From a bacterium HR25 (GTDB taxonomy: Bacteria > Chloroflexota > Dehalococcoidia > SM23-28-2 > HRbin24), in contig BEIB01000001.1 of NCBI GenBank assembly GCA_002898615.1, forward strand, positions 1 to 64,000: a stretch of DNA of 64,000 bases, in the 5' to 3' direction. A model generated the notes under the pieces. The model saw nothing but the letters and a program-made list of their open reading frames with translations. It ran no database searches and was not told the DNA's origin. The position numbers and the translations under genes were made by a program. Positions 1-64,000 of this stretch are shown here, in pieces; within the stretch, counting starts at the first letter, position 1, and every line of letters starts with the position of its first letter.

Positions 1-583
1 TGCGTAGATTGCGTGAGCAGGTGCAGCCTATTCAGTTGCCCGTTCGCCTTCTGGCTGATCACCCCACCTCCCCCCATGGAACCGCCGGCCCGGGTCGCAG
101 CCTGTCGCCGGGGCTACCGCTCCCGCTTGGTAAACTAGGATTACCGAACAGTCACCCCTTGTGCTCGTCCGTCGCGTCGGTCGTCAGTGACTTTTGCGCC
201 TAGACCGTCCGGCGCCGGAGACTACGGCCTCTGCGTCCCGGCCTTCCATCTGCCTCCTCTCCCGGCCCGGAGGCCGTCAGCGGCGCTCCCTTCCCGGGAT
301 CGCTCCTGACGAGGGCCCAGTCTGATGGCCAACAATATGGGCCGCCCCCCTCCCCCTGTCAAGCGCCGGGTCGCGAATTTTCCATAACATTTAACGAAAC
401 ACTTCCCGGGATATTTCTAACCCGCTGCCATGGCCTGGAGCCTGTTCTAGGGCCTGCTAAGCGGCCATAGCTGGCCCGGCCCCACCGAAGGGGACCGCTC
501 CCAACGGGCTAGGCAACAATGGCCGCCGTGGATGACGGTTCCGAGGATACGCCACTCCATACCCCCCTGCTATCTTCGCCGCT
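1..583. other. Upstream region without a supportable gene
   Basis: No reading frame here looks like a real protein. The longest short frames have no recognisable motif and no ribosome binding site. An AT-rich pocket at about 374-422 stands out against the GC-rich background and may hold the promoter of the downstream kinase/GH57/ABC operon, but no clear -35/-10 pair can be assigned. Confidence 0.4.
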
Positions 584-1633
584 GTGGAGCGGCCCTGGAC
601 AGCGATGGCGGGAAGGGCCCGCCGAGGGAGGATACAGTTGGAGGGCGGTAGCGCTGCCCAGGTGACGAGGGAAGGGCCCGCTGGGCGAGCCCTGGAGGAG
701 GTGGTGGCGCGGGCGCTGGCTGAGTGCGGCCTCCTTGTCCAGGGCTGTCGGGGGCGCGTGGTGCGCCCTTCCAGGTCGCGGCCTGTCTTCCGCTACGACG
801 TCTCCTACCTGGCGGAGGGTACGGGACGCCCTCTGCGCGCCGTGGTCATAGCCAAGGGCTACTATCGGGAGGACGGGGCCCGGACCTTCGCCTACATGAG
901 CCGGCTGTGGGAGGACGGCTTCGGGGAGGACAGTCGTCTCACCATCCCGCGGCCCTTCGCCTACATCCCCGATGCCAGCCTCCTTCTTCAGGGGCAGGCG
1001 CAGGGCAAGTCCCTCTATCTGTACCTGGACGAGCCAGCCGCTGCCCTGGGCCCGGTACGGCTGACGGCCCGCTGGCTGGCCAAGCTGCACGCGGCCAGCC
1101 TCGTCACCGCTCCCGTCCTCCCCTACGAGTACGAGGTGGAGAAGGTGGGCACCTACGCGCGGGTGCTGGCCGGCCTCCATCCCCTCTACGGAGAGCGCAT
1201 CCGCGCTCTGGCCGGCGCCGTCCTCTCCTCTCTGCTGGCGCTGGCATCGGCCAGCAAGACGCCCACGCACGGCGATTTCCAGCCCAAGAACATCTTCGTC
1301 CACCGGGGCCGGGTCACCGTCATAGACTTCGACCGCTTCGCCCTGGCCCACCCGGCGCGGGACCTGGGCCACTTCATCGGCCAGAGCATGACCATGTCCT
1401 ACGTGCGGACGGGCTCCTTCGACGCCATCGCGCCGTGGAACGCCGCCTTTCTGGACGAATACGTGGCCTGGGGCTCCCAGACGGCGCTGGAGGGGCTCCC
1501 CGTCTTCGTGGCCCGGGCCTTCCTGGAGATCCTCTACTACAAGCTCTTCGTGCGGCCGGTGAAAGACCCTTCCTTCCTCCCTGTCTGGCTGGCGGAGGCG
1601 GAGGGGTGGCTGGCCCGGGGAGGGGGCTGGTGA
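584..1633 (+). CDS. APH-fold phosphotransferase, catalytically intact
   Basis: Protein of 349 aa of the aminoglycoside/choline/homoserine-kinase-like superfamily, which transfers the ATP gamma-phosphate to small hydroxyl compounds. The Brenner motif HGDFQPKN is at residues 229-236 (catalytic Asp231, metal-binding Asn236), and the DFG-equivalent IDFDR is at 247-251. It is the only one of four APH-fold proteins in this operon with both catalytic positions intact. It is most like the third one (6701-7717). The GTG start at 584 is tentative; an ATG at 605 is equally possible. Its stop overlaps the GH57 start (GTGA). Substrate unknown; the glycosidase next door suggests a sugar or glycan, which is inference. 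Confidence 0.8.
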   Translation: MERPWTAMAGRARRGRIQLEGGSAAQVTREGPAGRALEEVVARALAECGLLVQGCRGRVVRPSRSRPVFRYDVSYLAEGTGRPLRAVVIAKGYYREDGARTFAYMSRLWEDGFGEDSRLTIPRPFAYIPDASLLLQGQAQGKSLYLYLDEPAAALGPVRLTARWLAKLHAASLVTAPVLPYEYEVEKVGTYARVLAGLHPLYGERIRALAGAVLSSLLALASASKTPTHGDFQPKNIFVHRGRVTVIDFDRFALAHPARDLGHFIGQSMTMSYVRTGSFDAIAPWNAAFLDEYVAWGSQTALEGLPVFVARAFLEILYYKLFVRPVKDPSFLPVWLAEAEGWLARGGGW

Positions 1634-3648
1634 GCGGCGTGTGGCCAGGCAGGAAGGGAGGACAGCGGGGCAGCCGGACGCTCCCTCTGGCCATAGTCCA
1701 GCACGGCCAGCAGTACCTGATAACCGATGGTTACGACAGCCGCGAGGGGCTCTCCGAGGTGCTGGAGTCCTTCGCCGCTGTCTTCGCTCTGCACCTGCGC
1801 TACGGCGTCCCCTTCCACCTCCACCTGAGCGGTACCCTCATTGAGGCGATAGCCTGGTACTCCCCCCAGTTCTTCGACTGGATCAAGGCCCTGAGGCAGC
1901 GCGGCCTGGTAGAGCTTCTGGGCAGCGCCTACGCTCAGAACATCATGCCTCTCTTCTCCGCCGAGCATAACCTGCGCCAGCTCAACGAGTCCCTGCGCCT
2001 CTACCGCCGGCACCTGGAGGTGGAGCCGACGGAGGTGAGGGGCTTCTGGGTGCCGGAGCGGGTCTGGGACACGGAGAGGCTGGCCCCTGTCCTGCGCAGC
2101 TCCCGCCTCGCCAACGGCGGCTACCATTACGTCCTTCTGGACGACCGCCTCTCTTACCCCCTGGACGGCTCTTACGAGGGGAGCGAGCGACAGCGCTTCG
2201 ACGGGACGAGCGCTCCCGCCCTGGTGCCACGGGGGGAGGCGCCCCGCCTGAGGACGATGGCGGAGTTCGGCGGCGGCCGGCACCTGGAACCCTACTGGAT
2301 AGAGGGAGGGGACGGGCTGGCCGCCCTTCCCATCTCCGGGGAGCTGCGCTACTTCGTCCCTCCCCTGAACGACAGCCGCTGGGACTGCCTGCTGGAAGCC
2401 CTGCGGCTAATGGCCGCCCACGGACCGGGAAGCATCGCCGTCTACGGGGACGATCTGGAGAAGACGGCGGCGGTGGGCCCCTGGGGAGACAGTCCCTGGC
2501 GCCCGGAGCGGCTCCGACCCTATGAGGAGTTCCTGGCCTGGCTGCGGGAGGAGCCGATGGTCCAGCCGGTGTTGCTCTCGCCCTGGCTGGCGGAGCACCC
2601 GCCGCGGGCACAGCGCCGCGTAGACGCCGGCACCTACTACGAGCTGGCCCACGCCATGGGCGCGGGGGAGGACTACCGGCGCTGGTGGCTCTCCCCGGAG
2701 TGGCGCCCCTACCGGGAGCTCCTGACGGAGGCGGAGGCGCTCCTGCTGGGCGCCGGCCCGCTGGCGCGGTCGGCCCTGGGGGAGCTGGCCTGGAAGCATC
2801 TCATGGCCTGCAGCTACGAGACGGGCTGGCATGTGATGGAGGAGGGCGGCCCGCGTCCCGCTCCCTGGTCCAGGGCGCTGGCCGCCCAGGCCCGCACCGT
2901 GCGGGTGATGCTGGCCGCCGCCCGCTGGCAGCAGGAGCGGGATGGCAAGGCCCATGCCCAGCTCCTGGACATCGATGACGATGGCCACCTGGAGGTGGTG
3001 CTCAAGGGCGACTGCCTCTACGCCGTCCTCTCCCCGGACTACGGCGGTCGCCTGGTCTACCTGTTCGAGCTGCGGCCGGAGGGGGGCTGTCTGGTGGTGG
3101 GCAACCCGGCCGACGACTGGAACTGGCAGGAGGAGCCCAACCGCTTCATGGAGGTGCCCCGCAACCATCCGGGCGGCTTCGCCGACGTGGGACACGAGAA
3201 CGAGCGCTACCTGGTGCGGTCGCTGAAGTCCGGGCGAAGGGAGGCAGAGGTGCACCTGACCAACGCCGAGGCCGGCAGCCCCCTCTTCGGGACGAGAAAG
3301 GTCTTCCGGCTGAGGGCGGCGGAGGGCTACCTGGAGGTGGCCTACCGGCTGCCACGGGGACTGACGGCGCTGGCGGTGGAGTGTTGCCTCTCGCCGGACT
3401 ACCTGGTGCTGCTGAGGGGCGGCCGGAGGCTCATCAGGCCCTTCGGGGCGGGGAGCGCGCGGGGCTGGCGCAACGGTCCCGTCTGCGTCTGGGTGCGCCT
3501 CCCCTCGGGGGAGCCTGTGGCCTGGGACACGCCGGCCCAGGAGGCGTGCGGCCACGGCATGATGCTGCGCCTCACGGCCTACGGGCCGGACTTTCGTCTG
3601 CAACTCGGTACGGGGCTCGCCGTGCCAGCCGAGGTGAGGGGACTATGA
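1630..3648 (+). CDS. Glycoside hydrolase family 57 (alpha-glucan amylase/glucanotransferase type)
   Basis: Protein of 672 aa. GH57 enzymes are retaining alpha-glucan hydrolases or 4-alpha-glucanotransferases with an N-terminal (beta/alpha)7 barrel. Visible motifs are the early HGQQ, the nucleophile motif GFWVPERVW (Glu143) and the acid/base motif YGDDLEK (Asp274/Asp275). The region after about residue 430 is a beta-rich domain like the C-terminal domain of GH57 glucanotransferases. There is no signal peptide, so it is probably cytosolic. The GTG start at 1630 overlaps the previous stop, and the gene ends in an ATGA overlap with the ABC transporter, so co-transcription is likely. The frame stays open far upstream, but that part is antiparallel to nothing and overlaps the kinase gene, so it was discarded. 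Confidence 0.88.
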   Translation: MSGVWPGRKGGQRGSRTLPLAIVQHGQQYLITDGYDSREGLSEVLESFAAVFALHLRYGVPFHLHLSGTLIEAIAWYSPQFFDWIKALRQRGLVELLGSAYAQNIMPLFSAEHNLRQLNESLRLYRRHLEVEPTEVRGFWVPERVWDTERLAPVLRSSRLANGGYHYVLLDDRLSYPLDGSYEGSERQRFDGTSAPALVPRGEAPRLRTMAEFGGGRHLEPYWIEGGDGLAALPISGELRYFVPPLNDSRWDCLLEALRLMAAHGPGSIAVYGDDLEKTAAVGPWGDSPWRPERLRPYEEFLAWLREEPMVQPVLLSPWLAEHPPRAQRRVDAGTYYELAHAMGAGEDYRRWWLSPEWRPYRELLTEAEALLLGAGPLARSALGELAWKHLMACSYETGWHVMEEGGPRPAPWSRALAAQARTVRVMLAAARWQQERDGKAHAQLLDIDDDGHLEVVLKGDCLYAVLSPDYGGRLVYLFELRPEGGCLVVGNPADDWNWQEEPNRFMEVPRNHPGGFADVGHENERYLVRSLKSGRREAEVHLTNAEAGSPLFGTRKVFRLRAAEGYLEVAYRLPRGLTALAVECCLSPDYLVLLRGGRRLIRPFGAGSARGWRNGPVCVWVRLPSGEPVAWDTPAQEACGHGMMLRLTAYGPDFRLQLGTGLAVPAEVRGL

Positions 3649-5576
3649 GGGGGCTACGTCTCTTCCCGTTCAAGAGAGGCCGCCGGAGGGAGCCTCAGGA
3701 GCCGGGCGGGATGAGGGCCCGCGATGTGGTCCACACCTTCCGGCCCTTCGTGCAGCCGCAGGTGCCGGCCATCGTCCTGGCGGCGTTGCTGGTGGCGGCA
3801 GGTACAGGCACCGGCCTCCTGCGCCCCTGGCCCCTCAAGTTCCTCTTCGACAGAGTGCTGGCCCCGGGGACGACCCTCTCCTCCATCTATCTCTTCCTGG
3901 CGGTCATCGCCGGGGCCATCGCTGGCATCGCCATTCTGGACGGCCTGCTGGGCTTCGTCCGTCAGTACATCATGAAGGCGGCGGGCCAGAAGGTGGCCTT
4001 CCGCTTGCGGGTGGCCCTCTATGCCCAGCTCCAGCGCCTCTCCCTGACCTTCCACGACCAGCAGCGCACGGGAGACCTCATCACACGGGTGACCAAGGAC
4101 GTGGACAAGGTGCAGGAGCTCATCACCAACAACGTGGTGGAGGCCAGCTCCAACCTGATGATGCTGCTGGGGATGCTGGGGGTGATGTTCTGGCTGGACT
4201 GGCAACTGAGCCTGGTGACGGTAGCCCTGAGCCCTCTCCTTTTCATCACGGTCTCCCGCTACCGGCAGCGCATCAAGCAGGCGGAGCAGTATGTGCGGCG
4301 CAAGGAAGGGGACATCACCTCCCTGGCCCAGGAGACCATCTCCTCCATCCGCCTGGTGAAGGCCTTCGGGCGGGAGGAGTTCGAGACGGACCGTTTCGAG
4401 GCCCACTCAGAGGAGGCTCTGGGGGCCAATCTGCGGGTCTCGCGGGCGGAGGCGGCCTTCAGCTCCCTCATCGACGTGCTGACGGCCTGTGCCCTGGCGG
4501 CCATGGTCTGGGTGGGGGCGCAGCGCGTCCTGTCCGGCAGCCTCACCGAGGGCGACCTCATCATCTTCATCTCCTACCTGCGGGACTTCTACGGGCCTAC
4601 GCGCACCCTCTCCAAGCTGCTGGGGCAGGTGAGCCGCACCAGTGTGCGGGCGGAGAAAATAGCGGAGGTTCTGCGGGAGGAACCCCAGGTGCGGGACAGG
4701 CCGGACGCCAGGCCGGCGCCTCCCCTGCGGGGCCACATTGAGTTCCGGCACGTGAGCTTCGCCTACATCCCCGGGCAGCCGGTGCTGTGGGACGTCAGCT
4801 TCGAGGTGCGGCCCGGGCAGGTGCTGGCGGTGGTGGGCCCCACGGGCGCCGGCAAGAGCACCATCGCCGCCCTCGTCGCCCGCCTCTACGATCCCACGGA
4901 GGGCAGCGTCCTCGTCGACGGGGAGGACATCCGCTCTTACAAGCTGGCCACCCTGCAGTCCCAGATCAGCTTCGTGCTCCAGAACTCAGTCCTCTTCCAT
5001 GCCACGGTGCGGGAGAACATCGCCTACGGGAGGCCGGAGGCCACCCTAGAGGAGATCATAGCCGCCGCCAAGGTGGCCAATGCCCACGACTTCATCATGG
5101 CCCTGCCGGACGGCTACGACACGGTCATCGGCGAGCGGGGGGACACCCTGTCCGGGGGGCAGCGACAGCGGATCGCCATCGCACGGGCGGTGGTGCGCAA
5201 CGCCCCCATCCTGGTCCTGGACGAGCCCACCACCGGCCTGGACGCCGAGGCGGAGCGCACCGTCCTGGATGCCCTGGACCGCCTGATGGCCGGGAAGACC
5301 ACCATCGTCATCGCTCATAAGCTGAGCACCGTCCGCCGGGCGGACCTCATCTTGGTCATAGAGGGAGGGCGCATCGTGGAGCGGGGGACCCATGAGGAGC
5401 TGTTGCGGCATGAGGGACGGTATGCCCGTCTGTACCGTCTCTCCCAGGCGCTCCCGGCGGAGCGGGCCGGGCCACGTGATGCGGCCATCGGCCTGCTGGA
5501 GGGGCCGGCCCCACCGTCGGTGACGGAGGAGGGGAGCGTCCCCCTGGAGGAAGCCAGCAAGCCCGACAGGCAGTGA
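3645..5576 (+). CDS. ABC exporter, fused permease-ATPase (MsbA/multidrug type)
   Basis: Half-transporter of 643 aa. An N-terminal six-helix exporter domain occupies about residues 40-340. The nucleotide-binding domain follows, with Walker A GPTGAGKST (398-406), signature LSGGQ (502-506), Walker B ILVLDEP (Asp526, catalytic Glu527) and an IAHKLST H-loop. It would work as a homodimer exporting a lipid, glycolipid or drug. The ATG at 3645 overlaps the GH57 stop as ATGA; the long in-frame extension upstream is rejected. A Pro/Glu-rich tail of about 50 residues follows the ATPase domain. Its place between a GH57 enzyme and APH-fold proteins suggests a dedicated substrate, which is inference. Confidence 0.92.
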   Translation: MRGLRLFPFKRGRRREPQEPGGMRARDVVHTFRPFVQPQVPAIVLAALLVAAGTGTGLLRPWPLKFLFDRVLAPGTTLSSIYLFLAVIAGAIAGIAILDGLLGFVRQYIMKAAGQKVAFRLRVALYAQLQRLSLTFHDQQRTGDLITRVTKDVDKVQELITNNVVEASSNLMMLLGMLGVMFWLDWQLSLVTVALSPLLFITVSRYRQRIKQAEQYVRRKEGDITSLAQETISSIRLVKAFGREEFETDRFEAHSEEALGANLRVSRAEAAFSSLIDVLTACALAAMVWVGAQRVLSGSLTEGDLIIFISYLRDFYGPTRTLSKLLGQVSRTSVRAEKIAEVLREEPQVRDRPDARPAPPLRGHIEFRHVSFAYIPGQPVLWDVSFEVRPGQVLAVVGPTGAGKSTIAALVARLYDPTEGSVLVDGEDIRSYKLATLQSQISFVLQNSVLFHATVRENIAYGRPEATLEEIIAAAKVANAHDFIMALPDGYDTVIGERGDTLSGGQRQRIAIARAVVRNAPILVLDEPTTGLDAEAERTVLDALDRLMAGKTTIVIAHKLSTVRRADLILVIEGGRIVERGTHEELLRHEGRYARLYRLSQALPAERAGPRDAAIGLLEGPAPPSVTEEGSVPLEEASKPDRQ

Positions 5577-5589
5577 GGAGGGGAGGAAG

Positions 5590-6678
5590 ATGTCGGTTCC
5601 CGAACGCCCCGTGACGGCCTATCACCAGCGGGACACCCTGGCCCCGGAGACGGTGGAGGCCCTGCAGCGGCTCTACGACATCGGCGAATGGCTGGCCTGG
5701 GAGAGGACGCCCAAGGGATCCTCCAACGTGAGCTTTTTCCTGACCACCACCTGCGGCCGCTACGTCCTCCGCCAGTCCAACCGACGCAAGAGCGGGACGG
5801 CCCTGCGCTTCGAGGTGCGGCTCATCGATTATCTCCGCTCCCGGGGCTATCCCGCCCCGGAGCCGGTCCCCACCTGGACGGGCGAGCAGTACGCCGATGT
5901 GGACGGCCACCTCTTCCTGATGACCGCCTTCATCCCGGGCTCTCCCTACGACGCCGGCCGGGAGGCCCACCTGGTGGCCGCCGGCCGGGGCCTGGGCCTC
6001 TACCACCGCCTGGTGGCGGAGTTCCCGGGGCCCTACTACCACCAGCCGTCGCCCTTCCTCATCGCCCTGGGGACGAGAGGGCTGGGGCGGCTGGCCGAGG
6101 TGCAACTGGCCACCCGTGCCCTCCTGAGCGCCGGGGAGCGCAGGCGCCTGGAAGACGCCCTGGCCCGCGTGGGCGGCCAACTGGTGCGGGTGCAGAAGGC
6201 GCTGGGCGAGCTCTACCGTGACCTGCCCAAGCTGATAGTCCACGGCTCCTTCGGCCGCTCCGCTCTCATATACCGGGACGACGAGCTGGTGGGGGTGGTG
6301 GACTACGACCGTGCGAGCCTGGAGGCCCGGGCCATGGACCTGGCCTACAGCGTCAAGGCCTTCTGCCGCGTCCACGATGACGGCAGCCCGGAGCACCGCA
6401 TCGGCCTGGACTACCCTCGTTGTCGCGCCTTTCTGGACGCCTACCGGGAGGTGGAGCCCCTGGCAGCGGAGGAATTGCGGTCGTTGCCCCTCATCTTCCG
6501 CGCCCAGCGGCTGGTGAAGGTGCTGCGCAAGTGCCACAACTTCCTGGTGAAGAACGCCATGGTCCCCCAGCAGCCGAAGGACGCCCGCAAGCTCATGGTC
6601 ATGCTGGAGAGAGAGGCGGTGCGCCTGCGCTGGCTGGAGGAGCACGCCGCGGACCTGCAGATAGCCCTCGCGGGCTGA
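5590..6678 (+). CDS. APH-fold protein, predicted pseudokinase (type-II homoserine kinase-like)
   Basis: Protein of 362 aa with the overall layout of the APH/homoserine kinase II family. The catalytic loop reads HGSFGRSA at residues 218-225, so the catalytic Asp is Ser220 and the metal-binding Asn is Ala225. The second metal Asp survives in VDYD (Asp238). The N-lobe beta-strand reads YVLRQ, with Arg where many family members have the nucleotide-contacting Lys. It is a clear paralogue of the gene at 7732-8772 along the full length, including the C-terminal helical part. A good Shine-Dalgarno (GGAGGA) precedes the ATG. Phosphotransfer is doubtful; a binding or regulatory role is possible. Confidence 0.78.
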   Translation: MSVPERPVTAYHQRDTLAPETVEALQRLYDIGEWLAWERTPKGSSNVSFFLTTTCGRYVLRQSNRRKSGTALRFEVRLIDYLRSRGYPAPEPVPTWTGEQYADVDGHLFLMTAFIPGSPYDAGREAHLVAAGRGLGLYHRLVAEFPGPYYHQPSPFLIALGTRGLGRLAEVQLATRALLSAGERRRLEDALARVGGQLVRVQKALGELYRDLPKLIVHGSFGRSALIYRDDELVGVVDYDRASLEARAMDLAYSVKAFCRVHDDGSPEHRIGLDYPRCRAFLDAYREVEPLAAEELRSLPLIFRAQRLVKVLRKCHNFLVKNAMVPQQPKDARKLMVMLEREAVRLRWLEEHAADLQIALAG

Positions 6679-6700
6679 GGGGCCGAGGGAGGAGGAGAGG

Positions 6701-7717
6701 ATGCCTTCTACCAAAGAGGTGAAGCTGGAGCTGGGCCAGCGGGTGGCCACCATCAGCCAGCCGCGCTTCCTGGACGCCTGGGTCCGGCCCTGCCTGGGGG
6801 CGGAGGCCGGCGAGCCCGGCCGCTGGGAGGCCCGTATCGTCCAGCTGGACGGGACGGGGGCGGCCACCGTGGAGCTGAGGGCCGATGGTGGCCCCCGCCT
6901 CTTCGCCAAGCTCTATCCGGACGAGAGCGGGCTCGCCATCTTCCAGAAGCTGCTGGACCTGCGGGCCGCCGGCCTGGGGTGCGGCGAGCGCTATCAGGCG
7001 GTGGAGCCCCTGGCCTTCTTCCCGGAGTACGGGATGCTGGTCACCAGGGCGGCCGAAGGGGTCGCCGTGTCCGAGCACATCGGCGGGGACGAGGAGGCCC
7101 TCCTGCGCGGCGTGCGGGAGGCGGCCCTCTGGCTGGCCCGCCTCCACACCCTGCCGGTGCGCTTCGGCAGTCCCCAGTCCCTCCTCTCCTCCGGGGAGCT
7201 GCTCTCATTGGCCAGACGGTTGGTGAAGGTGGTGGTGCAGCGGCCAGGGCACAAAAAGCTGGCGCTGGAGATGATCCGTGCCCTGGAGGAGGTGGCCGAG
7301 ACCACCCGGGAGGGACTGCTGGTCCAGAGCCATGGCCAGTACCGCCCCATCCACGTCTTCGTCAGCGACGAGCGGGTGACGGTGATAGACCTGGACCGCA
7401 GCCGGCCCTGCGACCCGGCCCGGGACGTGGCCGAGTTCGTCCACCGGCTGCGCATGGGGATGTTCTGGCACGGTGGCGCCATCTCCCGGGCGGACAGGCC
7501 CACCGCTCTCTTCCTCCAGACCTACCAGGAGGCGGTGGGGGAGCCCTCTCACCTGGCCAACCTCCGCTTCCACTGGGCTCGCTACATCTTCCACAGCCTG
7601 AACAACAAGCTCAAGGGTGGTGGCGAGGAGGGGCCGGACGGCCAGGAGGTAGAGGCCACGGTGGAGTTCTATCGCTCAGAGTTCCAGGACGTCTTGAAGG
7701 GCCGGCTGCTCCCCTAG
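6701..7717 (+). CDS. APH-fold protein with altered catalytic loop
   Basis: Protein of 338 aa, closest in the window to the first kinase (584-1633); both share the LAxLH helix, the catalytic-loop context and the DPARD motif. Here the loop reads HGQYRPIH at 211-218: the catalytic Asp is Gln213 and the Asn is His218, while IDLDR (Asp230, Asp232) is intact. A strong GGAGGAGAGG precedes the ATG at 6701. The gene lies 22 nt after its neighbour and 14 nt before the next paralogue, so it belongs to the same operon. It is probably a pseudokinase or an enzyme with altered chemistry. Confidence 0.75.
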   Translation: MPSTKEVKLELGQRVATISQPRFLDAWVRPCLGAEAGEPGRWEARIVQLDGTGAATVELRADGGPRLFAKLYPDESGLAIFQKLLDLRAAGLGCGERYQAVEPLAFFPEYGMLVTRAAEGVAVSEHIGGDEEALLRGVREAALWLARLHTLPVRFGSPQSLLSSGELLSLARRLVKVVVQRPGHKKLALEMIRALEEVAETTREGLLVQSHGQYRPIHVFVSDERVTVIDLDRSRPCDPARDVAEFVHRLRMGMFWHGGAISRADRPTALFLQTYQEAVGEPSHLANLRFHWARYIFHSLNNKLKGGGEEGPDGQEVEATVEFYRSEFQDVLKGRLLP

Positions 7718-7731
7718 AGCGAGGCGGTGCC

Positions 7732-8772
7732 ATGGAGACGACGCTGCCCGTGGAGGTGCTCAGCAGGGCCTACCGCCTGGGGCGGTGGGAGTCGGTGCGG
7801 CTGCTGCCGGGGGGCAAGAGCCAGCACTATCACATAGTGACCACCGGCGGGGAGTACGTGCTGCGGCGCTCTCATCGGTCCAAGACGGCGGCGGCCATGA
7901 CCTTCGAGCACAGCCTCATCCGGCACCTGCGCCAGCACGGCTTCCCCGCCCCGGAGGTGGTGCCCACTGGGGAGGGCGGGACGTGGCTCAGCGTGGACGG
8001 CCGCCTCTACAGCGTGTCCGTCTTCGTGCGAGGCTCGCCCTATCAGGCGGGCAACCGGGAGCACCTGCGGGAGGTGGCCAGGGCGCTGGCCCGCTACCAC
8101 AGTATCGTGGACTCCTTCCGCCCGCCCTGCCTGGGCCTGGTGGCCCCCTTCCTGCCGGAGGGCCTGGGCCGCCGGCTTCGGGAGCTGCCGCCCCTGGAGA
8201 GCGGAGCGCCCCCTCTGGTCGCCCGGGGCGACGGTGACCCCAGGGCGAAGGAGGCCCTGGCCCTCCTTCCCTACCTGCTGACGAAGGGCAGAGAGGTGCT
8301 GAGGGCCCTGGAGGAGCTCTATCCGCAGTTGCCGCCGGCGGTGGTCCACGCCGGCTGCCGGAGGGGGAGCGCCCTCTTCCAGGGAGACCGCCTGCTGGCC
8401 ATGCTGGACTTCGACAGTGCCCGCCTGGAGGCGCGGACCTTGGACCTGGCGGTGGCCCTCCACGACCTGGGCAAGGTCTATGGCGACCCGTCGTCGCCCC
8501 AGCACAAGGTGGCCCTGGACCTGAAGAACGTGCGCGAGTTCCTGCTCGCTTATCGGGAGGTGATGCCACTGCGAGAGGCGGAACTGGAGGTCCTGCCGGC
8601 CATTTTGATGGCCAAGCGACTGAGGCGGGCGCTGGGCCGGTGCCATCGTCTCCTGAGGGGTGAGCCCCTGTCCGATGGCGACCTGCGCAAGGTGCTGCTG
8701 GAGGCGGCCCGCGTCCAGTGGCTGGAGGCCCACGCCCGTGAGCTGCAGGAGGCGCTGGCCTCCGCAGCCTGA
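7732..8772 (+). CDS. APH-fold protein, predicted pseudokinase
   Basis: Protein of 346 aa, paralogue of the gene at 5590-6678. Shared landmarks are the YVLRR strand, the FPAPE segment, the GSPYQAG motif and the C-terminal helices ending in RVQWLEAHARELQ. The catalytic loop is the most degraded of the set: HAGCRRGS at 206-213, with Gly208 for the catalytic Asp and Ser213 for the Asn. LDFD (Asp226) remains. The ATG at 7732 was chosen because it follows the previous stop closely; the in-frame extension upstream overlaps the third paralogue. It ends 27 nt before the secreted propeller protein. Confidence 0.75.
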   Translation: METTLPVEVLSRAYRLGRWESVRLLPGGKSQHYHIVTTGGEYVLRRSHRSKTAAAMTFEHSLIRHLRQHGFPAPEVVPTGEGGTWLSVDGRLYSVSVFVRGSPYQAGNREHLREVARALARYHSIVDSFRPPCLGLVAPFLPEGLGRRLRELPPLESGAPPLVARGDGDPRAKEALALLPYLLTKGREVLRALEELYPQLPPAVVHAGCRRGSALFQGDRLLAMLDFDSARLEARTLDLAVALHDLGKVYGDPSSPQHKVALDLKNVREFLLAYREVMPLREAELEVLPAILMAKRLRRALGRCHRLLRGEPLSDGDLRKVLLEAARVQWLEAHARELQEALASAA

Positions 8773-8799
8773 CCCCTCAGCGGGGAGGAGGGAGAAGGG

Positions 8800-11055
8800 A
8801 TGATGTCAGGCTTGCTGTCCACCTGGTGGGGCCTGCTGGCCTTTAGATGGCGTCCCTGGGCGCTGCTGGCACTAATGCTTATCGTGTTGGCGAAGGGGCC
8901 TTTCTTTTCGCCCATGGAGAGCGTGCGAGCGGCCGCCGGCCAGACGGCGGAGGTCTTCTACATGCGCAGCACCGATGGCGGCGCCACCTTCGGTGATTTC
9001 CAGAACATCAGCGGCGACGCCAGCCGCTCCGACGAGTTCCCGGACGTGGCGGTGTCCGGCGACAACGTCTACATCGCCTGGGAAGCGCCGCCCGTCTCTG
9101 GCGCCGAGCAGGACATCTACATCAAGCGCAGCGTCAACGGCGGCACCACCTTCGCCGGTCTGCGCAACGTCAGCAACAACCCCACTCGCTCCACTGAGCC
9201 AGACCTGGACGCCTGTGGCACCACCGTCCATCTGGTCTGGAAGAACCCGTCCAACCCCAACAACCAGGCCACCGAGAACGATATCTTCTACAGCCGCAGC
9301 ACCGATTCCGGCCTCAACTGGGGGGCGGCCGCCAACATCACCAACACAGCCGGCGCCTCGGCCAAGCCGGTGGTGGGCTGCAGTGGCAACACCGTCATCG
9401 TCTTGGACCACGAGGACGGCGGAGCGGACGTCTGGATGGCTCGCAGCACCAATAACGGCGCCTCCTTCGCTACCCTCTTCAACCTGAGCAACGACTCCGA
9501 TCGCTCCAAGGTGGCCGAACTCGCCTTCGAGGGGAACAACGTCCACGCCGTATGGGAGAACCCGCTGGACCAGCTAGGCACTGGCATTCCGGACATCCTC
9601 TACCGGCGCAGCACCGACGGGGGCGCCACCTGGACCCCCAATCCGGCGACAAACCCGCCCATGAACCTGAGCAATACGGCGGGCGTCACCTCCAAGTCCG
9701 GGGCGGTGGCCGTCTCCGGCAGCACCGTCCACGTGGTGTGGGTGGAGACCTTCGGCAGCAACGACGAGATCGTCTACATCCGCAGCACCGATGGCGGGGC
9801 CACCTGGAGCTCGCCCGTGAACATCAGCAACACGGCGGCCAAGTCGGCCAAGCCGGCCATCGCCGTCGCCGGGAACCGCGTCTTCGTCGCCTGGGAGGAT
9901 GACCAGACGGGCGCCGGCGATATCTACTATCGCTTCAGCGCCGATGGCGGCCTGACCTGGCAGCCCAATCCCAGTAACACCCCGCCCCAGAACCTGAGCA
10001 ACAACCCGGGGCGCTCCTCGGAGCCCTCTCTGGCGGTGGACCCGAGCACCGGCGTCGTCCACATCGTCTGGTTCGACTTCAGCCTCTCGCCCGGCGTGCA
10101 GATCCCCACCGCTGTTACTCTGGGCGACGACGTGTTCATCTTCGGCCGCGGCTCCGGCGACATAGGGGAGCTGTGGTACCGTCGCCTGAGCGGCGGCACC
10201 TGGGGGCCCTGGACCAGCCTGGGCGGTGGCCTCAACGCTCCGCCCGCGGCGGTGGCCGCAGGCAGCGACCTCTACGTCTTCGTCAGGGGAAACGACAACA
10301 GCCTCTACTACCGTCGCCTGAGCGGCGGGAACTGGGGAGACTGGGGCGCTCTGGGCGGCGGCATCGTCGGCGTGCCCAGCGCCGTCGCCACGGGTCCCAA
10401 CGATGTCTACGTCTTCGTGCGGGGCATCGGTCAGGACGTCTGGTACCGCCACTGGAACGGCAGCGCCTGGGAGGACTGGACCTCCCTGGGCGGCGTCCTG
10501 ACGGCGGGGCCGGTGGCGGCCGCGGCGGGGACGGACATCTTCGTCTTCGGGCGCGGGGGCGATAACGCCCTCTGGTACCGCCGGCTCAGCGGCGGCACCT
10601 GGAGCGGCTGGCAGCCCCTGGAGGGGAACATCACCAGCACGCCTGCTGTGGCCTCCGCTGGCGCCAACGCCCTCTACGTCTTCGTTCGGGGCGATGCTGG
10701 CGATGGCTGGTACCGTCGCTGGAACGGCTCCACCTTCGAGGCATGGCAGTCTCTGGGAGGGAGCCTGAAGCTGGGGCCCACAGCCGGGGTGGCCGGCGGC
10801 GATGTCTACGTGGCGGCCATCGGGGAGAGCGATGACCTCTGGTACCGTCGCCTCAGCGGTGGCACCTGGAGCGCCTGGACCGGCCTGGGCGGCGGCATCA
10901 ACGCCGCCCCCAGCCCCACGGGCAGCGCCATCAACAATGCCTTCATCTTCGTCCGTGGTAGCATGTTCGATGATGTGTGGTACCGGCGCTGGAACGGTTC
11001 GGGCTGGGAGAGCTGGACGTCCCTGGGTGGCAACCTGACGGCGGGGCCCAGCTAG
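8800..11055 (+). CDS. Secreted double beta-propeller protein (Asp-box plus PLL/DUF346-like repeats)
   Basis: Protein of 751 aa with an N-terminal hydrophobic export segment at about residues 10-35. Residues 47-420 carry seven sialidase-type Asp-box motifs (such as RSTDGGATF). From about 440 to the C-terminus there are seven repeats built on [10 protein letters not shown] or WYRRWNGS plus a W..LGG turn, like the seven-bladed PLL lectin/DUF346 repeat. Seven motifs in each half suggest two complete propellers. Sialidase catalytic residues (Arg triad, Tyr) are not evident, so binding of surface glycans is more likely than hydrolysis. The protein at 24397-27558 has the same two propellers. A GC hairpin follows the gene. 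Confidence 0.8.
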   Translation: MMSGLLSTWWGLLAFRWRPWALLALMLIVLAKGPFFSPMESVRAAAGQTAEVFYMRSTDGGATFGDFQNISGDASRSDEFPDVAVSGDNVYIAWEAPPVSGAEQDIYIKRSVNGGTTFAGLRNVSNNPTRSTEPDLDACGTTVHLVWKNPSNPNNQATENDIFYSRSTDSGLNWGAAANITNTAGASAKPVVGCSGNTVIVLDHEDGGADVWMARSTNNGASFATLFNLSNDSDRSKVAELAFEGNNVHAVWENPLDQLGTGIPDILYRRSTDGGATWTPNPATNPPMNLSNTAGVTSKSGAVAVSGSTVHVVWVETFGSNDEIVYIRSTDGGATWSSPVNISNTAAKSAKPAIAVAGNRVFVAWEDDQTGAGDIYYRFSADGGLTWQPNPSNTPPQNLSNNPGRSSEPSLAVDPSTGVVHIVWFDFSLSPGVQIPTAVTLGDDVFIFGRGSGDIGELWYRRLSGGTWGPWTSLGGGLNAPPAAVAAGSDLYVFVRGNDNSLYYRRLSGGNWGDWGALGGGIVGVPSAVATGPNDVYVFVRGIGQDVWYRHWNGSAWEDWTSLGGVLTAGPVAAAAGTDIFVFGRGGDNALWYRRLSGGTWSGWQPLEGNITSTPAVASAGANALYVFVRGDAGDGWYRRWNGSTFEAWQSLGGSLKLGPTAGVAGGDVYVAAIGESDDLWYRRLSGGTWSAWTGLGGGINAAPSPTGSAINNAFIFVRGSMFDDVWYRRWNGSGWESWTSLGGNLTAGPS

Positions 11056-11069
11056 GACATCGGCGAGAG

Positions 11070-11096
11070 GGGGCGGCGCCGGGCAGGCGCCGCCCC
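11070..11096 (+). terminator. GC-rich hairpin after the double-propeller gene
   Basis: Perfect 11-bp stem (11070-11080 with 11086-11096) and a 5-nt loop, without a T-tract. It ends only five bases before the metallophosphoesterase start, so it may also affect access to that start. Confidence 0.55.
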
Positions 11097-11101
11097 GCGG
11101 C

Positions 11102-12613
11102 ATGGGGGTGGCGATGATGAGACCTCAGCGCTGGGTGATGCTGCTGGCCGTCTGGGCGCTCCTCCTCGGCATGGGGCTGGGGCTGGGGATGGCCCTGGGG
11201 CAACGGATGGGAGGCCCGACGCCGACGTCTCCCGTCTCCCCCGCTCATCAAGGGGCGCCCGCTGCTTCCGGCGTCAAGGTGGCCTTTATCGGCGACCAGG
11301 GACTGGGCGAAGGGGCCAGGGCGGTGCTGCGCCTCATCAGGGACGAGGGCGCCCATCTGGTTCTCCACCTGGGCGACTTCGATTACCGGGACGACCCGGA
11401 GGCCTGGGACCGCCAGATCAATGAGGCCCTGGGGCCGGACTTCCCCTACCTGGGTGTCGTCGGCAATCACGATGTGGCCGCCTGGCCGGGCTACCAGCGG
11501 AAGCTGCAGGAGCGGCTGGCCCGCACCCCAGAGGTGGCCTGCCGGGGGGATATAGGCGTCAAGGCGGTCTGCACCTACCGGGGCGTCTTCTTCGTCCTTT
11601 CGGGTGTCGGCACCATGGGCTCCGGCCACGAGGCCTACATACGGGAGCAACTGGCGGCCACGGACGCCACCTGGCGCATCTGCGCCTGGCACAAGAACAT
11701 GCACCTGATGCAGGTGGGCGGCAAGGAGGACGAGACGGGCTGGGGCGTCTACGAGGAGTGCCGCAGGGGAGGGGCCATCATAGCCACCGCCCATGAGCAC
11801 TCCTACGGCCGGACGCATCTGATGTCCAGCTTCCAGCCGCCCACCATCGCCTCCACGGAGAACGTGCTGCGGCTGGAGCCGGGGAAGACCTTCGTCTTCC
11901 ATTCCGGGCTAGGGGGCGAGAGCATCCGGGAGCAGGAGCGGAGCGACCCCTGGTGGGCGTCCATCTATACCAGGACGCAGGGGGCGGACTACGGCGCCCT
12001 CTTCTGCACCTTCCAGGCCAACGGCCAGCTGGAGCAGGCCTCCTGCTACTTCAAGGATATACGCGGCCGCGAGGTGGACCGCTTCCAGGTGGTCAGCGCG
12101 GTGGCGGCGCCCGTCCCGGCGGGACGATCAGCCCTGCCGGCGCCGGCCCGGGCGGCCACGCCCGTCCGCCCGCAGTCGCCTTCCCCCTCGCCGGAGGGCT
12201 TCCGCCCCGGGGCTGCCAGCGGCCCGGTGCGGCTCCTGGGCACGGTGGTGGCCCTGGACGGCGGACGATTCCGCCTGCGGACGGGCGAGGGAGAGCACTG
12301 GGACGTCTCCCTGGGCGTGCGCGCTGGCGATTTCGTGGAGATCGAGGGCCTGCTAGGCCAGGACTCCCTCTCCATCCTGGGGCTGGAGCTGGAGGACGAG
12401 CCCGAAATGGAGATGGAGACGGAGGGCCAGATGGTGGAGCTGGAGGGCCGAGTGACCTCGCTGACGGAGGACGGCCTCCTCACCGTGGAGACCCTGGGCC
12501 GGCGGGTCTTCCAGGCGCGGCTGGGCCTCCAGGTGGGAGACCACGTACAGGTGGACGGCTCCGCCGAGGGCGGCAGGCTGCTGGCCGTGGAGATAGAGGG
12601 AGGCGGGCGCTAG
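11102..12613 (+). CDS. Exported calcineurin-like metallophosphoesterase with C-terminal beta-barrel repeats
   Basis: Protein of 503 aa. A signal peptide or anchor lies at about residues 8-33. The metallophosphoesterase core has IGDQG (Asp65), GDFDY (Asp92), GNHD (Asn122-His123), WHKN (His197) and HEHSYGRT (His231, His233), the full set of dinuclear-metal ligands. After a Pro/Ala/Ser-rich linker (about 340-380), two short beta-rich modules of the form LLGTVVAL...VEIEG resemble DUF5666/OB-like repeats and recall the small secreted protein at 27611-28132. The start is uncertain: ATG 11102, 11114 or 11117. It probably hydrolyses phosphoesters outside the membrane. Confidence 0.82.
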   Translation: MGVAMMRPQRWVMLLAVWALLLGMGLGLGMALGQRMGGPTPTSPVSPAHQGAPAASGVKVAFIGDQGLGEGARAVLRLIRDEGAHLVLHLGDFDYRDDPEAWDRQINEALGPDFPYLGVVGNHDVAAWPGYQRKLQERLARTPEVACRGDIGVKAVCTYRGVFFVLSGVGTMGSGHEAYIREQLAATDATWRICAWHKNMHLMQVGGKEDETGWGVYEECRRGGAIIATAHEHSYGRTHLMSSFQPPTIASTENVLRLEPGKTFVFHSGLGGESIREQERSDPWWASIYTRTQGADYGALFCTFQANGQLEQASCYFKDIRGREVDRFQVVSAVAAPVPAGRSALPAPARAATPVRPQSPSPSPEGFRPGAASGPVRLLGTVVALDGGRFRLRTGEGEHWDVSLGVRAGDFVEIEGLLGQDSLSILGLELEDEPEMEMETEGQMVELEGRVTSLTEDGLLTVETLGRRVFQARLGLQVGDHVQVDGSAEGGRLLAVEIEGGGR

Positions 12614-12620
12614 GCCGCCT

Positions 12621-14420
12621 TCAGGGGAGGGCCACCGCCGTCGGGGGGAGGGAGGTGGCCCAGAGGACCACTAGGCCGTTGTCGTAGATGCGGGGGCTGG
12701 TGGAGAGCCCGTCCAGGGGCTGCAGCACGTAGACCGCCCCCTGCGGGCCGAACCAGAGGTGGTAGTAGGCCCGGGGCCAGGGGTCCACCCAGAAGATGGC
12801 GGGCCGCGCCCGTTCCCCCTCGGCCAGGAAGGCGGCCACCATCCGGCCGTAGGCGCCGCGCACGGAGTCCTCCGTGTTGGAGGTGGGCCCCTGGTCCAGC
12901 ATGGGGCCGGTGTCCAGGTAGATGAAGGGGGCGAAGTAGCGGCCCACGAAGGCGGCGCCACCGCTGTAGAGGGATACACCGCTGCCGCCGTCGTCCAGGC
13001 TGCGGGCCAGGAAGCGGCCGGCCGCCACCTGCTCCTCGTAGTAGCTGTCGCTGGAGACGAGATTGCTGTGGGCCAGGAAGGTGGGCACCACGGCCAGCAG
13101 GAGCAGCGCCGAGACCAGCAGCGGGCCGGCGTTGGCCAGGTGGCGACGCAGGCAGACCATGAGGAGCGGCGCCGCCAGGAGGGGAGCGTAGAGGAGAAAA
13201 CGGTGGAACTGCTGCCCGCCGGGGCTGACCACCGTAGCCATGGCCACGGCGGCGGCCGTCCCCAGCACCGCCAGGGCCAGCGCCCTCACCGGCACCGGCA
13301 ACGCCCTTCCCCTGAGGACGACGAGGAGGGCACACAGGACGCCCACGACGGGGAGTAGGAGCGCCCATCCCCAGCGGGTCAGGGTGGCCCAGAGGGGGAA
13401 CCCGTCCAGGTTGTTGGCGCCCACGGCGCGACCGTAGGAGAGGAAGGCTCCTACCTCACCGCTCAGGGTGGCCCGCACCATCTCTCTGGCCTGCCGGACC
13501 GATTCGTCGAACAGGGGGACAGCCCAGTAGAGCTGCCAGGCCACCACCAGCAGGGCGGCCAGCCAGGCCACCGGCACCCTCTGGGCCAGGGGGGTGCGGG
13601 GGAGCCTCTGCCCCACTCGCCAGGCCAGCAGGAGGAAGGCCAGCAGGACGGAAGTGACGAAGTGGGTCACCACCGTGGCCAGGATGATCAGCACCAGGGC
13701 CAGGAAAGCGCCCACGCGCACCTCTCGCCTCTCCATGTAGCGAAGGGACAGGAGGACGAAGGTCACCAGTAGGAGCAGGGCCATGAACATGGGGTGGAAG
13801 TGGAAGCGTAGCGACCAGGGCCCCCCTACGATGGCCAGAATCACGGCCAGAGCGGCGTCCCGCGGGCTGGGCAGGAGGCGAAGGGCCAGGGCGAGCAGGG
13901 CCAGCGTCAGCGCCACCTGCTCCAGCAACACCAGGGGGAGCCGCAGCGCTGCCAGATCGACGCCGGCCAGGAGGGAGGCTGCTGCCCCCAGCAGGGAGAG
14001 CCCGGGCCACTCCCAGTAGTGCTGTACGTAGGGCTGGACGTGGCCAGAGGCGACGATGACCTGTGCCCCCTGCATCTTCCCCCAGTCCTCGAAGGCCCCA
14101 TAGGGCCAGTGCAGCGTCCAGAAGCCGAAATAGACGGCGGCGAAGCAGGCTACCAGGGCCGTCGCTGACCACAGGGATTCCGCCAGCCAGAGGAGGAGCA
14201 ACAGGGTAGCCATCCAGACCGTCATGAGGGCGGCGAAACCCCAGAGGTCGGGCACCGCCTGCAGGGACTGGACGGGCGCATACTCCAGGCGGCGCTCCAC
14301 CGGGAAGGCGATGAGGCCGCCGCCAGCGGCGGCCAGGAGGAGGACTCCCCTGGCGATGGCCCCTTCCAGTGCGGGGCCGTGGGCGAGCTCTCGACGGGCG
14401 GTGGCGGTGCCAGCGGTCAT
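12621..14420 (-). CDS. Polytopic membrane protein, GT-C-like, of polysaccharide cluster
   Basis: Protein of 599 aa with roughly 11-13 hydrophobic helices and a soluble C-terminal part of about 120 residues. The layout resembles GT-C glycosyltransferases and related membrane proteins of exopolysaccharide clusters; no specific catalytic motif could be assigned. The ATG at 14420 overlaps the stop of the upstream GT4 gene (ATGA). The same frame stays open to 15695, but that would cover the whole GT4 gene, so the extension is rejected. It is the last gene of the - strand run and ends seven bases from the convergent metallophosphoesterase. Confidence 0.7.
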   Translation of the reverse strand: MTAGTATARRELAHGPALEGAIARGVLLLAAAGGGLIAFPVERRLEYAPVQSLQAVPDLWGFAALMTVWMATLLLLLWLAESLWSATALVACFAAVYFGFWTLHWPYGAFEDWGKMQGAQVIVASGHVQPYVQHYWEWPGLSLLGAAASLLAGVDLAALRLPLVLLEQVALTLALLALALRLLPSPRDAALAVILAIVGGPWSLRFHFHPMFMALLLLVTFVLLSLRYMERREVRVGAFLALVLIILATVVTHFVTSVLLAFLLLAWRVGQRLPRTPLAQRVPVAWLAALLVVAWQLYWAVPLFDESVRQAREMVRATLSGEVGAFLSYGRAVGANNLDGFPLWATLTRWGWALLLPVVGVLCALLVVLRGRALPVPVRALALAVLGTAAAVAMATVVSPGGQQFHRFLLYAPLLAAPLLMVCLRRHLANAGPLLVSALLLLAVVPTFLAHSNLVSSDSYYEEQVAAGRFLARSLDDGGSGVSLYSGGAAFVGRYFAPFIYLDTGPMLDQGPTSNTEDSVRGAYGRMVAAFLAEGERARPAIFWVDPWPRAYYHLWFGPQGAVYVLQPLDGLSTSPRIYDNGLVVLWATSLPPTAVALP

Positions 14421-15520
14421 CGCTTCGCCACCGTGGCGTAGAGCTGCTCCAGAACGGCGGCCGCCTGCAGCCAGTTGTGCCGCTCCTCCACGTACTCTCG
14501 CGCCCGCAGCGCCAGCCGGCGCCAGCGCTCGGAGTCGGCCAGGAGGGAGCGCACCGCATCGGCGATGGCGCTGGCATCGCCTGGCTCGACCAGGAGGCCG
14601 GTGACGCCGTCCTGCAAGACCTCGGCCAGGCCGCCGCTGCGACTGGCCACCACCGGCGTCCCCACAGCCATGGATTCCAGGGCGGCGATGGAGGTGGCCT
14701 CTTCGTCCCCTAGCCAGGGTATTGAAGGCACCAGGGCCACCGCCGCCTCTCGCAGCCTCTCCACCACGGCGCGACGAGGCAGGGCGCCCACGAAGGAGAC
14801 CCGGCCGTCCAGGCCCAGCTCGCGGGAGAGCCGCTCCAGGGCGGGCCGGAGGGGGCCATCGCCGGTGACGGTGAGGGCCAGCGCCGTCTCTCGCAGGAGG
14901 GACAAGGCGCGGATGGCGTGCTCCACGCCGTAGCGGGCGTAGAGCCTGCGGGGACAGACCATCTCCCAGCGTCGCTCGGCCAGGGAGGGGCGGGGGCGGG
15001 GGTAGTCCGGGAGCCAGAGGCAGTTGGGGAGCTCCAGCACCGTCCGCCGACGGTGGGCCTGCCTGGCCCAGCGGGCGCGACCGCGGTCCACGGCCACCAC
15101 GGCGCTGGCCCGGCGGAGGACGCGCCGCTCTACGTGCCGGTAGAACCACAGGGGGATGCCTCTCGCCCCGGCAGCCGCCATCTCGGCGGCGAAATAGGCA
15201 TGGACGGTGAAGACCAGGGGGACATGGGACGGCAGCACCAGGGACGCCAGGTAGGCCAGACGGAAGGTGTGGGCGTGGACTACCTGGCTCCGCATCCCCT
15301 CGCGTCGCACCCGGGCCAGCCAGCGCAGTCGGTGGGGGGCGCTGTCGGGGAGACGGAGGAGACGCAGAGGGCCGTCCATCGTCTCCTCGTCGCCGTCCCA
15401 GCGGCGGGCCAGGACGGTGACCTGGTGCCCGCGGGCGGCCAGGGCCAGCGCCGAGTCCCGAACGTGGGCGGCCACGCCCCCCGGCTCCGGGGGGAACGGC
15501 CCCAGCAAGAGGAGGCGCAT
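14417..15520 (-). CDS. Glycosyltransferase family 4
   Basis: Protein of 367 aa with the GT-B fold. The N-terminal PFPPEPGGVAAHV segment is the typical glycine-rich acceptor-side start. The C-terminal half carries the retaining GT4 donor-binding E-x7-E motif (EEATSIAALE) followed by GTPVVASRSGGL. It should transfer a hexose from a nucleotide sugar in the cytosol during glycan assembly. It is linked by 4-nt overlaps to the FkbM methyltransferase upstream and the membrane protein downstream. Confidence 0.88.
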   Translation of the reverse strand: MRLLLLGPFPPEPGGVAAHVRDSALALAARGHQVTVLARRWDGDEETMDGPLRLLRLPDSAPHRLRWLARVRREGMRSQVVHAHTFRLAYLASLVLPSHVPLVFTVHAYFAAEMAAAGARGIPLWFYRHVERRVLRRASAVVAVDRGRARWARQAHRRRTVLELPNCLWLPDYPRPRPSLAERRWEMVCPRRLYARYGVEHAIRALSLLRETALALTVTGDGPLRPALERLSRELGLDGRVSFVGALPRRAVVERLREAAVALVPSIPWLGDEEATSIAALESMAVGTPVVASRSGGLAEVLQDGVTGLLVEPGDASAIADAVRSLLADSERWRRLALRAREYVEERHNWLQAAAVLEQLYATVAKR

Positions 15521-16431
15521 CAGCGTCCCTCCCGCTGGCAGAACAGGTTACGGAAGCGCTCACGGCGGGCCGCCCGCACGAACCAGCCCGGCCGGGCGGG
15601 GTCCACGGGCCGCATCCCCTCCTCCACGGCGTAGATGTGGCAGAAGCCCAGCTCCACCAGGGCGGCGAAGAACCGCTCCGGCGACACGCCGGCATCCCGC
15701 TGGCAGAGAGGGTCGAACTCTATCAGCAGGCAGAGGGAGGGGTTGCGCTCCGCCAGCCCTCGCATTCCGCGGAGAGCCGCCGTCTCGGCGCCCTGGACGT
15801 CCAGCTTCACCACGTCCACCGGTGGCCAGCCCAGGGCGTCGAAGAAGGTGTCGAGGGAGACGGTGTGGACAGTGAGCTGGAGCCCCAGGTGGACGGGGGC
15901 GAAGAGATTGCCGAGGCCTTCCTCAGGGTCCGGGAAGAAGGAGGCGATGCCACACCCCTCGGCCACCGCCAGTTGACAGACCTGGGCCTGGTCCAGGCCG
16001 CTCAGGGCCAGGCTCCGGCGGACCAGATGGTAGTAGAGGGGGTCGGGCTCGAAGGCGTAGACCTTCCCCTCCCGGCCGACCGCCTTCGCCGCCAGCAGGG
16101 TGTAGTAGCCCAGGTGGGCGCCGGCGTCCACGAAGGTCATGCCCGGCCGCAGTCGCTCCAGCAGGAGGCGAGTCACGGCGGGCTCGTAGAGGCCGCCCAG
16201 GTAGTGATGGGCGCCCTGATAGCCGGCGGGGATGACCAGCCGGGCGCCGAACTGCAGCTCCACAACCACCTCTCGCTCCACGCCGGGCAGGAAGCGACGG
16301 GCGATGCCGTCCAGCCACTTCCCCAGGTCGTGACGCCCCAGGGGGAGCCGCCAGACGGGCAGGGCGAGGGAGCGCAACGCCCTGACGGTGAGGCCGTAGG
16401 CGCGCCAGGCCCGCATGTAGGACTGGGTCAT
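15520..16431 (-). CDS. FkbM-family SAM-dependent methyltransferase
   Basis: Protein of 303 aa. The Rossmann methyltransferase motif I is FVDAGAHLGYYT, followed by an acidic motif AFEPDP and the FkbM-typical VVKLDVQGAE. FkbM enzymes O-methylate sugars or polyketides, and within this cluster a sugar residue of the glycan is the likely target (inference). The ATG at 16431 overlaps the upstream GT2 stop; the frame continues upstream but would cover that gene. Confidence 0.85.
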   Translation of the reverse strand: MTQSYMRAWRAYGLTVRALRSLALPVWRLPLGRHDLGKWLDGIARRFLPGVEREVVVELQFGARLVIPAGYQGAHHYLGGLYEPAVTRLLLERLRPGMTFVDAGAHLGYYTLLAAKAVGREGKVYAFEPDPLYYHLVRRSLALSGLDQAQVCQLAVAEGCGIASFFPDPEEGLGNLFAPVHLGLQLTVHTVSLDTFFDALGWPPVDVVKLDVQGAETAALRGMRGLAERNPSLCLLIEFDPLCQRDAGVSPERFFAALVELGFCHIYAVEEGMRPVDPARPGWFVRAARRERFRNLFCQREGR

Positions 16432-17372
16432 CGTCTCACCTCCGGTGGGCTGACGGGCCGCAAGGCTTCCAGGCTTCCTGCCAGGAACCCGGCGAGGGTG
16501 GCAGCGGTGCACAGGGCCAGGGCCGCCGCCTGGGCCAGGCGGGCGGGACGCCACGGCGGGCGGAGGCGTGAGGGGAGCGCCCGCAGCAGGAGGTGGCGCA
16601 GGTACTGGCGCTCCGAGGTGAGGGACGCCTCCCCGGCCAGCCGGGCCAGACGGGCCTTGCACCGCCCCTCGGCGAAGGCGCGGCGCAGCAGGTAGCGGAG
16701 GGTGGCCCGCCTCCTGGGCACCCTGTGGACGACGCTGGCCAGGGGCAGGTAGAGGACTTTCCCATGGGGGAGGGCCCGGCGGAGGCGCAGGCACAGCTCG
16801 GCCTCCTCGCCAGCGTAGACGCCGTCCCCCACTCTTCCCATCGCCACGTGGAAGCCTCCCACCGCCTGGAAGACGCTGCGGCGGAAGCACATGTTGTGGC
16901 CGTGAGGGTTGCGGACGGGCGCCTCCCGTTGGGGTAGCCAGGTGTAGCTGCCGCCCACCGTCCATTCCAGCTCCGGTGGGAGCCAGGGCGGGCGTCGCCC
17001 TTCCCACGCCAGCAGGGCGCGCCCCCCGGTGGCCAGCACCGACGGGTCGGCGAAGGGGGCGGTGAGCCGCTCCAGCCAGTCGGGGGAGGCGACGGCATCG
17101 TCGTCCAGGAAGGCGATCAGGTCGCCCCGGGCGAGGGCGATACCGGCGTTGCGGGCCGCCGAGAGGCCGCGGCCGCAGGTGCTCAGGACCAGGCGCGTCC
17201 GGCCGTCACCCTCCTGGCAGAGACGTTGGTGGAGCTCTCGGTTGTTGTCCACGACGACGATGACCTCTTCCGGGGCGCGGCTCTGTCGCCACAGGGAGGC
17301 GACGGCCCGACGGATATCGGCCAGCCGTTCCTCCGTGTAGCAACAGACGATGACGGAGACGGAGAGGTTCAC
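16428..17372 (-). CDS. Glycosyltransferase family 2
   Basis: Protein of 314 aa. The GT-A fold starts with SVIVCCYTE, has the LSAARNAGI helix and the metal-binding DxD in FLDDDA, followed by a GEEAELCLRLR catalytic-base region. A hydrophobic helix near the C-terminus suggests membrane association. The GTG start at 17372 overlaps the stop of the upstream gene (GTGA). It should add a sugar to the growing glycan on the cytosolic face. Confidence 0.86.
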   Translation of the reverse strand: MNLSVSVIVCCYTEERLADIRRAVASLWRQSRAPEEVIVVVDNNRELHQRLCQEGDGRTRLVLSTCGRGLSAARNAGIALARGDLIAFLDDDAVASPDWLERLTAPFADPSVLATGGRALLAWEGRRPPWLPPELEWTVGGSYTWLPQREAPVRNPHGHNMCFRRSVFQAVGGFHVAMGRVGDGVYAGEEAELCLRLRRALPHGKVLYLPLASVVHRVPRRRATLRYLLRRAFAEGRCKARLARLAGEASLTSERQYLRHLLLRALPSRLRPPWRPARLAQAAALALCTAATLAGFLAGSLEALRPVSPPEVRR

Positions 17373-18652
17373 AGCCCTTCCCCTCCCGGGGGCCGGTAGC
17401 TGGCCACCGCCACCGGCTGCCCCTGGCCGCTCCAGGCAGCGACGGACGTCTCCTGGGCCGGCCTCAGCTCGGCACGGAAGGCGGTCAGGTAGATGGCGGA
17501 GAAGAAGAGCTGCAGGGAGAGGACAGCCAGGAGCAGGGACAGGAAGAGGTGTTCCGGCCCGGCGAGCCCCGGCAGGCCCGGGGGCTGGAGCCCGGGCACC
17601 AGGGCGCCCAGGGCCACGCCGGAGGCCAGGGCCAGGAGGCCGGCCAGGGCCAACCCCCGGGAGACGCGGGCGCGCAGGCAGGCCCTGGTGACCCAGTCCG
17701 GCCGGGTGAAGCGGTGGACGGCGCCGTAAAGGTTCAGCGAGAGGCCGAAGACGCTGGCCTGGAGGCCGGCCAGGCACAGCGCCGTGAGCAGGACGAGCCC
17801 CGTCCCGGCCGGGGCCAGGACGCCGCCCAGATGGAGGGAGAGCAGGGAGGCCCCCAGACCCAGGAGGGCCGTCCCGGGCAGCATGAACAGGACGGTGGGG
17901 TTGTAAAGGACCAGCATCCGCAGGACGGTCTGGAGGATGTAGAAGCCGTCCCGCAGGCCGTTGAGCTTGGCCTGGCCAATGCGGGGGCCGTAATGGACCG
18001 GCACCTCCAGGGTGCGGAGGGCCATGCGAGTCCCCTTGATGATGATCTCCGCTTCCAGACCGAAGCCGTTGGCCTGGAGCTGCATGGCGTTGAGAAGGGA
18101 GCGGCGACAGCCGTAGAGGCCGGTGAGGGGATCACACAGGCGAGAGCCGTAGAGGAGGCGGAGGAGGGCGCGAAAGAGGGCGTTGCCCAGGCGGTTGAAG
18201 AGAGGGATATGCTCCCTGCCGCGTGCCCGCGTGGCCAGTACCAGCTCGCCCTCTCGCAGCGCCCTGACCAGATGGGGGATCGCCTCCGGCGGGTAGGTGG
18301 CGTCGGCGTCTATGACGATGACGTTATCGCCTCTGGCCACCTCCAGGCCGCTGCGGACGGCGGCGCCCTTGCCGCGATTCACGGGATGGCGGACGGTGTG
18401 GCAGGGGAAGCGGCCGGCCGCGGTCGCTGTGCCGTCGGTGGAGCCGTCGTCCACCACGATGACCTCGCAAGAGGAGAGGTCGATGACCTGGAAGAGCCTC
18501 TCCAACACCAGGGGCAGGCCCGCCTCCTCGTTGTAGGCGGGGACGATGATGGAGGTGAGCGGCGCCGCCTGGCCCGGCAGGCCGGAGCTCCCCAGGGCGA
18601 AAGTCGAATGTCCATTGTCGCCGGTCTGGCCGATGACGCTCGTTGGCCTCAT
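17369..18652 (-). CDS. GT2 glycosyltransferase, dolichyl-phosphate mannosyltransferase-like, with membrane helices
   Basis: Protein of 427 aa. The catalytic GT-A domain is at about 30-250: SIIVPAYNEE, VVDDGSTDGT, the NRGKGAAVR loop and the DxD motif VIDADAT. Several hydrophobic helices follow (about 250-390), as in polyprenyl-phosphate glycosyltransferases that charge a lipid carrier with a sugar. GGGAGGACC precedes the ATG at 18652, which overlaps the DUF4012 stop by four bases. Confidence 0.86.
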   Translation of the reverse strand: MRPTSVIGQTGDNGHSTFALGSSGLPGQAAPLTSIIVPAYNEEAGLPLVLERLFQVIDLSSCEVIVVDDGSTDGTATAAGRFPCHTVRHPVNRGKGAAVRSGLEVARGDNVIVIDADATYPPEAIPHLVRALREGELVLATRARGREHIPLFNRLGNALFRALLRLLYGSRLCDPLTGLYGCRRSLLNAMQLQANGFGLEAEIIIKGTRMALRTLEVPVHYGPRIGQAKLNGLRDGFYILQTVLRMLVLYNPTVLFMLPGTALLGLGASLLSLHLGGVLAPAGTGLVLLTALCLAGLQASVFGLSLNLYGAVHRFTRPDWVTRACLRARVSRGLALAGLLALASGVALGALVPGLQPPGLPGLAGPEHLFLSLLLAVLSLQLFFSAIYLTAFRAELRPAQETSVAAWSGQGQPVAVASYRPPGGEGL

Positions 18653-20667
18653 GGTCCTCCCCTCCCTTCCCCGGCCCACCTGTAGACGAGGGAGAGCTCA
18701 CGGTCCTTTCTCAGGTCGGTCTCGATCGGCGAGAGGTCTCCGGGCAGCGGCTGACCGTCCAGGGTGGCCCGCCCCTCCCTGGCCCCCGGGGGCGGCTCTA
18801 CCCTCAGCCGCAGGGGGGTGGCCCCCGTGCCTGGCTGCCTCTGGACCAGCAGCCGATAGCTCCTGATGTCGCCTCTCTCTGCCACGGCATCGGGCACCAG
18901 GTAGCTGAAGGTGACCTCTTTCCTCGCCCCCAAGGGGAGGAGGAGGTAGAGACCCAGATGGGCCTTGCCATGCTCCTCCCAGCGGTCTTCCAGGGCCAGC
19001 GGCCCCTCATCGCTCCAGACCTGCACTGCCTGGACGCCGGGAGGCACCAGCAACCGCAGGTAGCTCCCGTACATGCGGAGGGAGCCACCAGCGAGGACGA
19101 CGCTCGCCAGGCGGGAGTCCTGGGCGGCGGCCCAGGCGGGAAAATCGTTGACATAAGTCAGACGCAGGGTATGCAGAGCGTTGCCCTGGCCGTCCAGCCG
19201 CACTGTCAGATCGAGGCGGCTGCGGAGGGCCAGGTTGAGCTTGGTGCTGCGCACGCTGGCGTCGGCCACCATCAGATAGTCGCCATCCTGATGGCGCACT
19301 TCGCCGGCCAGGCCGAGACGCACCAGCGCCTCCTGGATGTGGGGGTGGTCGGAGTATGCGAGGAGCGCCTTCTCGTCCCTGAGCTGACGCAGCGCTCGCA
19401 GGAGGTCTCCCCACCGGGATGGCCCTGTCTGCATCAGGCGGCCGATGATGGCCCGCGCCAGCCAGGCCACGAAGTCGTAGCGATGGGTCTCCCAGGGACG
19501 GGGGGCCTCTGGGTGAGTGAGCAAAAGGGTGACAGGGACGACGTTGCCGGCGTCCACGGTGACGTCGTAGCGGTCCACCCTGACGGGCCCCAGCGCCGCG
19601 AGGAGTCGCTCCAGGGTCTGGAAGTTGACGCCTAGGACGCCGTCTAGAGGACGCTCGTCGCCGCTCTGCAGGCGATAGAGCTGGACGGCGTTCCGGGCGG
19701 CGGTGGGAAAGTCCGGCCACCAGGCCACCGCCCCCAGTCCCATGGGCCAGTCCCGCAGCAGGTAGTCCTTCAGGGGGCGAGGCGGCTCCACGTAGCCGCC
19801 GGCCTGCTTCCAGGGCAGATATATGGAGTCCGAGGGAGCGAAAAAGACCTCTCGGGGCCGCCCTCCTTCCACCTCCAGCAGGCCGAAGACCAGGACGAAG
19901 CCTCCCGCCGGGAGGGCCTCTGTGCTGTCCATGCCCAAAACGAGGTAACGTTGCTGCCCCTGGTATCCCAGGAGGGCGGGCAGGTGCGGCCGGGCCGTCC
20001 GGTAGTCGGCCAGGAGAGAGCGCACCTCGGGCAGGCGCCGGTCCAGCTCGGCCAGGGCGTGGCCCAGCGGCGGGAGAAGCCCTTCTCCGGACAGCTCCTG
20101 GCGCCGGGCCTCCATGCGGGTAAGGGCCTCCTCCATCCTGGTGGCGTGGGGGTCCACTGCTGCCAGCAGGGCCGGCAGCCTCTCGGAGAGGGAGCCATCC
20201 CCCTGGAGGGCGGCGGTCTCGGCCAGGGCGGCGGCCGCCTCCCGGCCCACGGCCGCGGCGTCGGCTCCCAGGTGGGCCAGGGCGATGGCGGCCCTGGTCT
20301 GGCGGCCCCACCAGGGGACATGGCTGGCCAGGCGGAGGAGGGGGTCGCCCTCCATGGCAGCAGAGGCGCGATGGAGCCGGGCCTGGGTGGTCGCCAGCCT
20401 CGCCTCCAGGCGGACCAGTTCGTCCGGGCTGGCCGACAGCCCCCGTTCCGTCAGTGCGTCCAGAGAGAGGGCCAGCTCACTCTGGCTGGCCCTGAGATCG
20501 TCGTAGATCCGGAGGTAGCGGTAGCCCTCCACCGGGAGGGGGGAGACCAGGGCGATGGCTACCAGGGCCAGCAGCCAGCGTCGGGGGTGCACCCTCGGCC
20601 TCTCCCGAGGGGCAGGGGCCGCGGCCCGTGCCCCTCTGCCTCTCTGCCCTGGCCCCCCTTCCCCCAT
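18649..20667 (-). CDS. DUF4012-domain membrane-anchored protein
   Basis: Protein of 672 aa with one N-terminal transmembrane helix (about 29-47), a helical region with many Ala/Arg/Glu, then the DUF4012 core starting near QQRYLVLGMDSTEALPAGGF. DUF4012 proteins are often in exopolysaccharide clusters of Chloroflexota and Actinobacteria, and their biochemical role is not settled. The bulk of the protein should lie outside the membrane. It starts the chain of 4-nt overlaps running to 12621. Confidence 0.82.
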   Translation of the reverse strand: MGEGGPGQRGRGARAAAPAPRERPRVHPRRWLLALVAIALVSPLPVEGYRYLRIYDDLRASQSELALSLDALTERGLSASPDELVRLEARLATTQARLHRASAAMEGDPLLRLASHVPWWGRQTRAAIALAHLGADAAAVGREAAAALAETAALQGDGSLSERLPALLAAVDPHATRMEEALTRMEARRQELSGEGLLPPLGHALAELDRRLPEVRSLLADYRTARPHLPALLGYQGQQRYLVLGMDSTEALPAGGFVLVFGLLEVEGGRPREVFFAPSDSIYLPWKQAGGYVEPPRPLKDYLLRDWPMGLGAVAWWPDFPTAARNAVQLYRLQSGDERPLDGVLGVNFQTLERLLAALGPVRVDRYDVTVDAGNVVPVTLLLTHPEAPRPWETHRYDFVAWLARAIIGRLMQTGPSRWGDLLRALRQLRDEKALLAYSDHPHIQEALVRLGLAGEVRHQDGDYLMVADASVRSTKLNLALRSRLDLTVRLDGQGNALHTLRLTYVNDFPAWAAAQDSRLASVVLAGGSLRMYGSYLRLLVPPGVQAVQVWSDEGPLALEDRWEEHGKAHLGLYLLLPLGARKEVTFSYLVPDAVAERGDIRSYRLLVQRQPGTGATPLRLRVEPPPGAREGRATLDGQPLPGDLSPIETDLRKDRELSLVYRWAGEGRGGP

Positions 20668-20682
20668 CTTCGCCCCCGGGCG

Positions 20683-21414
20683 CTACTTGATGCGGGACAG
20701 GATGAAGACCGCTCCCATCGCCAGGGAGAGCAGCGCTGCCGCCCCGATGGCGTTGAGGGCGGCCACGGGCAGGGGCAGGCCGGCGGGGCCTCCCTCCTGA
20801 CCGGCAGGGGATGTCGGCTGCCCGGCGCCTTCGCCGATGGCTGGCCCCGGTGGCTGCTCAGCCGGCGGTGCCTGGCCCTCGCCATTGGGGGGAGAGGGGC
20901 CTACCGCCGGGCCCTCGCTGGGGGGCTGGCCGGCCCCTTCCTCCATCTCCGGCCCCCGGGTGCCGTCCTGGCCGGTGGTGGGCAGCCGTGCCGCCCCCAC
21001 CTGCGAGTCGGGATCCTGCACCTGCACCTGGGTCTGACCGGCGGCTGGTGAGGACTGGCAGCGGACAGTGATGGTGCCGGCCTTCGTCCCGGCGAAGAGG
21101 CGGAAGCGGGCCCCGCCGTCAGCGCCGGTCGTGGTCTGGCCGGGGGCCAGGCTGGCGCCGTTCTCCGTGCCCGCTGCCAGGCGACAGGTGATGGCGGCGT
21201 CGGCGACGGGCCTCGCCTGCGGGTCCAGGACCCGCACGGTGAGGTCGGTCGTGCCCCCCGTGAGCAGGTTACCCTCCTCCGGCAGGATGACGATGGTGCT
21301 GCCTGGCGGCGGGTACTGGGCTGCAGCCGGCCGCTCGAGGGCCAGCAGCCAGGCGAGGCCGAGGGCCACCACCAGGGACAGCGCCAGGAGCCTGCCTGCA
21401 GTAGCGCGACGCAT
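20683..21414 (-). CDS. Surface protein with Ig-like domain, Pro/Gly linker and C-terminal membrane anchor
   Basis: Protein of 243 aa. A signal peptide (about 1-32) ends in PAAAQ. A bacterial Ig-like beta domain follows at about 38-135 (GGTTDLTVRVLDPQARPVAD, then GGARFRLFAGTKAGT). Next comes a low-complexity Pro/Gly/Glu linker (145-210) and a terminal hydrophobic helix with basic tail ILSRIK. The N-out, C-anchored layout fits a cell-surface component. It lies 15 nt upstream of the DUF4012 gene and is probably co-transcribed. Confidence 0.75.
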   Translation of the reverse strand: MRRATAGRLLALSLVVALGLAWLLALERPAAAQYPPPGSTIVILPEEGNLLTGGTTDLTVRVLDPQARPVADAAITCRLAAGTENGASLAPGQTTTGADGGARFRLFAGTKAGTITVRCQSSPAAGQTQVQVQDPDSQVGAARLPTTGQDGTRGPEMEEGAGQPPSEGPAVGPSPPNGEGQAPPAEQPPGPAIGEGAGQPTSPAGQEGGPAGLPLPVAALNAIGAAALLSLAMGAVFILSRIK

Positions 21415-21438
21415 TCCCTCTCCCTCCCTCCAGGTGGG

Positions 21439-21648
21439 CTACAGGGCCAGGGCCACCCTGATGGCCACGGTCACGGTGAAGACCAGCAGCAGCGGCGGGA
21501 CAGCCAGGTCCAGCGCCCGGGCCAGCGCCCGCGCCCGGGCGCTGCTGCTGGAGGAGGCAACCTCCCTGACCACCAGAGAGGCGACGAGCCCGAGCACCGT
21601 CACCAGGCTCAGCGGAGAAAGCAGGGCTATGGCATTCCCCATGTCCAT
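21439..21648 (-). CDS. Small two-helix membrane protein
   Basis: About 69 aa with two hydrophobic helices separated by a Ser/Ala/Arg-rich loop. No family is recognised. The ATG at 21648 was chosen; a GTG at 21657 and an ATG at 21642 are alternatives. It lies directly upstream of the Ig-like surface protein and could be the first gene of the polysaccharide operon. The region upstream carries a motif also found before the gene at 27611-28132. Confidence 0.5.
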   Translation of the reverse strand: MDMGNAIALLSPLSLVTVLGLVASLVVREVASSSSSARARALARALDLAVPPLLLVFTVTVAIRVALAL

Positions 21649-21727
21649 CCCCACCACCCTGGCACCGCCATCATCCCTGTGAGACCTCCCCGGGCGCGGC
21701 CCGCCCTCCTTCTCAGACCTGACACGC

Positions 21728-21747
21728 CCAAGATAGGGGCCTCTCCG
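21728..21747 (-). promoter_or_regulatory. GC-rich motif shared with 28167-28186
   Basis: On the - strand this reads CGGAGAGGCCCCTATCTTGG; 16 of its 20 bases match the element at 28167-28186. Both lie upstream of - strand genes for exported or membrane proteins. The TATCTT part could act as a -10. Function is inferred only from recurrence. Confidence 0.3.
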
Positions 21748-21793
21748 GGGGGTGGGTATCGCCTTATGCGTCAGGAGGTCTAGTCATTGCGGC

Positions 21794-23170
21794 CTAGGCA
21801 CCCTGGCCATGCTCCGGGCGCCGGACGGGCAGGGCCGGGCGGCGCGCCTGGGCATCGGCCGGAGGGGCTAGGGGTCTGCTCTCTCCGTCCCGACGGCGCT
21901 CCAGGCGCAGGGCCGCCCCCAGCGCCAGTAGCTGGGCCACGCCGTGGGCTACGCCGGCCCCGGCCAGACCCAGCGCGGGCAACAGGAGGGCACTCAACCC
22001 CAGGACGGAGGCCGCCAGCAGGGCGGCCAGGGTGGTCAGGGCCGGGAGGCGCCGGGAGACCTTCCAGCGTCCCAGGTGGACGTTGACTACAGCGGCGGGG
22101 AGGGCAGAGAGCCCCATGGCCCGGAGGAGAGGCGCGCCGTGAGCGGCGTAGTCGGTGCCGAAGGGGAGGAGCACCGCCTCACCCAGGATGACGAAGAGGA
22201 GAGCGCCCAGCGACGCTACTGCCAGGCCTGCCAGGAGGGCGCGGCGAGAGAGGGCGCCCAGGGCGGCGGGATCGTGGGAGCCCTCGGCGAAGAGGGAAAG
22301 CCCCAGATGGAAGGAGGCCGAGGTCAGAAGATAGCCCAGGAACCAGGGGACGTAGAAGTAGCCCGCCTCTGTCGCCCCCAGGAGTCCCACCACCAGCAAG
22401 GGCAGGGCCAGGGCGGGGGCCATCAGGAGGCCGTCCGCCACCCAGACGCCCACGGAGAAAGGGAGCATTCGGCGCAGGGTGGCCAGCTCCAGCGTCCAGC
22501 CGGGACGGTAGCCGGGCAGGCCCCTCGCCAGCATGACCAGGCCGGCCCCGGCGCCGGCGAGGGTGGCCAGCCCGCTGGCAGCTATGGCGCCGAAGCCGGT
22601 GAAGTGGGCCAGCATAAGGGCCAGGGCTATACGGCCCACCTGCACCAGGGCGGCCTGGGCGACGATGAGCTGGGCCTGACGAAGGGCCAGGAAGGCCAGT
22701 CGCTGCACTGTCGTCAGGGCGGTGGCGATGGCGAAGGCCAGAAAGGCCACGAGATAGAGAGGATCGCCCCGCAGAAAGGCCAGCCGCGGCGTCCACAGCG
22801 GGGCGCCCAAGGCGAAGGAGAGGGCCAGCGCCAGGGCGACCAGGGAGCTGGCCGTCAGGGCCACGTTCACGAGGCGGGCGCGTCGGGTGGAGAGGGGGAG
22901 GAAGCGGACGAGACCCTGGCCCAGCCCCAGGTGGGCCAGTACACCCATGAGGGAGAGGGCGGAGAGGGCAGCGGAGGCGATGCCCACCTCCTCGGCGCTG
23001 TAGAGCTGGGCCGCCAGCAGCCAGAAGCCGAGGCCCAGCAGCGAGCTGGCGGCGGCGTCCACCCAGAGAAGGAAGGCGTTGATGTAGAGGGGCGCGCCCA
23101 GCACATGGAGCGCCCTTCTGACCAGCCAGACCAGGGTGGGCGCTCCGCCGGTCGTCCTCCCAGGTGACAT
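21794..23170 (-). CDS. Oligosaccharide flippase-like membrane protein (MOP superfamily)
   Basis: Protein of 458 aa with about 12-14 transmembrane helices, typical of polysaccharide flippases (Wzx/MATE-like) that move lipid-linked glycans across the membrane. The N-terminal LLWVDAAASSLLGLGFWLLAA and following LYSAEEVGIASA segment is characteristic. The ATG at 23170 has GGGGAGAGG just upstream; longer in-frame starts (23194, 23263) lack one. A basic, Pro-rich tail follows the last helix. It probably exports the glycan made by the neighbouring glycosyltransferases. Confidence 0.82.
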   Translation of the reverse strand: MSPGRTTGGAPTLVWLVRRALHVLGAPLYINAFLLWVDAAASSLLGLGFWLLAAQLYSAEEVGIASAALSALSLMGVLAHLGLGQGLVRFLPLSTRRARLVNVALTASSLVALALALSFALGAPLWTPRLAFLRGDPLYLVAFLAFAIATALTTVQRLAFLALRQAQLIVAQAALVQVGRIALALMLAHFTGFGAIAASGLATLAGAGAGLVMLARGLPGYRPGWTLELATLRRMLPFSVGVWVADGLLMAPALALPLLVVGLLGATEAGYFYVPWFLGYLLTSASFHLGLSLFAEGSHDPAALGALSRRALLAGLAVASLGALLFVILGEAVLLPFGTDYAAHGAPLLRAMGLSALPAAVVNVHLGRWKVSRRLPALTTLAALLAASVLGLSALLLPALGLAGAGVAHGVAQLLALGAALRLERRRDGESRPLAPPADAQARRPALPVRRPEHGQGA

Positions 23171-23248
23171 CGAGGCCTCTCCCCGGCTGGACATTAGCGA
23201 GTTGCCAGGCACGGGGCATCGGCGGGAGCGTGGCCGGAGGATGACGGA

Positions 23249-23272
23249 ACGGCCGGGGACCACCCCGGCCGT
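23249..23272 (-). terminator. Hairpin downstream of the DUF1616 gene
   Basis: Perfect 10-bp GC stem (23249-23258 with 23263-23272) and a 4-nt loop, located 17 nt after the DUF1616 stop and before the flippase start. It has no T-tract. Confidence 0.55.
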
Positions 23273-23289
23273 AGCGGGGAAGGGGTGCT

Positions 23290-24165
23290 CTACCGTCCGG
23301 CTACTGGGGCGGTGGCCGTACTTACGTCCAGGGTGAGCTGGAGGCGGCGGTAGGGGGCATCCCCATCAGTCCCCTCACGGTGGAGGAGAAGCTCCACCCT
23401 CTGGACGCCAGGGCGCTCCAGGGTGAGGATCAGGGTGCCCTGCCAGCGGGTCCCGTCCGCGAGCTCAGGTGTGCGCAGGGAGGCCAGCGTCTCGCCCCCC
23501 AGCCGGGCCTCGATACGGTAGACTATGCTCTTCCCCTCGTAATTGCCCACGCCCACGAGGAGCTCCAGGGGTTCGCCGGCCCTCGCTTCGCTGGGGTAGT
23601 AGGCGGCCTCGCCGGTGGGGCCCAGCATGTAGAACTCGGTGAAGCGAGCGCCTGTCGTCTGCTGGCGGGCGGTCACGTAGGCGCCGGCGGCCATGGCGAC
23701 CACGGCCAGCAGGAGGGCGGCCGTCAGCCCCCAGCGGGCGAGAGAGCTGCCCGGGGCCAGGGAGGCGAGCGAGGGCATGGCGAAGGCCTCCCCCTCGTCC
23801 AGGGCGAGCCGGCGGAGGAGGCTCACGCCAGTCCCCAGGAGGACGAGAGCGACGGCCGCTGCCACCAGTGGGCTCGTCCGCACTCCCCACGGGGAGTAAT
23901 TGAGGGCCAGGGCCAGCAGGGGGACGGTGGCCAGGCTGAGGCCAGCGGCCAGAGCCAGCCTCTCCAGTGGCCCCAGGTCTCGCCGTCGGGGGAAGAGGGC
24001 TGCCGTCAGGGCGTACCCGGGCACCAGGAGGACGAAGAGCAGGGCGAGGCTGGCCCGGGCCGGGTGGCCATCGGGTAGCAGCAACGCCACCGGCGCCAGG
24101 GCCACCGCTGCCGCCGCCGTCAGCACCAGGTCCAGGTTCCTGGCCAGCGCTCCTCCCCTCCTCAC
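23290..24165 (-). CDS. DUF1616 membrane protein
   Basis: Protein of 291 aa. Four hydrophobic helices at the N-terminal side carry the family landmarks LVPGYALTAALFPRR, ERLALAAGLSLA and LALNYSPWGVR. Another helix near 145-165 is followed by an extracytoplasmic beta-rich domain of about 120 residues. DUF1616 proteins are common near glycan-synthesis genes in archaea and Chloroflexota, with unknown function. GAGGAGGGG precedes the ATG. Confidence 0.82.
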   Translation of the reverse strand: MRRGGALARNLDLVLTAAAAVALAPVALLLPDGHPARASLALLFVLLVPGYALTAALFPRRRDLGPLERLALAAGLSLATVPLLALALNYSPWGVRTSPLVAAAVALVLLGTGVSLLRRLALDEGEAFAMPSLASLAPGSSLARWGLTAALLLAVVAMAAGAYVTARQQTTGARFTEFYMLGPTGEAAYYPSEARAGEPLELLVGVGNYEGKSIVYRIEARLGGETLASLRTPELADGTRWQGTLILTLERPGVQRVELLLHREGTDGDAPYRRLQLTLDVSTATAPVAGR

Positions 24166-24396
24166 CTCTCGGCTCTCCTCGCCAGGGGGCTGGACGTCTG
24201 GCCAGGCGACCCCTGGAGGTCTCGTACTATCTTATCACCTGCTGGCGCCGGCACGACCGACGACGCCCTAGGCCAACGCAGCAGCGCTCATCAGCGGTAG
24301 CACCGGCCGCTTGTGACGCTCCGGCCGATGGCGCGCCGTCCTCTCCCTCCTAGACTCGTCCCTATAGCTGGTCGTCCTCGTGCAAGGAGGTCAGAA
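24166..24396. promoter_or_regulatory. Divergent intergenic region
   Basis: This 231-nt spacer separates the divergent DUF1616 and Asp-box/thrombospondin genes and should hold both promoters. Its only AT-rich core is at about 24225-24240 (GTACTATCTTATCACC), which could supply a -10 in either direction. A strong AAGGAGGT Shine-Dalgarno at 24385-24392 serves the + strand gene. Confidence 0.4.
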
Positions 24397-27300
24397 ATGT
24401 TGTCCGGGCCAGCCCGCCGCCCTTGGGGCCTGCTCCTGGCCGGTGTGCTCCTGGCCGTCCTCACGGCCTTGGCCTTCGGGAGCGATAGCCCCGCTCTGCC
24501 CGGCCTGGGAGGGCCGCGCCTGGCCCAGGCCATCCCGCCCCACTCCCCGGCGCTGGACACCGACGACGATGACGACGATATCCTCGTCAAGGACCGGGAC
24601 AGGGACGGCGTCCCGGACTCCACCGACAACTGCCCCCGCACGGCCAACGCCAGTCAGGAGGACACGGACGGTGACGGTCGGGGCGATGCCTGCGACCCTG
24701 ACCTGGACAATGACGGCGTCCCCAACACGGCCGATAAGCGCCCCGTGCCCGCCGGGCCGGGCGTGCGGGCCCTGGATGCCACCACCACGGACAGCGATGG
24801 CGACGGCGTTCCCGACGCCTCCGATAACTGCCCTTTCGTCCCTAACGCCAGCCAGGAGGACACCGACCGGGACGGCATCGGCGATGCCTGCGACACCGAT
24901 GGCGACAACGACGGCGTCCCCGACAGCAGCGACAACTGCCCCCAGGACCCCAACCCCGACCAGGTCGACAGCGACGGCGATGGCGAGGGTGACGCCTGTG
25001 ACCCAGTGGCCGAGGTCTTCTACGTCAGGAGTACCGACGGCGGTCAGACCTTCGGCAACTACTACAACATCAGCAACGACGGCCTCCACTCCGGCATCGC
25101 CCATGTGGCCGCCAGCGGCGGCGTAGTGCACATCGTCTGGGACAGGGGAGATGAGCCGCGCGAGGTAGTCTACCGGCGCAGCCTGGACGGCGGCGTCTCC
25201 TTCGCCCCCATCTTCAACGCGAGCAGCAACAACGGCGACTCCAGCGAGTCCGACCTGACTGTGGGCGGGAGCGTCCTGCACGTGGTCTGGGAGGAGGACG
25301 TGCTGGACGCCAACGGCAACCCCGACCCCTGCTGCCCGGGAGACGAGGCCTACTACCGCCGCAGCGGCGATGCTGGCCAGACCTTCAGCGCCAGCCGTAA
25401 CCTGAGCCAGACGCCCAACGCCCATTCCCGCGACCCGGATGTGGCCACCAGCGGCAACCTGGTGGGCGTCGTCCACGAGGACCCTACCCCGGGCAACGAT
25501 GACATCTTCTTCGAGCGCAGCACCGACGGCGGCCTCACCTGGTCCACCTTCGTCAACCTGAGCCAGGACGCCGGGCAGTCCGCCGAGCCGGCCATAGACA
25601 TCTCTGGCAATACCGTTCACGTGGTGTGGGAGCACCGCGCCTCCGGGCGCATCGCCTACGTCCGCAGTACCGATGGCGGTGTCACCTGGAGCGCTCCCCT
25701 CCTCCTGCCCGCCGGCGCCGACAGAGCGGCGATAGTGGCGGCCTCCGGCAGTACCGTCCACGTGGTGGCCTGCGGCGGCGGCGAGGTGCGCTACTACCGC
25801 AGCACAGACGGCGGCGCCACCTGGGGCGCTCCCGTCAACCTCTCCAACAACCCCGGCGCCTGCAGCAAGCCCATGGTGGACGTGTTAGGGGACCAGGTCT
25901 ACGTGGTGTGGGAGGACACCACCACCGGCGCCAGCGACGTCTACCTCCGCCGCAGCAGCGACGGCGGCATCACCTTCGCGCCCACTCAGAACCTGAGCAA
26001 CAACGCCGGTGAGTCCTCTGAGCCCTCGGTGGCGGTGGACCCCTCCACCGGGCACGTCTACGTGGTCTGGTACGACTTCACCAGGCCCACGCCACCAGCG
26101 GCGCCCGCCGACGCCGACAGCGATGGCGTGGCCGACCCCTCCGACAACTGCCCTGGCGTGGCCAACCCGGACCAGGCCGACGCGGATGGCGACGGTCAGG
26201 GCGATGCCTGCGACCCGGACGATGACAACGATGGCGTTCCCGACGCCTCCGACAATTGTCCCTTCGCCGCCAATGCTGCACAGACCGACACCGATGGCGA
26301 TGGCCAGGGTGACGCCTGCGATAGCGACGATGACGGCGACGGCGTGGCCGATCCCTTCGACAACTGCCCCCTTGTCCCCAACGCCGGTCAGGAGAACACG
26401 GACGGCGATGGCCAGGGCGACGCCTGCGATGACGACGATGATAACGATGGCATTCCCGACGCCTCCGATCCCTGCCCCCTGCAGTCGGACTGCGACAGCG
26501 ACGGCGTCCCCGACAGCTCCGACAACTGTCGTCTGGCCTTCAACCCGGCACAGCAGGACTCCGACGGTGACGGCACCGGCGACGCCTGTGACACCGACGG
26601 CAACCCTATGCTCGCCTTCGTGGCCGCCGGTCCGGGCGGCGCCACTCTCTACGAGTTCGGCCGCGGCACCACGGGCGAGATATGGTACCGGGCCTGGGAC
26701 GGCACCGCCTGGAGCGCCTGGACGGGCCTGAGTGCGGTGGCCAACAGCCCCCCGACGGTGGCGACCTCTGGCGCTGACCTCTACGTATTCGCTCGGGGGA
26801 GCGACGACGGCCTCTGGTACCGTCGGCTGAGCGGCGGCACCTGGGATGCCTGGACGCCCCTCGGGGGGACGATGCGGGGCGTGCCGGCCGCCGTAGCCAC
26901 CGCTGGCGGTCATATCTACGTCTTCGTGCGGGGCGCCAGCGGCGATATCTGGTACCGTCACTGGGACGGCACCGCCTGGCAGCCCTGGGCCTCCCTGGGC
27001 GGCCTGGCAACGGAATCGCCAGGCGCCTTGGCACTGGACAGCGAGGTCTTCCTCTTCGTCCGGGGGAGCGACGACGGCCTCTGGTACCGTCGGCTGAGTG
27101 GCGCCACCTGGGGCGACTGGGCCTCCCTGGGCGGGCCGGTCAGCAGCGGCCCCCGGCCGGTGGCTCTGGGCAGCGTCGAGGCCGATGTCTTCGCCCGGGG
27201 CACCGACAATGCCGTCTGGTACCGCCACTGGGACGGCACGACCTGGGGCGCCTGGCAGACCCTGGGCGGCAGCCTGCACAGCCCGCCCCAGCCGCTGGCC

Positions 27301-27558
27301 GTTGGCGGGAGCCTCTTCTTGATGGCCCTGGGCACCGGCGATGACCTCTGGTACCGGCAGCTCAGCGGCGGCACGTGGGCGGACTGGCAGCCCCTGGAGG
27401 GACGGCTGACGGCCGCCCCCGCCCTAGTGGCCTTCCAGAGCGGCGCCTTCGTCTTCGGCCGGGGCAGCGAGGGCGACGTCTGGTACCGCCACTGGGATGG
27501 CACGACCTGGGGCGCCTGGCAGCCCCTGGGTGGCCTGGTGACTGCAGGCGTCCCGTGA
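24397..27558 (+). CDS. Large secreted protein: thrombospondin type-3 repeats plus two beta-propellers
   Basis: Protein of 1053 aa with a signal peptide (about 8-47). Calcium-binding thrombospondin type-3 repeats (DxDxDGxxDxxDNC) fill about 60-205. Seven Asp-box motifs follow (205-565), then a second thrombospondin-3 block (568-735) and seven PLL/DUF346-like blades to the end, strictly alternating WYRHWDG and WYRRLSG types. The two propellers match those at 8800-11055, so the thrombospondin blocks look like insertions into a common scaffold. It is likely a Ca-stabilised surface or matrix protein that binds glycans (inference). The start was set by AAGGAGGT five bases upstream. Confidence 0.82.
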
Positions 27559-27562
27559 AGAC

Positions 27563-27593
27563 GCTGGGGGCCGGGTCTTCCCCGGCCCCCAGC
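27563..27593. terminator. Strong bidirectional hairpin
   Basis: Perfect 13-bp stem (27563-27575 with 27581-27593) around a TCTTC loop, placed between the convergent genes ending at 27558 and 27611. Confidence 0.7.
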
Positions 27594-27610
27594 ACACAGC
27601 CGGCCTCGCC

Positions 27611-28132
27611 TCAGCGGCGGGGGCCTATGCAGGAGGGAGCGCTGGAGTGGCCCTCTATCTCCATCTCCGTGGCCTCGATGTGGCGGCCCTGAGCGTAGCC
27701 GGACAGCTCCACTATGTCGCCCGCTCCGACGGCGAACCGCACCTGGTAGACCGCTCCCCCGGCTGTGAGGACGAGGATGACCGGGCCTCTCACCTGGACG
27801 ATCTGGCCCTGGAGGCGGACCTGTCCGTTCCTGAAGCGGAGGTGGAACTCCACGTCGTCTACCTCCATCTCCTGGGCCAGGATGGTGCCGTCGCTGGCCA
27901 GGACGCCCCGGACGTCTATGCCGTCCCCTCGGCGGCCGGCGAACTGCACGGGGTAGACCTGCCCCTCGGCGGAGCAGGCGAGGAGCGATGCCCCCCGCCC
28001 CACGCCCGCTACCTGGAGGGAGAGCTCTTCCACCGGCGTCCCCTCCTGCCCGGCGGCGGCGTCCCCTCCGGCCACGGCTGTCCCCAGGACGAGGGTCAGC
28101 ACAGCGCCCGTGACCAGTGCTGCGATGCGCAT
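27611..28132 (-). CDS. Small secreted beta-rich protein (DUF5666/OB-like repeats)
   Basis: Protein of 173 aa with a signal peptide (about 1-28). Two related beta-strand modules follow, with the pattern of a hydrophobic strand, VRGVLASDGTILA or VELSGYAQG, then a strand ending in EMEV or EMEI. This resembles DUF5666-type single-strand barrels and the C-terminal modules of the metallophosphoesterase at 11102-12613. A GGAGG lies eight bases upstream of the ATG. Function unknown. Confidence 0.7.
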   Translation of the reverse strand: MRIAALVTGAVLTLVLGTAVAGGDAAAGQEGTPVEELSLQVAGVGRGASLLACSAEGQVYPVQFAGRRGDGIDVRGVLASDGTILAQEMEVDDVEFHLRFRNGQVRLQGQIVQVRGPVILVLTAGGAVYQVRFAVGAGDIVELSGYAQGRHIEATEMEIEGHSSAPSCIGPRR

Positions 28133-28166
28133 ACTCCCTACCTCCTTCCCTGCCCTACTTACGGGA

Positions 28167-28186
28167 CCAGGCTAGGGGCGCCTCCG
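28167..28186 (-). promoter_or_regulatory. GC-rich motif shared with 21728-21747
   Basis: On the - strand this reads CGGAGGCGCCCCTAGCCTGG, 34 nt upstream of the small secreted protein. See the partner element at 21728-21747. Confidence 0.3.
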
Positions 28187-28422
28187 GGTGGCGGCATCGG
28201 CGGGACTGTCCCGCAGAGGGAGCACTCCGTCCGGCAGGCCGCGAGGAATAGCCTAGGCGGTAGCGTCACAGGCCGGGGCGAGGCTGGAGCGTACAGGGGT
28301 CGGCTGCCGTACCCGCCGGCCCGGACCGGACGGGTATGTCATCCCTTTCGCCAGACCAGACGATGCCGGGCAGCGCCCTGCGCTCCCATTCTGATGGGGA
28401 CGTAGACAGGCGGTGACCTCCC

Positions 28423-29850
28423 TTGCGCGTCCTGTTCGTAGCTGCCGAATCATTCCCTCTGGTCAAGGTGGGCGGGCTGGCCGATGTCGCCAGCTCTCTC
28501 CCCAAGGCCCTGGCCCTCCACGGTCACGATGTGCGGGTGGCCCTCCCCTTCTACGCCCGGCTGGCCCTGCCCCAGCGCCCCCAGCACGCCATCGACCTGC
28601 CGGTGGAGTTGGGGGGGCGGACGGTGGTGGCGGCTGTATATCAGACGCTGCACCCCAACGGCGTCCCGGCCTATCTGGTGGCCAACGATGCCTACTTCGG
28701 CCGGGAGCATGTGTACGGCTACCCTGACGACGACGAGCGGTTCATCTTCTTCTGTGGGGCGGTGCGGGCCCTCCTGAGGGTCAGTGAGTGGCAGCCGGAC
28801 ATCGTCCACTGCAACGACTGGCACACCGCCTACCTGGTCTATGTCCTGCGGCAGGACGCGCTCTTCCAGGACGTGGCCACCGTCTTCACCATCCACAATC
28901 TGGCCTACCAGGGCCCTTACACGGAGCGGACGAGACGGCTCATGGGGCTCCCGGAGACCTCTCGGGACAACCTGATGGCCCTGGGGATCAGGTATGCCGA
29001 CGCCCTCAACACCGTCAGCCCCACCTATCTCACGGAGGTGCTCACCCCCGCCTTCGGCCACAACATGGACGGGCTGCTGCGCCAGCGCCTCGCCGACTTC
29101 CGGGGCATCCTCAACGGTGTCGATTACGAGGAGTTCGACCCCAGACACGACCCCCACATCCCCGTCCTCTACGGCCCCCATTGCGTCTCCCGCAAGCTCA
29201 AGAACAAGAGCGCCCTTCAGTACTGGAGTCGCCTGCCCCTGAGCCAGACGGTGCCCCTCCTGGGCGTGGTGGCCCGGCTCACCGGACAGAAGGGAATAGA
29301 CACTATCATTGAGGCCCTGGACGACCTGCTGGACCTGGGTGTCCAGGTGGTGGTGATGGGGAGGGGGGAGCCCCGCTATGAGGAGGTCCTGCTCTCCCTG
29401 GCCCAGGCCCGCCGCGGGGCTATGGCCTACCACCAGCGGGAGGACGAGACCCTGGCCCGGCTCGTCTACGCCGGGGCGGACATGTTGCTGGCCCCCTCCA
29501 ACTTCGAGCCCTGCGGCCTGGGGCCTCTCATCGCCGCCCGTTACGGCACCGTGCCTATCGTGCGGGCCACCGGGGGCCTGGCCGATACCATTCTGGACTG
29601 CATGGAAGACCGGGAGAGGGGTCTGGGCATAGTCATCGGCGGGCCGACGCCGGCAGACCTGGTGACGGCGGTGACGCGTGCCCTCCTCCTCTACCATCGC
29701 CGGTCGGAGTGGCGGACGCTGGTCCAGCGGCTCATGGCTGCCGACTTCTCCTGGGAGCGGCCCAGCCTCCAGTATCAGGAGCTCTACGCTCACGCCCTGC
29801 GCAAGTGCCGGGAGGCCAACCGGGGCCAGCCGGCGCCGCGTATCCCGTAG
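28423..29850 (+). CDS. glgA: Glycogen synthase (ADP-glucose type)
   Basis: Protein of 475 aa, the usual GlgA length. It elongates alpha-1,4-glucan from ADP-glucose. The N-terminal KVGGL motif (residues 15-19) binds the nucleotide diphosphate; further landmarks are HCNDWHT, FTIHNLAYQG and the C-terminal FEPCGLGPL (361-369) of GT5. The start is TTG at 28423, aligned with the universal MRVLFVAAE beginning. The GH57 enzyme at 1630-3648 could act on the same polymer, though the two genes are far apart. Confidence 0.93.
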   Translation: MRVLFVAAESFPLVKVGGLADVASSLPKALALHGHDVRVALPFYARLALPQRPQHAIDLPVELGGRTVVAAVYQTLHPNGVPAYLVANDAYFGREHVYGYPDDDERFIFFCGAVRALLRVSEWQPDIVHCNDWHTAYLVYVLRQDALFQDVATVFTIHNLAYQGPYTERTRRLMGLPETSRDNLMALGIRYADALNTVSPTYLTEVLTPAFGHNMDGLLRQRLADFRGILNGVDYEEFDPRHDPHIPVLYGPHCVSRKLKNKSALQYWSRLPLSQTVPLLGVVARLTGQKGIDTIIEALDDLLDLGVQVVVMGRGEPRYEEVLLSLAQARRGAMAYHQREDETLARLVYAGADMLLAPSNFEPCGLGPLIAARYGTVPIVRATGGLADTILDCMEDRERGLGIVIGGPTPADLVTAVTRALLLYHRRSEWRTLVQRLMAADFSWERPSLQYQELYAHALRKCREANRGQPAPRIP

Positions 29851-29872
29851 CCTCATCGGCCAGCCACCCTTA

Positions 29873-29902
29873 TTGACCCTGACGTGCAGGTAATGCTATG
29901 CT
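29873..29902 (+). promoter_or_regulatory. Sigma70-like promoter before the acyl-CoA dehydrogenase pair
   Basis: TTGACC (29873-29878), an 18-nt spacer and TATGCT (29897-29902), followed by AGGAGG before the ATG at 29938. Confidence 0.55.
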
Positions 29903-29937
29903 GCCCGCGCACAGCGGTAGACCTCAGGAGGCGGGCC

Positions 29938-31110
29938 ATGGACTTCAGGCTGGGACCTACCGAGGAGAAGTGGCGCCAGGAAGTGCGGCAGTGGATCCGG
30001 GAGAACCTGCCCGGTAGCTGGGAGGAGACCCCGGCGCCCGGGGACCGCTGGGAGGCCTCCCGGGAGTTCGCCCGGAGGCTGGCCAAGAAAGGGTGGGTGG
30101 CCCCCCACTGGCCCAGAGAGTACGGCGGGCTCGGCCTCTCCCTCTGGGAGCAGCTCATCTTCCGGGAGGAGATGAGCTACCACTGGGCCCCTCTGGGCTC
30201 GGTCGCCATCGCTGTGGACTTCGTGGGCCCCACCATCATCATCTACGGCACCGAGGAGCAGAAGCGGGAGCACCTACCCCGCATCACGTCGGCTGAGGTG
30301 GTCTGGTGCCAGGGCTTCAGCGAGCCCAACGCCGGCTCTGACCTGGCCAACCTGCAGACGCGGGCCGTCCGCGAGGGGGACGACTACGTGGTCAACGGCC
30401 AGAAGATCTGGACCTCCGGCGCCCACCGGGCAGACTGGATGATCCTCCTGGCCCGTACCGACCCGGACGCCCCCAAGCACAAAGGGATCTCCTACTTCCT
30501 CCTGGACATGAAGACGCCGGGCATCACCATCCAGCCCATCATCGACATCATGGACAATCACAGCTTCAATCAGGTCTTCTTCGAGAACGTGCGCGTCCCC
30601 CGGCGCAACCTGTTGGGGGAGGAGAACCGGGGCTGGTACATGGCCACCACCACCCTGAATTTCGAGCGCTCCTCCATCGGCGGGGCGGCGGCCTCGCGGC
30701 GCCTCCTGGAGGATCTGGTGCGCTACGTGCAGGAGACGCCAGCCGATGGTGGCCGGCTGGGGGATGACCCGCGGGTGCGCTACCGGGTGGCGGAGTCCGC
30801 CATCGAAGTGGAGGTGGGCCGGCTCCTCTCCTACCAGGTGGTCTCCCTTCAGGCCCGCGGGGAGGTGCCCTCATACCAGGCCTCCATAGCCAAGCTCTAC
30901 AACACAGAGATGGGGCTGAGGCTGGCTCGTACCGGCCTGGACGTCCTAGGCCTCTACGGCCAGTTGCGCCCCAGATCCAAGTGGGTGCAACTGCGGGGCC
31001 GCTTCGAGCGACAGTTCCTCTGGATGACCGGCATGGTGGTAGGCGGCGGCACCAGCGAGATCCAGCGGAACCTCATCGCTGTGCGGGGCCTGGGCTTGCC
31101 CAGGGGCTAG
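29938..31110 (+). CDS. Acyl-CoA dehydrogenase, catalytic subunit
   Basis: Protein of 390 aa, a FAD-dependent dehydrogenase that forms trans-2-enoyl-CoA. Landmarks: FSEPNAGSDLA, GQKIWTSGAH and the C-terminal GGGTSEIQRN. The usual glutamate before TSEIQ is replaced by Gly, but LNFER at 240-244 puts Glu243 at the alternative base position used by isovaleryl-type and steroid-type dehydrogenases. It is followed by a second dehydrogenase lacking this residue, which suggests a heteromeric enzyme. The ATG at 29938 follows AGGAGG. Confidence 0.9.
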   Translation: MDFRLGPTEEKWRQEVRQWIRENLPGSWEETPAPGDRWEASREFARRLAKKGWVAPHWPREYGGLGLSLWEQLIFREEMSYHWAPLGSVAIAVDFVGPTIIIYGTEEQKREHLPRITSAEVVWCQGFSEPNAGSDLANLQTRAVREGDDYVVNGQKIWTSGAHRADWMILLARTDPDAPKHKGISYFLLDMKTPGITIQPIIDIMDNHSFNQVFFENVRVPRRNLLGEENRGWYMATTTLNFERSSIGGAAASRRLLEDLVRYVQETPADGGRLGDDPRVRYRVAESAIEVEVGRLLSYQVVSLQARGEVPSYQASIAKLYNTEMGLRLARTGLDVLGLYGQLRPRSKWVQLRGRFERQFLWMTGMVVGGGTSEIQRNLIAVRGLGLPRG

Positions 31111-31166
31111 AGAGGCCCATAATACACTGAAGGAAGATGCATCGATTCGCCTGCGGGAGGTAACAG

Positions 31167-32303
31167 ATGGACCTGGGTCTTGACGAGCAGCAAGAGATGC
31201 TCCGCAACTTCGCTCGGGACTTCCTGGAGAAGGAGTGCCCGGAGCAGCTCGTCCGCCAGATGGAGGAGGACGAGCGGGGCTATTCTCCTGAGCTGTGGCA
31301 GAAGATGGCCCAGCAGGGCTGGATGGGCCTCATCATCCCCGAGGAGTACGGCGGCGTCGGCATGCGCATCACCGACCTGGCGGTGCTGCTGGAGGAGTTC
31401 GGGCGGGCGCTGGTGCCGGGACCCTACATCCCCACCGTCGTCCTGGGGGCCTACCCCATCATGCTGGCGGGGACGGAGGAGCAGAAGCAACAGTTCCTCC
31501 CCCGCATCGCCAGCGGCGAGCTCATCATGACCATGGCCCTCACGGAGCCCTCCGCCAAGTGGGACGCCGACGGCATCCAGCTGGAGGCCCGCCGCGAGGG
31601 TGACGAGTACGTCCTCAACGGTACCAAGCTCTTCGTCCAGGACGCCCACGTGACGGACTACATGGTAGTGGCCGCCCGCACCTCCCGGGGTGGTAGCCCG
31701 GAGGAGGGGGTGACCCTCTTTCTGGTGGACTCCAAGTCCCCGGGCATCCGCTTCGAGCTGCTGCGGACCATCGCCTCCGACAAGCAGTGCGAGGTGACCT
31801 TCGAGAACGTGCGGGTGCCGGCCGCCAATGTGCTGGGAGAGGTGGACAAGGGCTGGCCGGTGGTGCATCAGACGAAGCAACTGGCGGCGGTGGCCGCCTG
31901 TGCCTACCTGGTGGGGCTGGCCCAGCAGGACTTTGATATCACCCTTAACTACGCCAAGGAGCGGGTGCAGTTCGGCCGGCCCATCGGCTCCTTCCAGGCC
32001 ATCCAGCACAAGCTGGCGGACGCCGTCATAGATGTGGACGGCTGCCGCTTCATCACCTACAAGGCGGCCTGGAGCCTCCAGGAAGGGGAGCCGGACGCCG
32101 AGCTGATGGTTTCCATGGCCAAGGCCTGGTGCAGCGAGGCCTCCCGGCGGGTGGTGGCCCACGGCCAGCAGATCCACGGCGGCATCGGCTTCACCAAGGA
32201 CTACAAGATCCAGCTCTACTTCCGTCGTCAGAAGTGGATGGAGCTGATGTGGGGCGACGCCGACTACCATCGTGAGCTGGTGGCCCAGAAGATGGGCATC
32301 TGA
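31167..32303 (+). CDS. Acyl-CoA dehydrogenase-like subunit, probably non-catalytic
   Basis: Protein of 378 aa with the three-domain dehydrogenase fold (TEPSAKWDADG, NGTKLFVQDA, QIHGGIGFTKDY). At the position of the partner's catalytic Glu243 it has Lys237 (HQTKQL), and it has no TSEIQ motif; the C-terminus reads WGDADYHREL instead. Paired genes of this kind form alpha2-beta2 enzymes in actinobacterial sterol and acid degradation. A CATAATAC element and GGGAGGT lie in the 56-nt gap before it. Confidence 0.87.
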   Translation: MDLGLDEQQEMLRNFARDFLEKECPEQLVRQMEEDERGYSPELWQKMAQQGWMGLIIPEEYGGVGMRITDLAVLLEEFGRALVPGPYIPTVVLGAYPIMLAGTEEQKQQFLPRIASGELIMTMALTEPSAKWDADGIQLEARREGDEYVLNGTKLFVQDAHVTDYMVVAARTSRGGSPEEGVTLFLVDSKSPGIRFELLRTIASDKQCEVTFENVRVPAANVLGEVDKGWPVVHQTKQLAAVAACAYLVGLAQQDFDITLNYAKERVQFGRPIGSFQAIQHKLADAVIDVDGCRFITYKAAWSLQEGEPDAELMVSMAKAWCSEASRRVVAHGQQIHGGIGFTKDYKIQLYFRRQKWMELMWGDADYHRELVAQKMGI

Positions 32304-32329
32304 CGGCCCGTCGCTTCGCCGCGTCGTCA

Positions 32330-32349
32330 GGGGGGCGGGGATGCCCCCC
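32330..32349 (+). terminator. Hairpin with short T-run after the dehydrogenase pair
   Basis: Seven-bp G/C stem (32330-32336 with 32343-32349) followed by TTT, between convergent genes. Confidence 0.55.
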
Positions 32350-32376
32350 TTTCTCGTCTCGCCTCGCAGCCGACCG

Positions 32377-33738
32377 TCAGATAAGGGGGCCGCCGGAAAC
32401 GTCGGTCGTCTCGGGGGCCGGGGCCGGCCCGGGGGCCAGCCGACGGTACAGGAGGGCCAGTCCCACCCCCAGCAGGCAGACGAGGCCGAAGAGGGCCACG
32501 GCCGCCTGCACCCCCAGGTGCTGGGCGGCCAGCCCCAGCAACTGTCCGCCGATGGGCGTGCTCCCGGCGAAGAGGAGAACGTAGAGGCTCAGGACACGCC
32601 CCCGCAGCTCCGGGGGCGAGAGTAGCTGCAGGCGCGTGTTGCCGGTGGCGGTGAAGGTGACGCCAGCGAAGCCCATGGCCACCAGCAGAACGAGGGAGGC
32701 CCCCAGCCAGGGGGAGAGACCCAGCAGCACCAGCAGGAGGCTGAAGGCGGCGGCCCCCAGGAAGAGCTGCGACTCCTCGGCCCGCCGTCGGTAGGCCAGG
32801 AAGAGGGCGGCCAGTATGGAGCCCACGCCCATGGCCGAGGTCATCCCCCCGAAGCCCACCGACTCCACCTTCAGCACGTCGCGGGCCAGGAGGGGCAGCA
32901 CTACCAAGAAGTTGTAGCCGAAGGTGCCGATGAAGGCCATCAGCAGCAGCACGCGGAAGGTGGGCGGACTCCCCAGGGAGTAAGAGATCCCCTCCCGCAG
33001 CCGCTCCCACAGGGAACCCTCGCTGGCCCGCGGGCTGGCGTACAGCTCCCGGGCCCGCATGAGGAGGAGGCCGGCCAGCACGGGGACGAAGCTGGCAGCG
33101 TTGATGAGGAAGGTGCTCCCCGTCCCCACCAGGGCGATGGATACGCCGGCCACCATGGGCCCCACGATACGGGCCAGGTTGAAGATGATGCTGTGAAGGG
33201 CCACGGCGTTGACCAGCAAATCCTGCCCTACCATCTCGGATATGAAGGCCTGACGCACTGGGTTATCGAAGGAGTTGATGAGGCCCAGGAGGAAGGCCAG
33301 CAGGCAGACGTGCCAGAGCTGCACCCGTCCCGTCACCACCAGCAGGCCCAGGGCCAGCGCCTGGAGCATGGCCGCCGTCTGGGTAGCGATGAGCAGGCCC
33401 CGCTTGTTGACGCGGTCCGCCACCACGCCCGCTGGCAGGGAGAAAAGGAGGACGGGCAGGAACTGGAGCATGGTCACTGTCCCCAGCACCAGGGGAGGCT
33501 GGGCCAGCGTCTTGGCCACCAGCCAGGACTGGCCGGTGAGCTGGGCCCAGGTGCCTACCAGGGAGACTACCTGTCCGCTCCAGAAGAGACGGTAGTTACG
33601 CACCCCAAGAGCGGCGAAGGTGCGGCGCCAGCCTCCCCCCTGCAGGGGCATTCGCCCTCGCCACAGGCTGAGGCCATGGGCGCGCCAGGGACGCTGCATG
33701 GAGGCCTGGCGCCGGTAGCCCGCTGCCGGCGCCATCAC
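32377..33738 (-). CDS. MFS transporter (EntS/MFS_3-like exporter)
   Basis: Protein of up to 453 aa with 12 predicted helices. The N-terminal NYRLFWSGQVVSLVGTWAQ segment and the loop motif PAGVVADRVNKRGLL are typical of the enterobactin-exporter-like MFS_3 family. Substrate is unknown. The start is uncertain: ATG at 33738, 33699 or 33651; the last lies just before the family's usual N-terminus. It follows the amidase gene on the same strand with a 50-nt gap. Confidence 0.85.
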   Translation of the reverse strand: MMAPAAGYRRQASMQRPWRAHGLSLWRGRMPLQGGGWRRTFAALGVRNYRLFWSGQVVSLVGTWAQLTGQSWLVAKTLAQPPLVLGTVTMLQFLPVLLFSLPAGVVADRVNKRGLLIATQTAAMLQALALGLLVVTGRVQLWHVCLLAFLLGLINSFDNPVRQAFISEMVGQDLLVNAVALHSIIFNLARIVGPMVAGVSIALVGTGSTFLINAASFVPVLAGLLLMRARELYASPRASEGSLWERLREGISYSLGSPPTFRVLLLMAFIGTFGYNFLVVLPLLARDVLKVESVGFGGMTSAMGVGSILAALFLAYRRRAEESQLFLGAAAFSLLLVLLGLSPWLGASLVLLVAMGFAGVTFTATGNTRLQLLSPPELRGRVLSLYVLLFAGSTPIGGQLLGLAAQHLGVQAAVALFGLVCLLGVGLALLYRRLAPGPAPAPETTDVSGGPLI

Positions 33739-33788
33739 TCATCCTACCAGAGGCAGCAGGCGCCAGGATTAAAGGGACGGCGCAGCTC

Positions 33789-35342
33789 TCAGCGCCCCTG
33801 GCCGCCGGTGCGGGCAGTAGTCGCCAGCGAGGGCGCGTAGACTTCCCTCTCGAAGGCATGGGCCGCCCGCAGGAGGGTGGCCTCCTCGAAGTGGCGGCCC
33901 ACCAGCATCAGGCCGATGGGCAGGCCGCCCGATTCGCCGCAGGGGACATTGATGGCCGGGTGGCCCGTCACGTCGAAGGGACAGGTGTTGCTGATCATGT
34001 TCAGGGCCGCCGCCATGTACTCGGCCAGGCCGCCGCTGGGGAAGGGCTGGGCCTTCTGGGGCGTGGTGGGCATGGCCAGGAGGTCTACCTCCTGCAGAGC
34101 GGCATCGTAGGCGGCCCGCAGCGTCCGGCGCAGGTTCTGCCCGCGAGCGTAGTAGCGGCCGTGATAGCGCTCGCCCAGATAGTGTCCCAGGAGGAGCACC
34201 ATCTTTACGGTGGGGGAAAAGTCCTGCGCCCTCGTCCGACGGGAGCGGCCGTAGAACTCCACCAGGGCGGTATCGTAGTAGCCCAGCCAGCCGTGGCCCA
34301 TCCCCTCGCCCCGCACCATGATGGCCCAGGTGCCCTCGATACCGACGCCGTTCCAGAAGTGCACTCCCTCCCGGTGCAGAGGGACCGATATCTCCCTCAC
34401 CTGGGCGCCCAGGCTGGCGAAGCGATGGGCTGCCTCCCGCACTGCCTCGTCCACGTCCGTCTCGGAGACGCCGGGCCAGCCGAACCCCTCCCTGACGACG
34501 CCGATACGCAGACCACGGGCGCCCCGGGCCAGCTCCTGGCTGTAGCGAGGGAGCGTCTCCGGCGTCGCTCCCTGACGGGGATCGAGCCCGTCCCGCCCGG
34601 CGATGACTTCCAGCGCCAGGGCCAGGTCGGGCACGTTGCTGGCCATGGGGCCGGTGTGATCCAGGGTGAGCTCGATGGGGAAGATCCCTGTGTAGGGGAC
34701 CAGGCCGTAGGTGGGCTTGATGCCGAATATGCCGCACCAGGAGGCAGGTATGCGGATGGAGCCTCCCTGGTCGCCGCCGATGGCGATGTCGGCCTCCCCG
34801 GTGGCGACGACGACGCCGCTGCCGCTGGATGAGCCTCCCGCCATGCGCGACGGGTCGCGCGGGTTGCGGACGGGCCACGGGTAGGAGGTGTGGGAGCCGC
34901 CGGAGAAGCAGAGGTCTTCGCAGACGGTCTTGCCGATGACCTCCGCCCCGGCATCCAGGAGCCGCGTCACGATGGTGGCGTCAGCCGTGGGCACGTAGCC
35001 GTCCATGAGGGCCGAGCCGTTGAGGAGAGGCAGCCCCTGGACGGCTATGTTGTCCTTCAGGGCCACCTTCTTCCCGGCAAGAGGACCGTCCGGTGCTCCC
35101 TTGATGGAGCAGCGCCACGCCCAGGCCCCGTACGGGTTATCCTGCGGGGCGGGGCGCCACCCGGCGTCCCGCGGGTAGCGGACGGGAAGCCCCGGCTCCG
35201 GCAGGGTGTCCAGCCACTCATAGGAGGCGATGATGCTGTCCATGAAGCCCTTGAAGGCCGTAATCTCCTCGGCGCTGAGCTCGAAGTTGTAGAGACGGGC
35301 TATACGCTGGAGCTCCTCGTCCGAGGGCCGCCGCACTGCCAT
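33789..35342 (-). CDS. Amidase (amidase-signature family)
   Basis: Protein of 517 aa that hydrolyses a carboxylic amide to acid and ammonia. The Ser-cisSer-Lys triad is visible as Lys96 (KVALKDN), Ser171 (GGSSSGSG) and nucleophile Ser195 (GGDQGGSIR). The N-terminal helical extension of about 80 residues and the GGDQGGSIRIPA segment resemble Rhodococcus-type enantioselective aliphatic/aryl amidases. A strong promoter with a palindromic -10 region lies upstream. Confidence 0.9.
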   Translation of the reverse strand: MAVRRPSDEELQRIARLYNFELSAEEITAFKGFMDSIIASYEWLDTLPEPGLPVRYPRDAGWRPAPQDNPYGAWAWRCSIKGAPDGPLAGKKVALKDNIAVQGLPLLNGSALMDGYVPTADATIVTRLLDAGAEVIGKTVCEDLCFSGGSHTSYPWPVRNPRDPSRMAGGSSSGSGVVVATGEADIAIGGDQGGSIRIPASWCGIFGIKPTYGLVPYTGIFPIELTLDHTGPMASNVPDLALALEVIAGRDGLDPRQGATPETLPRYSQELARGARGLRIGVVREGFGWPGVSETDVDEAVREAAHRFASLGAQVREISVPLHREGVHFWNGVGIEGTWAIMVRGEGMGHGWLGYYDTALVEFYGRSRRTRAQDFSPTVKMVLLLGHYLGERYHGRYYARGQNLRRTLRAAYDAALQEVDLLAMPTTPQKAQPFPSGGLAEYMAAALNMISNTCPFDVTGHPAINVPCGESGGLPIGLMLVGRHFEEATLLRAAHAFEREVYAPSLATTARTGGQGR

Positions 35343-35376
35343 TTTCCCGTTCCCTCCTTCGGTCCAGTGTGTAGCG

Positions 35377-35411
35377 GGCTATATATAGCCAGGGGCGTCC
35401 CCCGGTGTCAA
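35377..35411 (-). promoter_or_regulatory. Amidase promoter with palindromic -10
   Basis: On the - strand: TTGACA (35411-35406), an 18-nt spacer and TATATA inside the 14-bp palindrome GGCTATATATAGCC (35377-35390). The palindrome could double as an operator. Confidence 0.6.
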
Positions 35412-35523
35412 GGGAAGCCCTCTCCCGGAGGGGCGGCTGTCCTGTGCAATAATGGAGAGACGACGAGGAGTGGCAGCCGGGGCCTCCACCCCGGGCCGAC
35501 GCCAGCAGGCGCGGAGGGCAGCT

Positions 35524-35865
35524 ATGACCGACTGTCTGTTCTGTCGCATGGCCAACGGCGAGATGCCCGTGGAAAAGCTCTACGAGGATGACCTGGTCTT
35601 CTCCATCCGAGACATCCACCCCCGGGCGCCCGTCCACTTCATGGTGATCCCCAAGGAGCACATCCCCACTGCTCAGGAGATACGGGAGGAGCACGGCCCG
35701 CTCCTGGCGCGCATCTTCACCGTGGCCAACCAGGTGGCCAGGCAAGAGGGGCTGGGAGAGAAGGGTTACCGTCTGGCCATCAACGTGCGGGAGCACGGCG
35801 GCCAGACCATCTACCACCTGCACCTGCACGTGCTGGGCGGTCGCAAGCTGGGGGCCGAGGGCTGA
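35524..35865 (+). CDS. HIT-family protein (HinT-like)
   Basis: Protein of 113 aa. HIT proteins are nucleotide hydrolases or transferases acting on purine phosphoramidates and related nucleotides. The histidine triad HLHLH is at residues 98-102, and the N-terminal CLFC (Cys4, Cys7) is the zinc-binding variant. GGAGGGC precedes the ATG at 35524. It is divergent from the amidase gene. Confidence 0.93.
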   Translation: MTDCLFCRMANGEMPVEKLYEDDLVFSIRDIHPRAPVHFMVIPKEHIPTAQEIREEHGPLLARIFTVANQVARQEGLGEKGYRLAINVREHGGQTIYHLHLHVLGGRKLGAEG

Positions 35866-35958
35866 GGCCACCTGCTGCCAGAAAGGCCTTGGCGCTCCCT
35901 CCCGCGCCGCCTAGGCTACGGGACGCAGACGTCCCCAGGGAGAGGAGAGAGGCCCCAG

Positions 35959-36285
35959 GTGGCGGTATGGCTGGCAGTGGCGTCCGTCCTGGACGTGGTC
36001 ATCGCCCTGTGCGCTGCCTTCAACAGCGGCTACTTCGCCCACTATCTCTGGGCTGGCCGGGCGCGGACGGCCCCTTACCGGGTGGCCGCTCTGGCCCTCC
36101 TGCTGGTCTCCCTGGGGACGCTGGGGGAGCGCCTCGTCTGGCTGGCGGCCCTGGCCGTCGCCGATGGCGGGACGGCATCGCTCCCCTGGGCGCTGGCCCG
36201 CCTGGTGACCCTGGCCGGGACGGGCCTCGTCTCTGTCCTGGTGGTGCGTCGCATTGTCGCCATCGACAGCCCTTACGGGAGGTGA
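35959..36285 (+). CDS. Small membrane protein, four hydrophobic segments
   Basis: Protein of 108 aa with hydrophobic segments near 5-20, 42-56, 58-68 and 80-96 and no recognised family. The GTG at 35959 follows a purine-rich AGAGGAGAGAGG. It heads a run of four tightly spaced tiny genes. It could be holin-like, but this is only suggested by the context. Confidence 0.5.
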   Translation: MAVWLAVASVLDVVIALCAAFNSGYFAHYLWAGRARTAPYRVAALALLLVSLGTLGERLVWLAALAVADGGTASLPWALARLVTLAGTGLVSVLVVRRIVAIDSPYGR

Positions 36286-36290
36286 GGGGT

Positions 36291-36452
36291 ATGGCGTCCG
36301 CTATGGCCCTGGCCGTGGCCAGTGACCGCTGGGACCTGGCGGCCCTCTGTCTGGCCCTGGGGGTGACGGAGGCGGCCTCCCGGCTGCCGCCTCAGTCCCT
36401 GGAGGCCCTCCTGGCCATGCTGGAGGGGCCGCCACGGCGGCAGAGGGACTGA
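36291..36452 (+). CDS. Tiny hypothetical protein (53 aa)
   Basis: A 53-aa reading frame rich in Ala and Leu. It is supported by a good GGGAGGTGAG site before the ATG at 36291 and by its fit between neighbours: five bases after the previous stop and one base before the next start. No motif is recognised. The longer frame from 35889 would overlap the upstream gene and is rejected. Confidence 0.45.
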   Translation: MASAMALAVASDRWDLAALCLALGVTEAASRLPPQSLEALLAMLEGPPRRQRD

Positions 36453-36453
36453 G

Positions 36454-36786
36454 GTGCCAGCACGGAGGAGACAGCGCCGCAAGGAGCTGAGCAACTTCTA
36501 TGCCGATGCCCTGAGCGAGGCGGAGCGGCTGGAGCTGCCCCAGGCGGCGACGGTGGAGGGACTGGACCATGAGATAGCGGTGCTGCGGGTGCGGCTCAAG
36601 GCCGCCCTCCAGCAGAACCCTCAGGACCTGGCCCTCCTGGCCAAAGGAGTGGACATGCTGGTGAAAGCGGTAGCCGCCCGCTACCGCCTCTCGCCCAAGG
36701 CGCGACGGGACCTGGCCGACAACCTGGCCAGCCTCATCGAGAGCTTGGGGACGCTGCTGGAGGGGAAGGACGATGGCCCGCCCTAG
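36454..36786 (+). CDS. Helical hypothetical protein
   Basis: Protein of 110 aa, almost entirely charged helix: basic N-terminus, then helices with ELSNFYADALSEAE and LLAKGVDMLVKAVAARYRLS. Small proteins of this look occur near phage packaging genes in some Chloroflexota, but the assignment is weak. GTG start directly after the previous stop; the 3' end overlaps the next gene by 14 nt. Confidence 0.55.
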   Translation: MPARRRQRRKELSNFYADALSEAERLELPQAATVEGLDHEIAVLRVRLKAALQQNPQDLALLAKGVDMLVKAVAARYRLSPKARRDLADNLASLIESLGTLLEGKDDGPP

Positions 36787-36976
36787 CCTTGAGGAGGCCA
36801 TCCTGCGGCTGCGGCGCCGCCTGGGACGGCGGGGGACGCAGTCCGGCCTCTCGCTGGAGGCGCGCCTGGCCAGCCTGGAGCGGGAGATGGCGGAGGTAAA
36901 GGCCCGCATTAATGGCCTCATCTTCGTGGTGCTGGGAGCGGTCATCTCTGAGCTGCTCACCCGGCTGCTGCAATGA
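36773..36976 (+). CDS. Holin-like (XhlA-type) coiled coil plus membrane helix
   Basis: Protein of 67 aa. A basic start and a heptad-like segment (LSLEARLASLEREMAEVKARI) are followed by one C-terminal membrane helix LIFVVLGAVISELLTRLL. This is the layout of XhlA-type phage holin accessory proteins. No other lysis gene (amidase, lysozyme) adjoins it, so it may be a remnant or a host small membrane protein. Confidence 0.5.
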   Translation: MARPSLEEAILRLRRRLGRRGTQSGLSLEARLASLEREMAEVKARINGLIFVVLGAVISELLTRLLQ

Positions 36977-37025
36977 GGGGCCTGTCCGGGCTACTATAGG
37001 CGGTGGTCCGAGCAGGAGGCGGAGC

Positions 37026-37562
37026 GTGGACGTCCCGGCTGAGGTAGCGCGCCAGTTCCAGGAGGTGGGACGGCTTCTCTGGGAAGCCGGACTCGTCTCC
37101 TCCCACGGCGGCAACATTAGCGTCCGCCTCCCCGATGGCCGGGTCGTCATCACCTGTCACGGCAGCATGCTGGGCCGCCTTGCTCCCGATGACCTGGTGG
37201 TGCTGGGGGAGGGCTCCTCTTCCGTCGCCCCCTCCATGGACACCGCCCTTCACCAGGGGATCTACGCGGCGAGCCCGGCCGGCGCCGTCGTCCACGCTCA
37301 CCCCAGGCACGCCATCGCCCTGGCCCTGGCGGGGGAGGCCCTGCGCCCTCGCGACCTGGAGGGGAGGCACTATCTGGGAGAGGTGGTCCCCGTGGTGGCC
37401 CGCCAGGAGGAGGTGCCAGCGGCTCTGACCAGCCATGCCATCGCCGTGGTGGCCGGCCACGGCTCGTACGCCCGCGGGGACGACCTGTGGCAGGCCCTCC
37501 AACTCACCAGCATCCTGGAGGAGAGCTGCCAGATCATCTGGTTGCTGCGGGCCCTGGGTTAG
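37026..37562 (+). CDS. Class II aldolase/adducin-family protein
   Basis: Protein of 178 aa, similar to L-fuculose-phosphate aldolase. Landmarks: SSHGGNISVR substrate loop (25-34), CHGSMLGRL phosphate loop, metal ligands His90 and His92 in VVHAHPRH, and a C-terminal AGHGSYARG. The usual catalytic Glu region (SSEW in FucA) reads PSMDT, with Asp72, so the chemistry may differ. AGGAGGCGGAGC precedes the GTG start at 37026. Its end overlaps the convergent membrane protein by 29 nt. Confidence 0.85.
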   Translation: MDVPAEVARQFQEVGRLLWEAGLVSSHGGNISVRLPDGRVVITCHGSMLGRLAPDDLVVLGEGSSSVAPSMDTALHQGIYAASPAGAVVHAHPRHAIALALAGEALRPRDLEGRHYLGEVVPVVARQEEVPAALTSHAIAVVAGHGSYARGDDLWQALQLTSILEESCQIIWLLRALG

Positions 37563-37986
37563 GCCCTTCCCGGGGGAAGATGTTGAGGATGACCAGGGCC
37601 AGGAGGGCGGCCGAAACGGCCACCGGCAGGAGGATGCTGCGCAGCGCCAGGTCTCCCGCTCCGAAGTGGTATATGTTGGCGGCGATGGCCGCCGACTGCT
37701 CTATGAGGGCCAGCCAGAAGATGCGCGGGTAGGCCGCCGGGCGGCGGCTGACGTAGAGATAGACGACCGCCAGGGGTATGCTCTGCCAGCTCAGCACCCG
37801 GCCCGCCAGCACCCCGTTCAGCTCTCGCTCCCCCAGCCCCAGGAAGAAGGCGCCGGAGGCGAAGAACTCGGCCACCGCAGCCAGGATATCCCAGCCCGCC
37901 AGCATCAGCAGGAGGATGCGAGGCTGCTGGGCGATGCGGAAGAACTGCTCCGGCGGCGACTCCACCCGGGCTGGCTGCTGGTCCAT
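37534..37986 (-). CDS. Four-helix membrane protein of unknown family
   Basis: Protein of 150 aa with four hydrophobic segments (about 24-42, 44-62, 66-80 and 112-137). No family is recognised. It overlaps the 3' end of the aldolase gene. It lies 21 nt downstream of the zincin gene and may be co-transcribed with it. Confidence 0.6.
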   Translation of the reverse strand: MDQQPARVESPPEQFFRIAQQPRILLLMLAGWDILAAVAEFFASGAFFLGLGERELNGVLAGRVLSWQSIPLAVVYLYVSRRPAAYPRIFWLALIEQSAAIAANIYHFGAGDLALRSILLPVAVSAALLALVILNIFPREGPNPGPAATR

Positions 37987-38007
37987 CGCTCTCCCTCCTG
38001 ACTGTTC

Positions 38008-38415
38008 TCAGTCCAGGGCCAGCTCCCGGAGCCGCTCCTCGTCCAGCCCCAGGTAGTGGCCTATCTCGTGCAGAAGAGTCCGCCGGGCCTGCTCCACCAT
38101 CTCCTCCAGGGTCTCGCAGGCCAGCTCGTGTGGCTCCTGATAGATGATGATCCTGTCCGGCAGCGCCCACGTATAGTGGCTACCTCGCTGGGGAAGGGGC
38201 ACCCCCGTGTAGAGGCCGAAGAGGGTGTCCCCCCGGCGCAAGCCGGCCTGGCGCAGCTCCCGCAGGGAGGGACGCCACCGCACCTGGATATCGACATTGT
38301 GGAGGGCCGCCCGCAACTGCTCGGGCAGGCCCTCCACCGCTTCCCTGACGAGGCGACGGAAGCGGGCGCGGCTGAGCCGGGGCGCGCGCCCGGGCCGGAG
38401 AGGCTGGTCGTCCAT
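38008..38415 (-). CDS. Zincin-like metallopeptidase (possible zinc protease family 1)
   Basis: Protein of 135 aa. The zinc motif is HEIGHYLGLDEE (His116, Glu117, His120, with Asp125), the signature of the short bacterial family formerly DUF1025. There is no signal peptide, so it is probably cytosolic. Substrate unknown. Confidence 0.88.
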   Translation of the reverse strand: MDDQPLRPGRAPRLSRARFRRLVREAVEGLPEQLRAALHNVDIQVRWRPSLRELRQAGLRRGDTLFGLYTGVPLPQRGSHYTWALPDRIIIYQEPHELACETLEEMVEQARRTLLHEIGHYLGLDEERLRELALD

Positions 38416-38460
38416 AGGCGATATTTATTCTAGCACCCCGTGCTACCGGGGCCCGCAGGG

Positions 38461-40641
38461 CTAGCGGGGAGGGGGCGGGGCGGCGAGACTCCTGAGGATC
38501 TGGCTGGCCAGCCTGGTCGACAGGACAGAGCCCGCCCGGTTGTCCTCGTTGAAGACCAGGACGAGCCAGGAGGGGTTCTCCCGGGGGGCGTAGGCGGCGA
38601 AGTAGCCGTGGTACTGGCCCGGCCCGGCCGCCTCCGGCGTCCCCGACTTGCCGGCGGCGTCGACGCCGCTCCCGGCGAAGGCGGCGTAGGCGGTGCCACC
38701 AGGGCTTTGGGTGACGAGCCGCAGCCCCTCCTTGATGGCGGCCAGCGTCTGGGGCGAGATGGGCAGCTTACCCTTGACCTGCGGCTGGAACTCCCTGACC
38801 ACGTTACCCTGGGCATCGGTGATCTTGCGCACCACGAAGGGCTTCATCAGGGTGCCATCGCGGGCCAGGGCGGCGTAGGCGTTGGCTATCTGCAGAGGGG
38901 TGACGGTCAGGTAGCCCTGTCCGATGCCCAGGACTACCGAATCGCCGGTGAACCAGGGATTAGGGTCGCCGAAGTGCTCCATCTTCCAGTCGGGGTCGCG
39001 AGGGTCGGGGACCAGGCCGGACGCTTCCGGCAGCTCGATACCCGTGGGGGAGCCGAAGCCGAAGCCGCGCGCGAAGTCGGGCAGGATGCCGGGGTCTATC
39101 TGGTCCAGGGTGTAGGCCATCTGGTAGAAGACGGGGTTGCAGGAGGACATGAGCCCCTCGGCGGGGGTGAGGGGGCCCCGGTCCACCGTCTGCCAGTTGC
39201 GCAGGGGATAGTTGGGGCCGAGCCCGGTCCAGACGGGCGGGCAGGGGAGACGGCTGGCGGGGCTGTAGCCGCCCCTCTCCAGAGCGGCCGCCGTCGTCAC
39301 TACCTTGAAGGTGGAGCCCGGCGGGTAAGTCCCCTCCAGGGCGCGGTTCATGAGGGGGCGGTCAGGGCTGTTGATGAGACGGTCCGCCTCCTCAGGGCTC
39401 AGCCCCAGCACGAAAGAGTTGGGGTCGAAGCGGGGGTAGGAGGCGAGGGCAAGCACCGAATTGTCCCGCGGGTCCAGCACTACCACCGCACCCTTCTGTT
39501 GGCCCAGGGTGGACTCCGCCACCTTCTGCACGTTGATATCTATGGTCAGGTGGACGTCCAGGCCTGGCTTGCCCGGCCGCTCGGCGATGACGCGGGAGAC
39601 CTGGCCCTCCGGCGTGACGGTGAGGAGGGTCGCTCCACGCTCCCCGGCCAGCTCCGTATCGAAGAGGCCCTCTATGCCGGCGGCGCCCTTCATGTCGCCC
39701 GGCCGGTAGCCCTTGGGCTCCAGCTCCTTCAGCTCCTCCTCCGTCACCTCCCGCAGGTAGCCGATGATGTGGGCGGCGGAGTCCCCGTTGGGGTAGACGC
39801 GCTGGCCCTGGTACTGGACCAGGACTCCCAGGTCTTCCAGGGCGTAGAGGGGCTCCAGTTGCTCGGGAGTGGTGGACCAGGGGAGCCGCTTCACGGGGAC
39901 GAAGTAGTAGTCCGGCACCTTGGCTTCCAGCGCCCGCCAGACGTCGGCCTGGCTGATGCCCAGGGCGCGGGAGAGGGCGGCGGCCGTGGCCGCCCTGTCC
40001 TTGACCATCCGCGGCACGATGCCCACCACGGGGATGCGAGCGTCCATAGCCAGGGGCTGGCCGTTGCGGTCGTAGATGGTGCCCCGCCGGGGGGTCTTGA
40101 TGACCAGCCGCACCAGGGAGCGGTCGTCCAGCTCCTTGAAGATGAGGGAGGGGTGCCACTGCACGCGCCACTCTTTGCGGGTCTCCGTCTTACCGTCCGG
40201 CCTGGTGACGGTCACCTCCTCGTATATCAGGGGTATGGTGTTCTCCTGGGCTATGTCCCCCACCATGGCAGTGTGGACGGTGACCCGCACCGGGACATCG
40301 GCGGTGTCCAGGGCCTGCTGGTCAGCCTGGGGGGTCGCCTCGTCGCGGGGGGCGGGGCTGGCGGCGTGGGGGAGGAGCTCGTAGTCCACGCCGGTGATGG
40401 TGGCCTCCTCGGCGATGGCCCGGTAGCGCCCCACGAAGTAGTCCCGCGTGAAGGTGGCCTGGGAGCGAGTGGAGAGGAGGGCGTACATGGCGTCATACTG
40501 GCCCTGCTTCCAGAGGTCGAGGAACGCACGCGCCGCGTCCTGGGGCGAGGCCGTCGGCTCCTCTGGCCCCCCGCCGCCGAGACAGGCCGCGGCGAGGAGG
40601 AGGATGGCCAGAGGGGTGGCCCACAGGGAAGCTCTCAACAT
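38461..40641 (-). CDS. Penicillin-binding protein, PBP2a/MecA-like, lipoprotein-type
   Basis: Protein of 726 aa, a class B transpeptidase that cross-links peptidoglycan. A lipobox (LLLAAAC) ends the signal sequence. Then come an NTF2-like MecA_N domain (about 30-165), a dimerisation domain (RRGTIYDRNG) and the transpeptidase domain with STFK (Ser443-Lys446), SCN (Ser500-Asn502) and KSG (Lys665-Gly667). The lipid anchor instead of a plain transmembrane helix and the MecA_N domain are notable. A TATAAT -10 lies 18 nt upstream of the ATG. Confidence 0.92.
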   Translation of the reverse strand: MLRASLWATPLAILLLAAACLGGGGPEEPTASPQDAARAFLDLWKQGQYDAMYALLSTRSQATFTRDYFVGRYRAIAEEATITGVDYELLPHAASPAPRDEATPQADQQALDTADVPVRVTVHTAMVGDIAQENTIPLIYEEVTVTRPDGKTETRKEWRVQWHPSLIFKELDDRSLVRLVIKTPRRGTIYDRNGQPLAMDARIPVVGIVPRMVKDRAATAAALSRALGISQADVWRALEAKVPDYYFVPVKRLPWSTTPEQLEPLYALEDLGVLVQYQGQRVYPNGDSAAHIIGYLREVTEEELKELEPKGYRPGDMKGAAGIEGLFDTELAGERGATLLTVTPEGQVSRVIAERPGKPGLDVHLTIDINVQKVAESTLGQQKGAVVVLDPRDNSVLALASYPRFDPNSFVLGLSPEEADRLINSPDRPLMNRALEGTYPPGSTFKVVTTAAALERGGYSPASRLPCPPVWTGLGPNYPLRNWQTVDRGPLTPAEGLMSSCNPVFYQMAYTLDQIDPGILPDFARGFGFGSPTGIELPEASGLVPDPRDPDWKMEHFGDPNPWFTGDSVVLGIGQGYLTVTPLQIANAYAALARDGTLMKPFVVRKITDAQGNVVREFQPQVKGKLPISPQTLAAIKEGLRLVTQSPGGTAYAAFAGSGVDAAGKSGTPEAAGPGQYHGYFAAYAPRENPSWLVLVFNEDNRAGSVLSTRLASQILRSLAAPPPPR

Positions 40642-40658
40642 CTCGCTACCCTGGACAA

Positions 40659-40664
40659 ATTATA
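40659..40664 (-). promoter_or_regulatory. Perfect TATAAT -10 before the PBP gene
   Basis: TATAAT on the - strand, 17 nt before the start codon, so the leader would be very short. No good -35 is visible. Confidence 0.5.
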
Positions 40665-40760
40665 TGCTAAGCTAGGTCTGGAGAGGCGGTTTGGCGGTAG
40701 CCCCCCGCTGCCTGGCCGCCGCTGACCGATGAGAGCGGCCGGGCGCGCCCCCGAGCGACG

Positions 40761-42140
40761 ATGCATCCCTGGGAAGATAACGTCTCCAGGCCGCCGGAAG
40801 GGCCGGGCTCAGCGCCACCGGAGCGGCCCGGGCGCGCCCGTCGTCCCTCCTTCTCAGACCTAGTGGGGAGCCCTGGCCTGCGCCAGCTACTGCAGGTGCG
40901 GACGCTGGGCCAGGTCGCCCAGAACGCCATCCTCTACACCCTCCTCATCGTGGTGGTTCAGGAGACCCACTCCAGCCTCCAAACGGCGCTCCTGCTCATC
41001 GTGCTGACGGTCCCTTCCATCGTCCTGGGCATCCCCGCCGGCGCCCTGGCGGACGTTCTGCCTCTGCGGGCTGCTGTCATCATGGGGGCGCTGGCGCGGG
41101 TCGCCATCGTCTGCGGGATGCTCGTCTACCAGTGGGACATGGCCCGGCTCTACTTCCTGGCCTTCGTCTTCGCCACGGTGGGAAGCCTGACCGGCCCGGC
41201 GGAATGGGCGGCCGTCTCGCGTCTGGTGAGCAGGGACTGGCTGCCGCGGGCCAACTCTCTCTATCTGCTGGTGACGATGCTGGGGCAGGTGGGCGGAGCG
41301 GTGGTGCTGGCCCCCCTGCTGTTCAAGATAGGGGGAGCGGTGCCCGTCTTCGTGGTGGTGGCCCTGCTGTACTTGGTCACCGCCTACGCCGCCCTCAACC
41401 TGGAGCCCCTGCCCCCGGCGGCCTCCACCGAGGGCGAGGAGGTAGGGCTCTGGCAGGCCCTGACCACGGGATGGCGCGTCCTGGCCAACAGCTCACCCGC
41501 CTTCATGGCCATGGTCTATCTGACCATCTCCTCCATGCTGATGAAGACGGTGGCGGTGTTGGCCCCCCACTACGTGCGGGAGACGCTGAACATCACCGCC
41601 GAGAACACCGTCTACGTGATGGTTCCCGCTGCCCTGGGGGCCGCCCTGGGGCTGGTGGTGACGCCCTTCCTCTCCCGCTTCCTGAAGGTGGACCAGGTGA
41701 TGGTCATAGGCTTTCTGCTGCTGGTGTTGAGCCTGGCTGCCCTGGGGCTGGTGGTCTACATACGGGACGTTATCATCGCCCATCTGGACCTGGGGGTCCG
41801 CTTCGTGGAGGAGCGGCTGGGCGTCTCCTCGGTGATAACGCTGACCCTCATCCTGGCGGTGCCCAGCGGACTGGCGGCCACCATGGTGACGGTAGCGGCC
41901 CGCTCCGTCCTCCACCGGGAGTCGCCCGTGGGGGCGCAGGCGAGGGTCTTCGCTACTCAGAGCGCCGTGGCCGACCTGGTGGCGCTGCTGCCCACGTTCC
42001 TCCTAGGTGGCGTCGCCGACCTGCTGGGGGCCCGTCCCGTCCTGCTCCTGGCGGCGCTGGTGGCCCTGGCCATGTCCCTCTACGCCGGACGGGCCCGCCA
42101 GCGCTTCGCTCCCCTGGCGAGAGCGAGCAGCGTCCGCTAG
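40761..42140 (+). CDS. MFS transporter
   Basis: Protein of 459 aa with about 12 helices after a 45-residue Pro/Arg-rich cytosolic N-terminus. Segments such as IVLGIPAGALADVLPLR (loop 2-3) and SLTGPAEWAAVSRLVSRDWL are typical of MFS exporters. Substrate unknown. It is divergent from the PBP gene, and its last four bases overlap the convergent CoA-transferase fragment. Confidence 0.85.
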   Translation: MHPWEDNVSRPPEGPGSAPPERPGRARRPSFSDLVGSPGLRQLLQVRTLGQVAQNAILYTLLIVVVQETHSSLQTALLLIVLTVPSIVLGIPAGALADVLPLRAAVIMGALARVAIVCGMLVYQWDMARLYFLAFVFATVGSLTGPAEWAAVSRLVSRDWLPRANSLYLLVTMLGQVGGAVVLAPLLFKIGGAVPVFVVVALLYLVTAYAALNLEPLPPAASTEGEEVGLWQALTTGWRVLANSSPAFMAMVYLTISSMLMKTVAVLAPHYVRETLNITAENTVYVMVPAALGAALGLVVTPFLSRFLKVDQVMVIGFLLLVLSLAALGLVVYIRDVIIAHLDLGVRFVEERLGVSSVITLTLILAVPSGLAATMVTVAARSVLHRESPVGAQARVFATQSAVADLVALLPTFLLGGVADLLGARPVLLLAALVALAMSLYAGRARQRFAPLARASSVR

Positions 42141-42442
42141 CGGCCGGCCCTCTGGCAGGGGACGCCCCGTCCCTGGAGGCGGCGCAGCCAGACCGCCACA
42201 TCGTCCCGGGCGAAGATGGACTCCAGGAGCCGGCCCAGCCTCCCCCGGGGCGGGGCGCTGGAGACGGCCTGCCAGGAGCCCGGGTAGGCCAGCTCCGGAC
42301 GGCCCAGGGCGCGGGCGAGCCGTCGCCATTGCTCCTCGTCTTCCAGGAGGAGGCGCAGGTAGCCGTCCCGGCACCGGTAGCGACGGCGCGCCGGCGAGGC
42401 GCGGGCGGCCCCCGCCTCAGCAGACGAGGGTGCGGCCGCCAT
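42137..42442 (-). pseudogene. CoA-transferase family III C-terminal fragment
   Basis: About 101 aa. YRCRDGYLRLLLEDEEQWRRL, then LGRPEL, a short helix pair and LLESIFARDDVAVWLRRLQGRGVPCQRAG match the C-terminal region of CaiB/BaiF-type CoA-transferases. The catalytic Asp domain, normally about 250 residues upstream, is missing because the SDR gene occupies that place. It is probably a remnant, although the frame is open and overlaps the SDR 3' end by 26 nt. A free-standing small domain is less likely. Confidence 0.5.
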
Positions 42443-43229
42443 CGATGGTGACGACGTCGCCGGTGATGAAGGAGGCGTCGGGGCCGCAGAGGAAGGCTAC
42501 CAGCCGGCCCACCTCCTCGGGCTGGGCCTCTCTCCCCAGCGGTATGCTGGCCAGCCAGCTCTCCCGGCCGGGGCCGCGGGTGACATCGGCCATGCGATAT
42601 GTGTCCACCAGGCCGGGACAGACGCAGTTGACCCGGATGCGGTAGGGGGCCAGCTCCCGCGCCAGGATGCGAGTGAAATGGATGAGGCCGGCCTTGCTGG
42701 TGCCGTAGGCGGCGTAGGCCGGGAGGGCCAGCCGGCCCGCCACCGAGGAGACGTTGACGATGCAGCCCCCCTGTCCCTGGTCGATGAGGGCGCGGGCCAC
42801 GGCCCGCGTCACCAGGAAGGTGCCGGTCAGATTGACCTCCATGACGCGGCGCCAGTCCTCCTCGGCCAGCTCCACCACGGGGACGCGGTCGCGGCCGCGG
42901 GAGGCGGCGGCGTTGTTCACCAGGATGTCCACCCGACCCAGTTCGCTCAGGGTGCGGTCCACCAGCGACTGGACGTCCTGGGCGCGGGTGACGTCCACCA
43001 CCAGGGGCAGGGCACGGCACCCCAGCGACCGCACCTCCTCCGCCACAGACTCCACGTCCCGCCAGCCTATGGCCTTCTCCTCCTCCGGATAGCTCTCTGG
43101 CGGACGGCCGGAGCCGGTCACCACCACGTCCGCCCCCTCCTGGGCCAGGGCCAGGGCTATCTGACGACCGATGCTCCGGTAGCGGCCGGCCCCGGTGACG
43201 ATGGCTACCTTGCCGCTCAGCGGGCCCAT
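42417..43229 (-). CDS. Short-chain dehydrogenase/reductase
   Basis: Protein of 270 aa. The Rossmann motif reads TGAGRYRSIG (12-21), with extra residues compared with the usual TGxxxGIG. NNAAA (105-109), Ser161/162 and YGTSK (Tyr175, Lys179) complete the classical SDR active site. The C-terminal DGGRTLVC is typical. Cofactor and substrate are not evident. The ATG at 43229 follows GAGGGGG; ATG 43274 within the upstream gene is less likely. Confidence 0.88.
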   Translation of the reverse strand: MGPLSGKVAIVTGAGRYRSIGRQIALALAQEGADVVVTGSGRPPESYPEEEKAIGWRDVESVAEEVRSLGCRALPLVVDVTRAQDVQSLVDRTLSELGRVDILVNNAAASRGRDRVPVVELAEEDWRRVMEVNLTGTFLVTRAVARALIDQGQGGCIVNVSSVAGRLALPAYAAYGTSKAGLIHFTRILARELAPYRIRVNCVCPGLVDTYRMADVTRGPGRESWLASIPLGREAQPEEVGRLVAFLCGPDASFITGDVVTIDGGRTLVC

Positions 43230-43251
43230 CTCTTCTACCCCCTCGAGGCCG

Positions 43252-44478
43252 TCAGCGACAGCCTCCGTGGACATAGGTAGGGTGCCGGTGCCCCAGCAGT
43301 TCCCGGTAGGTGCTCTCCACCCCGTCGGCCACCCGTTGCCAGTCGTAGCGGGCCACCTGTCGGCGGGCGGCCTCGCCCAGACGCTGGCGCAGGGCGGCGT
43401 CCGCCAAGAGGGCCTCCAGCCGGCGGGCGAAGCTACGGGGCTGTGGCGTGGGCACCAGGTAGCCGGTCTCGCCGTCCAGGACGGTGTCCCGCAGCCCACC
43501 GACCCCCGAGGCGACGACGGGGACGCCGCAGGCCATGGCCTCCAGGGCTACTAGGCCGAAGCTCTCGTAGTAAGAGGGGACGGCGCAGACGTCGGCGGCG
43601 TTGTAGTGGAGGGGCAGCTCCTCATGGGGGACGGCGGGCCGGAACTCCAACCGCTCCCTTATGCTCAGAGCCCTTGCCAGCCGCTCCAGGCGCTGGCGCC
43701 TCTCGTCGTCTCGCTCGTCGCCGCCGACGATGAGTAGGCGGGCCGGCGTCTGCAGGAGAGCGAAGGCCCGCAGCAGGAGGTCGAGCCCCTTGATGGCCTC
43801 CAGCCGCCCCACGAAGAGGACAAGGGGAAGATCGTCCGGGAGGCCCAGGCGGGCCCGGGCCGCCGCCTTGTCGGCGGGATGGAAGAGGCGGGCATCTACC
43901 CCGCAGGGGACGACCCGGATGCGTTCCCCCTCCACCCCGTAGAGACGCTCCAGCATCCGGCGCTCGTCCTGGCTGGGACAGATGATGCGATCCGCTCCGC
44001 GCGCCAGCTCCCGCTCCGCCCGGATGCGGTGCGCCGGCTCTCGCTGGCCCATGGTGAGGCTCTTCACCTCTCCCAGCGTGTGGAACATCATGACGTGGGG
44101 GAGGCGCCAGCGCTCCTTCAGGAGTTGGCCGGCCCAGCCGGAGAGCCAGTAGTGGCTGTGGACCAGGTCATAAGCGCGGCCTTCCCTTTCGGCGAAGGCC
44201 ATGACGCCCCGCACGAACTGGGGCAGGTAGGTGTAGAGGTCCTCTTTGTCCGCCTCCCAGGGGCCGGCCTCTATCTGGACCAGACGGACGTTGCCCGCCA
44301 GGGGCTGGACGGCGGGGCTGTCCGGGGCGGCGCGGCGGGTGAAGATGTCCAGGCAATGGCCGCGGCGGCCCAACTCCTTCCCTACCTCCCGCACATAGAC
44401 GTTCATGCCGCCACTGTCCCGGGTCCCCGGCAGGGCCAGGGGGGAGCTGTGGTAGGTGAGCACGGCGATACGACACAT
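43252..44478 (-). CDS. Glycosyltransferase family 4, MshA/sucrose-phosphate-synthase-like
   Basis: Protein of 408 aa. The N-terminal GGMNVYVREVGKELGRRGH motif is characteristic of the MshA/SPS branch of GT4, and HSHYWLSG and the donor site ESFGLVALEAMACGVPVVAS are intact. Possible products include a glucosaminyl-inositol phosphate or a sucrose- or glucosylglycerate-type solute; the sequence alone does not decide. The neighbouring GNAT gene could act on the same pathway (inference). Confidence 0.88.
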   Translation of the reverse strand: MCRIAVLTYHSSPLALPGTRDSGGMNVYVREVGKELGRRGHCLDIFTRRAAPDSPAVQPLAGNVRLVQIEAGPWEADKEDLYTYLPQFVRGVMAFAEREGRAYDLVHSHYWLSGWAGQLLKERWRLPHVMMFHTLGEVKSLTMGQREPAHRIRAERELARGADRIICPSQDERRMLERLYGVEGERIRVVPCGVDARLFHPADKAAARARLGLPDDLPLVLFVGRLEAIKGLDLLLRAFALLQTPARLLIVGGDERDDERRQRLERLARALSIRERLEFRPAVPHEELPLHYNAADVCAVPSYYESFGLVALEAMACGVPVVASGVGGLRDTVLDGETGYLVPTPQPRSFARRLEALLADAALRQRLGEAARRQVARYDWQRVADGVESTYRELLGHRHPTYVHGGCR

Positions 44479-44480
44479 CC

Positions 44481-45461
44481 CTAGCCCCTGCGCAACAGGC
44501 AGCGGTAGATGGACCGATCCCGGGCGCCCAGGTCGTACTTGTAGGGCTCGGCCCCTCGCAGGAAGTCGAAGCGGCGGTAGCCCTCCCGGATGGCCTCCTC
44601 TATGAGGAGGGCCTTGGAGAGGAGCCCCACAGCGAGCTGGCCGTAGGCCGGGTCGTAGCCGCTGTTGTAGAGCTGAAGGGTGCCGGGGGCGGTAAAGCAG
44701 AGGAGGCCGGCTACCCGCTCCCCGGCCAGTCGCAGGAACCAGAGCTGAGCGGCGCCCTCCTCGGCCAGCGCCACCACCAGACGACGGAAGAAGCGGTCCA
44801 TGCGCTCCGTCATGAAGTGGGCCTTCTCGGGGCGGCTGATGCGATGGAGATGGATGAACTCGTCCAGGGCGGCGGCCACCTCGTCGGGCTGCTGGAGCCG
44901 CTCCATTCGATGGTCTCCCACCCGGGAGAGGCGGCGCAGCTTGCGCAGCAGCTCGTGACGGTCTTTACCGGGGAGGGACTCCAGGTACTCCTCCCAGCTC
45001 GCGGGGAGGGCCATCTGGGGCGCTACCGCCTCCCGCTCCAGGTGGACCTGGTAGCCGGCGGCACTGGCCAGCCGGGGAAGCAGCTCCAGGGTGGGGGAGC
45101 CCTCCGGCAGGCCCCAGAGGGCCACCTCCTGCCAGGGCCTCTGGCCGAGGGCGTCCAGCAGGGCGGAGAGCGCCTCCTCCTCCGCTCCCTGGGCCAGCAC
45201 GAAGTCCAGATAATCGCACACGTTGGGGTCACCGGCGAGGGAGAGCTGGCCGTCGTTCTCCATGAGGGGGGCGATGCCGATGATCTCCTGGCTCCTGTGA
45301 GCGGCCAGGAGGAGGAGGGGCCTACCCTCGCCGAACTCCTCCCACCAGATGCGCAGCCAGGTGGGCGTAAGGAAGACGTAGGGGAGGGCTCCCCGGCGGT
45401 GCAGCTCGCGCCATGGCCCTTCGAGGGCCTGGAGCTCCTGCTGGAGGACGGCCGTCGTCAA
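44481..45461 (-). CDS. GNAT-fold acyltransferase (BioF2/FemAB-like)
   Basis: Protein of 326 aa. [12 protein letters not shown] near the N-terminus, [10 protein letters not shown] in the middle and the C-terminal [24 protein letters not shown] with PYKYDLG are typical of the GNAT acetyltransferase-6 (BioF2-like) family found near glycan genes. The TTG start at 45461 overlaps the folE stop (TTGA). The stop is two bases before the GT4 start, so translation is probably coupled. Substrate unknown. Confidence 0.82.
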
Positions 45462-46054
45462 CTCGCGCTACCTCGCACCAGGGCCAGGAACTCGGAGCGG
45501 GTGACGCCGCTGCCGCGGAAGACCCCGCGCACGGCGGAGGTGACCAGGACGCTGCCCGGCTTCTTTATCCCCCGCATGCTCATGCACAGGTGCTCCGCCT
45601 CCACCACCACCGCCACGCCCTGGGGCCGCAGCCCCTCCATCAGGTAGTCAGCTATCTGGCTGGTGAGCCTCTCTTGGACCTGGGGCCGCCGGGCCAGCAC
45701 GTCCACCAGGCGGGCGATCTTGCTGGCGCCGACGATCTGCCCCTTGGGGACGTAGCCCACGTGGGCCTGTCCGAAGAAGGGGACGAAGTGATGCTCGCAC
45801 AGGGAGTAGAAGGGAATCTGGCGCAGGATCACCATCTCCTGATGGGGCTCCGGGAAGGTGCGCTGGAGCAGGACCAGGGGATCCTCCCGCAGGCCGGCGA
45901 ACATCTCGGCGTAGAGATCGGCGATGCGGCGCGGCGTGTCGGCGAGGCCCGGCCGGCCGGGGTCCTCCCCTATCGCCTCGATGATCTGGCGGACGGCATC
46001 CGCTATGCGGTGGAGGTCAACCGTCGGGCGGGCCAGCGGTTCGGAAGTCTCCAT
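45458..46054 (-). CDS. folE: GTP cyclohydrolase I
   Basis: Protein of 198 aa, converting GTP to 7,8-dihydroneopterin triphosphate, the first step of folate (and pterin) synthesis. Zinc ligands are Cys86 and His89 in SLCEHHF and Cys157 in CMSMRGIKK. Length and motifs are standard. It is translationally coupled to the GNAT gene. Confidence 0.95.
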
Positions 46055-46085
46055 GGAAGATGCAGTGCCAAGAGGTGTCCCTTTA

Positions 46086-46091
46086 ATTGTA
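46086..46091 (-). promoter_or_regulatory. Possible -10 before folE
   Basis: TACAAT on the - strand in the AT-rich gap between thrC and folE, about 30 nt before the folE ATG. No convincing -35. Confidence 0.3.
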
Positions 46092-46133
46092 GCAGGTGCT
46101 TCAAGTAAATACGAAGCGGATGCGGCGGGGGCT

Positions 46134-47210
46134 TCAGCCCAGGGAGAGGGCCTCGGCGATGGCCTCCACCCTGGCCGGTACCTCCACCAGGCGGGCCGGC
46201 AGCGTCTCCGCCGTCTCCGGGTCCTTGAGGCCGCTGCCGGTGATGACGCAGACCACCACTGCCTGTCGCAGGTCCTCCCTGGTCGCCACCTTGATGAGGC
46301 CGGCCACGGCCGCCGCCGAGGCTGGCTCGGCGAAGATCCCCTCCTCCTGGGCCAGCAGGCGGTAGGCCTCCAGGATCTCCTCGTCGGTGACGGCGTCGAT
46401 GCTGCCGCCGGACTCGTCCCTGGCCGCCACCGCCAGGTGCCAGCTCGCCGGGTTGCCCACGCGGATGGCGGTGGCGATGGTCCGGGGCTGGGGGACCGGC
46501 TCCCCCCGCACGATGGGGGCGGCGCCGTCGGCCTGGAAGCCCATCATGCGGGGCAGATGGCGGCTCCGCCCAGCCCGACGGTACTCCAGGAAGCCCCGCC
46601 AGTAGGCGCTGATGTTGCCGGCGTTCCCCACCGGGATGAAGAGCATGTCCGGGGCGTCGCCCAGGGCGTCCACTATCTCCATGGCCGCCGTCTTCTGCCC
46701 CTCCAGACGGTAGGGGTTCACCGAGTTGACCAGGGCCACGGGGTAGCGGGCTACCATCTCCCGGGCCAGGCGCAGGGCGTCGTCGAATTCGCCCTCGATG
46801 GCCACCACGGTGGCCCCGTGGGCGATGGCCTGGGCCATCTTCCCCCGGGCCACGAAGCCCCGCGGGATGAGGACGTAGGCGTCCAGGCCGCAGTGGGCTG
46901 CGTAGGCGGCGGCGGAGGCGGCCGTGTTGCCGGTGGAGGCGCAGAGGACGGCCCGCTGCCCCTCCTCAAGGGCCTTGGCCACCGCCACCACCATCCCCCG
47001 GTCCTTGAAGGAGCCGCTGGGATTGCAGGACTCCAGCTTGAAGAAGAGGTTGGGGCAGCCGATACGCCGGCCCAGTCGGGAGGACGGCACCAGCGGTGTG
47101 TCTCCCTCGCCCAGGGTGATGAGGGGCGTCCGCTCCGTCAGGGGCAGGAACGCCCCGTAGCGACGCAGCACCCCCACAGGCCTATTCAGCGGCCTGCTCG
47201 ATATCGCCAT
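46134..47210 (-). CDS. thrC: Threonine synthase
   Basis: Protein of 358 aa, a PLP enzyme that converts O-phosphohomoserine to threonine. The PLP lysine is Lys69 in GSFKDRG, with [10 protein letters not shown] and GNAGN phosphate-binding loops. It works with the homoserine dehydrogenase two genes upstream. A dedicated homoserine kinase is not adjacent. Its first 29 nt overlap the coiled-coil gene. Confidence 0.94.
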
Positions 47211-48171
47211 GGATCTCCTTTATCTCTTGCTGGATGGTCTCCGCCAGTCGCCGTCGCTGCCGCTCCCAGAGGACGAGGAGGCGGTGGAGACGGGCCATTA
47301 CCACCTCCCGGCTGGCTTCCATGTCCTGCCGCAGACGGGCTATCTCCCCACCGAGCTCCTGTAGGCGCTGGCCGGACACCTGGATCTGCTGTCCCAGGGC
47401 GTGCGTCTCCTGCAGCAGCTGCTCCGTCTGGGAGACCAGAGCGGAGAGGCGCTGGTTGGCCTGGTCCCGGTCCTGGCGGAGCCGCTGCTGTTCCTCTCTC
47501 AGGCCGTCTATCTGGGGTAACTGCCCCTCCACCTTCTGCAGTCGCTCTTCCAGCTTCTGCAGGGCCTGCTGCTGGGAGTGGAGACGCAGCACCATGCCGT
47601 CCAGGCGGTCCCCCAGGACGTCGAGCTTGCTTCCCAGTTTGTCCAGGGCCTGCCCCAATTGCTGCAGGGCCTCCAGTTGCTGGCTGTTGCGAGGGGTCAG
47701 CTCGTTCAGGCGGCGGAGGACGGTCTCCTGCTCGTGCTGGAGGCGGGCCACGGTGGCCTCCAGGTTACGGAGGGAGGCCTCCCGGCTACGGATGTGATCC
47801 TCGTAGGTGGTGAGGCGGTTCTCGATGGCCCGCACGTCCCGGGACAGGGTGGTGGTCTCTCCCTGATAGCGCTCCAGGTCGGCCTGGCGCTGGTGGAGGG
47901 CCTGGTTGGCCAGCGAGAGGGCCTGGGACTGGCGCTCGTGGAGGCGCTCCAGCTCCGCCTTCATCTCCCGCAGCTCCTCCAGGAGGGAGGGAACGGGCGA
48001 TATGTCCCGGGCGAGGCCTTCCAGCGCCTCCTGGGCCCGCCTCATGACGCTCATCATCTCCTGGACCTGGGCCCGCGTCTGTCCCAGGTCCCGCTCCAGA
48101 TGGCGGAGGCGTGCCGGGAGCTCGGCTATCTCCGCCGGCACGGCGCCGAGGTGGTCGTCCTCGCTGTCCAC
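47182..48171 (-). CDS. Long coiled-coil protein
   Basis: Protein of 329 aa, Gln/Glu/Arg/Leu-rich and almost wholly heptad-patterned from residue 20 to the end, with no signal peptide or membrane helix. No family is recognised. The GTG start sits immediately after the hom stop, and its end overlaps thrC by 29 nt, so it is embedded in the threonine operon. A structural or scaffold role is likely. Confidence 0.7.
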   Translation of the reverse strand: MDSEDDHLGAVPAEIAELPARLRHLERDLGQTRAQVQEMMSVMRRAQEALEGLARDISPVPSLLEELREMKAELERLHERQSQALSLANQALHQRQADLERYQGETTTLSRDVRAIENRLTTYEDHIRSREASLRNLEATVARLQHEQETVLRRLNELTPRNSQQLEALQQLGQALDKLGSKLDVLGDRLDGMVLRLHSQQQALQKLEERLQKVEGQLPQIDGLREEQQRLRQDRDQANQRLSALVSQTEQLLQETHALGQQIQVSGQRLQELGGEIARLRQDMEASREVVMARLHRLLVLWERQRRRLAETIQQEIKEIHGDIEQAAE

Positions 48172-49473
48172 TCAGGCCTCCACTCGCAAGAAGTTGCCGA
48201 TCTCAACCACTACGTCCAGCTTCTCCACGTCGGCGATGGTGGCCCGCACGGCGGCCTCCCGCGCGGCATGGGTCATGATGACGATCTCCGCCGTCTGGGC
48301 CGCCTCGTTGGTCTCCTTCTGGATGACGGAGGCGATGCTGACCTGGTTATCGCCGAAGCAGCGGGCGATCTGGGCCAGCACTCCCGGGCGGTCCGTCACC
48401 TGCATTCGAATATAGTAGCGGCAGACCAGGTCGTCCATCTTTTTTATGGGGAGGGAGACCTGGGCCCGCCAGGGGGTGGGCGGCCGCCCGTGGGACAGGG
48501 CCTGGGCGGCGTCCAGGACATCGGCCAGGACAGCGCTGGCGGTGGGGGACGCCCCTGCCCCCGGCCCCTGGAAGACGACGCGCCCCACCAGGTCTCCCTC
48601 TACCTCGATGGCGTTGAGGACGCCGTCCACCTTGGCCAGGAGGGCCTCCTGGGGCAGGAGGACGGGATGGACGCGGGCCTCCAGAGCCGCCCCGTCGGGG
48701 CTGTCGTCGCAGCGGGCGATGGCCAGCAGCTTGATGGCATAGCCCAGCTCGCGGGCGTAGCGGAAGTCCTGGGCGGCCAGGCGGCTTATCCCCTCGCGGT
48801 AGACCTCGTCGGGCGGGACATGGGTGTAGAAGGCCAGGCTGGCCAGGATGGCCAGCTTGTAGGCGGCGTCGTGTCCCTCGATGTCGTTGGTGGGGTCGGG
48901 CTCGGCGTAGCCCAGCTCCTGGGCCTGGGCCAGGGCGGTCCGGAAGTCCAGCCCCTCCCGGTCCATGCGAGTGAGGACGTAGTTGGTGGTGCCGTTGATG
49001 ATGGCCCTGAGCCCCCTCACCGTGTTGGCGGCCAGGTCACGTTTCAGAGGGGCGACGATGGGTATGCCGCTGCCCACGCTGGCCTCGTAGAGGAGGTCCA
49101 CGCCCCGCTCGTGGGCCAAGGAGATGAGCTCCGGGCCGTGACGGGCCATGACCTCTTTGTTGGCGGTGACGACGTAGCGCCCCCGCCCCAGGGCCTCTCG
49201 GATGTAGCGGTAGGCAGGGTCCAGGCCCCCCATCACCTCCACCACTATGTGGACCTGGTCGTCCTCCAGCACGGCGGCGGCGTCGGTGGTGAGGAGGGAG
49301 GGCTCCACGAAGACGGGGCGGGGCTTGTCCGCGGTGCGCACCAGGACCCGTCGCAGGCGGAGAGGCCGGCCCAGCCGCTGGGCTATGGCCTCGCCCTTCT
49401 CCAGGAGGGCGCGGGCCACCCCGCTGCCTACCACTCCCAGCCCCAGCAGGGCGACGTTGATGGGCTCCACCAC
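48172..49473 (-). CDS. hom: Homoserine dehydrogenase with C-terminal ACT domain
   Basis: Protein of about 433 aa that reduces aspartate semialdehyde to homoserine. NAD(P)-binding GLGVVGSGVA, TANKEVMARHG, the NGTTNYVL and the catalytic region EPDPTNDIEGHDAAYK are all present. A C-terminal ACT domain (VTDRPGVLAQIA) suggests feedback control by threonine. AGGAGG precedes two tandem GTG codons (49473, 49470); either may be the start. Confidence 0.94.
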   Translation of the reverse strand: MVEPINVALLGLGVVGSGVARALLEKGEAIAQRLGRPLRLRRVLVRTADKPRPVFVEPSLLTTDAAAVLEDDQVHIVVEVMGGLDPAYRYIREALGRGRYVVTANKEVMARHGPELISLAHERGVDLLYEASVGSGIPIVAPLKRDLAANTVRGLRAIINGTTNYVLTRMDREGLDFRTALAQAQELGYAEPDPTNDIEGHDAAYKLAILASLAFYTHVPPDEVYREGISRLAAQDFRYARELGYAIKLLAIARCDDSPDGAALEARVHPVLLPQEALLAKVDGVLNAIEVEGDLVGRVVFQGPGAGASPTASAVLADVLDAAQALSHGRPPTPWRAQVSLPIKKMDDLVCRYYIRMQVTDRPGVLAQIARCFGDNQVSIASVIQKETNEAAQTAEIVIMTHAAREAAVRATIADVEKLDVVVEIGNFLRVEA

Positions 49474-49483
49474 CCGCGCCTCC

Positions 49484-50572
49484 TCAGTAGACCTGGTCGA
49501 CGACCCAGCGGATCTTGGTCTGGTCACCGTTGGCCAGGTCCATATGGTTGACGATGGTGAGGCCCCTCCGCTTCTCCTGGACCCAGTCGCGGTAGCGCTT
49601 GAGGGCCACTAGCTGCTTCTCCCCGGGCCCCAGGGCGCGGTTGGAGTCCTTCTCCAGCACCTGCACTATGAAGACCAGCCCTGTCTCGGGGTGGATGTAC
49701 TTGCCGACGCCACCCGGCTCCAGGGCGAAGATGACATTGGCCAGGTCGTCGTTCATGGCGCCGCGGGGCACCCAGCCTACTTCTCCCCCCTGGCCCCGGG
49801 TGCGGGTGTCTATGGACTCCTGCCGGGCCACCGCGGCGAAGTCCTCGCCCCCCTGGATGCGACCGATGATCTGGTCCGCTCTGGCCGCCTCCTGGAGGAC
49901 GATCTGGCGGAAGTGGACGCTCTCCATGTTGTCCGGCACCTGCTGCTGCAGGTGGTCCAGCGCCTTCTGGGCCAGCAGCTCCCCACCGACGATGCGCCGG
50001 TACTCCTCGTCCGTCAGGCCGGTGCGCTCCAGCTCCTGACTGTAGAGCTGCTGGAAGGGGTCCGGGGTGGGGCTGGGCACCGGGGGAGTGGGAGAGGGGG
50101 GCTGGTCGCCACCCTGGGCGGGCGGCGTCTCCGCCGGCGGCAGCAGCCCCAGGCGCTCCCGGATGGCCTCCTCGATCTCGCTGGGGGAGACGGAGACCCC
50201 CAGCTCGCCAGCGTAGCGGTAGAGGATCTCCTCCTCGATAATGCGGTCGGCGACGCTGGGGATGGCGTTGGCCGGCTGGGCGGCCTGACTGCCAGCGCCC
50301 CCCACCTGCTGGACGTAGAGGGCCAGGCGCTCCTTGAAGTAACGGAGGCTGTAGCGGGAGTCTGCTACCTGGAGGGCTAGGCTGCCGGGGCGGGTGAACT
50401 CCTCCCAGTAGCCGCGTGCTACGGAGAAGATGGCCAGGCCGGCGCCGGCCAGGAGGAGGAGGACGACGCCCAGGAGGGCGGCCAGCCGGCCTGGATGGCC
50501 CCAGAGGTCGGAGCGGCCGGCCACCTCCCAGGGGGGTGTGGGGACTTTACCGGCTCGTCTCTTTCTCGGCAC
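49484..50572 (-). CDS. Membrane-anchored PpiC-type peptidyl-prolyl isomerase
   Basis: Protein of 362 aa with an N-terminal transmembrane helix (about 29-52), a SurA_N-like helical domain (65-210) interrupted by a Pro/Thr/Gln-rich insert near 143-170, and a parvulin domain (about 215-310; VHFRQIVLQ, GGEVGWVPRG). It should assist folding of exported proteins. GTG start at 50572. It occupies the place after rpsR where many genomes have rplI. Confidence 0.88.
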   Translation of the reverse strand: MPRKRRAGKVPTPPWEVAGRSDLWGHPGRLAALLGVVLLLLAGAGLAIFSVARGYWEEFTRPGSLALQVADSRYSLRYFKERLALYVQQVGGAGSQAAQPANAIPSVADRIIEEEILYRYAGELGVSVSPSEIEEAIRERLGLLPPAETPPAQGGDQPPSPTPPVPSPTPDPFQQLYSQELERTGLTDEEYRRIVGGELLAQKALDHLQQQVPDNMESVHFRQIVLQEAARADQIIGRIQGGEDFAAVARQESIDTRTRGQGGEVGWVPRGAMNDDLANVIFALEPGGVGKYIHPETGLVFIVQVLEKDSNRALGPGEKQLVALKRYRDWVQEKRRGLTIVNHMDLANGDQTKIRWVVDQVY

Positions 50573-50620
50573 GACCAGTCCAACGGCGCGGTCATCCTGG
50601 ACCGGGCCCGGGCGAAGGGA

Positions 50621-50944
50621 CTAACGGGGGGAGGGCCACCCCATCTCGCGGATATGCTCGGCGGTGAAGGGGAGAAGGGCGACGTACCGCGCCCGCTTGA
50701 TGGCGCGGGCGAGGGCCCGCTGGTGCTTGGCGCAGGTGTTGAGACGCCGCCGCGACTCGATCCGCCCGCGATCGGAGAGGAAGCGCCTGAGGAGCCCCAC
50801 GTCCTTGTAGTCGATGAACTTCACCTGCTCGGCGCAGATGGGGCATACCCGGCGCCGGCGTCCGTAGCGCCGCTTCTTCTGCTGCTGCCGGACTGCTTCC
50901 GGCGCTTCGGTCTGCTCGGGAGCCCTCTCCGTCTCGTTCTCCAT
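50621..50944 (-). CDS. rpsR: 30S ribosomal protein S18
   Basis: Protein of 107 aa. A Glu/Gln-rich N-terminal extension precedes the S18 core with VCPIC (Cys34, Cys37), [20 protein letters not shown] and TCAKHQR (Cys71); this is the cysteine-containing, probably zinc-binding version. It is third in the rpsF-ssb-rpsR operon. Confidence 0.96.
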
Positions 50945-50980
50945 ACTGTGCTAGCCCTCCATGGTCTGGGCGCTGGCTGC

Positions 50981-51391
50981 TCACGGGGCGTCGTAGGAGC
51001 TGTCCGTCTCCAGCCCCTCTTCGGCGGACGGCTCGGCCCCTTCCAGCAGGGGGGCGGCGCCCGGGCGGTCCAGGAAGACTACCCGCTCCGCCAGGATCTC
51101 GTTGACGAAGCGCCGCTGGCCGTCGGCCCCGTCCCAGCTACGGCTGCGCAGCCGCCCTTCCACGTATACCCGGCGTCCCTTTTGAAGGTACAGGTTGCAC
51201 TGCTCTGCCAGACGCCGCCAGGTGATGACGGAGAACCACTCCGTCTCCTCGCGGCGGTCGCCATCGGGTGTGGTGTAGACGTAGTTGGTGGCGACGCGGA
51301 AGGTGGTCATGGCGTCGCCGTTGGCCGTGAAGCGCATCTCCGGGTCGGTGCCCACGTTGCCGATGACCATTATCTTGTTGAGCCCGGCCAC
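50981..51391 (-). CDS. ssb: Single-stranded DNA-binding protein
   Basis: Protein of 136 aa with an OB-fold over residues 1-110 (NKIMVIGNVGTDPEMR, FSVITW, GRRVYVEGRL). The C-terminal tail is acidic but ends LETDSSYDAP, without the canonical DDDIPF-type tip that recruits partner proteins. It lies in the rpsF-ssb-rpsR order. The GTG at 51391 follows GAGGGGAGCGGGAAG. Confidence 0.93.
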   Translation of the reverse strand: MAGLNKIMVIGNVGTDPEMRFTANGDAMTTFRVATNYVYTTPDGDRREETEWFSVITWRRLAEQCNLYLQKGRRVYVEGRLRSRSWDGADGQRRFVNEILAERVVFLDRPGAAPLLEGAEPSAEEGLETDSSYDAP

Positions 51392-51404
51392 CTTCCCGCT
51401 CCCC

Positions 51405-51695
51405 TCATTCCTCGTCCAGCCGCACCACCAGGTGACGCAAGACCTCCTCGGCCAGATTGAGGCTGCGGTCCAGCTCCCGCACCCTGGCGGGGTCCATGCG
51501 GAAACGGGCCAGCACGTAATTGCCCTCACGGAAGCGCTGGATGGGGTAGGCCAGGCGCCGGCGCCCCCAGGTGTCCACCTCGGTGATCTCGCCCCCGCGG
51601 TCGCGGATGAGTTGCTGGACGCGGTCCACGGTGCTCCTGACCTCTTCTTCGGCCAGTTGAGGGCTTATCACTAGCATCAGCTCGTAGTTGCGCAT
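51405..51695 (-). CDS. rpsF: 30S ribosomal protein S6
   Basis: Protein of 96 aa. MRNYELMLVISPQL, the GRRRLAYPI segment and VRHLVVRLDEE-like end are standard for S6, which binds S18 on the 30S platform. It is the first gene of the operon and has a strong promoter 58-86 nt upstream. Confidence 0.96.
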   Translation of the reverse strand: MRNYELMLVISPQLAEEEVRSTVDRVQQLIRDRGGEITEVDTWGRRRLAYPIQRFREGNYVLARFRMDPARVRELDRSLNLAEEVLRHLVVRLDEE

Positions 51696-51752
51696 GACCT
51701 CGCTGGGCCTCGCTGGTATCGGCCGCGGTGCGGCCCCGCAGCCCAGGTTGGC

Positions 51753-51781
51753 ATTATAGCACCCGGCCCCGCTAGTCACAA
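51753..51781 (-). promoter_or_regulatory. Promoter of the rpsF-ssb-rpsR operon
   Basis: On the - strand: TTGTGA (51781-51776), a 17-nt spacer and a perfect TATAAT (51758-51753). Confidence 0.7.
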
Positions 51782-51941
51782 CCGCGGCCCGTCCTTGTTA
51801 ACGCTGGACGCCTTTCATGCGTCTTTCATTTAGGAAGTGCCAGGCTAGGGGACGCTGGAAAGCCGGTGTCGGTGAGGAGCGTCGGCATGGCACGAGCGGG
51901 GACGACAGGCCGGGGATACCGATGCGTGGAGCAGGGGGGCG

Positions 51942-52733
51942 ATGACCAAGGACTGGCGGCGGCTGCGCAGGGCCCTCCAGGAGGGAAGGCTGCGGCTGTA
52001 CTGTCAGCCCATCCTGGACCTGCGCAATGGCCAGGTATCCCGCTATGAGCTGCTGCTGCGTCTGAGGGAGAACGGCGTCACGCTGACCGGGGCCTCCTTC
52101 CTCTGGGCGGCGGAGGAGCTGGGCCTGATCCAGGAGATAGACTTCTGGGTGGTGGGGAGAGCGGTGGCCCTTCTGAGGCAGCTTGACAACCCCACCTGTG
52201 CCGCGGGCCCCCATCTGGAGCTGCATGTGAACCTCTCCGGCCGCACCCTGTCCGACCGTTCCTGGTGGGGGCCCATCGAGAAGGAGCTGAGGGCGGCGGG
52301 CGATCTGTCCCGGCGGCTGGTCTTCGAGGTGACGGAGACGGCGGCCATCGAGGACATGAACGATGTGCGACGGTTCATGGAGGGGCTGTGCGCCCTGGGC
52401 TGTCGCTTCGCTCTGGACGATTTCGGCGTGGGCTACTCAGGCTTCTATCGCCTGCGCAGCCTCCCCTTCCACTTCCTGAAGGTCGATGGCGCCTTCGTGC
52501 GGCACCTGCCCCGCAGCAGCACCGACCAGCTGCTGGTGCGCTCCATAGCCATGGCCGGGCGCATCCTGGGGCTGGGCACCATCGCCGAGCAGGTGGAGGA
52601 CGAGGCCACCGTTCTGCTCCTGCAACGCTTCGGCGTGGACTACGCCCAGGGCTTCTACGTGGGGCGGCCCCGTCCCGTGGAGGAGGAGTGGCCCTGTACC
52701 ATCCCCCTCACCTGTCCAGGGGATCTCCGTTAA
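51942..52733 (+). CDS. Stand-alone EAL-domain c-di-GMP phosphodiesterase
   Basis: Protein of 263 aa made of a single EAL domain. The catalytic set looks complete: Glu36 (YELLL variant of EAL), Asn97, Glu129, Asp159-Asp160 (LDDFG), Lys180 (LKVD), Glu216/Glu219 and Gln236. It should linearise c-di-GMP to pGpG. No sensor or membrane domain is fused. Its 3' end overlaps the convergent OsmC-family gene by 26 nt. Confidence 0.9.
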   Translation: MTKDWRRLRRALQEGRLRLYCQPILDLRNGQVSRYELLLRLRENGVTLTGASFLWAAEELGLIQEIDFWVVGRAVALLRQLDNPTCAAGPHLELHVNLSGRTLSDRSWWGPIEKELRAAGDLSRRLVFEVTETAAIEDMNDVRRFMEGLCALGCRFALDDFGVGYSGFYRLRSLPFHFLKVDGAFVRHLPRSSTDQLLVRSIAMAGRILGLGTIAEQVEDEATVLLLQRFGVDYAQGFYVGRPRPVEEEWPCTIPLTCPGDLR

Positions 52734-53199
52734 GGATAACCCGCGTCCGCACGGGGGTGGCGTGGGCCAGGGCCTGCTCCACGTAGCAGCCGGCGCTGGC
52801 CAGTCTCACTAGGCGGGCTATCTCCTCCGGAGGAGCTGGCGATTCCACCTCCAGCTCCAGGTCGAAGCCGTCGCAGCCGGTCTGAAGGGTGCCGGCCAGG
52901 GCGGAGCCCTCGCTCCAGAAGCGGCCCACCACGCGGGCGCGGACCTTCTCCAGGGGAACTTTGAGACGGCGGGCCAAACTGGCCGCCACGGCCAGCGTTC
53001 AGAGGCCCAGCGCCGCCACCAGGTAGGCCAGCGGGGTGGGGGCGGAGCCGTCTCCCCCGGCCGCCGGCCCCTCGTCCGAGAAGATGTGGAAGTAGCCGCT
53101 GTGTTCGGAGCCGGCGCGCGCCCGCCGCAGGTGGGCCGTCAGGAGCTCGGCGTCCGCCTCGTAGGTGAACTCGCGGCGCTTCGGCTTGGTCTCGCTCAT
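52708..53199 (-). CDS. OsmC/Ohr-family protein with in-frame TGA (predicted selenocysteine)
   Basis: Read through one TGA, the frame gives 163 aa with the OsmC fold: PTPLAYLVAALGL, then codon 67 (TGA, 52999-53001), then TLAVAASLARRLKVPLE. Residue 67 is where OsmC/Ohr peroxidases have the peroxidatic Cys; the second Cys is kept as Cys138 (SAGCYVEQAL), and the family's C-terminal strand PVRTRVILNG is intact. AGGAGGTG lies upstream of the ATG at 53199. The downstream half has no ribosome binding site of its own. A SECIS-like hairpin follows the TGA. OsmC-like selenoproteins are known in other bacteria. The alternative is a nonsense mutation; no sel genes lie in this window. Confidence 0.8.
52966..52989 (-). 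promoter_or_regulatory. Bacterial SECIS-like stem-loop
   Basis: Starting ten bases after the TGA, the mRNA can fold into a stem of two G-U plus seven Watson-Crick pairs with one bulged C, closed by the five-base loop AGUUU (52980-52976). The loop begins 19 bases after the TGA, as in E. coli fdhF, and has a G within its first two bases followed by U. A competing smaller hairpin (CUGGCC/GGCCAG) exists in the same stretch. Confidence 0.6.
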
Positions 53200-53235
53200 G
53201 GGGCACCTCCTGTCCCGTATTGTGCCACAAAGGGA

Positions 53236-53262
53236 GGGGACGGCCCACCGTGGGCCGTCCCC
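53236..53262 (-). terminator. Hairpin between cyclase gene and OsmC-family gene
   Basis: Perfect 12-bp stem (53236-53247 with 53251-53262) around a 3-nt loop, 28 nt after the stop of the cyclase-family gene. No T-tract. Confidence 0.6.
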
Positions 53263-53290
53263 GCGTCGTTGCCCTCCGCTGAGGGGCGGG

Positions 53291-54526
53291 CTAGGGGGTG
53301 CCGCGGGCCCGGCGGCCGGGCCGTGGCTGCCCCAGGGCGGCCGGAGCCGTGTTGCCACCCGTGGCTCCCTTGGCGTACTGGGGCGTCCAGATGAAGACGA
53401 ACTCGTACACGCCGTCCTCAGCCAGATCCTCGCTCCTTATCCCCTCGCCGATGCGGATGCCGTAGCGGAGGAAGAGGAGCTGATGGACGGGGAAAGCGAT
53501 GCCAGAGTGAAGGCCCGGGACCACCTCCAGGCCCCAGGTGTCGCTGCCGATGATGGCCGGCCGGTGGTTCCCCAGGAAGCGGGCCTCCCTCAGGTAGATG
53601 CCGGGCTCGGAACGCAGGTAGCGGCTGGGGTCCAGGCTGGCCAGGTGCGTCCAGCCGGTACGGAAGAGGACCACGTCCCCTGGCCTGATCTGCCCGATAC
53701 CAGCACGCCGCATCGCCTCCCGGATGTCGTCCAGGGTGATGCGATAGTTGTCCCGCAGAATCCTGAGGCCGGAGCCGGTGGTGGAGAGGGCTGAGGTCGC
53801 CCCCTGGGATATCTTGAGGCCCAGGATGTCCAGGAGGATGCCCCGGGTGACGATGGGTCCCATGTGCTCGTTGCCCAGGGCACTGGTGCCCCAGGGCTCG
53901 GTCATCTCCGGCACCGTGTGGCCGTTGTAGTACATGCGGCCCACGCCCACGTGGTTGAGGCCGTCCAGCTGAGTGGCTATCTGGTAGGTGGTACTGAGGC
54001 GCTCCTCGTGGAAGGTGAGGCGGTTGGCCCCCAGGGGCGTGGTGCTGGCCACGATGCCGCCATTCTCCCGGAAGCCCGGGCCCGGCTCGTAGCCGAAGAC
54101 GAAGAGGCGCTGCCTGTACTCGCGAGGTGGCGTGACCGGAAAGGCGGGGAAGCCCTCCACCAGCAGCTCTCCCAGGTTGTAGGTCTTCACCGGGCGGCCG
54201 TTGGCCAGGATGCGTAGGGCCTCCGCCGTCTTCTCCGGCGTCACCTCGTTGAAGGTGCCCCGCTGGTCGCCCAGGCCGTAGGGGCCGGGGAACCAGGCGC
54301 CGTTCTCCACGGCGTCGACGTCGAACATATCGTCCGTGGGCTCTTCGAAGGGGAAGCTGCCGGCGGAGGCGGGCCGGCTGGTCACCGGCGGCAGGCCGGG
54401 GTGCAGGCGGGAGGCGCCGGCGTAGGCCAGGAGGCCAGCCGCCCCGGCCTTCCCCGCCAGCTTGAGGGCCTCGCGACGGCTCACCTTCGTCCCGTAGAGA
54501 TGGGCCAGGAAGTACTCGAACTTCAT
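53291..54526 (-). CDS. Tat-exported cyclase-family (kynurenine formamidase-like) protein
   Basis: Protein of 411 aa. A twin-arginine signal SRREALKLAGKAGAAG is at about 19-34, preceded by an 18-residue extension. The catalytic part belongs to the cyclase family PF04199: TQLDGLNHVG replaces the usual HxGTHxDxPxH metal motif and is followed by YYNG, and RPGDVVLFRTGW and GSDTWGLE are family landmarks. The loss of the first His in THxD (here Gln) resembles a known subgroup. It probably hydrolyses an amide or lactone outside the membrane. The ATG at 54526 follows GGGGGTGG. Confidence 0.82.
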   Translation of the reverse strand: MKFEYFLAHLYGTKVSRREALKLAGKAGAAGLLAYAGASRLHPGLPPVTSRPASAGSFPFEEPTDDMFDVDAVENGAWFPGPYGLGDQRGTFNEVTPEKTAEALRILANGRPVKTYNLGELLVEGFPAFPVTPPREYRQRLFVFGYEPGPGFRENGGIVASTTPLGANRLTFHEERLSTTYQIATQLDGLNHVGVGRMYYNGHTVPEMTEPWGTSALGNEHMGPIVTRGILLDILGLKISQGATSALSTTGSGLRILRDNYRITLDDIREAMRRAGIGQIRPGDVVLFRTGWTHLASLDPSRYLRSEPGIYLREARFLGNHRPAIIGSDTWGLEVVPGLHSGIAFPVHQLLFLRYGIRIGEGIRSEDLAEDGVYEFVFIWTPQYAKGATGGNTAPAALGQPRPGRRARGTP

Positions 54527-54661
54527 ACGTCCACCCCCTTTTCTCTGGACTGTGTCGTGGGGCGCAGCTTCGCTGCTAGGGCTGCTGCTCAGACGGAGGC
54601 TGCGGGTTACGGCTGCCCCTCTCACCCCCTGTTGATATCTGTGGTCAGAATGATACAGTTA

Positions 54662-54690
54662 CAAATAAATACGTCACATAAACCTGTCAA
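54662..54690 (-). promoter_or_regulatory. Candidate promoter for the cyclase-family gene
   Basis: On the - strand a perfect TTGACA (54690-54685) in an unusually AT-rich stretch, with a weak TATTTG 17 nt further. The remaining spacer to the tRNA holds nothing else recognisable. Confidence 0.35.
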
Positions 54691-54817
54691 GAGCTAGGCT
54701 AGCTCAGAAAAGTTGCCTTCGGAGGGGCTACCTGGTTACCGCTGTTGGCCTTCTGGCCGATGTCGGTGGGCTATCTGGCTGTCTGAGGAGAACTGTGCCA
54801 TGCCGACGCAGTAGCCA

Positions 54818-54892
54818 TGGTGGGCGATGGAGGACTCGAACCTCCGACCTTCTCGGTGTAAGCGAGACGCTCTGCCACTGAGCTAATCGCCC
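54818..54892 (-). tRNA. trnV: tRNA-Val (anticodon UAC)
   Basis: A complete 75-nt cloverleaf on the - strand: acceptor GGGCGAT/ATCGCCC, D-arm GCTC/GAGC, anticodon stem TCTCG/CGAGA with loop CTTACAC (anticodon TAC), T-arm GGAGG/CCTCC with TTCGAGT, and an encoded 3' CCA. Confidence 0.96.
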
Positions 54893-54955
54893 ACTGCCAA
54901 GTCCATCCTAGCCAGGGCCTACGCTCCCGGTCAAGCTGCGCCCCGGCGCCTTGCG

Positions 54956-54985
54956 TTGACACTCCACCAGAACAGGGGCTACACT
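54956..54985 (+). promoter_or_regulatory. Promoter of the methylmalonyl-CoA mutase gene
   Basis: TTGACA (54956-54961), an 18-nt spacer and TACACT (54980-54985). Transcription would begin near 54992, which favours the ATG at 55038 over the GTG at 54987. Confidence 0.6.
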
Positions 54986-55037
54986 CGTGGCGAAAGCCCC
55001 TCGACATAGACGAAATCTCGCTTTCTGGGTGGTGGCG

Positions 55038-56717
55038 ATGTCCTCTGCTAAGGGAGAGCAGCGCAGCAAGAGCAAGGCAGACTGGCTAGAGAGGCAGTAC
55101 CGCCCGTCCCTGGAGCAGCTCCCCGAGAGAGAGGAGCCCATGGAGACCTCCTACGGGCAGCCGGTGGAGCCTCTCTATACCCCGGAGGACCTGGACGGCT
55201 GGAGCTATGAGGAGCGGCTGGGCTATCCCGGCGAGTACCCCTACACCCGCGGCATCCGGCCCAGCATGTACCGCGCCCGCTTCTGGACCATGCGCCAGTA
55301 CGCAGGCTTCGGCGATGCCGAGGAGTCCAACCAGCGTTACAAGTATCTGCTCTCCCAGGGCCAGACCGGCCTCTCCGTTGCCTTCGACCTGCCCACCCAG
55401 ATAGGCTACGACTCCGATGACCCCATGGCCGAGGGGGAGGTGGGTAAGGTGGGGGTGGCTATCTCCTCCCTGGCCGATATGGAGCTCCTCTTCAAGGACA
55501 TCCCCCTGGAGAAGGTCACCACCTCCATGACCATCAACGCCACGGCGGCCATCCTGCTGGCCCTCTACGTGGCGGTGGCCAAGAAGCAGGGGGCGGACCT
55601 GCGGAAGATCAGCGGCACCATCCAGAACGATATCCTGAAGGAGTACATCGCCCGCGGCACCTACATCTTCCCCCCCAAGCCGTCCATGCGCCTGATAACG
55701 GACATCTTCGCCTGGTGTAAGGACAACCTGCCCCGCTGGAACACCATCAGCATCAGCGGCTACCACATGCGGGAGGCCGGCTGCACGGCTGTGCAGGAGG
55801 TGGCCTTCACCTTCGCCAACGCCATCGCCTACGTGCAGGCCGCCCTGGACGCTGGCCTGGAGATAGACGAGTTCGCCCCCCGCCTCTCCTTTTTCTTCGC
55901 CGCCTACACCAACCTGCTGGAGGAAGTGGCCAAGTTCCGGGCAGCCCGGCGCCTCTGGGCCCGCATCATGAAGGAGCGCTTCGGCGCCCGGGACCCCCAG
56001 TCTCTCATGCTCCGCTTCCACACCCAGACCGGGGGCGCCACCCTCACCGCCCAGCAGCCGGAGAACAATATCATCCGCACCGCCATCCAGGCGCTGGCGG
56101 CGGTGCTGGGAGGCACCCAGTCCCTCCATACCAACTCCTGGGACGAGGCGCTGGCCCTCCCCAGCGAGCGGGCGGTCCAGGTGGCCCTGCGCACCCAGCA
56201 GATCATCGCCTACGAGTCCGGCGTGGCCGATGCCATAGACCCGCTGGGCGGCTCCTACTACTTGGAGAAGCTCACCGACCAGATAGAAGAGGAGGCGCAG
56301 CGCTACATCGACCGTATAGACGACATGGGGGGCGCCCTGGCCGCCATCGAGATGGGCTACCAGCAGCGGGAGATCCAGGAGGCGGCCTGGCGCTTCCAGC
56401 AGCAGGTGGAGGCCGGTAAGCGGGTGGTGGTGGGGGTCAACCGCTTCCGCACCGCCGAGGACGGCCCGCCCGGCGAGATCCTGCGGGTGCGGCCGGAGGT
56501 GGTCAAGCGGCAACTGGAGCGGCTGCGGCGCGTCAGGGCGGAGCGGGACAACGCCCGCGTCCAGTCCCTCCTGGGGAAGCTGGAGGAGGCCGCCCGCTCC
56601 GACGCTAACATGATGCCGGTGCTCATCGAGTGCGTGGAGAACTACGTCACCGTAGGCGAGATCTGCCGCGTCCTGCGCCAGGTCTGGGGCGAGCAGCGGG
56701 AGTTCATGGTCTTCTAG
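55038..56717 (+). CDS. Methylmalonyl-CoA mutase, large (substrate-binding) subunit
   Basis: Protein of 559 aa that, with its B12 subunit, interconverts methylmalonyl-CoA and succinyl-CoA. The TIM-barrel landmarks are [12 protein letters not shown] (67-78), [34 protein letters not shown] and [11 protein letters not shown] with His243. It lacks the C-terminal B12 domain, which is encoded separately at 58201-58622. The start was set by the promoter; a GTG at 54987 is possible. Confidence 0.94.
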
Positions 56718-56814
56718 CCTGGCCCGCCCCAAGGAGAACGAGAGGAGCTGGGAACCGCACCCCGTGGCCGGCCGGGCCGCGCTGGTGTGCCCTATCACCC
56801 GCCGGGAGGTAGTC

Positions 56815-57273
56815 ATGGGCAAGCAGGAGCTCATAGCCGAGGCCGAAGAGACCTTCCAGCAGCTATGGCAGGCCGTCAGTGCCCTGCCGGAGGAGGCGGC
56901 CACCCGGCCCTGGCTGGGCGAGTGGTCGGTCAAGGACGTCCTGGCCCACATCGCTGGCTGGCACCGCGAGATGGCCGGCGTCTTGGAGCGGATGGCCCGG
57001 GGCGAGCGCCCGGTGCCCGAGGGCGTGGACTACAACGACACCGATGGCTGGAACGCTCGCTTCGCCCAGGCCCACAAAGGGACCCCCTGGCCCCAGATGC
57101 TGGCGGAGCTGCGCGCCAGCAAGGAGGCCTTCCTGGCCGCCGCCCGTCAGGTGCCGGACGACCGCTTCGAGGAGGGGCGGGCGGCCCACCGCATCATGCA
57201 GGGCACCGGCACCCGCCACTACCGCGAGCACCTGGAGCAGATAGCCGAATGGCGTCAGAGGGAAGGGCTTTGA
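56815..57273 (+). CDS. DinB-superfamily protein
   Basis: Protein of 152 aa with the four-helix DinB fold. Metal-binding candidates are the histidines of VLAHIAGWHREM and HYREHLEQI. The family includes thiol-dependent S-transferases, but no specific activity can be assigned. GGGAGGTAGTC precedes the ATG. Its stop overlaps the TTG start of the epimerase gene, so it is part of the methylmalonyl-CoA operon. Confidence 0.82.
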   Translation: MGKQELIAEAEETFQQLWQAVSALPEEAATRPWLGEWSVKDVLAHIAGWHREMAGVLERMARGERPVPEGVDYNDTDGWNARFAQAHKGTPWPQMLAELRASKEAFLAAARQVPDDRFEEGRAAHRIMQGTGTRHYREHLEQIAEWRQREGL

Positions 57274-58073
57274 TCAAGAAGGTTCATCACATAGGCATCG
57301 CCGTGGCCGACCTGGCGGCCAGCCTCGGTTTCTACCGTGACGTGCTGGGCCTCCCTTTCCACAAGGAGGCGGAGGTCAAGGAGCAGGGCGTCCGGGCGGC
57401 CCTCCTCCTGGCGGGGGAGAGCGAGATAGAGCTGCTGGAGCCCACCGCGCCGGAGACGCCGGTGGGCCGCTTCCTGGCCCGCCGGGGCGGCGGTCTTCAC
57501 CACATCTGCTTCGAGGTGGAGGACGTGGCCGCGGAGCTGGCCGCCCTCAAGGCCCGCGGCGTGGAGCTGGTGGACCAGGAGCCCCGCCAGGGGCTGGCCG
57601 GCATCATCGCCTTTCTCCACCCGCGTGCCCACCGCGGCGTACTGGTGGAGCTGGCCCGTCCTCCGCAGGAGGAACGCCACGCCGCCCCCTCGCCCCTGGT
57701 AAGGCGGCTCCGCTACGTCCTCATCGGCGCCGAAGACCCGGCCGATGCCCTGGCCCGCTACGAGGCGAACCTGGGCCTCCGGGCGGCGGCGAGCGGGGAC
57801 GGCCCGGCGGGGCAGGTGACGGTGGGGGAGTCCCTCCTCCTCGTCCTCACCGCCGAAGAGGCGCGGCCCCACCTGCCGGTGGGCACGGAGGCGGGGGAGG
57901 GGCTGCTGGCCCTGGGCCTGGAGGTGGGCGACCTGGAGGCGGCCGTGGAGCACCTCCGGCAGCGGGGCGTGGAGGTATCCGCCCCGGCCCCGGGCATCCT
58001 GCCGGGGACGCGGGCCGCCAGCGTGGCCCCCGCGGCCAGCCACGGCGTCCCTCTCCACCTGGTGGGGACCTAG
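57270..58073 (+). CDS. mce: Methylmalonyl-CoA epimerase fused to a second VOC domain
   Basis: Protein of 267 aa. Residues 1-132 form a standard epimerase (KKVHHIGIAV with His7, IELLEP, GGGLHHICFEV with His78, VLVELA with Glu127), which converts (S)- to (R)-methylmalonyl-CoA. Residues 145-267 form a second glyoxalase/VOC-like domain (RLRYVLIGAEDPADALARYE) with few metal ligands, probably structural or regulatory. Epimerases are normally about 135-150 aa. The TTG start overlaps the DinB stop. Confidence 0.86.
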   Translation: MIKKVHHIGIAVADLAASLGFYRDVLGLPFHKEAEVKEQGVRAALLLAGESEIELLEPTAPETPVGRFLARRGGGLHHICFEVEDVAAELAALKARGVELVDQEPRQGLAGIIAFLHPRAHRGVLVELARPPQEERHAAPSPLVRRLRYVLIGAEDPADALARYEANLGLRAAASGDGPAGQVTVGESLLLVLTAEEARPHLPVGTEAGEGLLALGLEVGDLEAAVEHLRQRGVEVSAPAPGILPGTRAASVAPAASHGVPLHLVGT

Positions 58074-58120
58074 GCCGGGCCTCCCGGGGGCGACGTCCCC
58101 ACGCAGGCGCGTCTGTTGCA

Positions 58121-58161
58121 GCCCCCGGGGGAGCGGGGACGGCCCCGCTCCTGCGGGGGGC
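58121..58161 (+). terminator. Long GC hairpin after the epimerase gene
   Basis: Inner perfect 9-bp stem (58130-58138 with 58143-58151) and an outer 6-bp stem (58121-58126 with 58156-58161). It separates the epimerase from the B12 subunit, which has its own -10. Confidence 0.65.
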
Positions 58162-58171
58162 AGCCATACTA

Positions 58172-58177
58172 TATAAT
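58172..58177 (+). promoter_or_regulatory. TATAAT -10 before the B12-subunit gene
   Basis: Perfect TATAAT followed by CGGCC; AGGAGG and the ATG at 58201 follow. No clear -35. A similar ATATAATCGGC occurs at 59572. Confidence 0.45.
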
Positions 58178-58200
58178 CGGCCCTAGGAGGGAGTGGCCCA

Positions 58201-58622
58201 TGACGCAGGAGCGCAAGGTAAAGATCGTCATCGCCAAGCCTGGGCTGGACGGACACGACCGCGGCGCCAAGGTGGTGGCCCGCGCCCTGCGGGACGCTGG
58301 CTTCGAGGTGGTATACACCGGGATCCGGCAGACGCCGGAGATGATCGCCGAGACGGCCCTGCAGGAGGACGCCGATGCCGTCGGCCTCTCCATCCTCTCG
58401 GGGGCGCACCTGGAACTCTTCCCCCGCGTCGTGGAGGAGCTCCGGAAGCGGGGCCTGGACGATGTCGTCCTCTTCGGCGGTGGCATCATCCCCCAGGAGG
58501 ACATACCGGAGCTGGAGCGCGTGGGCTTCAAGGCCATATTCGGACCTGGCACCTCCACCGAGGAGATCGTCGAGTGGGTGAGACAGAACGTCCGGCCGCG
58601 GGGAGTGGGAGTGAAGTCGTGA
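58201..58622 (+). CDS. Methylmalonyl-CoA mutase, B12-binding subunit
   Basis: Protein of 140 aa, a free-standing cobalamin-binding domain. The base-off/His-on motif is LDGHDRG (Asp17, His19, Gly22), followed by LSILSGAH and LFGGGIIP. It completes the mutase encoded by 55038-56717. AGGAGG precedes the ATG. Its stop overlaps the GTG start of meaB. Confidence 0.95.
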
Positions 58623-59569
58623 TCCGAGAGCTGGTGGATAACGCCCTGGGCGGCGACAGGCGGTCGCTGGCCCGCCTGTTGAGCCTGGTGGAGAACGGTT
58701 ACTCCGAGGGGCGAGAGGCGCTGCGCCTCCTTTACAGGCACACCGGACGGGCCCATGTGGTGGGCATCACCGGCGGCGCCGGGGCCGGCAAGAGCACCCT
58801 CATCTTCGCCCTGGCCCGGGAGCTGCGAAAGCGGGGGCTCACCGTGGGTGTGGTGGCGGTGGACCCCACCAGCCCCTTCACCCAGGGCGCCCTCCTGGGA
58901 GACCGCGTACGTATGCAGGGGCTTACCTCGGACCCCGGCGTGTTCATCCGCAGCATGGCCAGTCGGGGCGCCGTGGGCGGCCTGGCCCCCGCCACCCTGG
59001 ACGTGGTCACCGTCCTAGACGCCGTGGGACGGGACGTCATCATCGTGGAGACGGTGGGGGCCGGCCAGGACGAGGTAGAGATAATGGACGCTGCCCACAC
59101 GGTGGTGGTGGTCGTCGTTCCTGGCACGGGAGACGAGATACAGGCCATCAAGGCGGGCATCCTGGAGATCGCCCACATCCTGACCGTCAACAAGGCCGAC
59201 CTCCCCCGCGCCGACCTACTGGCCAACTACCTGGCGGAGTTCGTCAACCTGGAGAAGGGGGATGGCTGGCGAGTGCCCATAGTGAAGACGGTGGCCATCA
59301 AGGAGGGAGGAGTGACGGAGCTGGTGGAGGCGCTGGAGACGCACCGCCGCCATCTGGAGCAGTCCCCGGCCCGGGAGGAGATGGAGACGGAGCGGGCCCG
59401 GCGCCGTCTGCTGACTGCCCTCCGCTCCCAGTTGTGGGAGCGGTCTTTGCGCATCGCCCAGAGGGACGGTGCCCTGGAAGGGCTGGCGCGGGCCATCGCC
59501 GCCCGCGAGATGGACCCCTACACCGCCGCTGCTGGCCTGCTGGAGTCTGCCCTTCGCCCCGAGAGCTAG
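58619..59569 (+). CDS. meaB: Methylmalonyl-CoA mutase GTPase chaperone (MeaB/ArgK)
   Basis: Protein of 316 aa. A G3E-family GTPase that protects and reactivates the mutase. Walker [10 protein letters not shown] is at 52-60, followed by [19 protein letters not shown], the [10 protein letters not shown] switch and the guanine-specificity motif NKAD. The GTG start at 58619 overlaps the B12-subunit stop, so synthesis is coupled. Confidence 0.95.
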
Positions 59570-59572
59570 GCA

Positions 59573-59578
59573 TATAAT
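59573..59578 (+). promoter_or_regulatory. TATAAT -10 before the CorC-family gene
   Basis: Perfect TATAAT followed by CGGCG in the 50-nt gap after meaB. Confidence 0.4.
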
Positions 59579-59619
59579 CGGCGTGAACGGCCGGGCACTT
59601 CGGGCGGAGCGCACCGCCG

Positions 59620-60969
59620 ATGCTCACCCCTGAGCTGGGCCTCTCTACCCCATCCTATTCGCTGCAGGAGGGTAGCACCTTCCAGGTGAGCGGCATCCCT
59701 ACCCCGGCGGCCGCTCTCATCCTGGGCATCAGCCTCTTCTCCTTCGCCCTGGTGAACGGGCTGGAGATCGCCGTGGTGGCCGCCAACCGCATACGGGTGC
59801 GCCACCTGATGGAGCAGGGGAGCCGCTCCGCCCTGGCCCTCCACCGCCTCCAGTTGGCCCGGGAGCGCTTCTTCACTCTGGTCATCCTCCTGCAGAACCT
59901 GGCCATCATCCTGGCCTCCATAGCCAGCAGCGTCCTGACGGCGCAGGCCCTGGGGGGGATAGGCGGCCTGGTGCTGGGCGTGGGCGTCCTCACCATCGGT
60001 GTGGCCATCCTGGGGGAGGTGCTTCCCAAGGTGCTGGCGGCCCACGCCGGAGAGCGCTTCGCCCTGGTGATGGCCCGCCCTCTGGAGGCCCTGCTGTGGC
60101 TCCTCCAGCCGGTGGTGGCCCCCCTGGCGGCGGCCCCCACCATCGTCTCCCGCCTCCTCCTGGGCAGGGCATACGAGGAGGGCCCCACGGTGACGGAGGC
60201 GGAGCTGCGCACCCTCATCGATATCAGCGTGGAGGAGGGGGCCGTAGAAGAGAAGGAGGCGCGGCTCCTGGAGCGGGTCTTCCGCTTCGGCGACAAACGG
60301 GTGGGGGAGGTCATGGTGCCCCGCACCGAGATCGTCTGGGTAGAGAGGGGGACTACGCTGTCCGAGTTCTTCAAGATCTTCGTGGAGACGCCCCACACCC
60401 GCTTCCCGGTCTACCAGGAGAGCGTCGACAACGTCGTCGGCATCGTCAACATCAAGGACGTACTGCGAGGCCTGGCCCTGGGGGAGCTGACCGGGGACAG
60501 TCCCATAGACTGGTGCATGCGGCCGGCCCTCTTCGTCCCCGAGAGCAAGCGGGTGGGCGACCTCTTCGCCGAGATGCAGAACGCTGGCCAGCAGATGGCG
60601 GTGGTGGTGGACGAGTTCGGCGGGACGGCGGGCCTGGTGACGGTGGAGATGCTGCTGGAGGAGCTGGTGGGCGCCGTCAGCGACGAGCTGCGCCCTCACC
60701 AGCCGGAGTTCGTGACCCTGGACGAGCGCACCTACCGCCTGGACGGCGGGATGTCCGTGGACGACGCTAACCAGCAGCTAGGGCTCGGCCTCCCTGAGGG
60801 GGACTACGAGACGGTGGCCGGCTTCATCCTGGACCATCTGGGCCGCATCCCGGAGGAGGGGGAGCAGTTCGTCTATAATGGCCTGCGCTTCGCCATCACC
60901 CGTATGCTGGGCCGTAAGATAGAGGAGGTGACGGTGACCAGACTGAGCGAAGGGGGAGGCAGCTCATGA
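59620..60969 (+). CDS. CNNM/CorC (hemolysin C) family membrane protein
   Basis: Protein of 449 aa. An N-terminal DUF21/CNNM domain with four hydrophobic helices (about 28-160) includes [15 protein letters not shown] pair follows ([11 protein letters not shown] and [20 protein letters not shown]), then a C-terminal CorC_HlyC domain (about 360-445; [19 protein letters not shown]). Family members are linked to Mg2+/Co2+ or Na+ transport. It ends in an ATGA overlap with the next gene. Confidence 0.92.
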
Positions 60970-61667
60970 ACCTCAAGGTGCAGCGCCTCCGGGCTACCTT
61001 CCGGCGGGGCGACTCCGTCAAATATCTGGCCCACCTAGACCTCATGCGCTACTGGGAGCGGGCCCTGCGGCGGGCGGGCGTCCCCCTCTCCTACTCCGAG
61101 GGCCACAGCCCCACCCCCCGCCTCTCCCTGGCCGCCCCCCTCCCGGTGGGCGTCACCTCCTCCTGCGAGCTGATGGACGTCTTCCTCTACCGGCGTATGG
61201 CGCTGCGCGACTTCCTGAAGCAGGTCAACACCAAGGTGGTCCCGGGCACCGAAGTACTGACGGTGCGAGAGGTGGGCCTGCGGGAGCCCTCTTTGCAGTC
61301 CCTGGTGCGCTGGGCCGAGTACCGCGTGGAGGTGGCCCGAGAGGGGCGCTCCCGCCAGGAGCTGGAGGAGCGGGTGGAGCGGCTGCTGGCCCTGGACTCC
61401 CTCCCCTGGCAGCACCTGCGGGACGGCCAGGTGCGCCGCTACGACCTGCGCGCCCTGGTCTACGACCTCTGGCTGGAGGAAGAGACGGAGGAGAGCTTCA
61501 TCCTGGGTATGCGCCTGCGCACCGACCAACAGACGGCGGGCCGGGCGGAGCAGGTGACGGCCGCCCTCGGCTTCGCCGGGCCGCCGCTGCGCATACACCG
61601 GGCTCGCCTGTTCGTGGAGGAGACGCCGCGGGCCACCCGGGCCTTCCGGCGCCTGGGAGAGATGTAG
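60966..61667 (+). CDS. TIGR03936/DUF2344 protein (radical-SAM-associated)
   Basis: Protein of 233 aa. RATFRRGDSVKYLAHLDLMRYWERALRRAGVPLSYSEGHSPTPRLSLAAPLPVGVTS is the family hallmark. In most genomes this domain sits next to or is fused to a B12-binding radical SAM protein of the tRNA/rRNA-modification type; no such gene is adjacent here. ATG start overlaps the corC stop. Confidence 0.9.
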   Translation: MNLKVQRLRATFRRGDSVKYLAHLDLMRYWERALRRAGVPLSYSEGHSPTPRLSLAAPLPVGVTSSCELMDVFLYRRMALRDFLKQVNTKVVPGTEVLTVREVGLREPSLQSLVRWAEYRVEVAREGRSRQELEERVERLLALDSLPWQHLRDGQVRRYDLRALVYDLWLEEETEESFILGMRLRTDQQTAGRAEQVTAALGFAGPPLRIHRARLFVEETPRATRAFRRLGEM

Positions 61668-61684
61668 GTAGCCCCGTCGTCCCC

Positions 61685-61690
61685 TATAAT
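61685..61690 (+). promoter_or_regulatory. TATAAT -10 before the RpiB-like gene
   Basis: Perfect TATAAT immediately followed by GGAGG and the start codon region of the RpiB-like gene. Confidence 0.4.
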
Positions 61691-61704
61691 GGAGGCCGTA
61701 GGGG

Positions 61705-62169
61705 GTGTCCCTGGAGATGCGCATAGCGCTGGGCAGCGACGAGAAGACCATCCTGACGGACTACCTGGTGGAGGAGCTGCGACGCCGCGGTCTGGAGGTG
61801 GAGCTCTTCGGTCCCCTGCGGGGGGAGTCCGTCCAGTGGGCAGAGGTGGCGCGCCAGGTGGCGGAGGCCGTGGCCTCCGGCCGGGCAGACCAGGGGATAC
61901 TGTGCTGCTGGACCGGCACCGGGGTCTCCATCGCCGCCAACAAGGTGCCCGGCGTGCGGGCGGCCCTCTGCCACGACGCCGAGACGGCCCGCGGGGCGCG
62001 GGCCTGGAACCGGGCCAACGTCCTCTGTCTGAGCCTTCGCTCCACCGCCCCTGCCGTGGCCAGGGAGATCCTGGACGCCTGGTTCAGCACCGAGCCCGAC
62101 CCCTCCGAGGCGGAGAACGTGGCCCGGGTGGAGGAGATGGACCGCCTCTACAGGGACGTCAGGGCCTGA
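61705..62169 (+). CDS. RpiB/LacAB-family sugar-phosphate isomerase, divergent active site
   Basis: Protein of 154 aa (GTG 61705; ATG 61717 possible). The RpiB fold is clear from GILCCWTGTGVSIAANKVPG and NRANVLCLSLR. The catalytic Cys is kept (Cys68), but the residue after it is Trp69 instead of Gly; GSDH at the N-terminus is GSDE (Glu13), and the His of the RxHN motif is Trp101. It therefore belongs to a distinct subgroup whose substrate is probably not ribose 5-phosphate. Confidence 0.82.
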   Translation: MSLEMRIALGSDEKTILTDYLVEELRRRGLEVELFGPLRGESVQWAEVARQVAEAVASGRADQGILCCWTGTGVSIAANKVPGVRAALCHDAETARGARAWNRANVLCLSLRSTAPAVAREILDAWFSTEPDPSEAENVARVEEMDRLYRDVRA

Positions 62170-62192
62170 CGACACCGATGGAGAGACGCTAG

Positions 62193-62882
62193 TTGTCCCG
62201 CCGCGAGCGACGTCGTTCCCGGAGGGCCCGGCAGGCCAGGCAGGAGAAGGCCCCCCTCATCTGGCAGCGCAGCGGCCCCGCCCCCAAGGGCAGAGGCGCC
62301 GCCCCCCAGCCGAAGGTGGCCAAAGGCGGAGGTGGTTTCTATATTCCGCCCTGGCTGCCGGTGGCCGGGATCATCGTCGCCGTGGTGGCCATCTTCCTGG
62401 GGCTCGTGCTCTTCCGCGAGACCTCCACGGCCAGCCCCCGTATAGGCGACCACTGGCACGCCGCCTACGAGATCATCATCTGTGGCACCCGTCAGCCCCC
62501 TCTGCCCTCATTCCCGGGTGGCGTCCACACCCACGGCGATGGCTACATCCACCTGCACCCCCAGTTCGCCAGCGAGGAAGGGCGAGGGGCCAGCCTGGTG
62601 CGGTTCTTCGAGTACGCCGGCCGTGCCCTGGGCTCCGGCGGCGTCCTGACCCGGGACACTCTGCAGGTGCCGGGGGACCCGCGGGTCTTCCGCAACGGCG
62701 ACATCTGCCAGGAAGGGCCGGACCAGGGCCAGCCGGGTGTGGTCCAGGTCTTCGTCAACGGAGAGCGCCGGCTGGACTTTGAGGACTACGTCCCCCGCGA
62801 CGGGGACAGAGTGCAGATAGTCTTCGGCCCGGAGAGGGCGGCGCCCACGCCGTCTGGCTCGCCAGCGCCAGCGCCGGACTAG
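62193..62882 (+). CDS. Membrane-anchored His-rich extracytoplasmic protein
   Basis: Protein of 229 aa. A very basic 45-residue N-terminus leads into one membrane helix (about 52-75). The external domain carries clustered histidines (GDHWHAAYEI, GGVHTHGDGYIHLHP) and a Cys pair (IIICG, GDICQ), which suggests metal binding, and ends in a Pro/Ala/Ser tail. The family is seen in other Chloroflexota and Actinobacteria but has no known function. TTG start at 62193, so the exact start is uncertain. Confidence 0.65.
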   Translation: MSRRERRRSRRARQARQEKAPLIWQRSGPAPKGRGAAPQPKVAKGGGGFYIPPWLPVAGIIVAVVAIFLGLVLFRETSTASPRIGDHWHAAYEIIICGTRQPPLPSFPGGVHTHGDGYIHLHPQFASEEGRGASLVRFFEYAGRALGSGGVLTRDTLQVPGDPRVFRNGDICQEGPDQGQPGVVQVFVNGERRLDFEDYVPRDGDRVQIVFGPERAAPTPSGSPAPAPD

Positions 62883-62900
62883 GGCCCGGCGGAACGGACG

Positions 62901-64000
62901 TCATGCCCCAGCCTTGAGGCCGGCCCTCTCCACCGTCTCCGGCGTCACGTCGTCCGGTAGGCGGTAGCCACGGAAGGTGATCCAGCCCAGGAAGGAGAGG
63001 AGGCCGGCCACCGGCCCCACCAGCCTTATCCCCAGAGGGTCTTCGGCGCTGGAGCCCAGGACGAGAAGCCCCGAGAGGATGACGGGGAAGATGGCGCCGG
63101 CGATCTTCTCCAGCGTCGCCTGCGTCCCGTAGTAGATGGCCTCCCGTCTCTGGCCGGTCAGGAGGGCGTCATAGTCTATGATGTCGGCCTGGATGGCGTT
63201 GGGGAAGGTGAAGACAGCCGTCATGGGCAGCCCTATGAGGGCCACGAAGATGATCCCCTGCAGCAGCTTGTCCACGCCCGGGATGAAGCCCATGACCCCC
63301 AGCCAGGGCATATAGAGACTGGCGAAGACCAGGGCCGCCGAGTATACCCAGGCCTTGCCCCGCTTCACCGCCAGCCGGTAGACCAGGGGCAGCGACAGTA
63401 GCACCACAATGATGGCAGACAGGGTGAGGAGACCGGTAACCGTCCCCACCCCCACCCCCAGCGTGGCGAACCCCAGCTCCAGGCGCAGCTCGCTGCCCGC
63501 CTCCAGACGGGCGATCTCCGGCTTTACGCCTCCCATCAGCACGGCGTTCACCCAGTAGGGCAGGGCGGCCGTCAGCATGCCGATGGAGGCGTTGAACATG
63601 ATGAAGGTGGGCAGGAAATAGCGGAACTGGCTGTTGGCCAGCGTGGACCGGACGGCACTGATGAGGTCTATGGAGGCGGGCTCTATGTCCCGCCGCGTGT
63701 AGCGCCAGGCCCCCAGCAGCCCTATGTAGCGGGAGAGGAAGGCGATGACGGCCATCACGACCCCCATGGCCGTGAAGCCCCAGATGTCCACGATGATGCC
63801 GCTCACCACCAGGGCCACGAAGGAGCCCAGGGTGCCGAAGAAGACCTGCCAGGTGACGATGTTCACCCTGTCCTGAGAGCGGGGAGCGATCTCCGGCAGC
63901 AGCGACTCGAAGGGGCCGCCCGAGAGGGTGCTGAACAGGTGGAAGGCCTCCAGGATGATGAACAGATAGATGATGTTCAGCAGCCCCTCTCGCTCCTGGG
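62901..64000 (-). CDS. GPH/MelB-type MFS transporter, 5' end beyond the window
   Basis: At least 366 aa; the frame is open to the window edge, so the first helices are missing. The visible part has about nine helices. The PFESLLPEIAPRSQDRVNI loop followed by WQVFFGTLG is the signature of the glycoside-pentoside-hexuronide:cation symporter family. A GTG at 63866 inside the conserved loop is not the true start. Substrate is probably a sugar or glycoside. It converges with the His-rich protein gene, 18 nt away. Confidence 0.85.
   Translation of the reverse strand, partial: QEREGLLNIIYLFIILEAFHLFSTLSGGPFESLLPEIAPRSQDRVNIVTWQVFFGTLGSFVALVVSGIIVDIWGFTAMGVVMAVIAFLSRYIGLLGAWRYTRRDIEPASIDLISAVRSTLANSQFRYFLPTFIMFNASIGMLTAALPYWVNAVLMGGVKPEIARLEAGSELRLELGFATLGVGVGTVTGLLTLSAIIVVLLSLPLVYRLAVKRGKAWVYSAALVFASLYMPWLGVMGFIPGVDKLLQGIIFVALIGLPMTAVFTFPNAIQADIIDYDALLTGQRREAIYYGTQATLEKIAGAIFPVILSGLLVLGSSAEDPLGIRLVGPVAGLLSFLGWITFRGYRLPDDVTPETVERAGLKAGA

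Follow-up and report, generated by a model that had tools for sequence, protein, structure and literature searches.

On the minus strand of the window (the whole 64,000-nucleotide stretch of contig BEIB01000001.1 from bacterium HR25 analysed here), positions 53199 to 52708 translate as a single frame of 163 codons when TGA is read as selenocysteine (U, Sec). The only internal stop of this frame is the TGA at 53001-52999, corresponding to residue U67, and the terminal stop, at 52710-52708, is TGA as well. The first-pass annotation, made from the letters of the window, had placed an OsmC-family gene at 52708..53199; these coordinates are right, and the strand, which it did not name, is minus. 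It had also described two open pieces in one frame with a single TGA (52999-53001) between them, of which the downstream piece lacked a ribosome binding site, and had predicted that gene callers would split the gene. Each of these points is borne out. Translation with TGA as U joins the pieces, no Shine-Dalgarno-like sequence is apparent by eye close upstream of the GTG at 52989, and the mechanical open reading frame (ORF) list gives 52999-53358 and 52708-52989 as separate entries, the second of which the databases carry as a protein of its own (cluster P0002). The features of the locus are as follows, where rows are those of the 49-row alignment described below.

52708..53199, minus strand: osmC-like gene, one frame of 163 codons read through (Pfam OsmC, 56.9 bits; NCBIfam NF041052, 151.8 bits)
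53206..53211, minus strand: AGGAGG, a Shine-Dalgarno-like sequence six bases 5' of the ATG at 53199-53197 (seen in the sequence)
52999..53001, minus strand: predicted selenocysteine codon, in-frame TGA at residue 67 (same column in 41/41 TGA rows, Cys in the 8/8 others)
52968..52987, minus strand: core of the predicted SECIS hairpin, with one bulged base and an apical loop at about 52980-52976 (AGUUU or GUU) (hairpin there in 41/41 TGA rows; window alone, p=0.11)
52786..52788, minus strand: codon of C138, the second Cys and presumed resolving residue (Cys in 49/49 aligned rows)
52708..52989, minus strand: false short ORF 3' of the TGA, with a GTG start at 52989 (ORF list; database cluster P0002)
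52999..53358, minus strand: false ORF 5' of the TGA (mechanical ORF caller's list)

The gene context offers no hint of function. In the window (54818-54892), as at the orthologous locus of HRbin24 (L012), a tRNA-Val is found upstream of osmC on its strand, and at both loci osmC seems to be followed by an EAL-type gene (at L012, by eye). The gene directly upstream differs between the two by eye, and in the window it encodes a putative cyclase (PF04199). The EAL-domain gene of the window (51942-52733, plus strand) converges with osmC (52708-53199, minus strand), and the two overlap by 26 bases. Farther along, at 54987-59569, a gene of the methylmalonyl-CoA mutase large-subunit type stands close to a MeaB-type GTPase gene.

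We also searched the window for frames that a TGA interrupts and whose two sides both have coding composition; five places came up, osmC included. In each of the other four, two consecutive genes seem to share a frame and to be separated by a normal stop, and we set these places aside. Elsewhere in the window, 24313-27558 encodes a protein of 1081 residues that combines seven stretches of thrombospondin type 3 repeats with a BNR-like part; it scores 159.9 bits against a model of Omp28-related selenoproteins, below the cut-off of 200, probably on account of the repeats.

The joined protein matches Pfam OsmC at 56.9 bits (cut-off 27.5); the part after the TGA scores 30.2 bits alone, and the part before it, alone, has no match to Pfam OsmC. 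Against the NCBIfam model NF041052, named 'OsmC-related (seleno)protein', the joined protein scores 151.8 bits, where the curated cut-off is 95. An AlphaFold2 model built from 34 aligned sequences has a mean pLDDT of 96.1; its top fold matches in the PDB are OsmC/Ohr structures (1lql first, also 2onf and 6mjn), and the nearest solved chain by sequence profile is 3cje. With a predicted OsmC fold and two conserved redox residues, a predicted Sec and a Cys, the modeled protein is assigned to the OsmC/Ohr superfamily. The fold and the two-residue layout are common to the window protein and these Cys-type structures, which have Cys at the first position where the window has the predicted Sec.

We then looked for the same gene in relatives. 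A protein search gave two clusters, P0002 (93 residues, 9 contigs, possibly including the window's own; 99% identical) and P0003 (97 residues, 4 members, 1 contig; 71% identical), both of which begin at the same codon 3' of the TGA. No relative was found when genome contigs were scanned with the joined OsmC protein. The same scan with the nearby homoserine dehydrogenase (48172-49527) returned 11 loci, including one in HRbin24 (L001, 77%) and one in a Chloroflexota metagenome-assembled genome (L002, 69%); among plasmids, tblastn found five records that are 28.5-31.2% identical. The HRbin24 genome (G001), reached via L001, holds an orthologue that is 67% identical and contains one TGA, together with a second copy (L014, 1501-1974) that is 49% identical to the window's osmC, also with one TGA, and has a strong hairpin of its own with the loop 19 nt past the UGA. 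A distant osmC copy without a stop is also present in G001, and another in G002, which belongs to the same order.

Within the class (393 genomes), the search at E <= 1e-8 gave 31 matching places. Each of the 19 best, which lie in 18 genomes, has one TGA, and the other 12, which match more weakly, have none. The TGA-containing gene is thus patchy, occurring in 18 of 393 class genomes in a count not corrected for kinship; in the order (25 genomes) it is found only in G001 and G063, with weaker, stop-free matches in two genomes and no match in 21. Among the matches listed for 400 phylum genomes, 28 genes, spread over 27 genomes, score above the NF041052 cut-off, and 27 of these 28 contain one TGA. 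The remaining gene, L075 (genome G650, 1501-1926), has TGC in the Sec column, has no hairpin and reads straight through.

We aligned the window protein with 40 distinct TGA genes, all from one phylum, and 8 Cys-type homologues (49 rows; L071-L073, L085 and L096 were left out as repeats of genes already taken, and TGA-bearing matches under the NF041052 cut-off from G555, G583 and G086 were also left out). The latter three (G555:C117, G583:C200 and G086:C2) are observed TGA-bearing matches in their own right, and two of them are partial. Comparison with Cys-containing homologues had been proposed in the first-pass annotation as a check on its reading of a joined 163-residue OsmC protein with the TGA at the catalytic Cys, and the result agrees with that reading: the TGA falls in one column in 41/41 TGA rows, that of the catalytic Cys, and all 8 of the other rows have Cys there. 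The internal stop of the 40 aligned relatives, which reach down to about 30% identity, is always TGA and never TAA or TAG, and the aligned stretch contains no second stop. D42, E43 and the second Cys are present in 49/49 rows; the last of these, C138 (codon 52788-52786), had been noted earlier as retained. The motif at the TGA is U-T-L-A (UxxA) in the window, whereas the TGA rows mostly have UxxT (33/41), with UxxS in 7/41. Three of the 8 Cys rows have a Glu nine positions ahead of the Cys; the window has A58 at this position, and none of the 41 TGA rows has Glu.

Both sides of the TGA evolve as coding sequence. We computed dN/dS by the Nei-Gojobori method separately before and after the TGA, obtaining 0.40 and 0.36, respectively, for the window against the HRbin24 orthologue, and 0.67 and 0.52 against the G063 orthologue. 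Eleven further pairs of relatives gave nine values, ranging from 0.01 to 0.26, with dS saturated in two. The stretch 3' of the TGA is under purifying selection, and the decay of the frame around the TGA that would have spoken against a selenoprotein is not seen, with dN/dS below 1 on both sides.

Past the UGA, all 41 TGA rows can form a hairpin with a stem of 5-9 contiguous pairs, in which the loop starts 18-20 nt past the UGA and a G falls within the first two loop bases. The 8 Cys rows, L075 included, form at most 4 contiguous pairs. Stem pairing covaries, with several pair types per level (level 4, for example, occurs as GC, CG, TA, AT and GT). When codons were resampled synonymously, holding the protein constant, the TGA rows had a mean hairpin energy of −10.2 kcal/mol vs. 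−4.0 kcal/mol for the resamplings, and the Cys rows −0.8 vs. −2.0 kcal/mol. Individually, 24 of the 41 TGA rows reached p<0.05 and 17 had p>=0.05, as compared with 1 of 8 Cys rows at p<0.05. Because the hairpin measure was fixed after the first folds had been viewed, the Cys rows are the fairer control. Tested alone against synonymous resampling, the window's hairpin is not significant (p=0.11), and when the 52 bases beginning with the TGA of the window gene are simply folded, nothing stands out (z −0.50). No Rfam family matches the hairpin, the tRNA-Val being the only hit in the window at gathering scores. A small apical loop with a guanosine is described as a feature common to bacterial SECIS elements in the part of PMC1088965 available to us.

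The genes for decoding UGA as Sec are present in the two closest relatives examined. HRbin24 (G001), the nearest relative examined, and G002 both contain tRNA-Sec (74.9 and 74.3 bits, respectively; cut-off 47; ARAGORN anticodon tca), selB (325.0 and 360.7 bits; cut-off 242.25), selA (583.7 and 559.1 bits; cut-off 267.9) and selD (363.0 and 366.2 bits; cut-off 125). The lower-scoring tRNA-Sec matches that were checked are tRNA-Ser. The selD genes of G002 (L034) and G001 (L035) have one in-frame TGA each, in the motif CAGUAGK; judged from this motif, selD is likely itself a selenoprotein in both genomes, so that osmC seems not to be the only gene of the order in which UGA stands for Sec.

More broadly, among the matches listed, selA is matched in 271 of the 393 class genomes (253 above the cut-off) and in 18/18 class genomes with a TGA-containing osmC (17 above the cut-off, G357 partial). 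The association within the class has a hypergeometric p of 0.001, uncorrected for kinship. All 21 further phylum genomes with a TGA-containing osmC have a selA match as well (20 above the cut-off, G693 partial). The gene is common in the phylum anyway, occurring in 15 of 18 background genomes, which were the first listed without an NF041052 match rather than a random draw, and in the Cys-form genome G650. The expectation that a Cys gene would sit in a genome without Sec machinery was accordingly rejected. Among the matches listed, selB exceeds its cut-off in 20 of 21 tested genomes with a TGA-containing osmC (not in G537) and in 4 of 10 class genomes without a selA match, the ten being the first listed of that kind.

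Taken together, the sequence comparisons point to one OsmC-family gene in which the UGA at residue 67 is very likely decoded as Sec by the ordinary SelB/tRNA-Sec route, probably directed by the hairpin. The proposal of a probable selenoprotein in the first-pass annotation is thus supported by the TGA column (41/41), the hairpin (41/41), the machinery in G001 and G002 and the purifying selection.

We weighed this reading against three others. The TGA could be a real stop, yielding two half-proteins or a regulated truncation to which read-through is irrelevant. Sec decoding and termination compete at UGA, so some truncated product is likely, and the databases carry the second half as a separate protein. 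A functional stop would, however, cost the protein its catalytic residue, and by eye the second part has no ribosome-binding sequence; the 40 aligned relatives use TGA only, never TAA or TAG, in its place, and L075, the sole Cys gene scoring above the family cut-off, is uninterrupted. We therefore consider a real stop very improbable. A UGA that is a sense codon genome-wide (for Trp, Gly or Cys), or that a near-cognate tRNA decodes without Sec, is a little less probable again. We found no support for either, and TGA ends 22 of the 42 window genes picked by composition, while osmC itself also ends in TGA; as the commonest stop in this set, it is therefore not a sense codon throughout. Moreover, the residue replaced is always the OsmC Cys, and the hairpin stands behind the UGA.

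The TGA is one base away from TGC or TGT, as would suit a sequencing error or a pseudogene. Yet the stop recurs in P0002 (9 contigs), in P0003 and in the 40 aligned relatives, the most distant of which are about 30% identical, and both of its sides are under purifying selection, leaving this the most improbable of the three, with hardly any weight. The sequencing error that the first-pass annotation had itself named as a possible refutation is very unlikely given P0002, P0003 and the 40 TGA relatives.

If the UGA is read as Sec, SelB carrying GTP and Sec-tRNA-Sec would bind the hairpin, and Sec would be placed at residue 67 in lieu of termination. By analogy with OsmC/Ohr chemistry, the U67 selenolate would then attack a peroxide or similar electrophile, the resulting species would form a selenenylsulfide by condensing with C138, and the enzyme would be regenerated by a dithiol of the dihydrolipoyl or thioredoxin type. 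That Sec raises the peroxidase activity toward organic hydroperoxides, as the first-pass annotation held, is a guess.

OsmC-like selenoproteins have been in print since 2005; three sequences with the motif UxxT were reported from the Sargasso Sea (PMC1088965). They are listed, again with UxxT, for the GOS data (PMC2398784), and they appear in reviews from 2022 (PMC9312934) and 2026 (PMC13188914), as far as the excerpts of these four papers extend. The earlier statement that such proteins are known in some bacteria is confirmed by NF041052 and by the excerpted PMC1088965. By their published description, in the excerpts rather than in an alignment, the Sargasso Sea and GOS proteins (PMC1088965, PMC2398784) resemble the window protein in having Sec for Cys and a hairpin past the UGA, and differ in having UxxT where the window has UxxA. 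The window protein passes the NF041052 cut-off, most of its phylum relatives above that cut-off share the TGA, and we see no difference that would exclude it; the window gene very likely adds one more member to a selenoprotein family that was known before. A search of open-access titles for selenocysteine or selenoprotein with Chloroflexota, Dehalococcoidia or Chloroflexi returned none on this OsmC family, which does not imply that it is unreported, and NF041052 was not found by name in the open-access literature search. On the predicted reading, the gene is distinctive in having UxxA in place of UxxT and in belonging to a family that, within the phylum, is patchy but uses Sec almost throughout.

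We next considered how Sec and Cys are distributed over the family. A tree of 58 rows (the 49 aligned and 9 further Cys OsmC sequences) needs three Sec-Cys changes, and a single origin of Sec in this tree is possible. L075 is placed among the Sec rows with support of 91/50, a value that leaves its exact position unsure, and it looks like a Sec-to-Cys change. The other Cys row among the Sec rows, L099, has a very long branch. We tentatively suggest, at somewhat less than even chances, that Sec is ancestral and nearly obligatory in this OsmC subfamily of the phylum, and that L075 represents a return from Sec with loss of the hairpin. The subfamily lacks the usual helix Glu and may have a substrate that is not a simple organic hydroperoxide; in the order to which the window belongs, UxxT may have drifted to UxxS and UxxA.

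The finding corrects a gene that is kept in the databases as a truncated half (P0002 and P0003). It also provides a well-sampled OsmC set whose hairpin is clearly recognizable and which includes a natural Cys gene lacking it, and matched Sec/Cys pairs from this set could directly test what Sec contributes to OsmC chemistry.
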